64,000 nt of DNA from Phytoseiulus persimilis. Its lineage: Eukaryota; Arthropoda; Arachnida; Mesostigmata; Phytoseiidae. A model generated the notes under the pieces. That model was given only the letters and a program-made list of their open reading frames with translations, made no database searches and had not been told where the DNA came from. Position numbers and translations under genes: made by a program. This document shows, in pieces, positions 1 through 64,000 of this stretch. Numbering within the stretch: the stretch's first letter is position 1; every line of letters begins with the position of its first letter. The stretch spans positions 26,966,745-27,030,744 of the forward strand of contig CM075102.1 in the NCBI GenBank assembly GCA_037576195.1. Reading direction: 5' to 3'.

Positions 1-255
1 CAGTTTGATATTCTCTCCCAGTATGTCAACGGAGTCACTTACTCAAAGCGCAAGACGCAGGATCGAATTTCTCTGTGGATCGGCACGGATATCACGAAGA
101 CCGACGAGATATTGAAAATTGGTCAAGCCATGAAACGAGCTATTGGTAACGCTACCACATGCTTCAAACTTGAATATTCAACGAGCGACGATTGGAAACA
201 GAAAACCGGCTCATCGGTCCTCATTCGGCATTCGCTCTTTTCAAGCATTGTGTAA
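1..255 (+). CDS. eIF4E-family cap-binding protein, C-terminal part (5' end outside window)
   Basis: The frame starting at base 1 is open for 84 codons to a TAA at 253-255. It reads as the C-terminal third of an eIF4E-type translation initiation factor, which binds the mRNA 5' cap in the cytoplasm. The block containing DRISLW corresponds to the family strand after the second cap-stacking Trp. It is preceded by an F-D pair and a V/G-rich strand, and followed by the K-I-G-Q helix. The C-terminal tail after DDWKQ is divergent from textbook eIF4E, where a short His-Ala-Asp-Thr loop and a Lys/Ser/Thr-rich end are found. It could be eIF4E proper, a paralogue or 4EHP; the N-terminal residues needed to decide are upstream. 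Codon usage is GC-neutral like the neighbours. Family assignment is fairly safe, subtype is not. Confidence 0.72.
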   Translation, partial: QFDILSQYVNGVTYSKRKTQDRISLWIGTDITKTDEILKIGQAMKRAIGNATTCFKLEYSTSDDWKQKTGSSVLIRHSLFSSIV

Positions 256-2646
256 ATTGTGTTCCCTCGGCGATACGAGGCGTTATTCTTGCTCTTCGTG
301 TTGTTTCTAAGCGAAACTCCCGTCGTGATTGTTATATTGTCGACGGTGCCGAGTCTCGTCAGCACGGGACAGCCCTGAAACCTTCACCTGAATTAATGCC
401 GGACTTAATCGAGGATTCGCTTGAACCACCATGAAATTTGTCGGTAATGAAGGTATATATCTCGGACTTCAAGTTAAGTTGTCTTCCTTAGAGTTCTATG
501 TGGTCCTGCACCCGGGTCGCCGCATGTCTTCGAGTGCCCCGATGTTGGAAAAAATATCAAAGCCGGCGTGGGAGAGTCAGCTTTGATCCCTCTGCTGACG
601 GAATTTCCGTAGTCCGGAAGATTCGGGGATACCACCCGAAATTCAGGTGGAAACCCGGATCCGTTGAGCGGAGTTCGTGGTGGGAGGAGTTGGAAAGAGC
701 AACCTGTTCATTCTGAGATCCTGTATTCAAATCGTGAGAGCCCGTCGAGAGACCCTGGTTTGCATGCTCATTGAGGCCACGAAAGCGAATGATCGAATCG
801 ACCATCGGTGGGCGTACGCTCTGGCTTGCGCGAGGAGAGAGGGAATGAGTCAAACTCTGATTCGATCCCAAGGGAGAGATGCCTGACGACACTGTTCGGG
901 TTCGGGAATACAGTCAATACAAAAAATGAGAACAGCTGGTTCCCGCTCTCCGAGCTGAATACGATGTGGTGCAACACGTCGGAAATTCGCTCATCTCGTT
1001 CCCAGGATAGCGACTAAGCTGGCCGTTGGCCTCTTGTCGGGCCACAGGGGTACTGTAGTAATACCCACGGCGCTGACGCTGGTTTGGTATGCACTTCCCT
1101 CTCATGTCTACCCGACAACGTACGATCACGAACTCTTCCGAACCTCTATCCTCTCGCATCTTCCGGATAATGAGCCTCGGGCTTTCTTTAGTAGATATTT
1201 TCTCTATTAGCCCCACACTCCAGCTTGATTTTCCATTCTCCTGGGTCGTGCGTGAATGCATTTTGTCCCAATGGCTCTTTTATCTTTTCCCGTTGTCATA
1301 TTCCCGATTTTCCTCAGGGTCTCCCCTTCGTGATTTGCTCCTCCAAAAATACATCTCGCCCGCTTCAATCGGTTGGTTTGGACGATCTCGTTGAAGTTGT
1401 TCCAACACCCCGCGACTCTCCTCTACCGCGCTCTGTTCGCCTGTGTCTCAACCATACTCTTCCTTGGAATATCCGGCCTCTTCCAAACGAGCTTTTCATT
1501 CAGATACATGGCCTCGCTCAGTCTCTCAGCCCAAGAGCCGGGGATACAGCTGACGAATATCTGAACGAGTGAATCTCTGGTGCGCGGTGACCACCCCGTG
1601 GTGTTCTACGGTTCAACAAACAATCTCCGCCTCCGAGCCGATCGCTAACTCCAGACCATCAGTGGAAGAAGCTTGCTCTCCTCCTCACTCCATGCACACA
1701 TTGGTCGCCGACTCAGGGAAATGTCTGGAACTTGGCAGGCTTTCCAGTAGAAATCATCATTATCAGTTATTGGAGTCAACTCGTCTGCTATTGAAGAATA
1801 CTGCTTTATTCTTTTCTTCTGTCATTCGGTCCTCCTGCGCGAACGGTTTCCCCATCCGTAACGTCGGGTGCAAGATAGCGTTTCTAACATCGCCTGAAGA
1901 CCGCCGTTCTCCCGCATGCTCGTTGCTGAAAGTTGGTCATATGCGAGCTGCGCGCAGCTGACCATCCCCCAATAAATAGCATCGACTCAGAAGAATCTCG
2001 AATAACATCGCCAGCTGCTACCGCGTCGGAATAAACGCACGAACCTACAAATAGCGATATATGACCGCCTGGGGTGTCCGAGCACGTTCGCAGGAGGGTG
2101 CTCCGAGGAGTATGTCTTCTCCTCGGTTTCGGATTGGCGGGAAAGCTGAGCAGAGCGGAGCAAGTTTTGGCGCCAAAATTTAGTATCACGAAGTAACCAG
2201 CCCATCTGAGTTTTTCATATTCTGAACCGCACGAGTGCGCGAATTTCCACTATTTGGAGCGTTTCAGACCGAAAAATGCGTTAATTGGGAGGACATTCGA
2301 TCGAAATACGTCTCTAGATCCAGAATGACGAATTGTGGTGGCGGACCGTCAACCCGCATCGGTGCCCTCTCTCCACTGCAGGCGTACGAACCGGAAAGTG
2401 CCACACGCCAGCTTCAAGCGGCTCGATAGCAAGTGCGCGTTGCAATTCTCGCTTCGAGTAAGAGGCCACATACAACCTCGTGTACTTTGTTGCGACAGCA
2501 TCTACGAAAAACGTCAAGTTGAAGACGTTGTCCTGCTGACGATTTTGTCGTCAATTTTGTTATCGACAGGTGCTGGCAAAGCGCGCTGAAAGTCCACGAC
2601 AAGTTACCTCGTTATTCGGTTTCCGAAACAGTTAGAGTATTTCACA
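256..2646. other. intergenic stretch without a confident gene
   Basis: Apart from the weak membrane-protein ORF at 1373-1564 and the plus-strand AATAAA at 1971-1976, I see no conserved coding sequence, RNA gene or repeat here. The last part should contain the promoter and 5' UTR of the NAP1 gene; no clear TATA box was recognised. Confidence 0.4.
1373..1564 (+). CDS. possible C-terminal exon of a membrane protein, unidentified
   Basis: This frame has a marked preference for C or G at third codon positions and encodes one convincing hydrophobic segment (around LFACVSTILFLGISGLF) followed by a short polar tail and a stop. An AATAAA lies about 400 nt downstream at 1971-1976 on the same strand. 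No family is recognised and no upstream exon could be joined to it, so it may be the last exon of a larger gene or a chance ORF. Another frame in the same stretch is also open, which lowers confidence. Confidence 0.22.
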   Translation: MVWTISLKLFQHPATLLYRALFACVSTILFLGISGLFQTSFSFRYMASLSLSAQEPGIQLTNI

Positions 2647-5600
2647 ATGGCCGGAGGAGAAGACAAAACTTCAAACGGAGGTGAAGTCGAAGGTAAGTCA
2701 TTCTGCCCTCCATTTCGGCTCTAATGTCCGGAGTGCCTCCGTTGTCATTGACCGAGAGTCGAGTCTGCGATATTCGTGTGGACGCGGCTCCGATCCTCCC
2801 ATTGAATAATGGGCGGTGCCTGGTGCACGTGTATTGAAATTTTCCATCTCTGCCGCTTGACCGCACGTGGTTCGATCGGAATATAACCTAGCTGTTGGCT
2901 TCGAACCGTTATCAGGCGACGCCGAACTTCAGTAGCATATGCCGATTCATCAAAACAGACGCACCCGACTAAATATAGATACCGTGACTGCTCTGTATGC
3001 GCTAAAATGTTCCGTGCTGCACAGCATGGACGCTCTAGCGTCCAGGCAGCGCTGATTGGATGATTCGCTTTTTACCGTCCCATCGCTCACTTCAGACTTT
3101 GTGCATAGCCAGATCTTGGATAACGCGTGCTACTGAGTTCGAATATGCGTCCATTTATTTTATGTTCATTGAGCTCTCAACTTAACATAGTCGTTGCACG
3201 TGATATTGTGGATACAGTAGTGGTAGCTGGGCTGGTTTGGTGTTTTAGGAATGGATATGGCTGCCCTGAAGACGCGTGTGCTCACCGACCTTGGCGTAGT
3301 CTCTATGATGTCCAACAAACTGAACTCCTTAGTAGGCATGCCCAGCCATTACGTTGCGGCGCTCCCAAACGAGGTGAAGAGACGCATCAAGGCACTCAAG
3401 AAGCTGCAGGTGGATTATTTAACACTGAATGGGGAGTTCTACAAGGAAGCGGCTGCACTAGAAAACAAGTACTTCGCGAAGTACAACGAACTGTTCAGCA
3501 AGCGGAATGAGATCACAACCGGGAAGCATGAGCCATCGGAAGAAGAGTGCGAGTACAAAGAAACAAACGCGGATCTCGCCGCTGACCTGGCTCAAGCGAG
3601 CTCCAGTTCCGAGGTAAGAAGAACAAATTCTTGTTAACAACCATGAGCTCAGATCTGTTTGGCTTCCTTGTCAATCACTCGGCCCACACAGCGCACGAAC
3701 AGCTCAGTGAAGCGGCCCAAGTGGCCGACGTAGAGTTTCCTCTGGCTCACTACGGAATTCAAATTCTATGTATCCATGAGTCGTCGCACATTCGGCTGTT
3801 CGATCTGCCGCCCATATTCACAAGCGGAGAAGAATTCGGGACACCGGTATTTTTAGCCCCGAAACTCACTAGAAGCCGAGATTCCTACAGCACGTGGCGC
3901 GTTGCACATGACGTCATCACGCCATCTCGTGCGACGACGCATCCATACATTCTCTTGCCAACCTGTTTTGGTCGCACGGTTTTCGGTTGCGATCGTAGGA
4001 TGACGGCCCTTGGAAGATCATGCTGGGAATTATTCCCCTTCTCGAATCTGTGGCATGGCCCCCTCGGAGTCCGACGGTCTGGTCGCATATGACTTCGCTG
4101 CCCCCCATAGGGTCTCTGCCCCTGGTCAGTTGCTGCCAGAGTAACGGGACTCTACCCTAACTGTTTGCGAGCTTGAGCGCGGCGTGAATGCGGCTGTCAA
4201 CCTGTGTCTCCCGCCCACGGAAAGCTGTCGCGTGTGGAGCTGCTGTTCAGAAGCAGTTACATCAGATGTGGAAGACAGTGTCGAGGGATCGCTCTTCAAT
4301 TTTTCGCGACGATTGCAGCCCGTCAGCGGAATACCTTCCTTCTGGTTGACGTGTATGAAGAACGCGATTGACGGCACAAATGATTTCATTACGGAGGAAG
4401 ACGAACCCATTCTCGAGCACCTCAGCGATGTCGTCATTGAAGATGGAATCGACACCTTCAAGCTCCATTTCCACTTCAGCCCTAATGACTTCTTCAGGTT
4501 AGTATGCTCAGATTACATTCCAGCTTTCGCCTCCGCAATCCAGTTTTCCGCGGTAACTTTGGGGTCCAGGAGTAAAGGCTCTCCGTCCCCCAGTAACGAC
4601 GATTCGCTCTTCGATGTCGACACTATCCGATTCTGCTCTCCCCAGCATTTTGGAGGCTTCGGGATCGGAATAAAAAAATTCGTACGATTCGTTTCAGCAA
4701 CGCGGTGCTGACCAAGGAGTTCAAGCTGAAGCTTTCGCCCACTGAAGAAGACCCATTCAACTTTGACGGTCCCGAGATCATTGCGATGAAGGGAATGAAG
4801 ATAGATTGGAAGTCAGAAGACAAGGACGTCACCCTGAAGAAGGTGGTCAAGAAGCAGAAGAATAAGAAGACCGGTGTCACCAGAACTGTCACCAAGTCCG
4901 TGCGAACGGACTCCTTCTTCAACTTCTTCAACAACACTGAGTGGGTCAACGATTCTGAAGATATGGAAGAGGATCTCGCAGAAGCCTTCCATACGGACAC
5001 CAACCTCGGTTCGTTCTTCCGTGAACGCCTCATTCCTCGAGCGGTCCTCTATTTCACCGGTGAGTTTCACAGTTTTAACTTTCCTCTGTGAGAACCGTCT
5101 TTAACCTGCTAGCTCGGTCGATACGGGCGACCAATTATTGCTTGTTGGTCGTCCCATCCCGAAGCACGAAATTCGTGTCTGATTGCGCCTTCTGTTTGCA
5201 GGTGAGATGTCGAACTACGATGAGGATTACGACGAAGAGATGGACGAAGGGATGGACGACGCCGATGAGGCTGCTGGTGTGTATCAATAAAAAAACTGTT
5301 CGATGATTCATTGAATCAACGCGCGTCGGCACAAGCCAGAAAGCGCTCAATGAGATAATTTCAAATTTTCACTCCTCAGCTTAGCGGTCCGGTGCGTGAA
5401 TAAGCGAGCTCTTGGATTCTCGGATCCATTTAGATTTTTCAACTTCATGTGCACCCATACGCAATTTAGGCGGCAACAACTTCGCGGGGCTGGGAGCGGG
5501 CGGGTACGGGCAACCAATCAAAGGCTTCGGTCTTCGAGTCGCCTCCGAACTATCAATAGTATACAGACTCACGTCAACCAAAACCCACACGAACACACAC

Positions 5601-6252
5601 ACAAGTGCATACAGCATAAAATATACAATTACCCTTACCATGAATGTGTTTGTGCAATGGTCGTTTGTTTCCGCTGTCCACCTCTCTGTTGAAGTGAAAA
5701 CAGCGCTATTTACGCCGAAATCCATATACAAGGTTCTAATAAAGCTCTGAGATTATATTTGTCAGAGAGAGTCGTTATTCCCACCAGCACTGCGGGGAGG
5801 TTTTCGGCAGCCTTCGCTTCCCGGCCAAGGAAGCTTCGGTGCATAGGGCTTGAGCGGTGTTTCACTGTTCCTCGAGGCATCATAACTTCTTCTGACTTGG
5901 GCCTCGGTCGGCCGTTCGTTCTACGAGCCGCATTGGGGCCGTCGGCACTGACTCAATGGTGGCAGGATCTTGGTGATAGCTTCCAGGTCCAAGGTTTAAC
6001 TCGCGGGTGTGGGCGCACGACGTGGGAAAGCGCAGAACGCACAACAGTGAAAGCTTCTGGGAAATTTGCCCCCGAGCGGACGGCGGAGAGTCTACAGGAC
6101 CGGTGCATGCGATCTGTTTCTCAACCCTCAGCACCCATCCCAGCATCCTAACCCTGAGCGCTTTTCTAGGTTCCGACGCCGACCCCGATTACAAGCCATC
6201 CAAGAAAGATCTACGCAAGGTTCAGCAACAGACCGAATGCAAACAGCAGTAG
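2647..6252 (+). CDS. Nap1: nucleosome assembly protein 1 (NAP1), six exons, 369 aa
   Basis: NAP1 is a histone H2A-H2B (and H1) chaperone that shuttles between cytoplasm and nucleus. Exons are 2647-2692, 3249-3613, 4319-4497, 4698-5059, 5202-5276 and 6170-6252. All junctions are GT-AG and in phase, giving 1,110 nt. The start follows ttcaca and the first exon encodes a short acidic leader. Exon 2 carries the long dimerisation helix (KALKKLQ, then ALENKY). Exon 3 begins with the family hallmark GIPSFWLT and EDEPILEHL. Exon 4 holds DPFNFDGPEI, IDWK, DSFFNFF and the RERLIPRAVLYFTGE strand typical of NAP1. Exon 5 is the acidic tail (E/D/Y-rich). Exon 6 ends in CKQQ, the CaaX-like motif reported to be prenylated in NAP1L1. 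Length matches the family (about 370-400 aa). The gene converges on the SARA gene, with about 480 nt between their poly(A) signals. An alternative 3' end inside intron 5 is described in the findings. Confidence 0.95.
5286..5291 (+). promoter_or_regulatory. possible intronic poly(A) signal of NAP1
   Basis: An AATAAA sits in intron 5 of NAP1, ten bases after the exon 5 donor. If the donor is not used, the frame ends at TAA 5288-5290, which lies inside this hexamer. Confidence 0.4.
5738..5743 (+). promoter_or_regulatory. second possible intronic poly(A) signal of NAP1
   Basis: AATAAA followed within about 15 nt by a T-rich stretch (gattatatttgt), also inside intron 5. It could serve the same intron-retaining short isoform as the hexamer at 5286. 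Confidence 0.35.
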
Positions 6253-6406
6253 GATGACCCCGGCAAAACTCACAGAATATTGTAGGCAGGCAGTGCGTTC
6301 AACGTGTCCTTCCTCATACACCCCTTCGATGATGGAAGCTGTCGGCCGACGTCATCAATATTGCGGGTGTTCTTAGAAAAAAACCATCAATCGAACCAAT
6401 ATTTTT

Positions 6407-6412
6407 AATAAA
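6407..6412 (+). promoter_or_regulatory. poly(A) signal of full-length NAP1
   Basis: AATAAA located 155 nt after the NAP1 stop codon, followed by a T/G-rich stretch, the expected arrangement for the main 3' end. Confidence 0.6.
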
Positions 6413-6892
6413 ATGTCGGAACCTTGAAACTGTTGTTGGCATGGCAGACTGTATGTCTCAAACCAATTGGAATGTTTTCTTTGAGCCTTCGAGCTGATAG
6501 TCACACCAACTCAATAAATCGATGCCGCGTGAGGAAATCGTGCCGGCGTGCATGAAGGAGAAGAACTCCGAATGAGCAACGGACACGTCGGAGCCTGAGA
6601 ATGCTCCCGGTTCTGACAGAGCTACGGGGCGAATCGTGATAATGAACGATCTGGTTTGAGCTATCAATACGAATGAACATTGGGCTTCCACGACTTCCTT
6701 GCGGTCACGACCAGCTGGTCGTGCCTTTGTGCTGCAACATGTGGTCAGAAGAAGGACAGGCAACTCTCACTCTCGCTGATGCAGGCGGCTTCGCGAGAAT
6801 ATCCTCCCGCCGCAAGGTGATAGATCTAGTCGAGCCACTAGCTCTGGGGCCTGGCCACCGAGAAGGAATCAGGCGGTGTCTTAGAGTATGAG

Positions 6893-6898
6893 TTTATT
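6893..6898 (-). promoter_or_regulatory. candidate poly(A) signal of the SARA gene
   Basis: The minus strand reads AATAAA here, about 730 nt beyond the SARA stop codon. It is the nearest canonical hexamer I noticed on that strand; the 3' UTR length is therefore inferred. Confidence 0.35.
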
Positions 6899-7628
6899 TG
6901 TTTCACTGTTGCTGTCTTCATCATCTCGACATTCCTCTTGAAGTTGATGAATCAAAACAGCAGCAAACCGGAATAGCTTATCGTAATGCAGTGGGGAACA
7001 ACGACCCGCCCCCAAGTATTCCTCCGCTTTCGAATTCCCAGGGTTCTCAGCGATTGAAAAATAATTGTTCGGTTCAGTTCAGATAGTCCGAACCCCGTCT
7101 CAAAGTGCGTCTCACCGAATTTGTAAAAAACAAGCTGGGGCTCACATACCTCTGACTACGCGTCGAGGACAATAACGCATCGGATGCAATATCTGATTTT
7201 CTCGTTGGAATTCAGTTTCTGTCAGTGATGGGAGAAGAAAACAGAGAAACTCCGGGTCTTTGTCCCAAGGACGGGGCTGACTAGACGCAGTAAACGCATA
7301 ACCGATACGTTTCTATAACAGTCGACGATCTCGACGAACTTAATGACATCGTTTGTCACCCGAGTGGTCAGCGGCTGTACTCCGCCAACCCCGGAACCAA
7401 ACCCAGACCGCTTGAAGTATATATATTTACATAATTTAGAGCTCACGAGGAGGAAGCAGGCAGCACGCAACAAAATCCACAAACACGGTCATTGGGAGAA
7501 ACGTAACCATAAAGCTTCCGTAGACACCGTTCCGATGAATGCAACACTAACTACAACGAACGGTCGAAGCCTGCGACGGCAGGCGCCCGGAATCTACTGT
7601 GCCTGTTTCCAATATCGTCACTAGGGCA

Positions 7629-10600
7629 TCACTTAAGCAGGACGTAGAACACCAGTTCGATAGTCATCGGCTGATGGGAACCATCTAGCGAAGTTATGAT
7701 AGGCACGAGTGCGTTATCAACTTCACCTAGAAATTCTCCATTCAACCGTTCTCCGCCAGCGCCGAGTTCGTAACCAAACTGCTCCGGGTCTAAGCTTATT
7801 CTGAGGAATTGAGAGAGACTAGAATGAGTTACATAAGCTTGACTTGTGGGCCCATCGCCTATAATCGTACAGCCGGAGTTTCCCCGAGTTCGGAGCCGGA
7901 CGTTAGCGTTACCTGAGTGCCACTTTCTTCAGGTTCCGTTCGTAGAGCGTAGCCGCGTGCGGCAAGAGCGCAACGCACATCGACCGGGCCGTGGCTTCAA
8001 TCAATCTGTTTGGATCCGGAAGGTCTAACCTACGGGACAAGAGAAGAGAGAAAGGGCTTCCGATAAGAATCACGACGTCATGTACAGCATGTATTACTAC
8101 TGCTATTACTAATTCGCTGCGCTGACGAACGCTGGCCAGACCGATCAGAACTCCTCGTGGAGGGCGTCGACTTACTCAGTATCTTTGCTGGCTAGGAAAA
8201 ATAACTCTGTCCACCGCACAACGAATTTCTCGTTGGAATAGTCAGTTCCTGAGAATATCTTGCACGAAGGAACCCCCGCCATCGAGCTGCCGTCGACGAC
8301 ACTGATGACGGATTCATTCCGTGTGACTTCATTTTCAACCCACAAGAGTTCAACGTATTCTTCGTCAGCTGCCTCCGTAGTTTCGGTTGTGGGCTGCAAT
8401 CAATAACTCCAAAACTCAGAGTAGACACACATGCATGTATCTTACGTCGGACGTGGTCCGTCCGCGGGCTATGGAGTTCGGAGCGGATATATCCAGACGA
8501 AACTTTATCGAGCTAGCTTGAGTCAAACTTTGACAGCATTCTGACCACTGTCTGTCTACAGGAGAAGCGAGAACCTTGTCGGTCTCAACCTCACCAACCG
8601 AACGTCATGACCCACCTTGGTTTCCTTGCACACGATCCGATAGTTCTCCATGGCATGAATCGCTTGCTTCAATTTCAACATGTCGTGAGGGCCTATCTGA
8701 ACAAGAACGCCGTCCTCGACAATGGAACTTTTCGCTGTGTATCCGGAATTCGACTTCAACGCTCCACTGAATACGAGGAAGCTGGCGCCAGTGACCTTCA
8801 CCTGCGGAATTAGATTCGAAGATTTCTCGGAAGCATCATCGTAGAATTCGGCCTCAGCACAGAGACTCTTCATCAGACGAAACGCCCGCCCGGATGGCAT
8901 GCCACAGAGAGTGCAACCACGTACCGGCAGAGATGCGATATTGATGGTTTGCGACTGAAACGACCCATCTTCGCCTTGTATACACACTAAATGAGAGTCG
9001 GCCGAAGACGAGAAATTGGACCCAATGGCCAGAATGTTTTCATTCGTTGTACTCGCTTTCATCATCTGCGGAAAAGAAAGTCAGTGGAATCTCCCCGCTC
9101 ATAACCGGTACCAGTTTTGAAAAACCGAAACAATTTCGGACTTCGAGCTCGTTATTATCAGGAAGAAGCATCGGTACGCTACATCAGGACCCTCCACGAA
9201 ACATGAACGTGCGATTCTTTCCAAATTAAATCGTCTTAGTTCCAACTCTGCAACATCGAGCAGCCTTCTGGTCGACATCGGGTAATTACCAGATCGTAAC
9301 GATTCCTCGGGGCCTTAATTGTGTAAGTTTTCCCGACCACGTGAATGACGAGGCCCGGTATATTTTGAATCGTATACTGATAGTTACGAAAGTCCTGAAA
9401 ATGAGAAGTGAGAGGCCGATCAGACATAAGGATCCAGAACTCAGACTTGGAGTGGTTCGTCTCATCAAGTCTTCGCATGAGTTCCAGGAATGCTTACGGC
9501 AAGAATGCTCATTATGGAATGTTGATCTCCTTCGAAATACACAGCTTTGCGGAATCGTTGACTGACCAATGGACACGGATAATCTGAAGAAAGCAAAATC
9601 GATGGCAGAACTCCAGCAGGATCAAATCATCTCACATTAAATTCGCTCAGCACACGGAAGACACTTACATCGGAATTCGGCTCCTAGTCTCAGGAGCAGG
9701 CGCAGCGGGAAGAGCTTCGCCCACGGGACTTCACTCCGTAAGATCAACATTGCGACCAGATAATTATTCTCATGCAAAGGCGTCAGGATATTCTGAGTGC
9801 ACTGGAGAGTCGTTCGCAAAAATAGAACTCCGGCGTGTTCATTTGAAGACAGAAGTCCACCCGGGAAAAGCAGGTGATCCATTTGTATCACAGGTGCCCC
9901 TGGAAACGGATTCTCTCAATATTTCCATTACCCTTACGTCCGACTGATTCGCGAATCGTTCCTATCCAGCGGACCCGGATATGTGGAGAAGAAGGAAGAT
10001 AACGTCACGAGCCGGTTCCTACCTCTGCAGGCGTTTTCGTAGAGAATTTTGTACAGCTTCAGAACGTCACGAGGAACTGCAAGCTCATCGTCAGCGTGGT
10101 ACTCCAGAACGAAAGCTACTTCCTCCTGACCGAACGCGGCCAGTCCTTCGGAGCAGAAAGACCAAACATGGGAGCCGAGGCAACAATCCAGGGTTACAAT
10201 CTTCACTCGGAGCTGGACTTTATGTCGCGTCAGCTCGAACGACACCGGAGGTAATGTAGGATCTACGAGGGAAAAAGAACTAATCCTTTCTGGCGGTCGC
10301 ATAGGAATGACTGATGAAAATCGCCGAACCGTCTCCGACCTTGCATACATACCCTGCAGTAAGTTGAACAGTGTTCCGGCGGCCAGCGGCTGGTCATAAG
10401 GCTTGAACTTGGTCGAAAGGAGAACATTCGGTAGACAGCCTAATGAGTCCGTAACCGACACATACTTGCGGTATTTCCGCGCGACGACCGCTGGAAATTG
10501 AATCAAACTCATTGAACAACCCTTCCATAGGAGTCGAGTGTGTTACGAATGTTCGATCGCCGTTGATTTATTGGCGCAAGCTTCTTCTGTTACTGCAACA

Positions 10601-13600
10601 TTCCCCGGACGCTCGGTTGGAAAAAATCCTCGATGATGATTTTGATTAGTCGGGTCTGGATTAAGGTTCTGTACTCCGGGTTATTTGCGAGCATCAGTTA
10701 GACGGAACGTGTTTGTTAGGCACGGCAGCGTTCTTTCCGAGAACTGTCTCAGACAATTAGTGGTTAGAAAGACCTGTCCTGCTAGTTACTCATTCCATAT
10801 TGAGCCTTGGTGAGTTCTAATCCCCATACGAGAATCGGAAATTGCATTCCGAAATCTTCATTTCGTCGAATTCACCGACTCCTCAAAAAACTCCGCTGCC
10901 GTCAGTGCGCGAACTCGATTGGGACACTCACACCACCCGAAGCAAGAAGCGACACAGATCACCGGAAAACATACGGAGGATAAAGGTCAACGGGCTTTTT
11001 GCACCAGGAGTACCGACTGACGAAGCCCTGGACTAGCCTCGTAGCAAGCATGACCCTCGCAAGTGGCGTTCGCTCTTCGCTCAGTCTACCTTTTCTGCGT
11101 TTCTGTCTAATTCTCTGCCTATCTGCCTGTGCGCCTGCCCGTCTACCTACCTTTAGACCTACCAGTGGCCAGCTGCTTTAGTGTTCGTTGAGGGGCTCTC
11201 TGCGCAGGAGGGGTCGACGGTATGTCAAGATCTGTGAGATCGCCTCCCGGTCGAATGCCGTCTGAGAACATGACCGACTTACTGCATCCTGACGATCCTC
11301 CTATGCCGCTTCCACTCGTGTTTGATTTTTCACCACCTTCGACAAACGCCACAGATACGTCTATGTAAATCTCACACCAGTTCAGAATCCGCTCCCATTT
11401 CGGGTCTTTCGTCGCCCACAGAAAATCAACTACAGTCACGAAGACAGAGGAGAGAATAAATTGGCGATGATGACTACTCCCAGCTCCTACTCCTACTCCG
11501 GCCGTTCGAGCGCTCATCAGTGGCATTCTCGTGAGGAAGCGATTACATGGAAGAACCGAACCGTGGAGTTTGCAGGACAGGGTCCATGAGCGGAGGAGTT
11601 TACTGCGCAGCACAGGTCTGGTGCAATGGTAGCGTTTGGTCATGCTCAATAGGGTGAATCGGTAGCTTATCGAGAAACGAAGGAAAGGTAGGTCGGCAGA
11701 GCAATGATACACACCTTTCTTCAGCACTCCGACGGGTACCATGACAGTTGGCGGGGGTAGCTGAGCTGTGGACGACATTTGTGCTAGAGGGCTTACGGTA
11801 GAACAGTATTCCATGGGATTCGAAGGATCGGGCCGAGACCATCGTTCCACTGAGTTGACCACAAAAGTGAAATCAAGAGCCACACCGGTTAGTTTCGACA
11901 CACGCCTCCCCAATGCTGGGTCACCACGCACGTAGTTCTTCCTTTCTAATCGGAGCAGGATCGAATAGGGAAACGATTGTGGGAGAGCAAGAAGGCAGGG
12001 CAGTCAGGAATCGTCAGTTGACAGCTCCCGGAGCCGCCCTGGACAAACGATCACCTCAAGGGAGGATCCCGGGCATCAAACTGTCCGTCAGGAAATTTTT
12101 AATGCTCCGAAGGTTTGGCTAGACTGGAACCACATTTACCTAGCGTGCGGAACGACTTCATTCCCGAATCTCGAACAGTTCACAGTGACACTAAGTCGAC
12201 CACATCGAGCACAGCCCGCTAGCGGAAGAGGCCGATTGACTGGACGGGTCCCGTTGTCGGCGGATAGTTTATGCTGAACCATGCTCGAGCCCGAAGGCAC
12301 TCTCATGCTGCACCCACTTCACGAGCTATCAAAACTCTTCATTCCCTTTCGACATTCTACTCTCGACTCCTAGTTTTCGCGGGCGGAAAGACGAGCACAG
12401 TCACTGTACAAGCGGAACGATGGCCTCCAACCGTCTCATCATAGAGAGGAATTGTTCCTAAACGAGCACACAAACGCAACAATGATCAACGAAATCGAGA
12501 AGAAACGAAAATGCGGGAATTGAAAACCGACGACATTCGACGTATGGAGTTTGCCCCATAACAACATAACCCGAGATCGAAAAAAAATTCAACGACATTC
12601 TGATGAAATCGCGTGATCATGATTGTTGAGTCCGTGCCCTTCCTCCGAATCATGATCTTCGAGGAAACGTCAAGATGCAAGACGAGCTTCGTCGAGAAAT
12701 CGACGCCAGGCAGTTTTTCCAACTTCGGTTGCCTCCGAGAACCCGTTACATACCTTTGTTGAGGATTTCAATGCAATACGAGCATACCCGAGCGAGCTCG
12801 CCATCCATGAACTGTAGCCTTGCCCTGTCCTTGCAACAGTTACCGCATAAAACCTGTCGGAGATTATTGGAAGCTTTGCTTGGTAAACTTCTCAGTTGAA
12901 GAGAGTCCAATTCAGCGGACGCCCATTCAGAATCGGAGATTGAACCCGATCCCGCTGCTGCATACCTTGCCACACGCGCGACAATGATGTCTTCGACGAA
13001 ATATCGTGAAGTCCTGACCGCAGTTCATGCAGATCGGGGCGTCTTCGTCATGAATCCACATCGGTCTGACTTTTCCCAGAACCCCTTCGCTGGGAGCTAC
13101 AACCGGGTCCGATTCTGGAAAGCGGATCCGTGCAAAGTTTAACATGCCGGTCGGAAGATTCGCACCTCGCGACATCTTTCGTTGAACGGGAACCGAGTGT
13201 TTTCCGCGGGGAACGGAATCGGAGGCGACTGAAGGTCGGAGCTCCGGGGGATCCAATATCAGTCAACTCACCGCCACCTGCGGCTCCCTGCTCAGCTTCA
13301 TCAGAGTTGATCGCATCATCCTGGTCGCAAGTCATGGAATCGATCTGCGGCTTCTTTAGTGATGTCTCGTCGCTAGCTGAATCGTGCTCTTCAGCACGGT
13401 CAGGCGTGGCGTCCTCGCTCTGCGCTGCCGGGCTGTTTGACTGCTCCGCCTTTCGCACGGGAACCTCGGCTGGGGCCTGACTCGAGACCTCAAAGGGATT
13501 ATCCAGCTCCTCGATCGAATGTGAAGCGTCCTCGTTGTTGTTGTTGACAACGTTCTCCGCAGCCTCGCTCTCTATGACCTGATCTGGATCAACCGGCTCG

Positions 13601-15080
13601 ACCGAAGCTCCCGAGTCTTGCGAACGTCGGCTCGGTGCTCTATCGTTCTGAACTTCGTCTTCGAGAAGGTGCAGGTCGTCGTCAGTGACCTCAACAGCAC
13701 TCATGTCGAAACTAACAATGCGGTAGTAATTGCTAGCATCCGACTTGAGAGGGCCGTGGTTGATCAACTCGTCTCTCGAATCTTGGTTGTTGTTGCAACC
13801 ATTAACCGCGCTGTCGCGGGAATCGTTCGGGATTTCATCCCCTGCTTTTCCAACGCTCAGACGTTTTTCGAGGCGATCGGCAGGAAGAGATTGTGGGTCG
13901 GCTGCGGGGGTGCTCGATCGCTCAGGCTCCCCGCTTGGGAGCTCTTCTGGTGGATCGCGGCTCATGGTTTGCGTCGTGGAGCGGGACTCCCCTTTCGCCG
14001 ATTCTGCAGGTTTCGACTGCAGTTGAGCATTGACGTGGTTGCCGTTTTCAACTTGATTTTGGGACGTTGTCTGAGCTGATTCACTGTGTGAAAGCACATC
14101 TTTTTGGTCCAGCGGTTTGGGGGGCTCAGCAGCCGTCGGAGCAGGCTTCACGTTGAGCCCAATCGATGAGCTCCGATACCGTTGCAATACTGGAGAATTG
14201 TGGGCACTTAACAGGTGAGCGTTCTCTATACTTTTCTTCCTAAGAAATTCCTCGAACTGTTCCGAAGAAACACCCGAGCTTGCTGTTCTGCTGCTTGACG
14301 CAGTCGACTGGGATTTCAGCGGTGTTTTAGGTTTTACCGATTGAGAGCTGCAATACGAATGATGTACGGTTACGGCAAGCTTCACGGAGGGGCCACGGGG
14401 GATCGAGACCAACGAGCTATGGCGACGGCCTCATATCAGCTTGCTTATTGTCAGTGACCATTCGAGCTCGATGGAATCGATCAATCCATCAGATGGTATT
14501 GATCAATCGAGACTCGCGATTCACGAAAACGCTCATTGCGGCTCTCCGTCTCTTCAATAGGGGATCTCACGCACCTTTCTGCCGGTTTGGATGCAAGAGT
14601 CGGCGTGAATTCCGAGGCTGACTTTGTTTCCGGTTCGCACATCGGACTTTCCACCATCTTCCGCGACTCCGTAGATGATTCCGATCCTGCGATCTCCACC
14701 ATGGTGGAATCCGAACGCTCTCCCAGCGGGGACTCCGGCGTCTCCACCGATGTAGATTCCGGCGTCTCCACTGATGTAGATTCCAAACACTCTTCCACTT
14801 TTGGTTCCGTAGTCGTTTGTGGCCGTGAGAGCGGAGCCTCCACGGGATCCGTCAATCCGTTCAACTCCGCGGGAGCGTCGGGTTCGGGCTGCAAAGATGG
14901 AGACCGTCGCGATTCCGGAGTGGGAGAAGGGGGTGATGACGATGCTGCTGCCGGCGGTGTAGGAGCGGCCAAGGATACAGCAGTTTTCTGAGGCAACGCT
15001 GTCATCTGTGGCTGAATCTTGTTTTCGCTTTCCTCAAATTCATCCAGGACTGCATCGATGTCCACCACGAATTTGTCCAT
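7629..15080 (-). CDS. Sara: SARA/ZFYVE9-type FYVE-domain Smad anchor, sixteen exons, about 1,279 aa
   Basis: SARA is an early-endosome adaptor that binds PI3P and presents receptor-regulated Smads to TGF-beta-type receptors. Exons run from the ATG at 15080: 14575-15080, 13272-14347, 12966-13228, 12754-12853, 11715-11849, 11163-11288, 10353-10490, 10023-10262, 9669-9899, 9498-9583, 9290-9394, 8925-9065, 8616-8801, 8176-8393, 7913-8029, 7629-7800. They sum to 3,840 nt with all phases agreeing. The N terminus (LDEFEE) matches the SARA/endofin start, followed by a long acidic Ser/Pro-rich region. The FYVE domain is at about residues 580-645, with [17 protein letters not shown] and all eight Cys. 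The Smad-binding segment (EYCST, then [13 protein letters not shown]) is at about 650-693, followed by an RVxF-like PP1 docking motif KSVMF. The conserved C-terminal domain fills about 736-1279. The 43-nt intron at 13229-13271 is uncertain; a later acceptor near 13114 would remove 38 residues. Endofin is the alternative name; arthropods usually have one such gene. Confidence 0.92.
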
Positions 15081-18000
15081 GATTTATCTCTGCCTGCCGA
15101 ATAAAGAGAAAAAAACATGCTATAAGTGACCAGGAACAAGCAGAGCTGATTCCACTGCTTGTCATCTACTGATAAGATATTCCGCACAGTTGACAATTGT
15201 TGTGGGCTGGTTGTCTCGGACCTGGATCCTCATCACGCCAGTTTCCCAACGAAATTCGATGTGTCATGGCACCTCGAGTCCGTCAATTTACGGATGGTAA
15301 TCCAAACAAGGAAACCCGGCAACTAGGAATGGACCTTAGGAGACGGACGCGGAAAAGCGCGCGCGTTCGTTGTTCGGAAACGAGTGTTGCCAGAGGACTC
15401 TCGACCTAATCAGATTCCTATCGTGCGGTGCGTCCGAGTATAGCGGTCACGGTCCTCTAGGTCTAGGCCATCTCGAATCAATTAGACGGCGTCACAGGTT
15501 TTGATCTGATTCAGCAAACCAGCAACAATGCATTGTTGAGCTTTGAATTATCGTAGGCGCACGGCCGCAGAGTTCGACGCATTTTCATGCTTTCCGGAAA
15601 AACTCTCTTGTGTGCAAGTGATATCATGGTATGCTCAAGCTCTCCGCGGATGCCGATTCTCCACTATAATTCTCGGCTAGACAAAGCTGACGGATAGGTT
15701 TCCCGAGGCCCGAAAATTCGGAAGGGTGAAACGTCGAGTGACACGGTCTGACCCAGGATGTCGCAACCGCGTCCCGAATAATTTCATCCACAGTGACAAG
15801 AGATAAGCTCTAAATAGCTGACCGCAGTGCGGTGCAGTAAGCTTCTTCAACTTCGGTCAGGAGTCTCGAACTTGGCTGTTCGCAGCAGTCATATTGGAGC
15901 GGCTGTTCAGAACAAATATCGTCAAGGACCAACACCGCACCTCTACGGTAAAATCAGCTGTCACATGTCTGAGAATGGGAAAACTGAAACAAGTATCCGG
16001 AAGTTTTGTGTGACTCCGCCATGGCAATGTTTCCAAAGTTTTGCCAATGAGGACTCTCACACACCACATAAACGACGGACTCCTTGGGGCTAACACAGAG
16101 TCGATACAAGTTCTCACCAGCTAGTTTGTTAATGGAGCAATCTAGTCGAGACGAAGACAGAGCACTTTCACTGTCAGATGGACGGAGCGTTCCTCATCGC
16201 TCCGGCTTCTCGAGCTCAAAGTGCACTCAGTTTCGTTTCTGCGAGGCGGTGCATGGGGAATTTCATCGGATGTGTTATTTGTCGAATAAGCCTCTCTTTC
16301 ACACAGACAGTGAGGAGAGATGAACGAGAGACTTAACAACAACAATCGCGGCGGTTCGAGCGGACGACGCGACGCAGTTTCCGGGGCGACGGGGAGAGCG
16401 CGGGAATTTCGAATGATGAGGGAGCAGAGTTCGGCACCACCGCTTTGGGACCCTTCTGTACCTTTGCGCTCTCTTTGGGAAAGCGAACCGATCCCCGATG
16501 GCGGAGTTGCGGGCCTGTGACTGAGCTCATCGAATGTGCTCGATACGAGCATGAGCGGCGTGAATCGATAATCCCGACGACGAAGTATCCAGGTCGCTGC
16601 GGAGCACTCTACGTGTAGTATTCGAGCTGCAAGAGGCAATCTCAAACGAAAGGAAATCTCATCCAGACGTTGACAATGTTCGAGGCAGTCCCGCCTTGAA
16701 AACGATCAACATTGCTCGTGGGAAAAAGACCGCAGACCGGATTTCTGTTTGGACAGCGACTAGACATGAACAAGTTACCCCATGGACAGGGGCTCGAAAA
16801 AATCGGATGACATTTTTCATGATGATGTCCTCTCCCCCAAACTTTCTTCAGACAGAAGCTCCGTATGCGATATGTTCGAGCACGGGAGGAGAAACGGCCA
16901 TAGACTTCGGGTGAACATTTGAGTGGATCGCTGCGCACCGTAATCCCCGTGAGCCAGAGCCTCCGAATTATGTGCGGCTCTAATAACCCTGGGCGGTATC
17001 TATACCACGAACCTGGAGCAGCAGTCCACGCCACGTGCCGATCCATTCGCTGTATCAAACCTTCCCGTCCTAGTTTACGTGTGTTCTGAGACGATTTCAA
17101 CCCCCAAAGACAGCTTACGACTGTCCGTGTGTTGTGATCAGGAGCCGCGATCGGCATGGAGCCAGCGTCATCGGAATGTGTATTTCACGAGGAAAAAGCA
17201 ATGTCAGGAATCGGGATCTAGTCGGAGGGGCCGCTCGGGTACGGTTCTCCCGTAACCTGTCTACAACCAGTCTAAATCCGACCATCTCGACTGGGAAACT
17301 GAATGAAAAATAGAAACAGTTCCAAACCGGTGGTGGTTCACTCCTTGGCGGGTTTTGATGGGGCGTTTTCTCCCTAGAGGAGCTCGAAGAAACTTCGGTT
17401 CGTTACATGCGACGGAGATGAACAAATCATTCTAAAACCGGTCGCCACCCCCAATCGTGACACCGAGTGTTGGAGTCACTGGATGAACACTTCTGCTGAC
17501 CGACTCACCTCGCCTATCAGCCTGACCCAAAGCGATCCAGAAGCTCAAGGATTGGAGAGTCCCTGTTTTGTCAGCGCGTGTCGATGGCGCAGTGTAGAAA
17601 GGCAATTTAGGGATTGGAATATTCCATGGAATGAAGTTGTCCGATTACCTCCGTCATTGTGAGTTTGAACGGAGCGTTATCGAGTTACCCGGAAGGGCGG
17701 TAACTCGAATACCCGTGGTGATCACTAAATATGGAGGCTTAGATCTTCAAGCACTCGTAAGGTATCCGCGTGTCCCATTCATCTAGGGAACCTGTGCACA
17801 GTTATGGTACGCTTGCATGGGGCCCATCATGTTCGATGATCCGGTTGAGCTTTTGGAGGCTCTCAACAGCTTCGGGCTTCCCTTGCTTTCCGAAACTGTC
17901 TGCGGCTCCCTTGGCCTGAACAATTCCATCGTTACGATTTCAAACGCTCGTTTGCCTTCCAAAAGCAAAGTCAAATCAGCCCTGGTCCCTCCGAGAAGAA

Positions 18001-20540
18001 ACTCTTGTTCGCGTATCTGATCGGAGTTAAAGCGAACCGAGGCTCTCTAGAGTCCTCGGTGCCCGTCGACAGACTGACAACAAAATTATCATCACTCGGA
18101 TTCAGATTGTCCTCTCATCACTCAGAGGTTCTCATAGATTGTTTGGCCGATTTGTATGACATCTCTTAGGGATAAGTTGCGAGCGCTCGCGAGGGGAAGA
18201 ATATTGCTCACCTCTCGAGCGAAGAGATCGGACGAAGCCGACGAGCTTCAGGAACAATGGTATCGCTATCTCAAACACACTCAATATCGCTTGAAAATGG
18301 GCCGGATGAGCTCGGGTCATTCGAACGTCATTTGGATCGAATCCCGAGAACCCGATTGAGAACCAACAACCGTTTCAATGCTGATACAGTTCATCTTGTA
18401 TTCTCCAATTTCCTGGAGGCATCAATATACAGACTTCGAAAAAGAGACCTTTCTCCATGTACAGAAGACCGGGGTAAACCCCGCTCGGATGAATGATCGA
18501 GATGAGAGTCCGCTATGCCGCGCTCCATTGCTGAACATAAGCATCGCGGTGCAAGAATGATGAGTTGATAATTTCATCTACTCCCTTGATCCTTCGGGAA
18601 TATACGAGAAACTTGCTGTGAATGTCAATGGGCCAGGCGCTTTGCGAAGCGCTGAACTTGTTCAGCTTCGGCCGTCGTCCACGGCCGCTTCGTTACGTGG
18701 TCGGTCTTCGCGCTCCTCCTCATCGCCATCATTTGGTTCGCTGCGTGGGCGAACAGCCGTACCTGAAATCCATAGCCCAGGAGTTCTCGCGCAGGCTGAT
18801 TTTCAGAAGATCGGATTTACACTCGGCACCTTGTAGCCCGACCGGGGAATTTTCCGCTCCGATTGGGCGACGGAACAAATTCTGGTCAAGCTGATGGAGG
18901 GGTATTAGGTCAACCTGGCATGAACCTTACTCGATGTGGAAGGAAACATCAAGTGCGAGTTCAGTGATGAGGATCTGCCGCTTCCCGAACTCTCGACGAA
19001 CTGCATCATAGATGACGGAAAGGGTAGGCCTCCAAGGCTGAGCAGGATTCGAGGGTCGAACAATGATTCAGGCAACAGCGGTAGGGGCCGGAAGGGTAAC
19101 GGCGGACAAAGAGGTGACACTGAAAATATACAGAAGTGTGAATGTAAAACGCTTTCGTTCGAGACGGAGATTATGATTAAATTCCAGTGATGGGATTCAC
19201 AAAAAGGCATTTGATCCGATTAAGATCCGTTTCTCTGTTAAAACTGATACGAACTAAGTCGATTCTCTCGGCCGAATTTCTCCGCAGACGCTGCCTGGCG
19301 GAGGCGCGAGCAAATTCGTTTCACTGCAATGAACTCAACGCCTCCAGATACCGTTCCAAACATCAAAAACTCGTGGACGCCTAGCTTCTTGTCGGAGACG
19401 ATTTTCTGAGTGGACTCAGCAGACTTCGTATCGAATCTCGGACCCATCGTGAAGGCCGTCTCGATATCAGGAAACATAACAATCGGAAATATCCGTGTAG
19501 CGCGAGTGAGCTATAATTCAAACCAGCTCATTGTCGGATTGGGGCCGCGAATGTTGTCGGTACGTTGTGCTTTTTTGAAATCCGTCGCTTCATGATTTGT
19601 CGAAGTTGGAGAAAAGCCGCATGCTGTGGGAAATCGTTCGGAGCCTTTCCTACTCGGGGGTTCAGCGATAAACCGCGATGAAATGGAGACGTGCAGTCCA
19701 CCCTTGACATCCGTGAATTGCTTGGAACTCTGCAATTCAACGAGAGGGAGCTGTCCCTAAGGAGTTGCTCGAACTTCAGTGAGGAACCCTCTGCTGTTGG
19801 TGATAAGCCCAACGGGAGCCCGATCGCATTGCTTCTGCCTTCTCCTAGCACCGAATGTTCACCTTTTCCAAGCAAGTGGAATGAAAGTGCAGGCTGAACT
19901 TTGATTCTCGGTGATTCATTATGACATGGTTGGATGTTTGACTGCAGCTACGCTCTGCTGGTTGGCGGGCCAGCTCGTTGATTGGTTGAAGGCAGGGCCT
20001 AACCGCGCTGAGCCACAACCAAGTAAAGAGCATTCTCCCCGAAGCGACTGACCCGCCCTCGGCGCCGATGATCACGATTCAGTCGACAACATCTGAGGTC
20101 GTATTTCTGGTTTAAAACTACCGAACAAAATTCCATCGAATTCATCTCACATGCACACAGCAGCCAGAGAAGCTTTTGTCTTGAGGTATTTATGCTCGGT
20201 TCAATAAAACGAACTGACAAGTAACAGCCTGGGTCACACTTATTTCTCAGAAACGTAAATCATGTTTCTGTTGAAATGCTCGAAACGGATAATAACATGA
20301 CGTGGAAGGCTGAACGAAAACACAGAGGAGCCACTTTTTGTCTTTCGGCTTTCGCCGTTTTAGTCTTCTTCTCTCCGATTCTTCCTCCCTTTTCGTATTT
20401 CACTCCTCTCAGTCGTCGTCGACATCGACCTCATGTAGTTTCAAGCAGCTCTACAGCGTGACTCCATCCCTTCCGATGCTGCGAGTAGCTTTCAAAAAGA
20501 AACAGAAGATGATTTCAACCAGATAGATAAATTAGAGATC
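15081..20540. other. gene-poor interval upstream of SARA
   Basis: No conserved coding exon, tRNA or repeat was recognised in this 5.5 kb. It should include the SARA promoter and 5' UTR just above 15080. Short ORFs are present on both strands, for example a 66-codon Ser/Arg/Gly-rich one at 16320-16520 (+). None shows splice-consistent homology. Confidence 0.35.
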
Positions 20541-20659
20541 TTACTGGTTCCAGGAATCCCAAAGCAGCCAGTCGTTGTGCTCACAGCCGATCTTTCCGAA
20601 GGGAGCGTAGTACTCGTTGCCGTTGTGGATGAACCTTTGCTGCTCAATCTGGACTCGCT
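20541..20659 (-). CDS. possible last exon of an unidentified protein
   Basis: After a good minus-strand acceptor (a pyrimidine-rich stretch ending in ccgtag), 39 codons run to a TAA at 20543-20541. The peptide is rich in aromatic and polar residues (around NEYYAPFGKIGCEHNDW) and has CDS-like GC-rich third positions. The exon would start in phase 1. I do not recognise the family and found no upstream exon with certainty, so the gene cannot be named; it may be a real terminal exon of a gene spread over 21-22 kb. Confidence 0.38.
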
Positions 20660-22715
20660 CTACGGAAGAGAACGATATTTAGGTTCGAATTTGATACAAA
20701 TTGGGATAACGTGATATCTAGGCCATGGAAGATTGATCTTCCGGAGCAATCCGAGCTCCCAATTGCTGGTTTCAGCTGGGAGAAGTTTTCTCCCGGGGCG
20801 ATCGCGAAAATGCAGTTGCGAACGGAAGCGTGGCAGGGAGTTCAAGGTTGCTGACTCGCAAACATGGAGTCCCAGTAACGTCATGGGCTCGGTTCGTGGT
20901 GTCAAGCTCCTCTGGATGCTTCAATGAGCATCCGCTCGATACGAGACTCGCGGGGGGTGCTGACAGAGTTCCACCCATGGATTCATAGGTATCCGACAAA
21001 ACCGAGTCCAGGGTCTAAGTATGGTCTGAAAGCATGCGTGCGAGTCATATCTGCTCGCCAACAGGACTTCATGGTCTCAACATACGCGCACCGATTGACG
21101 CGTCTCTCAGTCGAGGCGGGCTCGACGGCGTCCGCTTCCGTAAGAACTGAGCGAGGGATGATGGGGCATCCAAGTATGTCTACATCGGACGTTTTACCCC
21201 AGGCGCGATCGTTCCATTTCGGTCGAACGACTCCGATGTGCCTGGCCTCAACGGATGAAGCTGATCTCGGTGAACTTCTGAAACCCATTTATCTGGCCAT
21301 GGGAGGATGTCAGTATCAGTCTCCTACAGCTCGATACCACGACTCTAGAGCTCTTTGGAGTCGCTCGACTGAAATCGACTTATACAGCCCTGACACCGAG
21401 CGCTCCGTAATGTTTGGGATATCTCCTGGTTGTCACTCTGAAACTGCTATTTGATCTCAATGAGAATGCAGATAGATCACGAGAGTTGAGCTCCTCGGAA
21501 ATTCTGTTTACTGTTAGAATAGATGTTCATTTTAGGGCGATCCCTCTCCGGATTCGGACAAGAATGACCGAACATGGGTTTAGTACGGAAGCTTCCAAGC
21601 GATGGTACGAGCTACCGCTTTCCGGGCAATACATGGGACTCAAGCGCAATAAAGCTCGGAGAGATTGAAAGTTTGTTCCGACAGAAGATGTGCCTGCGTG
21701 AAGCCAATCGAGGCATAACAAGATTGATTTCATGAGCTGTGCGGCGGATTACAGAGAGATTTGGTCGTATGATCAATCAAATGTTCCGACTCTGTTGCTA
21801 CATGGCGCCCTCTCCGACACCCCGAACGCCTCGACGATGACGGGGACACGCATTCCCACACATGGAATCGATCCATGAAACTTGCTCCTGGGACGGAGAG
21901 CTCAATCTAGAGCGGGGTGCATCTCAGATTTGAAGGGCTACCGACTGGAGATTTTCGAGATCAACGGAGAACGAATCCATCCGAACCCCACTTGTCAGAT
22001 TTTCGGAGATACTGGGTACTTGGAATACTGCGGTTCAGAAACAAGTTTCCTCAGGCACTCTATTGGGCATTGAAGCTCTGGAAATTCACGAGATCGAACA
22101 GGTGGCGGAGTTCATACGAACGCGATAGCATTCAACGGACGTGAAATATTCGATGGAGACATCTCTCGAGACGGGAAAAGTGAGGATGCTGCGGCTCCAA
22201 TAAGTGCATGTGGTTGATGACTCAAGGAATTCTCAACAATAACAAAACTCACGCCGCTGCTCTTGAGTGAACTTTTACAACAACGGCTCATCTCTGAGGC
22301 GACCTAAGCCGAGTTTAATAGACGAACTCCTATCACCCTCTAAGAAAATGGACTTGAAATGTTTACGTCGCTGCTGAGCGCTATTGAAAGAGGGGAAAGA
22401 ACATCATCCGAGAAAGAAACGTGTTTCTTTGTGAGTTTGAACGAAGAATACACTCCGCGAACGTGACCATCTAAACTTACTAGAAGAGCTTTCTCGCATT
22501 GCGTCTGATCGCGTTCAACGATTGTTATAAGCGCATGGCCCTGATGTTCTAGGTTCCACATTCACGTGTGAGAGTCGAGCTTCGTAGAGATAAATCCTGA
22601 ATACACGATCGGAGAGACTTCGGTCACAGATATTTCTACTCTAGCACAAAGCCTCCCGAAACGGTCGATATTGACATCCTGAGGGTCGGAGCCGTCCCTT
22701 GAATTTCGGCGCAAT
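20660..22715. other. stretch without a confident gene
   Basis: I see no recognisable domain here. Longish overlapping ORFs near 20924-21454 on both strands lack homology and have no coding-like codon bias that favours one frame. Confidence 0.3.
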
Positions 22716-23186
22716 CTATACATATCGTTGACGGACAGGTCTCCGGGGCTTGATGGGGGACGTCGGAGGGTACAGATACTCCGAGAACCTATGGTCGACA
22801 TCCGAAATCTTGAGAAAGGCCAAAGCCATGAAAAAAAAGACTTGCCTGACTGGTGAGCTGAAATTTGTTATTGTTGTTGCCGTCTTTGCTAGGGCCGTCT
22901 GTGTGTTGTAGTTTCTTCAGTGCGCTCTGCACCTGCTGCCGCTGTATGATCAGAATGCAGCGTTCACATTTGCAGTTCCTAAAATGGGATATCTCAACTG
23001 AGGGTTTCCGAAATTCCGCCACCCAAGCGACGCACTCGTCACGTGTGGCTGACCCAAATGTGCGGCGAAAGACACTCACTTGAACCTGCATTGCTCTTTG
23101 TGGTCCTTGACTGGGTTCCGCTCATTATGATTCCGGCATCGGGCACAAAGTCTTATGCGGTTTGACATCTGAGATTGGATTTTCAT
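22716..23186 (-). CDS. DM-domain (doublesex/mab-3 related) transcription factor, short
   Basis: DM-domain proteins bind DNA through an intertwined zinc module and commonly control sexual differentiation or neural fate. Exon 1 (23080-23186, ATG at 23186, a second in-frame ATG at 23168) encodes CARCRNH, then KDHKEQC. Exon 2 (22846-22978) joins in phase and gives KNCKCERC followed by the basic recognition helix IIQRQQVQSALKKL. All eight zinc ligands of the Cys-Cys-His-His / Cys4 pattern are present with family spacing. After the domain comes a short Asn-rich linker. The 3' end is unsure. Reading on gives a stop at about 22789. Splicing at a GC donor (cag|gcaagt) over only 37 nt to an acceptor at 22809 adds 30 residues ending at 22716. 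Total length is then about 110 aa, far shorter than most DMRT proteins, so further exons may be missing. DMRT subtype cannot be assigned. Confidence 0.85.
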
Positions 23187-23483
23187 TGTAAGAAGGCTTC
23201 TCCAGCAGCACCAGGGTTTCTTGAATTCACTTCACATGTACGTATCCGCAATAAAATTTCGATCGATTCACTCAGGCGTTCTGCTAAGATCTCCGACTCG
23301 AGCATGGGGTCCCCTCTTCCGTTCGAATCTGGGAGCACCTTATGCTCGGCGGGTACCCTCTGATAAACGAGAATCAAATGAGCGGGTCCATAAGTAAAAG
23401 GTTATACCATCTCATCACGCAACGAGTGGGTGACGGGCTCACTCAATTGTCGGGCACTCTCTGATGGCTGAAAAGCCCACAAG

Positions 23484-23639
23484 ATGAGTCGGAGACTGGA
23501 CGTAACGGATGAATACGGTTCGCCGATCAGAGATGAGTATCTCGAGGACCCCACATGTGGAACATTCAACTTTGAGAAGTATGGAAAGATGAATTTTCGG
23601 TTTGTCTGGGGCCTTTTCGCACAGGAGACTCCCGTATAA
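23484..23639 (+). CDS. small ORF, 51 aa, unidentified
   Basis: An ATG-initiated 51-codon frame with coding-like composition. The protein is acidic and Tyr/Phe-rich (starts MSRRLDVTDEYG, then FNFEKYGKMNFRFVWG). No homologue is recognised and no splice partner was found. It could be a first exon or a chance ORF. Confidence 0.22.
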   Translation: MSRRLDVTDEYGSPIRDEYLEDPTCGTFNFEKYGKMNFRFVWGLFAQETPV

Positions 23640-23678
23640 ATTGAATTGATTCAGAAGGAACACTTTCCGCGTGCGCTC

Positions 23679-23891
23679 TCAGACCGGATATGGGAAACGA
23701 ATAACGTTTGGGTGGTTGAGAAATGGCTGAGCTCCTGGAGTAGAATTGAACTGTTTTGAGAAGTTTCTGATGACGTGAATGCTGCACACAATGATGAGGA
23801 TGACCCAAAAGTACATGTTGTCGCGAACAAGAGCGTCTGAGCATCGATTATTATCACACCCGCATTCACAAATACCAATCGGACAGGGCAA
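23679..23891 (-). CDS. possible exon encoding a transmembrane segment, unidentified
   Basis: Open minus-strand frame with a Cys-rich start (CECGCDNNRC) immediately before a hydrophobic segment (MYFWVILIIVCSIHVI) and a polar tail ending at a stop. The pattern of a Cys-rich loop next to a membrane helix is seen in several transporter families, including organic-anion transporters, but the match is too weak to name one. It lacks an ATG and would be an internal or terminal exon. Confidence 0.2.
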   Translation of the reverse strand: MPCPIGICECGCDNNRCSDALVRDNMYFWVILIIVCSIHVIRNFSKQFNSTPGAQPFLNHPNVIRFPYPV

Positions 23892-26664
23892 AATGGTATC
23901 CTTTCCTAAGAACCTATGACCGGTGCGTTACTGAGCGTTCTCGTCTCCGCATTGGAAGGGTAGTCGGCAGTCACTAGTGCCAACTCGACGTGACTTAGAA
24001 ACGATGGGCAACAATTACTCCGAGCTATTGTGATTAGCGTGCAGCAGATATTTGGATGCTCCATTCAATGTCAAAAGTATGCTTGACAGCAGTGATCAGT
24101 GACCCGGGTCGTCGGGGGAAGTTTCAAACTTGAGGAAGGCTCGCGGCTCCATGGAAGAGAACAACTAACTTTGTCGAGCCCGGGAACTTTCAAGAAGTCG
24201 AGCGAGAGCTCACAGAAAGAAGAGATAAGACCTCCAGAGCGCAGTTGTCGCCGCGATCAGATGTCTTTTCCGGAGGAATATATGGCACGGCCATTTAGAA
24301 TTATTGAGTTGGCTCCTGTGTCATAGCTCACCCTGGCTTGTTGCAGTCTTGAATCCTCCGGTTTCAGGATACACACCGAAGTCTCTCACACACAAAACGA
24401 ATACTTCGCTGTTTCTACGTGACTACAAAGGGTTGGTCTATCTCACTAGAACCGCGCAGGCTATGAGCCGAAGGCCCGCCCCTTCCTGACATCCTCTCCG
24501 CCTCTTCGAGAAAGAAAAACATTCTATTGCGCCATATTCAAACAAATCCTACGGATACGCGTCGGGCTTTCACGAACTGGCTTCTCGCTCACTCTGAGCT
24601 ACCACTGCCAGTTTTGGGTGGATCGACTACACCACATATCAGATTGTGATATAATGCTGCTGTGAGACGGACATGCTCCGTTCCGGGCAGAACATTTGGG
24701 TCTCCGGTCAACTTAAGACCCGAAAATTCTCATAAACACGATGAAATCAGGGTTTAGAAATCGTTGCTAAGAATCACGCCACAGGGCGTGAACAGCCGTT
24801 TCTGCGTGGAATCGAGCCCTGCTCGTCGTTCGGAGGGCGATCGCAGCGAGAGAAACTCATCCCGACTCAGAATGCAGAGTGGGCCCTGAGGGCAATCCCA
24901 CAATCGATGGCTGTATCATATTAGCGTCCACTGAGCTATGGTCATTTCCTCGGGTTCAGAGTTGTCGAGGAAGCTAGCTGAACGTTGAACCCAGATTAGT
25001 CCGAAACTTGACACCAGAATCGAATGACGAGAGCCCAAAAGTGTAATAGTTACGTTCCCTCCGAATCGCTTCCGTAGTTGTGGAGGCCCACTGGCACATG
25101 ACTCAGATGTTACACAACCAAGAACATATCTGTCGGGCTCGCGATCTGAAGATGGTTTACAGCCTGAATTAGCTTTTGGAAATTCGGTGTTACTGCGCAC
25201 TCGGATATGAGTGAAAGATGACATCTGGCGAGCTTTGGCCTCTAACGATTGCAACCAGGAATTCCCGTCAATTGAATGGCGTCGACTTCCTCACGTAGCT
25301 CGAAACAAGCCCATCTCCTACGAGCCGCCCAAGAGGAGACAGTTCGGTACCCGTGTCGATCTCAGGGACGAACCATTAATGGAGGGACAACGGGTTCAGC
25401 TCCAGGCTCCGAGTCAGAACAGATGTTGAAAGTCGTACGAACACAACGACTCTGTGAGTTGACTGAATAAAATTCAGATGGCCTCGGTGAAGTGATGTCG
25501 GAGCTCGATCTCTTCGCCCGATCCGTACGTCAGCGGAGGAGGACGCTGAACCGATACTCAAACAGAGTGCACGGAGAGGTTCCGCATCGCCGATGAAGAG
25601 TTGGATCCTCCGCGCACAGGATCGAGACCCAAGTATTCTGACGCGAGATAGGTATCAGCGTACTTTGGCATGCCCGGTTCCTGCGACGAGCGGGTCGTGG
25701 CATGTTCTCTCATTGAGTACGGCGGAGCCCAATGAGAAAATCACTCCCGAAAATGAATTGTGACGATGTTGGAGACTCTGGCGAAGCTCCAATACTTGGC
25801 GGAACGTTTGAACTCTTTAGTTGTTCCAAGGGAGGAGCCGCATCGCGGAAAAAGTGAAAACCTGGCGCCTTCGGGAGCGATCGGCTTCGGAGTCTCGAAC
25901 GAGGATGGCCTTTGAGGAGCGCTACCTAGATAAGCTGTAAAGCTACGGAAAACCGTCCTCGATCACTGAGCACAATTCCGCTGAGATTAACTCTTCACAC
26001 AGCAGTAGATTCCTTTGACTGCAACGATTCGTCTCGGGAACGGAATCGCGCCTTGGCTGACCATCCTTGAGTCGCTCCGGAATCCACCCGTTTTGGCTTC
26101 GGTTTGGGAGACATTGATGAGCGGCTGAGCTGGGCGATAAAATTGAATTTTCCCCACCAAACTGTACAGGAAACCAAGTGGAGTCAGTTAAGACATGTCA
26201 GTGGCATCCTGGTTCCGAGCAATCCTACAGCGCTTTTTTGGGAACAACCCGCACTCAAAGACTCCTTGATTCTTCAACACAAGAAGAGGCGGGGGGTGTC
26301 CAGAACTTCAGAATTCTCGTCCGATGCCACGCGCTCCGTCCGAGATGTATCACTGGTCATTGATACAAGCCGAGATCGGGTAATCTGAAAATTTCGGGGA
26401 ACTTCGAGATGGGGGTTCTCCTTCACTCTCGGCTGAGTGTACACTGGCACTCCGAGCCCTGATCAAATTCATCGTGAATAATCCAAAAAGTTCAAGATGT
26501 ACAATCAGAGAATTCAGGATCAGACTCAATGAACAACTAGTGTTCGAGTTTGATATAACGCTCAGATAGATTCATTAAGATGTATGAATCTCCGACAAAA
26601 GAAACAACATCGAACGATAATATCTGATGCGAGACCAAGATCGGACATCTAAGCATAGGGTGCG

Positions 26665-26792
26665 CCGGGAATACCGAAAACCAGAAAGACCGAAAACCTG
26701 GAATATCGGAAACCTGCAATGCCGGGAACCTGGCATACAAAAACCGAATACCTGGAATTCCGGAAATACCGAAAACCTGAGATGCCGAAATT
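26665..26792 (+). repeat. degenerate simple repeat of accgaaaacctggaa type
   Basis: About 125 bp made of imperfect copies of a roughly 12-18 bp motif containing ccgaaaacc or ccggaa. It is partly open on both strands, which explains spurious ORFs there. The reverse-oriented relative is at 28603-28672. Confidence 0.6.
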
Positions 26793-28602
26793 CCTCTCTC
26801 CATCTTGAAAGCTGGCCTGATGCGAATGAGACTTGCATGCAGAAGAGGAGTCAGCTAGTCGAGACGGCACCTGCCAGCTTCTGGACGATGAATTCGCGTG
26901 GTAGATGCGGACACCCGCCGAGACCTCGCAGCTTTCATGCTTTGGAATACAACCGAGAGAAAAATGTACCATCGGAGAATGGATTTCGCAGGTTCCGTGG
27001 CTCGAAATTGGAAGATTGCACGCCCAGAGCAGAAAAAGACCACGTTCAAAGATGATTTGTAGCAGGTCGAGGAAGAACGCAAGAGGAAAGTACACTACGA
27101 GCCTTCGGACCCTGTCCGTCACGGAGCCAAATGAAATTGAGCTGAGGGAAAGTGTTTCAAGTCGAACCCACGCATGGCAAAGGACTTGGAGCGCGGATCT
27201 ATCTCCTCTTGTAGATTGTCCTTGAAAAACATTTCACGCCTCAATGACATTCCAAACCGCCAAGCGGAAACTCGTCGTAATGGTTCAACGACGCATTTGC
27301 TCAATACAATTTTCTCCAATATTTTAGCTCAATATCAATAACGAATCAACTCCTCCCGAGGGTGTCGCTCAAGAAACTTTGCGTGCGCCGCTGACGGTAG
27401 CACGACTCCAGCGGCAACCGGGCAGAAAACTCAAGCGCAATAGTCAGGTAACTCGTGAAAACCTCGACCATCTGTCATTCCCCTCATCCGAAACCAAGCC
27501 GATCCACACCCTGCCCTTTTCGAGTAGAATATCATCGATCCCGCGGGCAACACGGGGGTCAGGCTGCGAAGGAATGATTCGCATATGTGGCGCTCTCTCA
27601 TATATTGTCATAGAAGACCTTCCGACACTCCATGAAGAAACACTCCTTATACTAGATTCAACGGCCCGCTTTTCCCACGTAGCTTTCGACACCGTCATGC
27701 CTTGAAGCTTGGAACTTTTTCCCATGCAATGTGTTCATCAGATAGGTATATTCCTTCGACGGTGTCTCCAAAAAGTCTCCTGGTCGGAAATCATTCAAAC
27801 AAACAGCATCATGTTTCCCAGTATCATTCGTTGTCCATGACCCTTAAAACTGTCCAGTGCTTTCTTATTCTCTAATCTTTCTCCGGCTCGTTTGCCCTAT
27901 CGCAGTCGAGCTTTCTACTTCGTCGACCATTCACATCAGTGTGTCTCAACGGGGTCGACGGTAAACCGCGTGGAGGCTGACAACGGGTTGGTTGGGGGAC
28001 GCTGGAGAGTGAAGGTTGAGAAGACTGATTTACATTCACGAAATATATTCGAATAGCGATTCTTCCGCGCAGAACAACACATCCGCACTCAAAATTACTT
28101 CCCCGGTTGAAAGTAGCGTCATCTTGAGATTCATCCGCGACGGACTGCGCGATCCCTTCAGCGGTCGAGGGTCGTCGTTTCTTGCAGATCTCCCGCAGAC
28201 CACAGTCCTCCACGGTCCGAAACCCACCTAGCGCGAGAACTCACTCCTCCCGGTGATAATCTGATCCAGGGGTTATATGGCTCCAAATCGGCGAACAACG
28301 CGGGAATGCACGCGATCCCGACTCCGCGCTGTGTATGTTGTACTTTTTTTTGTGTGGTCCCGCTCTTCTTTGAACTCGACTTACTATCTCCTTCAGCCCC
28401 TCTCAGTCTAGTCTCATACCACGGAGCCTGCGTAATCACTCCTGCATTGTGTCACTTATGTCTACATTTAATCGGTTCCAAAGAATGTAACGGCTCAGTG
28501 TACACTGCCGGCCCACATTACGGACCCTAGCCGATCCCACCCCTCCTGGCGCTCCTGCATAGAAGCCTCATTCACTCCAAGCGAGCCTTCGAATGGGGAG
28601 AA

Positions 28603-28672
28603 GGGTTTTCGGGATTTCACATTTTCGGGATTTCAGGTTTCCGGTATTTCCGGTTTTCGGGATTTCTGGCTG
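28603..28672 (-). repeat. degenerate simple repeat, inverted relative of the 26.7-kb tract
   Basis: About 70 bp of imperfect copies of ttttcgggatttc and tttccggtatttcc, which is the reverse complement type of the tract at 26665-26792. Confidence 0.55.
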
Positions 28673-31600
28673 TCACCCACAGGATGTACATAACTGTGCG
28701 GTTATCGCAATATATATTGTTATCAATAACCAGCCTCATTCGATTATCAGGATTTTCTCGAAGAATCGAGTACCGCAGGCTTGACTTGGAGTCGGTGTGG
28801 GAAGATTTAATGAGGAAGTGCCTCCCGAGCGGCGGGACAGGATGCCGAAACTGTACAAGAGCTCCTCTTCAACACAGCGAATGACAGACTCGCTATAGAG
28901 TCTTGCTGACATCAACATTCTTCCCTATCTCAATGTTCACCACTACTGATGATGCATCACGCAGTATCTATTTCAGAGTTTCGCCGAGCGTGACTCCGGG
29001 ACGTTCCAGGACGAATGAGTCCATTTTTAAAACGCCATCCCAGCTGGGAATCGTGTGTCGGAGGTCAACATACGGGGGAAAAATGACGGAATACTCGTCA
29101 GGGGCCTTATGAGCTAAGCCGACATTTATTGGGTTCAGTCTCGGGTTGGGACCATTCCCGCTCGAGATACCTTTCGCTAAGCCTTGGTGAGATGGTTCTC
29201 GTCCTCGAGACTACCACTCTATTCATAACATTCATTCATGATGTCGAAGGAGGAAATCCTCTGGCTCACACAGTACTTGACCGAAAAAAAAACTTGGGTG
29301 CTTATCACTACAGGCTGACATTAGGCGAGCGTTCGTTGTTCACATATCATCAATCCATGGATCTGAGGGCGAATTACGGGATATGTCTACGCATGATGTC
29401 GTCTCGCCGTTAGAACGGAGAAATTCAGGCAAACATTACTTTTTCTGAATGCGTCGGAGGCTCAAAATGATTAATTCCTGAAGCTCACGATTCAGACCCT
29501 CGGAGAGTTCATCGTTGCAGATTCCGCTCAGTGTTCTTGAACGATCTGGAGAGAACACTCGACAAACTGTGATAGGACCAGCTGAAAGAACACCCGGAAT
29601 TATCGAGCAATTGTTCGCTCTTGGCATTAAGCTAATCTCCGAAGGCTGCAAATTTATGATGGAGGGTGCAATCATGACACGGAAGTGCCTTTCCTCGATG
29701 CCCTTGTTTCACGCATTCCGCCAACTCGAGAAAGGGTGAACCCAATGTCATCCCGTGTCCACCTCATGTTGTGATTCTCATTGACTTGTTGGAGCGCCCA
29801 AACACCCTGTGATAGAATGATGCCGATGATCCGCGGTTTTCGGGAGATTTTGCGAAACATCGGAACGAGTTTCAGAGTGCCGAAGCAGAATCCGAACTCT
29901 TTCTTTTCCGATGTCTATGGAGGGGATCACCCGACAGAATCCGAACTCTCGGGTGTCCGAATGGTAGAGATTCCACCTTGAAGGCATTGCACCACCGTGC
30001 ATGTCTCTGAGCAATGAGCCAGGTATGCGAGAACTTCTTAGAGACGACGGTAGTGTCCTATCGAGAGAGGGAGATGCCCGTCGGAGCTCTTTGGAATGTT
30101 TCCACAGGCAACTGGTGCGGCAGCGGCTGCGTCTGCAAGCATTGGTGTGAGCAGATGATACGATGATAAGATGAAAAAAATGAATTCTTTACTCCTCGTG
30201 AAGCAGGCGGCAATCGAATGGAGCTTTAGGGCGGATCCGGTGGTACTCGTCCCACAGATTGGATGCGTGAGGAGAGGAGAAGTCCAAATAAGTTCCTCAA
30301 CCAAGGACAAATCCGTCGCCAATGCAAAATCTCGATGGCTCGTCGTTCACATATCCTCTCCTCAAGAGTTGGAGCTCGATTCCCGTCGCAGAACCCTAAC
30401 TCGCGCGTCCAAAAACTTCGAGGTTGCCGACCAAACACAGACAGTTCCGAACGACGAATCCTCCCTGGGTGTGCAGATGCCGAGTTACGTGTCGGGGCAG
30501 TTTGATAAATTACCACCAGACATTCAGATCGAGTGAAAAATGGAAAGTCTGCACTGTGGCTGCGGGAAAAACAGGCCACCGCTCGGGCGGCTGACTTTGT
30601 TAGAACGACTCAGGGCTCTCGTGAGTGTTGGGAACTCCTCAAAAACGTTCCGTTCCATGGAGCTGTTTTGCGATAGATTTCCATTATCTCTCGCGGGAGC
30701 TACGCAGCCAAGTGAGACTGGTTGTCCGTCGAGCATTCAGAAACAACTCCGACTCCTTGATGGGCGACACAGAAACAAGAACCCTCTCCATCTTATCGCT
30801 GTCCGTTCATTGACAATGTTGCAAACGAGCGCTGCGTTGCAACATCTAGGGCATCATGTAGGAACGAGTTGTAACGCTGCTGAAGCTATATCAATGAGTT
30901 TCGTGTATAGTTTCAACTCCGTGGTTTGTGGCCGAAGCCCCGTGACAGCACAAAAGACAATTCAGAAAAGGGAGAGTTATCTCCCTTGTGGCTCACTGTA
31001 CTGAAGGCAACCGTGATTACGTAGTCAGGGGGTGTTCTGTCAAAGCTCTGGAATTCTTCATTGAATCGTTATCAGTAAAGCGTTCGGTGATAATACCTCC
31101 GCTATCAAGTCCGAAGGCTTTCACGACTCGTGACGATCAGACCAGAAAAAGCAGAAACTCGATTTTCAGAATTAGAACTTATCAGAAATGAATGCAATTC
31201 AATCTCCCTAGCTCACAGCTAGCTCAGTCCCTATGCAGATGAGAAAAAATCGAAAATGAATTTCCGTGCAAATACTTTCCTCGTTGGGGAATCATCTCTC
31301 ATGAACATCTCTCAGGTTTGTCAAGATTCCTTCCGTGAATGACTCTGAGCTCGATCCCGCACTTCAGACAGGGCAGGGCATTCGTCAGTCCCCGACCCCG
31401 GAGCTAGGTGGTGTATTCGAGAACTTGATTCAGTTCGTTGCATTCGAAAATCACAAACAGCTCTGTAGCTGTTCCCTTGGACAGCCTTCAGAATAATCCG
31501 CCAGCCGCGTGCTTTCTTCGACAGTGCTGTCGCTGTTGGTGTGCTGGTGGCTACATGCTGTCCGCATGGAATGTGGCCGGCAGTAGAAGGCTTCTTTCAG

Positions 31601-32783
31601 GGAAAGTCACCACGCCGAACCCACTCTCCTGCGAAGGGGCTTCGCTTCAGCTCTAGAGGGCAAGATGGGCTCTTGTTGATTTCCATCTCCTGCGCCGACG
31701 AGGCAACAAGCTGTCCGTCCCGGGGTTCGGCTGCTTGTCTGCCCGCCTGGCTATCGAACAAGTGTGTGAAGGAGCCGCCATAACAACGTTCAGCCAGCGC
31801 GAAACAGAAGCGAAACTTCAAAAGGATCACCCGGGCTCAGAGTAAGTCTTTTCCATGGTTTTGAGCAGTTCGAACAGCGTTTCCGTGGCACGAAAATTCC
31901 GGTCTGGGCGCTCTCTCGTGGACCTCGATCACCGACAGACGCTTCAGAAGTTTCGAAATGTCAGTGGTTCGCTGCGGGAACCCCCACTCTTCAGAGCAGC
32001 GATAGCTCAAAGCTCCATGGCTGCCTGTCGGAAATGCGGAAATTGAGGAGTGGAAACTCACTCGATCGACATCGCCGCCTGCTGAAAGCGAATCGAGCAA
32101 CAACCGAAAACATACGAGAACGAGTTCCGAAGTTGCGTCGGTACGATCCCTGATACTAGGGCTCAAACACCAGAATTTTTTGCGGGACCTTCCATAAGCG
32201 CGCAGCGAGAAAAGGCCATTCGATTGCATAATCGAGCAATGACCTCCTCTCGGCTTTGCTGGAGACAATGCTGCGATAACACACGCGCTTCTGAAGCAAG
32301 GGCAAATGGGTCGGGGCCATCTGAATTTTGCCATTTCAACTTACCCATTGAGAGAAGTTCGCTAACACCAAAATGTCGATGCTGAAGCCATCATAGGTAA
32401 CTTCGCATTCGCCCCGGATCCGTTATTCATAAACGTCTGAATTGCCGCCACCGCCGATTACGATATCACCCGATCCAGCGGTTCTCAACGTGGCTGCGAC
32501 AAGATTATCTGAAGGAAGAAGCACTTGCGCTGCTGGACCACTGAGGGCTCATTAGCCCGCGGGCTCGCGACTGTGCGTCGGTTTGACGGACATTATCGGC
32601 CGATCCGGTCTGTTCTAGACCTTGACGTTCTTTGGTTCTGATGTGTATCCGTAGAAAGATTCGGAATCGGCAAAGATCGGTGGCGACAAAAGTTATGTGA
32701 GCTCGGATAGCTCACGACTTCCCATTATTGGAATAGTTCATCTTCTATTCCAGAAGACTCACTCGGAGAATTCCCCCATTCAG

Positions 32784-34156
32784 ATGAAGAGCTGGAGTGA
32801 TATAGCTTTCGAGGAGCTAGGGGAAACACCGGAAATCATGGAGAGCGCCCTTCGAGATTTGAAGACGGTCATCAGAACTCAAGGCCGTTCATCGGTGCAC
32901 TATGAAGACGATGACGATTTTCTCATCAGGTTCCTGCGAACGTGCAAGTTCGACGTTGACCGCGCCTTCCGGATGGTGAATAACTACTATCTAAATCGGG
33001 CCTCACACAGCAACAAGATCATGCCAAAAGGGAAAGGTCCACGAGACACAGAGTTCTACGCAAAGCTCCAGACGCTGACGGTGCTGAGGAGGAAGAATCA
33101 TGACGGTTCCACCGTTGTCAGTAAGTTATTCGAGATCTGCGGTGTGCACAATGGACTCCACCAGCCAGAACTAAACCTGAGGACATTTTTCCCTTCGAAC
33201 GAGCGAGCTGATCAAATGAAGCTATCAATAATTCTGGGAGAGACATCGTTCCGCGCGATGTTCATCTCGGACGATGCTCGCTGAAGCACTTGAGCTGGAA
33301 TACTCTTCAGTTTCGGCCTCCCGTGGGGGCGTCACTTAATCCAGGGTCTGGACTTTCCGTTGATTCGTTTCTCTCGTTCTTCAGTGCTCCGGAAAGGACA
33401 CTGGGAGCCTTCGGACGGCACAGCTGTACAAGCTGACATGCTTTTCCTTGGGTTATATCTTCTGGAATGGCTGACGAGAGATCCCGAAGTTCAGGTGACC
33501 GGAATAAGCTTCGTTTATGACTGCGACGGCTTTGGCATGAGACACTTACCTTACGTGGACCTAGCAGTCTTTCAGGTGAGTGAACAATGTATTGACGATC
33601 GTGCGGAAACATTTAAGGAGTCGATGATCTCATCTTTCCAACTGAGGCGTTTCTCACCTTCAGAACAGGCACGCTTAAATCGGTGCGAATCTGAGACTTC
33701 CTTTTCTAGTTCCTGACGAGCTGCATCAACAACAGCTATCCCATGAGGGTGAAAGCCATACATGTCATGAACGTCTCTACGCCTTTCCGATTCGTTCTCA
33801 ACCTAGTGACTCGATTACTTTCTCAGAAGGTAATCGATGAGCAAACGACTTATTTTCTCTTCCAATGGCCGCCATTCAACCTTGCCCGATTAGCTCACTC
33901 GCGGATGTTCTCGTTCCAGGTTCGCAACCGTTTCCACGTTCACACCGACAGGGACGCTCTTCTGGATTACATCGACCCGGAAATACTCCCGCTCGAGTAC
34001 TCGAAGCAGTCGAAATCAGGACCATTCAACAACGCGTGGATGTTTGAGAAGCTATGCGAGAACCACAATTGGTTTGTCGAGAGGAGCTTCTACGGAATAC
34101 AGAAATCCGCCTGTGATAAAGAATCCAGTGAGAGCAAGAGCGCCTGGTTCTCTTGA
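32784..34156 (+). CDS. CRAL-TRIO (Sec14-like) lipid-transfer protein, four exons, 294 aa
   Basis: This belongs to the alpha-tocopherol-transfer/clavesin-like group of CRAL-TRIO proteins, soluble carriers of hydrophobic ligands or phosphoinositides. Exons are 32784-33120, 33385-33575, 33710-33829 and 33920-34156, all in phase (885 nt). The N-terminal helical CRAL-TRIO-N domain is clear (DDDFLIRFLRTCKFDVDRAF, then a YY-L-N-R helix). The lipid-binding fold follows, with VTGISFVYDCDGFG on the central strand, then RVKAIHVMNVSTPFRFV, and the terminal RFHVHTD...DYIDPEILPLEY that matches the family's end. Length is typical. I chose the ATG at 32784 because conserved sequence starts there and it lies directly after an acceptor-like ttcag. 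The frame is open upstream to 32697, so a longer start or an upstream exon is possible. The 90-nt intron 3 has no in-frame stop. No AATAAA was found downstream before the mobile element. Confidence 0.9.
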
Positions 34157-34657
34157 GAACTTGATTTAGGCCCGAGCTTTTATCGAATTGAGATTGAAGG
34201 TATCAAGATCAAGGCAATGAAAGTGAAATGTTTGCGAATATTCTTGAACCAGGTCCGTAGAGGAACGAGGAAACCATGTTGCGGCGCACTCGATGGGGAA
34301 TGAGTTGACTGCACTGTATATTTTCGACTCCAGCTCACGTTGCTCACCGCGAAGAGACGCGACGTGCACGCACTCAGATCACCCAGATACCAACTCTCTA
34401 TCAAGAGAGCATTTCCAATGTACTTAAGAAATACAAGAGATTAGTCTGTTTCTCCACAAGTTGTTTGGTTCTCTTTCCTCATCGGATGACGATTCGCCGA
34501 GTTTTGTCAGACTCCTGAGGCTGACGGATCCACTCTTCCTTGAGGTAGCTGACACCTAGAAATGCACCTGAAACACCACGCTGAGGAGCGGAGCGAATAA
34601 CGGCTCTTAAACAAGAATTCTCCGAAAACGGTTCATTCCAACGTCCTTACTATAAAT

Positions 34658-34800
34658 AACCAGCCGGCCTTTGGCCGACTGGAGTCGGCCGCGCTGCGCG
34701 CGCTTGAACGGCGCTACCTGCCATCGAGGCACTTTTCTCTCCCTTCAATGGGTCAGCATTCCGATTCTGAAAAGTATGGTCAGATTGGTCTCGGAATCAC
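34658..34800 (+). repeat. left terminal inverted repeat of the minisatellite element
   Basis: Matches the reverse complement of 37890-38029 with a small number of substitutions. It contains the GC-rich palindrome at about 34673-34690. Confidence 0.85.
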
Positions 34801-34825
34801 CCCCCCCCCCCAGAGTTGGGAGAGG

Positions 34826-37800
34826 AGTGATTCCGGGGTCAATCTGAGCATTACTTCCCAACTCTGGAGGGGTGATTCCGAGACCAATCTGAGCATTACT
34901 TCCCAACTCTGGAGGGGTGATTCCGGGGTCAATCTGAGCATTACTTCCCAACTCTGGAGGGGTGATTCCGGGGTCAATATGAGCATTACTTTCCAACTCT
35001 GGAGGGGTGATTCCGGGGTCAATCTGAGCATTACTTCCCAACTCTGGAGGGGTGATTCCGAGACCAATCTGAGTATTACTTCCCAACTCTGGAGGGGTGA
35101 TTCCGAGACCAATCTGAGCATTACTTCCCAATTCTGGAGGGGTGATTCCGGGGTCAATATGAGCATTACTTTCCAACTCTGGAGGGGTGATTCCGGGGTC
35201 AATCTGAGCATTACTTCCCAACTCTGGAGGGGTGATTCCGAGACCAATCTGAGCATTACTTCCCAACTCTGGAGGGGTGATTCCGAGACCAATCTGAGCA
35301 TTACTTCCCAACTCTGGAGGGGTGATTCCGGGGTCAATCTGAGCATTAGTTTCCAACTCTGGAGGGGTGATTCTGGGGTCAATCTGAGCATTACTTCCCA
35401 ACTCTGGAGGGGTGATTCCGGGGTCAATCTGAGCATTACTTTCCAACTCTGGAGGGGTGATTCCGGGGTCAATCTGAGCATTACTTTCCAACTCTGGAGG
35501 GGTGATTCCGGGGTCAATCTGAGCATTACTTCCCAACTCTGGAGGGGTGATTCCGAGACCAATCTGAGCATTACTTTCCAACTCTGGAGGGGTGATTCCG
35601 GGGTCAATCTGAGCATTACTTTCCAACTCTGGAGGGGTGATTCCGGGGTCAATCTGAGCATTACTTCCCAACTCTGGAGGGGTGATTCCGAGACCAATCT
35701 GAGTATTACTTCCCAACTCTGGAGGGGTGATTCCGAGACCAATCTGAGCATTACTTCCCAATTCTGGAGGGGTGATTCCGGGGTCAATCTGAGCATTACT
35801 TTCCAACTCTGGGGGGGTGATTCCGGGGTCAATCTGAGCATTACTTCCCAACTCTGGAGGGGTGATTCCGAGACCAATCTGAGCATTACTTCCCAACTCT
35901 GGAGGGGTGATTCCGAGACCAATCTGAGCATTACTTCCCAACTCTGGAGGGGTGATTCCGGGGTCAATCTGAGCATTACTTTCCAACTCTGGAGGGGTGA
36001 TTCTGGGGTCAATCTGAGCATTACTTCCCAACTCTGGAGGGGTGATTCCGGGGTCAATCTGAGCATTACTTTCCAACTCTGGAGGGGTGATTCCGGGGTC
36101 AATCTGAGCATTACTTTCCAACTCTGGAGGGGTGATTCCGGGGTCAATCTGAGCATTACTTCCCAACTCTGGAGGGGTGATTCCGAGACCAATCTGAGCA
36201 TTACTTTCCAACTCTGGAGGGGTGATTCCGGGGTCAATCTGAGCATTACTTTCCAACTCTGGAGGGGTGATTCCGGGGTCAATCTGAGCATTACTTTCCA
36301 ACTCTGGAGGGGTGATTCCGGGGTCAATCTGAGCATTACTTTCCAACTCTGGAGGGGTGATTCCGGGGTCAATCTGAGCATTACTTTCCAACTCTGGAAG
36401 GGTGATTCCGGGGTCAATCTGAGCATTACTTTCCAACTCTGGAGGGGTGATTCCGGGGTCAATCTGAGCATTACTTTCCAACTCTGGAGGGGTGATTCCG
36501 AGACCAATCTGAGCATTACTTCCCAACTCTGGAGGGGTGATTCCGAGACCAATCTGAGCATTACTTCCCAACTCTGGAGGCGTGATTCCGGGGTCAATCT
36601 GAGCATTACTTCCCAACTCTGGAGGGGTGATTCCGGGGTCAATCTGAGCATTACTTTCCAACTCTGGAGGGGTGATTCCGGGGTCAATCTGAGCACTACT
36701 TCCCAACTCTGGAGGGGTGATTCCGGGGTCAATCTGAGCACTACTTCCCAACTCTGGAGGGGTGATTCCGGGGTCAATCTGAGCATTACTTTCCAACTCT
36801 GGAAGGGTGATTCCGGGGTCAATCTGAGCATTACTTTCCAACTCTGGAGGGGTGATTCCGGGGTCAATCTGAGCATTACTTTCCAACTCTGGAGGGGTGA
36901 TTCCGAGACCAATCTGAGCATTACTTCCCAACTCTGGAGGGGTGATTCCGAGACCAATCTGAGCATTACTTCCCAACTCTGGAGGGGTGATTCCGGGGTC
37001 AATCTGAGCATTACTTCCCAACTCTGGAGGGGTGATTCCGGGGTCAATCTGAGCATTACTTTCCAACTCTGGAGGGGTGATTCCGGGGTCAATCTGAGCA
37101 CTACTTCCCAACTCTGGAGGGGTGATTCCGGGGTCAATCTGAGCACTACTTCCCAACTCTGGAGGGGTGATTCCGGGGTCAATCTGAGCATTACTTTCCA
37201 ACTCTTGAGGGGTGATTCCGGGGTCAATCTGAGCATGACTTTCCAACTCTGGAGGGGTGATTCCGGGGTCAATCTGAGCATTACTTTCCAACTCTGGAGG
37301 GGTGATTCCGGGGTCAATCTGAGCATTACTTTCCAACTCTGGAGGGGTGATTCCGGGGTCAATCTGAACATTACTTTCCAACTCTGGAGGGGTGATTCCG
37401 GGGTCAATCTGAGCACTACTTCCCAACTCTGGAGGGGTGATTCCGGGGTCAATCTGAGCATTACTTTCCAACTCTGGAGGGGTGATTCCGGGGTCAATCT
37501 GAGCATTACTTCCCAACTCTGGAGGGGTGATTCCGGGGTCAATCTGAGCATTACTTCCCAACTCTGGAGGGGTGATTCCGGGGTCAATCTGAGCATTACT
37601 TTCCAACTCTGGAGGGGTGATTCCGGGGTCAATCTGAGCACTACTTCCCAACTCTGGAGGGGTGATTCCGGGGTCAATCTGAGCATTACTTTCCAACTCT
37701 GGAGGGGTGATTCCGGGGTCAATCTGAGCATTACTTCCCAACTCTGGAGGGGTGATTCCGGGGTCAATCTGAGCATTACTTTCCAACTCTGGAGGGGTGA

Positions 37801-37895
37801 TTCCGGGGTCAATCTGAGCATTACTTTCCAACTCTGGAGGGGTGATTCCGGGGTCAATCTGAGCATTACTTTCCAACTCTGGAGGGGTGATTCCG
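34826..37895 (+). repeat. 45-bp minisatellite, about 68 units
   Basis: The consensus unit is 45 bp, for example starting ggtgattccggggtcaatct and ending ccaactctggagg. Units differ mainly at two places: ggggtc versus gagacc, and tttcc versus ttccc. The period is a multiple of three and the unit lacks stops in three frames. As a result ORFs of more than 1,000 codons run through it (one on the plus and two on the minus strand), each a 15-residue repeat. These look like by-products of the period rather than genes. Unit variants recur at fixed offsets, showing higher-order duplication. Confidence 0.97.
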
Positions 37896-38029
37896 AGACC
37901 AATCTGACCATACTTTTCAAAATGAGAATGCTGACCCAGTGAAGGGAGAAAAAAGTGCCTCGATGGCAGGGAGCGCCGTCCAACCGCGCGCAGCGCGGCC
38001 GACTCCAGTCGGCCAAGGGCCGGCTGGTT
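37890..38029 (-). repeat. right terminal inverted repeat of the minisatellite element
   Basis: Reverse complement of the left end at 34658-34800. Differences include one or two base changes in the GC-rich part and an extra T in the acttttt run. Confidence 0.85.
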
Positions 38030-38519
38030 TTAAAATGTCGCCCGAGTTGTAATGGACTGTTTCGTAGTTTGGAAGAGGTGCTGAGGGGACCGTTGGGAAC
38101 AAGATATGCTCCCTCTAGTACAGCTCTAACACTTGATGACGGCAGGATCCATGACCGCTGAAACCTGAGGCGATGTGGGCTGCTCTCTAGCAGTATGACG
38201 TGCTCAGCCAGATCGTAATATTATTGTAAATTGGCGCTGCGGTGCGGCTTCAATCACATAGCGGGACGGCGCTCAGCTTGTGTTGAATAAATTACGGCGT
38301 CCTACGCTGCAGTCTTGACGTCGAGAGGCTGGTGAAGTGTCGTCATTCTGTTCGCTTGTCCACAAACACCTGCCGTCTCTGCGGCATGACGAGCGGTGAT
38401 CTTCAAGGATTCGCGCTCCATCCTCAACGGAATATAGCAGGTGGACGTCGGTCGGTGAGTAGCCTTTCCGAATCAACTTGTTTGGCCCCGTGTTCTTCAC
38501 GCTGTTCTTGAAGGCTGTA

Positions 38520-39454
38520 CAGGGTGGCTTTTTTTAGTCGGGAATTTTCGAGCCCGATATTGCTTTGGCCATAACTTTCTCAGTTCTTGGACTTTTCTCG
38601 GAAATCGAGAAGAAGAGAATCTGCAAAATTTGCATGGATACGATGAGAACCTGGGGTCAGAAAATGGTTTCGAAAATTACCCATTTTTTTTCCAAGTCCC
38701 CCAAAAGTCATAGTGAAAACGTCAATATTCATCCGATCGGACTCGTAGGGGTCGCGTTGGACGCGCGATAGGAAGCCGGTCATTCGGCGGAAAACCTATC
38801 GAAGTTATCTCATTCCCTACAAAAATGGCAAGCGGTCGTATCAAGAATTCTTAGGGTGACAAGAGTGATTTTGGCGAACGAGGACGGAAAACTGGATGAG
38901 GGTGATTTCCGGTGGAAATCAATGATCGTCAGATCGATCTTGCAGCTCAATATTCGTTTAATTCGCCCATTTCTGAGTCGTTTTCACTACAGGAGTTAAC
39001 TTAATTTCTGCCTCGTTGAGATGTTACGAGAGGAAATGCGACGGAACGCGAAGAGAGTAAAGTTAGCCAACGGGCTGGCCCTTGAAAAAGGAGTGGATAC
39101 GATCGCTTGCCATTTTTCGAGGAGATGAGATAACTTGGATCGATTTTCCGGCAAATGACCAGTTTCCTTTCGCGCGTCCCACGCGCCCCCTACGAGTCCG
39201 ATCGGATGAACATTGACGTTTGAACGATGACTTTTAGGAAGACCTGGAAAAAAAAGGTAATTTCCGAAACCATTTTCTGACCCCAAATTTCCATCGTATC
39301 CATTCGAATTTCGTCGTCGTATCCATTTTCCGAATGACCGGCTCGATGTCCTCTATCGATAATTTCTCGATTTTCGAGAAAACTCCGAAAACTGAGAAAG
39401 TTATGGCCGAAACAACATCGGGCTTGAAAATTCCCGACTGAAAGACCCACACTG
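38520..39454. mobile_element. 935-bp element with long inverted repeats, flanked by TA
   Basis: The left arm (from cagggtggct at 38520 to roughly 38870) is an imperfect inverted copy of the right arm (roughly 39080 to 39454, ending acccacactg). Shared blocks include agtcgggaatttt, ggccataactttctcagtt, ggggtcagaaaatggttt and catccgatcggactcgtagg. TA dinucleotides at 38518-38519 and 39455-39456 sit directly outside both ends, as expected for a Tc1/mariner-type TA target. There is no transposase ORF, so it is a non-autonomous relic. Short ORFs inside are repeats of the arms. Confidence 0.8.
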
Positions 39455-39456
39455 TA

Positions 39457-42400
39457 GAATGATCTCTTCTTCGACCTGTACGACTGCGTCTCCACAGCTC
39501 GCCGGATCGATGTTCCTCACATTCATCTTGCAAGTTGCACTTACGGAGGGTTGATTCGCCAGTTCTCTAGGACCGGTGGTGCTTAAGGAGCCAACCGAAC
39601 GGCTCTATTCGGCCCACTCACTTGAGTTTGCATTAAGTCGCGCAATCTCTCATAGACAGGCAATTCTCGAGCGGCTTGGAGACAGACGAGCCAATGGTCA
39701 GTTTCCCAGCGAGCGAGCACACCTTGGCAAGTTTGGGAGTCCGACGAGCGCTCCTGGAATATCGGGAAACGTCCACTTGACGGCAAGGCGGAGTCCCGGT
39801 TTGTTTCATATGTTGTTAGTCCGTGGATCTTCGTTCGAAGTCTCCCTGACCCGATACGCACATTCGACGTTGCTTCATTCAGCAATCGAAGTATGATCGT
39901 TCTGATTCAGAGTGCTCTTGAGCTCTGAATGTCATCAACAGCCCTCAGGTGGAGGCGGCGATCGACGAGTGGCCCGTCGTTTGAGTCTATTCCCGAACTC
40001 ATAAGATATCTCGTGTTGGAAATCTGCTTCTGCTGTACCATGCACGATGCTTCTGCACTATCACACGGTGAATCTCCAATCGAACGACGCTCAACGCTCG
40101 TGTTGCTACACGAAAACTTAGAATGAAGAACGAATGACTCATTGTAGGATCTACTGACCTTGAATAGCACTTGAATCGAAGCTTAGAGTAGTTGTGACTT
40201 CGTGTTATAAATAACTTGGCAGGTTGGGAGCGCGAGTCGTTTCAAATGAGTGCTGGCTGAGCTTGGTGCGTAGCCCTCTCTATGAAATATCGTGACACAT
40301 TCTCAGAGAATGTGAATGAATGTTAACGAGAGTTCACGATACATTTTTTCAACTTCGGGGATCTCCTCGACGATCTCGTCCTTCCCATATCATGGAGAGA
40401 TTGATTTTTTATACGAGGTTAACCCCACTATCATGGTCCGGAAAACTCACTCCAAAACGATCACCGAATATTGACAAAAGTATGACCAGGATGACTTGAC
40501 CCAGATGTATCTTCAAACCTTTCCCAAAGTATCGTCATGAGAAGACAGACGACTATTTAAGACAGACATGAGCTCCCAGAGAGTGATATGTCCGGGGCTG
40601 AACCCTGAGGCAAATAACTAGGGATGCATTTTGCCTTCGACAAATAAGGCATACGATCTTCCACGACACCCAGAGATTATATCGGACGAATTATATATAT
40701 TAAGGATCGTCAACAGCCGAGTCGGTAGAATAGGTGGGACGTCTTCCATTGATGAGCACGGACCCGAACATTTGATAGCGCTTCGGTTCGAGGGAAAGAG
40801 TGAGGAAAAAGCGCGCATTGCTGATTATTATGTTCGAAGTTCGCACAATTTCCCATACTCTGGCCCAAGAGAGATGGCTGTCATCGTCGACTGGATTCCC
40901 GACCAAAATTTTTGCTGTCTTATCTTCCAAAAATCGAGCTGTTCCACAGGGAACTCTGATGAGAGCACGGAGAGTGATGGGGAGTTCGCATTAATAACCG
41001 GATAGTCGGTCCTGCTTCCTTTTTCCCGGCAAGATGATGAGACGATATCCTGATTTCTACGGAGGATATCCAAGACGCGATGGCTCGCAATAACGCAGCA
41101 GGGAGAAGAATAATTTCCTCCCAAGGACCACGAAATATCATCACAGCTCATGTGAACCAGCAGCTGCTAGACGCAGAAGCAGTCGTAGGCTTGAGAGGGC
41201 TCGGAGAGTTCTCCACCGAACCCAGCAAACGTGGGTCTCTCTGAAATCCATCTGCTTCCCGTACGGCCGTCTCTCCACGGCATTCTGCTCCGATGCCTCT
41301 CTAGGGGCTCGAGTCCATGATTGTTCGTTTCTCCGCGAGGTGAGCGAGCGGAGCGACTGCGCGCCGTCTCGGCTGGACCCACGTTGCTCATTGAGGACAA
41401 ACAAGCGCTGTGGACTCGACTCGGTTTTCAACCAAAAGTGAGGAGAGTTCATCGTCGTTGTCACAATCTAGCTGCTGGGCGGCGGAGGGTCATTGTATAT
41501 AGATCTCATCTTTGAGTTGAATTCACGAAAACGCAGCCGGAGCGGCCGAGGTGCTGAGCCATCGAGGTACTAGCTAACATTCTATGTTGTCAGAGCCTGA
41601 TATCAGCTTGTCATCTGCACCCTCGTGGAGTCTCATCTGGGACTATTCAGACCAGTCTTCGACCGCCTACTCCTGCGGAAACGAATAAGGAAATTCTACT
41701 TGAAAGAACGTAAAAACTGACCCTGATGGTTTGCAGCGATCCGGCGATGTTATTAACTCATTGAGCTCGACGTTCCTGAGAGCTGCTCCAACAGCAGAAC
41801 CAGGATCGTCATGGAGCCCCAGCCACACGTGTTCCAACTGATCGGATCCCGCCGTTCGGTATGGTTTACTTGGAGACGAATCGACGAAGAAGACAGAAGA
41901 ACCGACATCAGCGATCGCAAGGGGTTCCTAGCTCAGAAGGGGAAGATTGGGAAGAACTGCTCAACCTCGTATGAGAACTCCTCGACACTGTGAAACTGAC
42001 AAGGGCTGTCGGCATCGCCACTCTCCGCTACCAGACGCATCTCAGGCCGTGAGCCTCGACTATAATTTCGCAATATGATGAAAACTCCTGGCAGTCATTG
42101 CTTGGGGAACAGAATGATCTACGCGCTGAGCAATGAAGTTGCTCGATATGTACGACGTTTGGCGGTACTTCTTCTTTCATCCGATCATGATTCCAAATCA
42201 CCCGCCACACTTCGAAAGTTCACTCAAAGGGCTACCACAGCTACATATAAGAAACAGGGTAACCAGCCTTCACTCGACGATGTGCTCGTCTGGCCTTCCT
42301 TCATTAGATTGGTCTTATGTCGGGATACAGGATTAGTCCATCACTGAGGGAGTCGATTGAGTGTGCACCGGAACTACTTCAGCTCTGAGAGCCTCATACG

Positions 42401-43699
42401 AAGCGAACTCGACGAGCATGGATTTTCTTGCGGGAGACGGATAATTATCTCCAACCTGAAATATCTGATCACGGGATGCTACTCATGATAGTTGTCAAAG
42501 GTTAGCGATGAACCATCATTCCCAGGAGCCTTAATGCTGAATGAAATCTTGCGGATCCCTGTGTCCGCCGAAATGCTCGTGGCTAACTGTGTTGTAATCA
42601 GGGAACGATCAGTCGACTGCTTAGAGAGATCAGTTCAGAGACACAACTGCCTTGACCAGAATCGTTTTCCGAAAATAATGACAATCGATCCTCGAAAAGC
42701 GCCAAGTTTCTACTTCAGCCTCGTTAATCGTATCGATTTCCGCTCCGGAGCGGAGGTCTGCTCAGTCGCTTGAAGTGGACCGCCTGAAATTAAGAGCTCG
42801 ACGCACTCATGGTTCCCGTGATTCTTGCAGGAGCGTGCTCTTATGCAGTCTTCCACGGATGAAGAGAATAAATAAGTCCGAATTGTCAAGGTTATCCTTC
42901 CCACGAACTCATAACGTATACACCAACTCCCGTCCCGAACCTTGACGCCACCAGCAAAACCAGTTTTTGCATTCTCAGCGCTTGAACGGGAGATACGCCC
43001 GTCCCAAGCAGCCGCCGATTCGGTGAGATGCGCTTAAATTCTTTCTGCGGAGCGCTCGTGGATCGGAATCATGCATCACCGAAGAGCTGTCAGAAATCAT
43101 GACGTCATCCCGATAATCGCCGATCAGCTGGCGGTTTCGATCTTCGAACAGGGTAGGCGTTAGCTGTCGAACCCCGGGTGGAATTCAGCATTGTTCGCTT
43201 CCGGCGGAACGGTTTGATATTCCGGTCGCATGGGAATCGGAACAGGACAAACTTGACAACGAGCAAGCAATGCTTAGTTAACAACGAAGCTCTCCGGGTG
43301 GATGCTGATCGTGGACGAGGCTCTGTGGCCGAGCGCTATTTTTAGTATGGGTGATGCCCATCATCTCACTGAGGAAGATAGAATTTCGCTGTTAACAGCG
43401 AGGAGCCACCGTGATCACGAACCCGCTCCAGTAGAATACTGTCACTTGACACACAGTTTACGCCAGGTATATTCCATTCCAATCTGTTTTCGAGCTGAGC
43501 GTTCGCGACCACCGCCCGAAATGAGCCCACGAATTCATATACCCGGAAGAGAGGGAACCAAACACGATGTTGGACTCGCCGTAGCTCGTTTGATTGATAT
43601 TCGTTCCTCCTCATGGGAAATCCAATGAGAGCCCCTGCCTTCTCCACGGCGGATTGATTGCTCCGAAATTTTGCACCATCGCTCATACGGGAGGGAATA
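39457..43699. other. interval without a confident gene
   Basis: No domain or splice-consistent exon set was recognised in 4.2 kb. A 124-codon plus frame at 40631-41005 and its minus-strand competitor have no recognised homology. A short palindrome (acattct, cag, agaatgt) lies near 40300. Confidence 0.3.
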
Positions 43700-46094
43700 A
43701 TGGCCTCGATAACTCATGCAAATCTACGTGAGGATTACAGCGGCCCGCAAACTGGAGTTTCGGGGATCTGCAGAAGTTTGATTGCATGGATCGGAACGCG
43801 AGACCTATGTTCCAGTGTGATCTGCCATCGAGTTCTTTCCTTTCAGCTGCTATACCAGCATAAACAGTACGAGTGCGAGCGCCGCGTCAGCGAGCGCCAC
43901 GAAGTCATCAACAGAATGCTGAGCTTCTTCCGAACTTGGCTTTTCAGCATGATGGAGTCAAAAGGACTCCGGGAAACTCTGAACTCGATGCCCACTTTTC
44001 GATTGCGGCAGTTCGGCTCGCTGCGTCTCGGCGTGCAAGACTTTTACTCTGACATCGATCTCTGTTTTGTTGCTCCCCGATGGATCACACGAGAGGATTT
44101 TTTCAGCGGTTTCCCCCGAATGGTGAGTACTCCAAATGTTTCTTCTCGAGATCTCCCCCAGCATGTGTGTCCCGATTGACACTTGACCCAATCTGAACCT
44201 GACAGCGCATGCGCACACCTCCCGGATTGCGTATTCTGGCTCAATATTAGGTTCTGTTGACCAAACGTTTTCCGCAGCTCGAACAATACTCTCACGAAAT
44301 CACCAAATTGAGTGTTCTACCTTCTGCCTATGTGCCGGTTATCCGAGCGACCTGCCGTGACATCGGGGTAGATATTGTCTTCGCCAGGACTGAAGTCGAT
44401 GACATCTCTCGGGACCTCGATCTCCTAGCCGGAGCCAACATTGAAAGGTTCCGTCAATCCTTACCGAGATTTATGAGGGCGTCTGTTCTGAATCCGGTCA
44501 CCGTGTTGAGGCCTGCTCAGTATTCATGTTCGGTACTGGAGCTCCATACCGAATGCGCGCTCAAGATTTCTTTACCACGGCTTTGCGCGCCTTCGGTAAG
44601 GGGCCCAGTACGAATTGCGAGTTACTCTGATTTGCCCTTTCACAAGCACTCAGGACAGCTCGTTCCGCCCGTGTACATGCAGAAACATTGTAGAAACTAA
44701 AGGCACTATATTTTAGCCTAATCTCAGATATCCGATGCGTGCGATCTTTGAACGGGTATCGCGTTACAGAAATGGTGCTAAGATTCGTGCCTCGATACCG
44801 AGTTTTCCAGTTGGCTCTGAAGGCCATACGCTACTGGGCAAAATGCCAGAAAATTTATTCGCACACGTTAGGTGAATTTGCATCACTTTATAATGGCTTT
44901 GAAGTGCAAAACGGACGCCATTATCTTCTTGGGCGTACGAAATGACCAACCGACCACTAACTGCGTTCAGGGCATCGTAGGTTATCTAGGGGGCGTTTCT
45001 TGGGCGATCCTCGTCGCGAAAGTGTGTACAATGTTTCCGAAAGCTGGTGCTGCCCGAATCCTCAATAAATTCTTCCTGGTTATGAGTCAGTGGAGGTGGC
45101 CGGAACCAGTCATGCTCCTCCCCGAGGGCCACGGTGTCAACTCACAGCTGTGGTCGATAACCCAGATGCCGTGGGACATAATGCCAATCATCACACCCGT
45201 TTATCCACAACAGAACTCGAGGTGATGCTACTCCCAAATTGATCTTTCCCATCCTCTATTTCGATCGACAAAACAAAAAACAGAAGTTCCCGATATAGTC
45301 CGAGCTCGCAGTTCGATGGCTGAGCTCGTCATACGATCCGGGCGCTGAAGGGCAGAAAACTTTCAGTTTCAATGTCTCGAAAAGTACCTTACTCGTGATG
45401 AAAAACGCGCTCACAGAAGGCGTCCGCATCACCGATGACATCCTCATGGAACGATGCGACTGGCAGCCGTTTTTCCGTCCCGTCAACATCGCTGACATGT
45501 ACGAGTACTACGTCGTGCTACAAACTTTCCGATACACATCCGACTTGCAGGAAAAAGAACTCTGGGTGAGTGAGTCTGGGTGGGTACTCTAGGTGGGTAC
45601 GCGGAGAAGCGGGCTTTCCCTCGGCACTAGGTTCCGAAGCTCCTTCGCGGTGAGCAGCAACTCCAGAACCTGGATTCTCCGCAGATAATGACCGTAGAAC
45701 GATGCATGAAGAAATTCCTGAATGGTATCGACAGTTGTGCCCGATGCGCGATCAAGTATCTGCACGTAAGCCCTGATTACTCCGTCGTCACTCGACTGGA
45801 CCACATACAGGTTTCCTGGCTGTTCGGAGTGCAGTTCCTCTCGGAGGCGAATCAGGTGCGGCGATGCTTTCGATTCATCGTATCCGCTATATGGAACACA
45901 AGGATCCTCTAACGAACCGATGAACTTCTTTCCGACTCGTGCAGTACCTAAGCGATCTCAGCACACACACAGATGGTTTATTCACGGCGATCGTGAGCTC
46001 ACTGCCCCCGAAAACCCTCTCGAAAGACAAAGACTTCATCAGGAGCCTCTTCGTGGATCGCTGTCACGCTCTCGAACTCATGGAAACGAATTGA
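43700..46094 (+). CDS. PAPOLA: canonical poly(A) polymerase, eight exons, 513 aa, without C-terminal tail
   Basis: Poly(A) polymerase adds the poly(A) tail after 3' cleavage of nuclear pre-mRNA. Exons are 43700-43756, 43847-44122, 44251-44447, 44717-44871, 44981-45221, 45325-45565, 45631-45855 and 45945-46094 (1,542 nt, all phases agree). The nucleotidyltransferase motif is FGSLRLGV...SDID, with catalytic Asp at about residues 88 and 90 and the third in DIVFAR at about 152. Further hallmarks are IRCVRSLNGYRVTE, YLGGVSWAILVAKVC, KFFLVMSQWRWPEPV, MPIITPVYPQQNS and ITDDIL. The RNA-binding domain follows with YLHVSP and a W-x-F-G-x-x-F strand. The protein stops right after that domain and lacks the Ser/Thr-rich nuclear-localisation tail of vertebrate enzymes. 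Sequence is noticeably divergent even in conserved loops, so it may be a derived paralogue. The first exon is weak: its donor (gtttcg) is poor and the first intron has no in-frame stop. The acceptor at 45325 is also weak. Confidence 0.9.
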
Positions 46095-47267
46095 TTGGTA
46101 ATTATGCGACCGGAGCCTCGCAGAAGCGATCGCTTCCCGAGATGAGCCGAAATCTGGTACCAATGCATTGCGGCGACGAGCCTCAAATTTGGTTTCCAAT
46201 TAGTGAAAGGAACTATAATCTCACGATACTCATACCACGGATTCAGGAGAGCGACATGATCTGAAACTACAAGTGATATACGGGGACCGGTCGTTTGGAG
46301 AAGTCACCGTTCAAAATAACGTTATGGAGCCGATCACACAGCGTAATGAACAGAGGCCAAGGCTATTGTCAGTGATGATGAACGAGGACCAGCAGCTCTT
46401 CCTCTTCTCCGAATGCCGACTCGAGAGCAGAAAACGACTCCGCCGTGAAATTCACTCTGCGAAACAGCTTCGTCAACTAAACGGAGCCATCCTAACTATT
46501 TAATATAGTCGAATGAAAATTATCGCTGAAGCCTTCATCGTGCGTGAGTGACAATGGAAGGCCTGGCGAACCTCGTGTTTACGATTCCTTGTTGCGCCTC
46601 TAGGTATATTCTGATGTTCTTTTGGCCGGGTTTCATGATTGGTCAGCACCTTAGATAAGCCAATCGTAATTTTTGCTCTGAGCTGATGCTCTGTATCGTC
46701 GGTATTCCGAGACATGTTGCTGGTTGTGTAGGGACAGGAAAATGCCCGTATCGGCATGCCTAAACTTCGTTGAATGAGAGTGAGAGAGGAAAACAAGACA
46801 GATTCTCGTTACGGGGCCGGAGGTTCCTTTGATTCGCTGTCCGAGTGTTGTAGATACACGAGCTTCGCACATTTGATAGATGATGAAGCCAAGGCCATTC
46901 GATAGCCCCTTCCTCCATTAATGAACATGGTCCGACTAGCCTCACTTGGCCCAACGAACAGCAGGGCGGAGAGCCATCAAACTCGAGCGCAGACCTGGAT
47001 CCCGTGAAACAGCAGTGACGTGCCAAACCCCTTGTTGCGGCAACCTTGTCGCTGCTCTCCGGATTGAACGTATGTGGATGTATGAGGGAGAGAGCACGGT
47101 GGCTGATTTCGTATCACGATGCGTTTTTGGACGGGATTAATTTTCCTGGCTTTTCGCTCAGCCAACTCGCTAGTTACACGATCGAAATCTACTCCATCCG
47201 TGACTTCATGCTCAATCGACAGAATTGCCGAATCAGTTGAACGAGTCACTTTCGTGGGGGAGCAGGA
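46095..47267. other. intergenic stretch after poly(A) polymerase
   Basis: No conserved coding sequence seen. It should hold the poly(A) polymerase 3' UTR and the 5' region of the next gene. No canonical AATAAA was noticed. Confidence 0.3.
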
Positions 47268-48411
47268 ATGAGTTTCGACCAACTCCAGCTGAGAACGCTC
47301 CTCTCGCAGCTACTAACGTTGATCCCAACAGACAGGAACACTCGCCAGAGTATGGCAACGTAAGGAGACGCCATTGGTATCGAGAATATGAGAAAATTAA
47401 TCTGAGGAAATACGAGAGCCCTTCTTCAGCGAAATCGGCATCAAGATTTCCCTCATCGATGACCCGAGTCGTCCTCGCCATCGAGAATCGTCTCGCCCGA
47501 ATATCACTCGCAGGAGCTCCCGAATCGCTGAGGAATGCTCAGTCGGAGAAACCAAATGGGACCAGAGTGCTGTATTTCTGAAAATGCATGTGACGATCAT
47601 TGAACCTCATCGCCATTTCGACTTTCACTCGATTTTCTCACTCGTCTGGGATTTCCTGTCTTAGCCGCTCTCCTCGAGAGACGAATTCCGAATCGGATCC
47701 CTCACCGAAACCTCCCTCTTTTCTCCGGGAACGACTCTCTGCGATCTCGATACCAAGTTATTCACAGAGATTCATTTGATAAGGCTCATACGCGTACAGA
47801 ATGTTATCATTTTCTGCCTCAAGGAGAGCTCTGAGAAAACCGCACTCTATTTCGCTCTGACGGACGCTCAAGCCTGCTGTTCGAAGACACTATGGAGCGT
47901 CATCGATTTCCGCAAAGATTCGTCACCACATTCCGGGGAAAGATGGGAACGAGACTGTCTGTACAGCATCATTCTGACGATGTGCTCGAAGTCAACGATA
48001 TGGACTCCCGCGCGAAACGGCGGCCCTCCCGACCTGTATTGGCACGTGATATCCCACGGTGATGAGGGCGATTTTACCGAACCAAGGAAAATGATCTCGA
48101 ACATTCGAAGCGTGTCGACTGGTCAAGTACTGGTTCCTCCAGGTTTTGACCTCTCGTGTGCCCTTAATTTGATCAGCGATCTCGCCCGTGCACGAATCCG
48201 AACCTTGCCGCGAGAACGATTCATTGCTCAGAACCCGGAGAACCAGAGGGCTGGGGACATAAATCCCCATTCGACTCCCAATGAGGTTATAAAGTCCTCG
48301 GTGGATCTCGATGGGGGCGGGCGTGCATCGCTTGGATCCTGCAGCAGCGTTCTAAAGTTCTACTTCGCTGCTTCATCCACGTGCAGTTGCCAGCTAGCGC
48401 CCGTACATTAG
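47268..48411 (+). CDS. unidentified three-exon gene, about 332 aa
   Basis: I do not recognise this protein, but three exons join in phase with good splice sites. They are 47268-47359 (ATG in agcaggaatg, donor gtaagg), 47430-47589 (acceptor cttcttcag, donor gtgacg) and 47665-48411 (acceptor cctgtcttag, stop TAG). The sum is 999 nt. The N terminus is Leu-rich (LQLRTLLSQLLTLIP), followed by a basic Arg/Ser stretch. A more ordered region has alternating hydrophobic residues (IHLIRLIRVQNVIIFCL, then TALYFALTDA). The last 60 residues look less like folded protein, so the true 3' end may lie earlier. No signal peptide or clear membrane helix is seen. It lies 1.2 kb downstream of poly(A) polymerase on the same strand, without evidence of co-transcription. 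Confidence 0.45.
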
Positions 48412-51160
48412 TTTCTTCGGTTTTGGGAGAAAGAAAAACTGTTCGAGGCAGAGGGGCGTCCGAGGATGGGGGAGGGGGATAGCCGAGGGCGGAATATGAA
48501 GAAAGCGAAGTGGGCAGAACTTCATAATTTACTGTCGAGATGAATGAACCCGACGGCCACTGCAAAACTCGAGCCGCCGCTAGTTCCTGCTGAGTTTCAG
48601 CCGCCTGGTACAAACTTTGTCCGCGACGAATGCAAGGAGAACGCTTCTAACGCATAGCTGGAGAGTCGTTGCTCCAACAAAGACCACCCCTTCGAACAAC
48701 TTTCGGTCGAGAATATGAATCCTGATTCAAGGACTCTTTGCGATGAAGGGCGCTGGTAAGCTTCGAGTAACTGAACGCAGAGAGCAGAAACGCTGGCCCC
48801 GTTCGAGCCAGCTTGGCAGCACCGGTGAACGAATCCCGAATTGTTGGCTCTGGCGCTGATTCCTCCACCGAACTAATTCGAGACAGACATCGACAGAGGA
48901 GTTTGGAACAGCAGAAGTCTGGAGGGAACCGCGATAACGTCTATATCCTATTGCACAGGCGAAGGCGGAGTCCCTTCCGACGACAAGGACGCAGTCGTCA
49001 CGGCCTATGGAATGCCAACAGATGACAATTATGCGAGCGAATTCACGAATGGAATGTCTCATGGTCCCCACTCCATTAGACATTCAATGCTGCCCGATGC
49101 GGTACGTTCGGGGCAGACGGAAGCGGGTGGATGGATTGTGGGAAATATGGGATGTGTTGAGGGCTGATCGATTGATCACGTACTTTATTGCGGTCTGATA
49201 CTCTTCCTCCACCTACTTCTCAAACGTCTACAAAGACGCTCACTTGCCTCTTGAAAATCTTAGTATGTGGCTGAGACCATTAAATCGAGAGAATTTCACA
49301 CGTCTAAAATGAAAAAAATCTAATCTGAACTCAGAACTATTCCTATTTCCCTAAGAAGTCTCGCTCGAAATAATGTTTTTTCCGAGATCTCAAGGATCTC
49401 TCTATCAATTCAAGCCTCGGAAAGGGTAGTCGAGTAGAAACGATCAGAAGATGGCTTGTAATGATAACTTCTGTGGTTGGCGGGATCATCATTGGAACGA
49501 GAGTAGGACTACGGCTCATCCTCTGGATCATGTTTCGGCCGATTCTTACGAAGAAGATGAATACTGAACAGAACTCTGTATAACTGATGAAGGCTAAAAG
49601 TGTCAACAGACGCTAATAACTATTCCATCTCGATTATCTCAGAACGGACCAAATGGTATATCTCTCTCGTCTTCATGCAGGTATTCACATTATAAATGGT
49701 TCAAAACACCGTGATTTTGATGCTGGGAACGTTGCGCGCGGGTTCTTTGCCTTTCTTGGTTTCGGAATAGTTGGCGCTGAGAGTGCGGCTCACTGCCGTT
49801 TTATCTTTCGCTTTCAGAGCAGCTTTCGCCCCCTCCGTGAGCGCGGTGTCCGAACTCGTCGAAGCTCGGTCTTTGGTCCCTCGCTTTTGTTGTTTCCTCT
49901 GAAGCTCTTCCAGATCGTTCATGTTTGTGTTCTCCGACACTATCGAAAGTCTAGACCTGTAAATGCGGCATGGAGCTTTTGAGTTTGCTCATCGAATCTC
50001 TCTTCGATCAGGGATCGAGTCGCCATCACAGCCGAACCAACAACGTGGTGTACGCTTCGAGCCTCGACGGGGTTCTGGCTCCGTTCGCATCCCACGAAGC
50101 ACAAAGGTCGACGATTGTACAAACCTCCTAATGCTGGGTGAGGGTGAAATATCTCGACTGCGGCTCCCGGTACCGCTTGGAGTCGAAGTGGCTACGAGCA
50201 TCGACGCCACCGTGTTCCCGAAGGAGACCACGTAACTTTCCGAGGACAGGGGCAACGATGGTCGTTGTATTTGGAGTTTCTCTTTGTTGTTACCTGTTCG
50301 TGAACAATAACGTCGGGGAACGTCAGGGAGTTTCCTCACCCTCTGCACTTATGAGCGGGAAACCGCCGAATCGGACTGTGGCTGAGACGATTGCACCCAC
50401 CGGTATATGATGACCAGGTGGACGTCCTCGTTCGCAGCGATTGCTGGGACTTCCTGCGAGCCCACTCCTGAATACGAGAGGTTAGTCCAGGAACTCTTCC
50501 CAGTAATAGTACGATAGCTCCGTCCATGTTCTGCGGCAGGAAAGCAGAAGTGATTAGTTCTGATAGCTCGAGTGCGAATTCCGTTGCATCCACGCTGTAT
50601 GTCCAACATGCAGATGGACTGTCAATGGAAGCCCGTCGTGCTCCGATAATTTCGCGGCGTGTCCATGTGGCTTCGCAGGCATCGCACGCCTGCATATAAT
50701 CTCGTACGCGTCTGAGAGCACGATTTCCGGGGAAGAGGAACGCGGAAGCTCGTACTCTAGTGCGGTAATCGTTCCATAAGACGTTCGAATTCGCTCGAAT
50801 CGGAAGTCACATGTAGTGAAGCTTCTCAAAATCCTCCGTTTCAGATAAAAATCCACCACTGTCTGCCTGCCCCGAAGAATCCGGAGCTCATAAAGTTGGG
50901 CAATTCAATTAGTGATCGGGTTAACCGCCGCCTCGAACAGCGCTTTGGGCGAGCTGAAGTTGAGCGCCTAGATGATATCTAAATCTACCACCCATTGAGC
51001 GCTAGAGGATTTTGTTTGGGAGCACAGACAACGCTTCTGACTTATCGCTAATCTCCACCGGAGGAAACTCAGACTCTTTGAGGTACTCGGCGTGCGGAGT
51101 TCAAAAGTCGACACATGAAGAAGATTAGCCGGTCGTGGACTCCGACGCTTGATCGAAACT
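48412..51160. other. interval with one weak minus-strand exon candidate
   Basis: The only ORF with distinct composition is 49701-49940 (-), a Lys/Glu/Ser/Thr-rich frame (contains LEELQRKQQKRGTKDRAS) ending in TGA, preceded by an acceptor-like gatag. It may be the last exon of a gene with pieces near 49960-50120, but the apparent gap between them is too short for an intron. Nothing else is supported. The start of this interval also contains the PATJ-like 3' UTR. Confidence 0.25.
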
Positions 51161-54100
51161 CTACCGTGAGTTATTTTCTCCTTTCCCAGGCTCATCCGAT
51201 TGCAGATCTATTGTGTTATGGGTTGAGCCTTGATGTTCTTGGCTTATGCCCGCGTTGTCGCCCTCACGAAGAGCTCTTACGCTAATGGTATTAACCGGAT
51301 GCTCTAGAATCTCCGAACGTTTGAAAACCTCTCGGTGGCCGCTGTATGGAGAATGTGGAGCAGACTCGAGCTCTACGGGAGGCTCGTTCGCCTACTTGAG
51401 CAGTTTCCTTGTGCTCGTGTGCTATGAAGTTCGCACACGACTCCCTTAATGAGTTTTGAAGAGCCACTCACCCTGATCATCTCGGCAACGTCCTTCTGAT
51501 TCGAATTGTACACGTTGACTCCATTGATCTCCATGATTCTGTCCCCTTGATTTATTCGGCGGCAACGGGCCGCGATGCTCCCCGGTTGCTGTGGAAAGAA
51601 CGAATTCCGAAACACGTCAACCAAAGTTTCGCAGACTGCGAGGTTAGAGGCCGCAGACAGTTGTCAGCGAGCAACGAGCCTGTTCCGAATATGTCTCCCT
51701 CCCGCCTCGTCCAAGCGGCTCCTTCGCAAGTGCGAAGCTTGTGTGAAAACTTGAGCGAGGGCTAAATGGAGTCATCCCGAAGTAGACCGAAGTTTGTCGC
51801 GTGAAACAGGAGGCCCTGTGAATGCACGCTCATTCGTTACCGCACTCTGTACATCATCATCAACAACAACGAACTGGAGGGACAGAAATCTGAGTATTCT
51901 TGACGAGAACCACTCGGGTTTGCATCGTGCCGTTCGTCGGAGCCCAGCCCGGAGAACTCAGACGCTCAATAGTGATTCCGGATGCGAAGGAGCGAGTTGG
52001 AATGGGGGCGAACTGCTGCGTGGACTCGGTTCCGAGCTCACTTGATACGCATCGTTGATAGCTCCAGGTCGACGAGACAAAAATGCCAGGTCGAAGGTTT
52101 CGGGTTCTTTGTGCCGATCGTGTCAGTGAAGCCTTGCAACGCTCAGCTCAAGAACGAAAAGTTTCGATAACCCAATTAACGGAGCTCGCAAACAAATTAT
52201 GCCTGGAACTCGTTGGACGAACCACCTCGGGGTGGTTTGCGCTCTCAACGATCTCTTGCGACAATCGGAAGTGCGCCCTGCGCCGGGCCCGCTAGAGATC
52301 GGAACGCCGTGTCTCCCTTTTCGAGAATCGAGACTTGGCGGCTGCACTATGCTCCGGAAAATGGCTGCTATATCAACCGGGGCTCTCAGGATTCGTATGA
52401 GTACGGGTTTATTGATCTTGACTCGAATCGAGGTATGTACAGGTTCATATTCTGGCCAGGGCGGCCTTCTATTCCAGATGCTCCCGCAGATCGTTTGTTC
52501 TCTTTCCCCGTTTTTCAAGGGCAAGCTCCGCCTTGTACACCAGCGATGGTGCATTTCTTGCATCTCCTCCGAGAGGCCTAGTGCTTTGGGGAAATCATCG
52601 TTCGTGTAGTGTGCGTCATTGCATTCGAAGATTATGTTCTGAAATTATTGATGAAAGGACGGTCCTTCAGTTGCGGGACTCGATCGGACGGGTAGACTGA
52701 TTCCAGAGCCGCTTCCAGCGCACTCGTGCTCCATGGAGATCTTCTTCGGAGCATCGAATCAAGTTACGCCGGCGAGAAACTCAATTCGTCAGAAGCGGCT
52801 TCGACATGAATGTGGCTGGGGCGCCATGGAAATCGCGAGGAAAACTGTCTTAAAACAGTCTCTACCGGGGAGCAGGATCGATCGAACACCACAAAGGCTG
52901 AGTAGCTGGAATCATCAATTTAAAAGCCTATTTTTCACCGTTACAGCCATATGCATGAGCCTTGTTCTCAAGTTGATGAATAATTTCCAGCAAGATTTTG
53001 TACTTCACAGAGCCCAGCTTTGGCGAGAAGTGTGGGTGAAGAGATATTGCGGCGTGTTCGGCTTCTGGGCGTCAAACTCCGAGAAAAAATATGATACAGT
53101 CGAGGACATACGTGTGTCCTCGATTTCGGAACATTTTCGCAGAGACTTCTCGAGAGCCGCTATCATTGACAATAGTCGCTAAGTGTACCACGCGGGCAGA
53201 CCTGAATCGACGCCACGCTGTCTCGGATGTAATTGATTCGGAACCCACGTAATGCTCTAACTTCGCGAATCTTCTTCTTCGCGGTCTCTGGATCTCTCAA
53301 CTTCTTCTGTCAAAAGCTGCAGCAGACTTGTTGGCCAATGAACGGCCGGTACTCAGGCATGGCGCCGCAGGCTAGAAACGCTCCTTGCGACGAAAAATTC
53401 TCGACGCATCCGACGCCTTTAAAGTTAGCCCGGGCACCCAAGCGAACAGGGGGGGGGGGGGGGGGGGGGGGGGAGGAGACTTTTCACCTTCGTCTCAACG
53501 GAAACTTTCGACAAGGATTCATCCGATTCCTGGATGTATCTGGATGGCGTCGCTCGAACTCGTACCTGGGGCGAATATCGTGACTAAACTTATATTCCGC
53601 CGGTCAACTAGTATCGAGGAGCGTGCTGAGAGGTCGAGGCCCAGGTTTTCGGAGTCATCAGCATCATTGCGACACTTTGGATCAGGCGATTTGCCTCTGT
53701 TCACCTCATTTCGCTCACTGCTTCAACCCAACTTGAATGAGATAGAGAAATTTTCATCTGATGACGCAAGCGGGAAAGGGTTTATCGACCTCAAATAGTA
53801 CACACGCTGAGAAACCAAGTGGGGAGTCACAGAGCCTTCGTTCTACTCATCAAGTCTCCTTTGATGTTTTGATAGGGAGGGTGAGAGAAACAGACCCGCA
53901 AATCGTTTCGGGGAGACAGATACTATTCCAGTGTGTGAGTCCCTGCGCGAGACGGTTGTGGAAGGCGAACAGAAATTGGATTTTCCAATTAGGTGGCGGA
54001 AAACTCGCGTCTGTTTTCACAGGGACAGCGCTTTCGGCACGATGTGGATTTTCAGTCAGCTCCCCTGACATCTTGTTCTTGACTCCAGGTTCCAGGGTCA

Positions 54101-57100
54101 GTGGGCGGACTCGAGATTTCCAGAAGAAGAGAGAGACCCATCGATTCGCACTGCGGCCGATCGTTACTCCTTTGCAGCCTAGAGGAGCGATGTTTGCCTA
54201 CGGGAATGATTGACCCAGCAAGTCTTGTGTTTCTCACGTTTGTGAGGGATTCGTTTGAGCGTGCCAGTGAAATGCCGTCGACTGCGCTTTTCGTAGAAAC
54301 GTGAAAATCTCGACAGTGATACATCAGGCAAATCTGCATAAGCGGCATCACTTCGTTGAGATGATGAGATTTTCGGAGCACTCTCCAGGCTCTGGTGGTG
54401 AGAGCTCGGCGTGGCTCGGATTGGATTTTTGCAATGCTCGTCCGTTATTCGGAAGTCCCCGAGGCCAACTCCTCGGCGTTCCGAGGAAAAATGAGACCAA
54501 CAGCCGATTTTTTCCTGTTTGTTCAATACCGGCTCCTGTTATCGGGAAGAACTATCTCTCCGGCGGGACATCGGCTGCTCGACCTCAATGTAGGAGCAAA
54601 GAATATCAGGGAAGGAACGCCGTAAATCGTCAAGGAAGGCGCCGAGGGTACCGAGAAACGGAAAAGCAAAAGACTGGAAAGAGAGAGGAGAATAGAATGT
54701 TCTCTCGAGCGCAGTCCAGGTGAAGACGATGTAAAAATCGATGATGCGGATTCGAGAAACTGAGCTCTCAAGTTGAGCGCCTCCGTGCAAGATGCACGTC
54801 GTTCGCAATCCGTGGAAAAGCACCCGCATGCCCCCAGCGCATCAACTTCGAATTCACTCCCGTTGCGAGGAACCGCGGTGGCTTCTGTTGGGGGTCTCAT
54901 CATCAGCTGGAGCCATCATTTGATAATCACATTTTGGCTCGCTCTTCAATCCCATGGCTTCCAAACGAGGCGGATCTCTTTGGGAACTGAAATGTGATTC
55001 TGATTGGAGTTCTGGCACGATCGGAGCCATTCGGTTCCACTGGAGCTGAATAGATGAATGGAGGCGAGGATCCCGCTTCCCGACGCTCAGGAGAAGACGG
55101 GACCCGCTGGAATTCGGTTCCCGAAAAAGAGTTCCCTTCCAACCCATCTCAGCTCAGAGACACGGACTCTGAAGCAGCCATACAGACTCACGAAGCGAGT
55201 GTTTGCCGCTGATAACAACAGTTTCTTCTCAAATGGCAGAAACAACAAACGATCTCCAACGACTGAAACTATCTTCGGCGGGCGTTTCGATACTGCTCGG
55301 AGGAAAGAATTCCAGAGGAAGAACCCTGCGACAGCTTTCGATGCTCGTCGACCGTCGCCATCGTAAGAAGACTGGAATCGATGTTGTTTCCGACAACCTC
55401 GGTCCGGATCTGACGTCGCATTACGAGCATCGATCCATCCTCATCGTCATCCTCTACGATGTCGGTCAGCTCGTTAATCTGTTCTCCTGTTCATCGACTT
55501 GCATTGCGATTCCCGACGGAGGCGCGAACCAAAATACACGACGTGATACAAAGCCTAATAAGATCGGGGCGCGCTGGTTGGTCACGATTATCGCCTTGCT
55601 GCCAAGTAGATCAAGCTGAGAATGATGATCTATAGAAGATACGCTAACAGAACGAAGGAGCTGACAACATCGCGTATCAGGACAAATAATGAGAGAAGAG
55701 CGTCCCTGCCCCACACAGCGAACTGAAGCCACATTGTGTGGAATGTGATGGCCGGCTCTCCTTGGAACGACCTCATAATCTACTTAGAGAAGGTCAGTCA
55801 GTCGTTCAGTCTGTCCGCGCGTCCGAGGGACCGCCCACCTTGCAGCTAAGAATAGCGCGGACAGCAACTCAATTATCTTTGCATTGTTTAGACAAGAAGA
55901 CATGCGGCTGCCTCCAACAGTCGATGGGGCTACGCTACACTGAGCTCGACCACTTAACAGGCGTGAGCCTGCTTTTCCGCGACTGGGCGTTTCCACTGTG
56001 GTTGGTGTTTGGGTTCTCAGCCAAGCTGGGCTCTCGCATGTCCGGTCCGTCGCTTGTGCTGATACCGCCATGGAATTACCTACCAGCGACGAACTCGGGG
56101 TACTCACGATGTATGTGATGAAGACGCCGCGTCCGTTCCTGAAGAAGAGAAGGGAACAGCTGATTTTGTCTGTTAGATATCGAACCCCGAGCATAATGTC
56201 GTTCGGACGCGTCGGCTTTGCTTCTCGCGTGTGGGACTCTGTGTGGAACTTCTTCGGATTGGGCGACCAGTCGCCAGATTTGCATACAGATGGGTTCTCG
56301 TAGAGGCGAGAAAACGTATCAAAATGAAGCACCACTGAGTAGCAACCACCTTAGCTGGCGGGCTTCCCGGGAGTCCAACTCTTTTCTCTCGGAGACCGTC
56401 GCCCATAGAGCTTTGCCGAGCCGCCAGCGAACGAACAGGTGAGTGAGCAGTAGATACACTTACGTCCTTTGTATGAAGCTGAGCCCTAAGTGGTCTTTGA
56501 CGCTAGACTTGTGGAGCTCTACTGTGATGAACTTCGAAGGTTCTGGAGCGGGGGGAATTGAGAAGTTCTCGGGATTAGTCTCTTCCAAGTCCGAAGTCGA
56601 GCGAGTGACTGCTTAGGGTAATGACATTCGCAAAGATCCTCACTTTCGCTTGTCGTAAAAAGGATTTGCGGGTTCTCTCGAAGTATCATGAGGCGCACTG
56701 GAGAAGAAGCATCCCGGAGTACTCTGACCGCGTCCGCTGAAGTAACTTCACGCATCGACATCTCGTTCACCTGCAGTATGAAGCCCGATTACAGTGCCCA
56801 TTCGATGATCACCAACCAGCGTCGAAGGCAGGAGCCCTCTCTTGTAGTTTTACGCGGCTGCGCGGCCCCGGATCGGACAATTAGCTCATGGGGAGGTATA
56901 ATGAGAGCTAAGCCCCCTCCCTGCTCGGCGACAGCCGCTGGAATCAAACCGCGGCAACTGAGATTGCGGCCGCATCGCGTCGCATCGGAAACTGATCATT
57001 GGCTCTCCAACCCCGTCTCCCGGGTCGACTCATCCCGGTTCGAGGCCTACGGTCCGGTCTCAGCGAACGCAACCCGGCACCAAATAGATTGATCGAATTG

Positions 57101-59991
57101 CAAGCGTCTCCTCCCTGATGCGAACTCAATATTAGCACTGCCAGAGCTTGGCCACAATTGCACGCTGACCCGAGTCGAAGGAGCGGTACGAACACGAATC
57201 TCTTGCAATCCGAACGAATGTTCGAGTCGCTTCAGACAACATTCCAAAGGGGGCACATCGAACGAGAGCCGTACATAAAACATTACCTGCAACGAGAGAT
57301 CGACTCGCTCCGTATGAAGGGATCGAGCGAAGCTCTGCTGCCAAAGAGTTGGAAAAGCTTCCAGATTACCGCTTTGGAACCACAACCTGACGACAGGTCT
57401 TGGTTTTTGCCGAGGCTTCCAAAAGAAAAAACACTACCGTCGTGGGTTTCTGTTTAGTGAGTGAGAGCGGTTAGAGGAGAGCAATCTCATGTAAAAGTAG
57501 AAAACTGTTCGACTGATTCAATCGGGATTCAAGATAAACCCCTCGACCCGATCCAAGAGGCTTCCCTCCATTCCAGAAGCGGCCTGCTCCTCTCTGATGA
57601 GGTATGCGCCCGCGAAAACACCTGTCTCGATGGCACTGCTCTCTTACCGGCGGAATGATCCCATCGCGATGGATCTTTACCGTAGCTCCGCGGGTTCCTC
57701 GACGGAATTCCTATGGCCGGTGAAGAGGGAGAGGAGGTCGATTTGCCGTGGTGGTGGTTCTCCCCGGCGCGAGCCTCCACAGTGATTGTGTTCCGCTTGT
57801 GTCGATGATTACACCCTACATTGTATACTCGCTTCAGCCTTCGCCGAGAGAAGATCAATCGATACCCGAACTGCCCGACTCGGATCCAGATGGCCCCTCC
57901 CATTGCGGCATTGTATTTTTGTTTTCGCGATTTCTGAGGATGATAGTGTCAAGTCTGCGGGGTGATGACTCGCGCTGATAACGTCTATTATTATTGGCTC
58001 TGGAGACACGTCAGATATTCGACGTCAGAGCCATTATGGCGTCGCGCCATATAAAGGTGTGCGGGGTCGCCGGGCACGATCGGTTCATGCTTCTGTACGT
58101 CTCCGGATGTTGAGACTCACTTAGGGTGTTCGGACACACTTATTGAAAACTGGTGATATCGATGCCGGGCGCGACGGGGGCAAATTCTCGGGGCTCCCGA
58201 TCCCAGTCTCATGATTGGCCAGAATTGTGTTCCAGATCGTGGGAGAGACGTCATTTTCACACCGGTGTGGACGATATGGAGAGCGCGCGAGAGGCGAAAC
58301 TCTCTCGACCGTCAGTGGCGATTCGCCCTCGACGGACCCACTCGTACTTGTCTACCATTCCGCTCGTATCCGCCAAGGTCGTACACGCCTCTCTTCTTCC
58401 CGCTGTCGGTTTCTACGGCGCCGGATGAGTGCAATGTACCGTCGCTGCCTGTGGCGACATTTATAGCACTGTTCCGTTTATGGCAGAGACGGGTAAGAAA
58501 CAACCCACTCACTAGCCTCCATGCAATGTATCGCGTTCTGAGGGAACGAGCACCGGGGACACCCGATATCTGTTCGGTCCACTTGATCTCGAATTTAAAG
58601 CCGAAATCGAATTGGAAGAGGTTCGGAGGATTTACTCGGAGTCAGCCCTTCCCATTCCGCTGCCCCCGGAAAGGTGGGCGACTAAACGCGACCCACATCA
58701 TTACTTCTCTACAGTCCCCGTTGAGATGCACGGGGCTCAGCCACAGCTGAAATCGAATCGAAGGTCGACCTTGCTCGTTGGTATACCAGGTGGATCAATT
58801 CCCGAACTCCTCGACTGTGGGAAGCCTACTCCTCGCGGTGGAAGGAGAAACAGGCTCCATCATAGTCGGCAGCGCTAGTATCCGACTCACATCTGAACAG
58901 CGTTATTGGGCATCAATTTATTCGCGTATCGGGATAAGAACCACGTTGAGAGAATAGTCGATTCAGGATCTGGCTCGATTGGAATGCGCTCGAATTTCGA
59001 TTCTGATTTGAGCGGTTTCCACGGATCGATCCGTACTATAGAACTAGAAAAACCCGGTCACGGAGCAGGTGCCATTCGCTTGATGCTTCATCCGCGAGTC
59101 TGATTTGCGGGGGCTTCTGAGGATCGATTCCCCCGATTGAGCGGAAGGATGAGACACCCGACGATCCTCAACACGGGATCGGTGGCCTCCGGCTTCGACC
59201 CTCGATCATTGATTCCGCTTTTGGGCCGCCTTCTGGGCTTTCCGCGTAGGGGCTAGCGTGGCCACCGCGCCGCGTGACAAGTTCGTACGAAGAATCCTGA
59301 CCGATACTGATTCTCGACTCACAATTACGCCCAACTCTGCTGGATGGGGCTCCCTGCACTCCTCAGACAACCGACGGTGGCTGAACAGCGTTTTCATGGC
59401 TCTATTATATCGGTACAGAAAGTGTCACTCAGTCGGAGGTGGTGTACCTGAGGAGCAGCGATCGCAGGGAGCTCAGTCTGCATTCATACCCACTGCTTCT
59501 CGAGCAGTATCATCCGGAGAATTTTCCCGATCTCAGAGCAAGTGATCGGATCTCACAAGACGACTCGCCGAGAATGATCGGGGAGGTTCGGAAACCGCGG
59601 ATACGAGTACGGGGTAATCCTTACCGCGAGGATGACATCTCCTTTCTTTAGACGACCATCTTGATACGCGGCGCCATCTTGGTGCACCTCCGACACGCAA
59701 ACGGCATCCTGAAAGATGTTCATCTTTGTTTAGCCAGCATTATTCACTTGTAACGGCACAGCTCGGGCCGGTACTCCCGTATGGTCGTTGTAATTCGTTC
59801 CTTCCGCGATCCTCCCCTGGCTCATCCAGCTCGTAGCATCTGCATTCCGCACCACGAGACCACCTAATGCACCTGGACGCCACTCACGAGATAAGTGTCT
59901 GACCCTCCGGTTATGCTGAGGCCCAGTTCCTGTTGAACTTTTCGCAGCACGATAGTGCTTTCGACGAAGTCCCGCACTGTGCTGATGGCAC
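51161..59991 (-). CDS. Patj: PATJ/MPDZ-like multi-PDZ scaffold, 3' part with last two PDZ domains
   Basis: PATJ/MPDZ are multi-PDZ scaffolds of the Crumbs-Pals1 polarity complex at cell junctions. Recognised exons in transcript order: 59888-59991, 59625-59708, 56644-56770, 56464-56542 (or from 56608), 56108-56138, 51472-51588, 51161-51310; all phases agree. The first PDZ carries the carboxylate loop ELGLSITGGSDTYL, then VSEVHQDGAAYQDGRLKKGD and VNEMSMREVTSADAVRVL. This matches the MPDZ PDZ10 type, with its GLSIVGGxDT loop and GAAxxDGRLxxGD. The second PDZ carries HLGLSFIQR, a 31-nt micro-exon (NGRGVFITYI), then INQGDRIMEINGVNV, VAEMIR and a closing NTISVRALREG, matching the following MPDZ PDZ. 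A 35-residue polar tail ends at TAG 51163-51161. Introns of about 4.5 kb and 2.85 kb contrast with the short introns elsewhere. The gene continues upstream; see 62449-62594. Assigning it to PATJ rather than MPDZ follows the single arthropod gene and is inference. Confidence 0.8.
51589..56107 (-). other. 4.5-kb intron of the PATJ-like gene
   Basis: The intron separates the 31-nt micro-exon from the exon finishing the same PDZ domain. It contains a 25-base G run at 53449-53473 and assorted short ORFs on both strands. One example is a 149-codon plus frame at 52733-53182 with a hydrophobic segment. None has recognised homology. A nested plus-strand gene cannot be excluded. Confidence 0.5.
53449..53473 (+). 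repeat. uninterrupted run of 25 G
   Basis: Homopolymer of 25 G on the plus strand (C on the transcribed strand of the PATJ-like gene), inside an intron. Exact length may vary through sequencing or assembly error. Confidence 0.85.
56771..59624 (-). other. 2.85-kb intron of the PATJ-like gene
   Basis: The intron splits the first recognised PDZ domain between VILA and VNEM. A plus-strand ORF near 58560-58875 (contains LDLEFKAEIELEEVRRIYSE) has protein-like composition but no identified family or splice partners. Confidence 0.5.
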
Positions 59992-62900
59992 CTGTGATTG
60001 GAAGAAGGATTCTGTGAGATTTTTCACACCGACCCGGCGAAATCAGGACTGCCCTATGATTCCGCTCACCACTTTACACTGTTCGGGAGCTTAAGCACGT
60101 CGTACAGCTTCGCAGGTTCTGGTAGTCGCGAGAGTTTGTTCCGGCCAACAAAACGATTTGAATCACAGCCAACACTGCAATCACGTACGACCCCAGCCCT
60201 CTTGACCTTTCTTGCCCAGCCGTCTCTTGCTCCCAATTTCTACGATCGCTTCCTGTGTAGATTTGAGCTCCACTCTCTCCTCCCAAAGCCCTTGAGATTC
60301 GCTCGTCAGTCCGCGTTCCGTCTTACCCTCATTTCCTTTCAAAGTTCCTCCTCGACCAGCTCTGCCCAATCCTTTTCCGTCTCACGTGCTGCTGCTCCGA
60401 GCTATCAACCTTAGAAAGCATAGAATCAGCTTTAAAACCTATCAGTTCAGGCCCGACACACAACGCTTCGCAGCCGCTCTCTATAGAGTCGTTAAGCGCG
60501 CAGAAACCGTTGTGAGGTATTCGCACCCCGAGTTTCTTTTAGTACCACAATAGCTCGTCCCATGTCAACCGAGGCAGTTGACAAACCACTGCGGCTCCCA
60601 TTGCTAGGAAAACAACGCGTCCGACGGCGGAAATGAATACTGAATCCGCTCTGAATCCCCGTCAGTGACGTCGTCATCGGCACTCTCTCCGTCCGAAGAT
60701 GCTGTTCGACCTCTTGTTTTCTCCTCCGAGGTCAACGCAAACGGAGGCTTCGGAACTGGGGACTAACCGAGCCACATCGAGCTGAGGACACGGTATCTTG
60801 GTATTATTCACAGGAATACACGCACTCACTCATCTCCTCCGGCGACAAACTAAAATATCATCGCGTCATCGGAACTTGTCTCGGGCAACGGACAACTCTC
60901 CGACTGGAGCTTCGAATCCTGTGTTCCCGCATATTTCCGTCAGGGTTTGCGTACTGCTATCACGTAGAGGGGTCTGTCTCTCGCTATGTCTTCAGATGAA
61001 TCGATGAATCTATTTGATTCCACGCACTCCTCACTCGTCGAGCCGTTCCGGATCACTCTCAACTGGAGTGCTGCTGCGTACGAACAAAACAGATGAACAT
61101 CCAGTGCGAGGATATTTATCTGCCAGGTTTGTTTGCTCGTCTATATTGATACAGAGTGGACTTTTCGAGAGCTTGAAAGGAGTATCTCAAGGAGAGAACG
61201 AGTTCAACGGAGTCGCGCGTAGGATAGCGTGAGATCTTGCCCCTCCCCTCGAAGGCCTGTTCCTAACGCTCGCGAGCCCCGTTCGGATATCTGGTCAGTT
61301 TCCAGCCTGACTGTCGTATGACTCCAGTTATGTTGAGATGAGGAAGCTCGGAAGGGAGTGTCGACTCCGATGATAGATCGGTCTGGGGTCAAAACGTTCA
61401 AGGGAAAACGACGAATAGTCTGCCGGACACACGCACTGTCCTCCCGAAAATTTCCCCAAAAACCATGAATTCGAGGCAGCTTCGGACAGAAAAGAATCCT
61501 CACAACTCCCGAGTGTGGTTCCGACACCGCTCGACGAATATTCCGGAGCACACCTCCTCTGCGAGGTTGTGACTCCGTCAAGGAAGCTTCCGGACTAGAA
61601 TATGAATCCGGGAACAATTATTATTCTGAAAAAATGCACAAACGTCTCGAACGGGCAAGGGCCAAGTCCTTGGAGCAACTTGGGCACGCTATACCACGTT
61701 GCGTGCCAACCTCTGCTCGACGTCGTCCTGTGTAGTTGTGCGTGCCATGTGGTCCGAGTGCGTGCCTATTTTCGCTGCTGCCGACACCAACTTCTTCAGC
61801 CTCGCAAGCTCCCGGACTGACTCTCTCGCTACGTCCTCAGTTACTTTGCTCCCGTGCAGGATTGCTCCGATCGAGCCTATACCGGCGGCCCCGTTGCTGG
61901 TTGCCTCTGTTCCGCTCAACGGTTCGTTATTCGTCAGAAACATAGTTAGTTTTCGTCAACGGAACGTGACGTTGCTTGAACGGGACGTAAAGGAAGAAAG
62001 TCTGCCAGCACATGGGGAGCGCACAAGAGTTGGGCCCCGACAGAATAAATGAAAGAATTACTCAGCGACCAGTCACGGGAACCGAGAATAGCGTGGGAGG
62101 GAGAAGAAATGTTTCTTCGAATCAGGTCGAATTCGATAGACTCCCCCGAAACGTTCCGACCGATTGCGACGGCTCGGGAACCTCGACTCTTAACCCTGAC
62201 CGGGTAATTCTCGGCGAGTGTGTAGGAACTTCCGGCGCCCAATTCATGCGACGGCAACGGGATTCGTGCCATTTAACTTGCAGATTCTGTGCCGTCAACA
62301 ACATTCGATTCTATTCGAGTTCCCGAATGTCTCCCACTGAAACACATTGACAGAAACCATAAAACCAAACGGATGAACAGTTGAATGAGAACACAACAAA
62401 CTCTCGTCTCGGTGGGAGTTCCGATCTCGTCAAACGCAACAGACTCACCTTTGCCTTTTGGGATGACGGCATGCCTCGGCGACAGTCGGTTCTCATCCTG
62501 GTTGGGCAGGACGGCTTCGAGAGTGAGGAAGAGTGCCTCATAGAGTGAATCCGCGTCCGCGTACTTGATACTGTCAGAGTCGAGTTCGATCATGCTGTTG
62601 TAGCAACACTTTCTCGTTTGACTTCCTTGCGAAATCAGAACAACGAAGAAGCGAACGAATTCGATGCGGCTGCTTAGATCATCATTGGTGATGAACTACG
62701 CGGGAAAGCGGTTCCCTAACTTGAACTGATTCTGTGGTTGGCGCTTCCGTGGGTTTCGGAATGCGTTTGATGCGATGTCGCGAGTTCGTGCTCCAATAGT
62801 CCCGTAGCTCAGATACTGCCCGAACTCCTCCAACGGATGGACTCGAGCATCGATGAATTCCTCTTGAAAAGGGTTGCTTTCGCTGCAGCTGATCCGATTG

Positions 62901-63556
62901 ATTAGAAGCGGGTTCACTCGATATTCTTTTATGAGCACAGGGACTGGTATCACCAGCTCAGCTGCGCGAGTGCCGCTCCTCGCGGCGAAAGAGCTCTTGT
63001 TTATGATGATGATGAGGGAAGGGATGAGGTATGATGATGGGGATGAGGCAGCGAAGTCGGATCTCGAATGACGGAGTTTCTAGAGTAATGTAGTTTCTGC
63101 CGTCAGTGTTGTGGAGAAGAGAAGGTCGTTTGTTGGAAGTGGATGCGGTTTCCTGAAATTAGAACAGTGTTCGGGTGAAATCGATCTCTCGGCCACATAC
63201 GGGTCAGCGGTCTGACGGAAGCTTGCTCATCGATGCCTCACGCAGCGCGAAGAGCTCGCGGCGAACTCAGAGTTGAGGTTCCTTTGTCATCAACGTCGTA
63301 GGCAGACAGGACATATCTGGCGCTCCTGGCAGTCTGCTGTGCGCGAAGCGAGCCCTGTATAAAAACCTATGACTCGCATTGCAGACGCGTACTATCAAAC
63401 GGCCAGTCACAACCTTTGCTCGCGCGCTCGAGTAGTAAGGACCACGACTCGGTGCTCAATTTACTGGCCAAGAGAGCCAGCGGTCGGGGTAGGGCGGCCG
63501 AGTTGCTGGATGTTGGCAAAATTGAACTCACTGAAGGGTCGCGGAGCCTTGCGACC
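59992..63556. other. region upstream of the recognised PDZ exons
   Basis: Apart from the candidate exon at 62449-62594, no PDZ carboxylate loop or other domain was recognised here on either strand. Several minus ORFs, such as 61689-61943 and 62696-62953, have protein-like composition and might be further linker exons, but no splice phase ties them in. Confidence 0.3.
62449..62594 (-). CDS. candidate upstream exon of the PATJ-like gene
   Basis: A 146-nt exon with acceptor acaacag and donor aaag|gtgagt. It is open in one frame with an acidic, Leu-rich sequence (LYEALFLTLEAVLPNQ). It ends in phase 1, which matches the phase-1 start of the PDZ exon at 59991, so it could be the linker before that PDZ domain across a 2.46-kb intron. 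Alternatively, splicing to a nearby acceptor about 100 nt downstream would give a separate 56-residue protein ending VGDIRELE. No homology decides between the two. Confidence 0.4.
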
Positions 63557-63828
63557 CAGTAGCGTAGCGAGGGGGGGGGGCGGTGAGGCGGTCCGCCCCG
63601 GGCATCAGGATGCCTCACAATGCCTGTTACACTAGGGAACTTGAGCTCTTCCAGGTAGATTTCTCCTCCGAAATCCTTAGAGTAGGGGCAAAGTCAGATC
63701 GTTGCACCTTGCATTTGTCACCCTCTTGACGAACCATCATCTATATTTTCACCGAAGAAAAAAAAATAGGGGGGGGGGGGGGCGCATCAAAACCGCCCCG
63801 GGTAGCATAAAGGCTCACCACGCCACTG
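63557..63828. mobile_element. 272-bp hAT-like MITE
   Basis: The left end reads cagtagcgtagcgag and the right end is the inverted relative (tcaccacgccactg). These are imperfect inverted repeats of the CAGTGGCGTAGC type common in hAT-like miniature elements. Flanking octamers ttgcgacc (63549-63556) and ttgcgaga (63829-63836) share the first six bases, consistent with a decayed 8-bp target duplication. The inside has two long G runs and two copies of accgccccggg-like sequence, and no ORF. Confidence 0.7.
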
Positions 63829-64000
63829 TTGCGAGAATGAAAATATGCCCTCTATCTCGTTTGATCACGGAACTAATGCTGTCGCAGTAGGGAATGGGGA
63901 TAATGACAGAATACCTGTCGCGTGCGGTGAGGAGAGTTGTAGGCGCACGACGGAGGAACTGATTCACCCTGTCAGCTTCAGGATGTCTTATTGTTCAGAA

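Follow-up and report, generated by a model that had tools for sequence, protein, structure and literature searches.

A minisatellite-bearing Helitron of Phytoseiulus persimilis and its probable fold-back derivative

The element at positions 34644-38027 (bounds after coordinate correction) of the DNA analysed here, a 64,000-nucleotide window of the Phytoseiulus persimilis genome, probably derives by fold-back from a canonical, non-autonomous Helitron with a 45-bp minisatellite body. It would have arisen by inverted self-insertion of one copy into the 5' end of another, followed by loss of the middle, a reading to which we give a probability of about 0.7. Backward insertions of this kind seem to have taken place repeatedly in the family. 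The window element is a one-off, and its interest rests on a junction between a Helitron 5' terminus and an inverted 3' end that recurs in the genome.

Anatomy of the element and of its family

A sequence-only reading of this DNA had described near-identical inverted arms around about 68 units of 45 bp. The arms are confirmed as an inverted repeat of 149 nt (34658-34806 and 37881-38029), 93% complementary, and the array as 68.8 copies of period 45 (95% matches, score 5439 in TRF), its 68 units falling into 17 distinct unit sequences. The outermost bases lie outside the arms proper: 34658-34659 (AA) are part of the 16-nt Helitron 5' terminus and 38028-38029 (TT) are host DNA. On the minus strand the left arm's CTGG ends at 34660, abutting the T of the 5' terminus, and the arm includes one 45-bp unit in inverted orientation before the array reverses (Table 1). 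The fold point where this reversal occurs has a single match in the genome (pattern search with at most 3 mismatches, control 0), so that the window palindrome is a single event and not a family. No target-site duplication is present by reading at 34643/38028.

Table 1. Features of the fold-back element (window positions)
Feature	Position	Strand	Remarks
Helitron 5' terminus TCCTTACTATAAATAA	34644..34659	+	1 mismatch to the family 16-mer; preceding host base G
Inverted Helitron 3' end (AAGCGCG variant, attributed to a second copy) and one inverted 45-bp unit	34660..34806	-	
Fold point, reversal of unit orientation, run of 12 C	34800..34832	.	genome-unique
Minisatellite body	34822..37915	+	68.8 units of 45 bp
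Helitron 3' end (AACCGCG variant, attributed to the recipient copy)	37903..38027	+	
Right-arm hairpin GGCCGACTCCAGTCGGCC	37997-38014		
Right-arm CTGG	38024-38027		
Host T	38028		

The hairpins that had been noticed in both arms are real, by reading and by folding. Reading gives GGCCGACT-CC-AGTCGGCC; the folding program prefers, in both arms, an alternative with a 10-bp stem (CCAGTCGGCC-AAG-GGCCGGCTGG) that ends at the last base. Read outward, the arm continues from the hairpin with 9 nt and CTGG; all 44 distinct flanks have this CTGG with T as the next base, in a scan that tolerated 7 mismatches in the 35-mer ending in CTGG. The long open frames that run across the array (1113, 1094 and 1146 aa) were discarded as a by-product of the 45-bp period. 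Rfam and tRNA scans of the window, the latter with the bacterial code, gave no matches. Elsewhere in the window, open frames at 11143-12003 (minus strand) and 32655-33284 (plus strand) carry SARA and CRAL_TRIO_N domains according to Pfam.

Relatives of the arm are abundant, as a search of the genome suggested by the sequence-only reading revealed: the last 31 nt have 280 matches (at most 2 mismatches) against none for the control pattern, so the match is not due to chance. The exact 16-mer TCCTTACTATATATAA of the 5' terminus also occurs 280 times (control 0), and the family 5' end, TCCTTACTATATATAATCGGC and following bases, at 520 places (control 0). A search of the 181-Mb genome with the left arm produced 867 first-look candidates, of which 40 were scored (42 rows). 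The 34 distinct loci that were read, in stretches of about 7.6 kb (5.0 kb for L033), were picked as best-matching: the window together with L009-L043, in which L019 shares DNA with L011 and L038 is a duplicate of L037.

Within the stretch fetched, a single 3' end was found in 25 of the 34 distinct loci and more than one in the other nine. Outward-facing pairs of 3' ends without an intervening 5' end occur in three loci (window, L033 and L040). One-armed loci have their array in a fixed orientation relative to the arm, and the window array keeps to it with respect to the right 3' end. At the far side of the array a clean TCCTTACTATATATAATCGGC-type 5' end is found in 11 of 34 loci; in the remaining ones the array leaves the stretch, or the 5' end is truncated, unrecognisable or degenerate. 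Pairing of the ends was done with 100 listed places for each, the 5' list reaching 91 of the 100 listed 3' ends. For 43 of the 100 3' ends in the list, an exact 5' end from the other list lies upstream on the same strand within 15 kb (46 pairs, defining lengths of 0.5-11 kb); wrongly ordered pairs numbered 2 among the listed ends, and opposite-strand pairs 6.

The family thus has a 5'-TC terminus, a 3' CTRR end (here CTGG) with a hairpin a few bases upstream, and flanks of an A-T insertion site (the host T at the 3' side and an A before the 5' TC in 14 of 16 distinct flanks, L022 being taken in a shifted frame), without target duplication and with an empty site in L011. These are the ends of canonical Helitrons, and the Helitron comparison made in the sequence-only reading was a good guess; its view of the element as non-autonomous mobile DNA with a minisatellite body was right. 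A Helentron identity is ruled out by the ends and by the A-T flanks. The subterminal inverted repeats of 12-15 bp typical of Helentrons and HINEs are absent from L010 and L032, where the longest inverted match between the first 80 and the last 125 nt (at most 1 mismatch) is 9 bp in both.

Several Helitron families apparently have the first 16 nt in common and differ beyond. A further Helitron-like family is represented in the window by a 5' end at 40683-40706 (minus strand), which reads TCCTTAATATATATAATTCGTCCG and follows an A. The hexamer TCCTTA, with which the terminus begins, is doubled or tripled at some 5' termini (L011, L030, L048). L030 also harbours, inside a Helitron 5' end, an element at approximately 1887-4113 of the locus with ends CACTGCCCGACAG and CTGTCGGGCAGTG and a TAA duplication, which we take to be PIF/Harbinger-like.

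A candidate autonomous partner

The genome has 101 matches to the Pfam profile Helitron_like_N. The sequence-only reading had called for an autonomous partner sharing the ends, and a candidate was found at C3:24444287-24453759. This 9.5-kb locus joins the family 5' end, an array, a RepHel frame and the family 3' end, which finishes at 24453759. The open frame (C3:24447687-24453542, 1951 aa, seen in parts) has a Rep domain recognised by PF14214 (Helitron_like_N, 213.9 bits) with a GLPHCH motif, and a helicase carboxyl terminus recognised by PF02689 at 28.7 bits, slightly above the cut-off of 27. The combination of a predicted Rep (HUH) with a Pif1-like helicase is that of canonical Helitrons. 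No Helentron-type endonuclease fused to RepHel was found in the parts of the frame covered, which stops just past the helicase motif. On these sequence features the locus is likely the autonomous partner of the family, its activity being predicted.

The partner locus has 45 matches to the unit core in 3 kb at its 5' side and further units immediately upstream of the frame, showing that the minisatellite belongs to the autonomous-type element too. Five Helitron 5' termini of one orientation form a stack at its beginning (L052:588-1110, C3:24444287 onward, the first at 24444287) and resemble the multiple 5' termini of Fusarium Helitrons.

The sequence-only reading had taken the arms for the two ends of one inverted-repeat transposon. 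This interpretation was dropped: each arm is a Helitron 3' end, and most of the loci read show one of them. A true TIR transposon, of MITE or Foldback type, with a minisatellite core would explain why 93% complementary inverted arms enclose an array. It is contradicted by the single arm of 25 of the 34 loci, by the lack of a target-site duplication, by the Helitron 5' terminus that precedes the left arm and by ends held in common with a RepHel frame. Inversion of both ends in every copy together with target-site duplication, the hallmark of TIR elements and MITEs, was not found in the loci read. One-armed anatomy, 5'-TC and CTGG-3' ends, absence of duplication and the RepHel partner rule this identity out for practical purposes.

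Junctions between 5' termini and inverted 3' ends

The 16-nt 5' terminus is joined to an inverted 3' end at 45 places in the genome (at most 3 mismatches, control 0). An exact search with a free gap retrieved 19 places, 16 of them joined at one base, two at TCCTTACTATA-CCAGCC and one a base short. The same-direction junction at the site of the 45 gave one unclear match genome-wide, and none was found at the other plausible site, between A9 and T10, when tested from the 3' side. Such a same-direction nest could shed its 3' side by re-mobilising and so escape the A9-T10 count; the five stacked 5' termini of L052 suggest such a loss, which makes the zero at A9-T10 an incomplete test.

L011 displays a clean two-sided nested insertion, AGCCGA-element-TTATATATAGTAAGGA, with the exception of additional TCCTTA hexamers at both 5' termini. 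Both sides of the junction are present, by coordinates only, at four more loci (C1:8.59 Mb, C3:18.32 Mb, C3:25.05 Mb and C3:0.42 Mb). At C2:7.684-7.694 Mb several junctions follow in succession, two of them preceded by AAGCCGA, in an arrangement like that of Russian dolls. Twelve junction termini were read, with A before nine and G before three (window, L023 and L039). At least three types of 3' end take part in the junctions (AAGCGCG, AACCGCG and partner-like), which speaks against a single founder.

The preference of the element for its insertion sites was assessed on 33 host 3' flanks, after removal of 11 nested ones. T comes first in all, and the A+T fraction at +4 to +12 is 0.785 versus 0.498 at the A-T sites of the window, an excess that none of 20,000 random samples attained. 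The 12 host 5' flanks give 0.611 at -4 to -12. The opposite strand of the element's own 5' end provides the inverted self-site GCCGA-TTATATATAG, which ranks in the top 1.02% of 7,462 A-T sites. Its relative rate is 14.7, compared with at most 1.9 for the same-direction sites inside the 5' end, the A9-T10 site having the predicted preference of 1.9. The occupied site just before the first base scores 7.9. Sequence preference alone would account, on a crude estimate, for about 0.1 junctions where 45 are observed; further self-targeting, for instance by transposase held at 5' ends, or some amplification is therefore needed.

These data are compatible with the following course of events. RepHel would insert the element at A-T sites followed by an AT-rich patch, and the element's own 5' terminus on the opposite strand, GCCGA-TTATATATAGTAAGGA, would be such a target, favouring the inverted orientation. 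A second copy would enter the recipient 5' end backwards between positions 16 and 17, giving 5' terminus, inverted copy and remainder of the recipient. At the window locus the middle, composed of the 5' half of the inverted copy and the 5' remainder of the recipient, would then have been lost. The expected product begins with the 16-nt 5' terminus, continues with an inverted 3' end and a single unit in the same backward orientation, and finishes with a forward array and a 3' end; it mimics a TIR element. The backward insertion step is observed at L011 and, by coordinates, at the four other loci, and the loss of the middle at the window is deduced from its structure. A locally formed inverted structure, which the sequence-only reading had named as the outcome that would refute it, comes nearer to the origin of the inverted arms, while the element is genuine mobile DNA.

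Some observations fit this course poorly. The G, instead of A, that precedes the 16-nt terminus of the window counts a little against plain insertion, a small point. Clean far sides are seen at about 5 of the 45 junctions and most of the junctions are not demonstrably complete nests, while the recipient may in some cases belong to another Helitron family with just the 16 nt in common. For the window locus no intermediate stage was found.

The main rival is a one-step fold-back, in which the end of the rolling-circle strand jumps onto the complementary strand of its own element or of a sister copy, by template switch or by intramolecular self-insertion, and creates an inverted duplication at the 5' terminus with no separate nested copy. 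We judge it unlikely. Kinship between arms, judged on identity ranks and not on the 46-arm tree, bears on this question. Resolution of the tree is low (1 of 35 branches starred), with the left arm in a group of 25 rows (93/93, not starred) and the right arm outside it. By identity the window arms are distant, each having many closer 3' ends elsewhere, with the mate ranking 39th of 45 for the right arm and 32nd of 45 for the left; an intramolecular event would not produce this. L040 has the plan of the window with another fold point, also of single occurrence in the genome, and 128 inverted and 3 forward units. Its two arms are more alike (mates 3rd and 14th of 45), and this closeness, in a second and different unique fold-back, is what a one-step event would give and counts against insertion followed by loss. 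L033 carries a pair of inverted 3' ends and lacks the 16-nt terminus; the mates of its arms rank 10th and 20th of 45. Between its inverted and forward arrays, at 2691-2923 of the locus, a run of GACACCCCGC-like repeats lies beside a partial 5' region.

A short microhomology at the window fold point, noticed by eye, is also in line with a one-step event, as is the partner locus, where the host flank and the 5' terminus recur inverted beyond the 3' end. The flank is 119/125 identical between the two sides (L052 left, L045 right), and simple insertion does not explain it. The same flank adjoins the array of L013, however, with 121/125 identity and is thus a repeat, seemingly one with a favoured A-T site, so that its reappearance in inverted form may reflect chance in the choice of target. 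The clean nested insertion at L011 also argues against the one-step event.

Another possibility is that the composite of 5' terminus, inverted 3' end, intervening DNA and 3' end became mobile itself and gave rise to a dispersed Helitron subfamily that has pseudo-terminal inverted repeats. With its 5'-TC and 3' end still correctly ordered it could be moved, and one junction is common to the 45 places, with 16 of the 19 exact matches at the same base. The fold points of the window and L040, the two tested, nevertheless occur once each, and the three or more junction 3'-end types argue that no single founder existed. We consider such a spread very unlikely.

Backward self-insertion followed by loss of the middle is the reading we retain for the window. 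A broader proposal, to which we assign roughly even odds, is that the Helitron 5' terminus is an orientation-locked self-target. Its opposite strand would mimic the preferred target, an A-T site with an AT-rich patch, and copies would re-enter it repeatedly backwards, each newcomer supplying a fresh target. The resulting nests of alternating orientation, built like Russian dolls, would convert a minisatellite Helitron scattered through the genome into palindromic blocks of satellite DNA, of which the window would be a collapsed example.

Such a structure illustrates how a rolling-circle element devoid of terminal inverted repeats can resemble a TIR element, a trap for automatic annotation. The proposal links transposase target preference to the growth of inverted satellite arrays in a testable manner, an AT patch of the guiding kind being built into the element's own left end. 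With a family, an array-bearing candidate autonomous copy and a target preference, it is a fairly complete case of satellite-like DNA carried by a Helitron.

Relation to known systems

The comparisons below draw on parts of the cited reports. The bat elements Helraiser and Helibat share with the mite family the 5'-TC, the 3' hairpin followed by CTRR (CTGG here), the A-T insertion and a RepHel partner (PMC4778049). Helraiser prefers AT-rich DNA around the insertion site, most strongly towards the 3' flank (PMC4778049), and the mite family has the same bias at the 3' side (0.785 in 33 flanks against 0.611 in 12 5' flanks). Unlike what the consulted part of that report describes, the mite family has a long 45-bp minisatellite body and recurrent inverted junctions with its own 5' terminus.

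HINEs and Helentrons of Metaseiulus occidentalis, and DINE-1, have subterminal inverted repeats of 12-15 bp, T-rich or TT insertion sites and a Rep/Helicase/Endonuclease protein, and central tandem repeats are known in Helitrons or Helentrons of Drosophila and a predatory mite (PMC4067079). The present family resembles them as a non-autonomous rolling-circle element with a 3' stem loop, some of those elements also having central tandem repeats. It differs from them, as far as that source describes them, by its inverted end match of at most 9 bp (L010, L032), by insertion between A and T and by a frame that stops after the helicase.

Cg_HINE of the oyster carries satellite-like central repeats (PMC7492417; PMC8268682). 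Here too short modules flank tandem repeats, the element spreads satellite units and there are arrays with a one-sided box. Cg_HINE is of Helentron type, in contrast to the present family, and the parts of these two sources used here describe no fold-back pair of 3' ends.

The composite FoHelis of Fusarium oxysporum offer a parallel in mechanism. Self-insertion was proposed for their multiple 5' termini, as was nesting in opposite orientation followed by loss of the inner termini (PMC5148889), the same logic of nesting and loss that we propose for the window. FoHelis differ in being non-canonical fungal Helitrons with one nested case and some multiple 5' termini, and the portion of that report drawn on here mentions neither a minisatellite nor a fixed self-target. 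A limited search of the literature, seen in part, retrieved no report of a fixed, orientation-locked Helitron self-target. Minisatellite Helitrons, AT preference at the 3' side and composite Helitrons are already known from these systems; the newer feature is the orientation-locked self-target proposed here.
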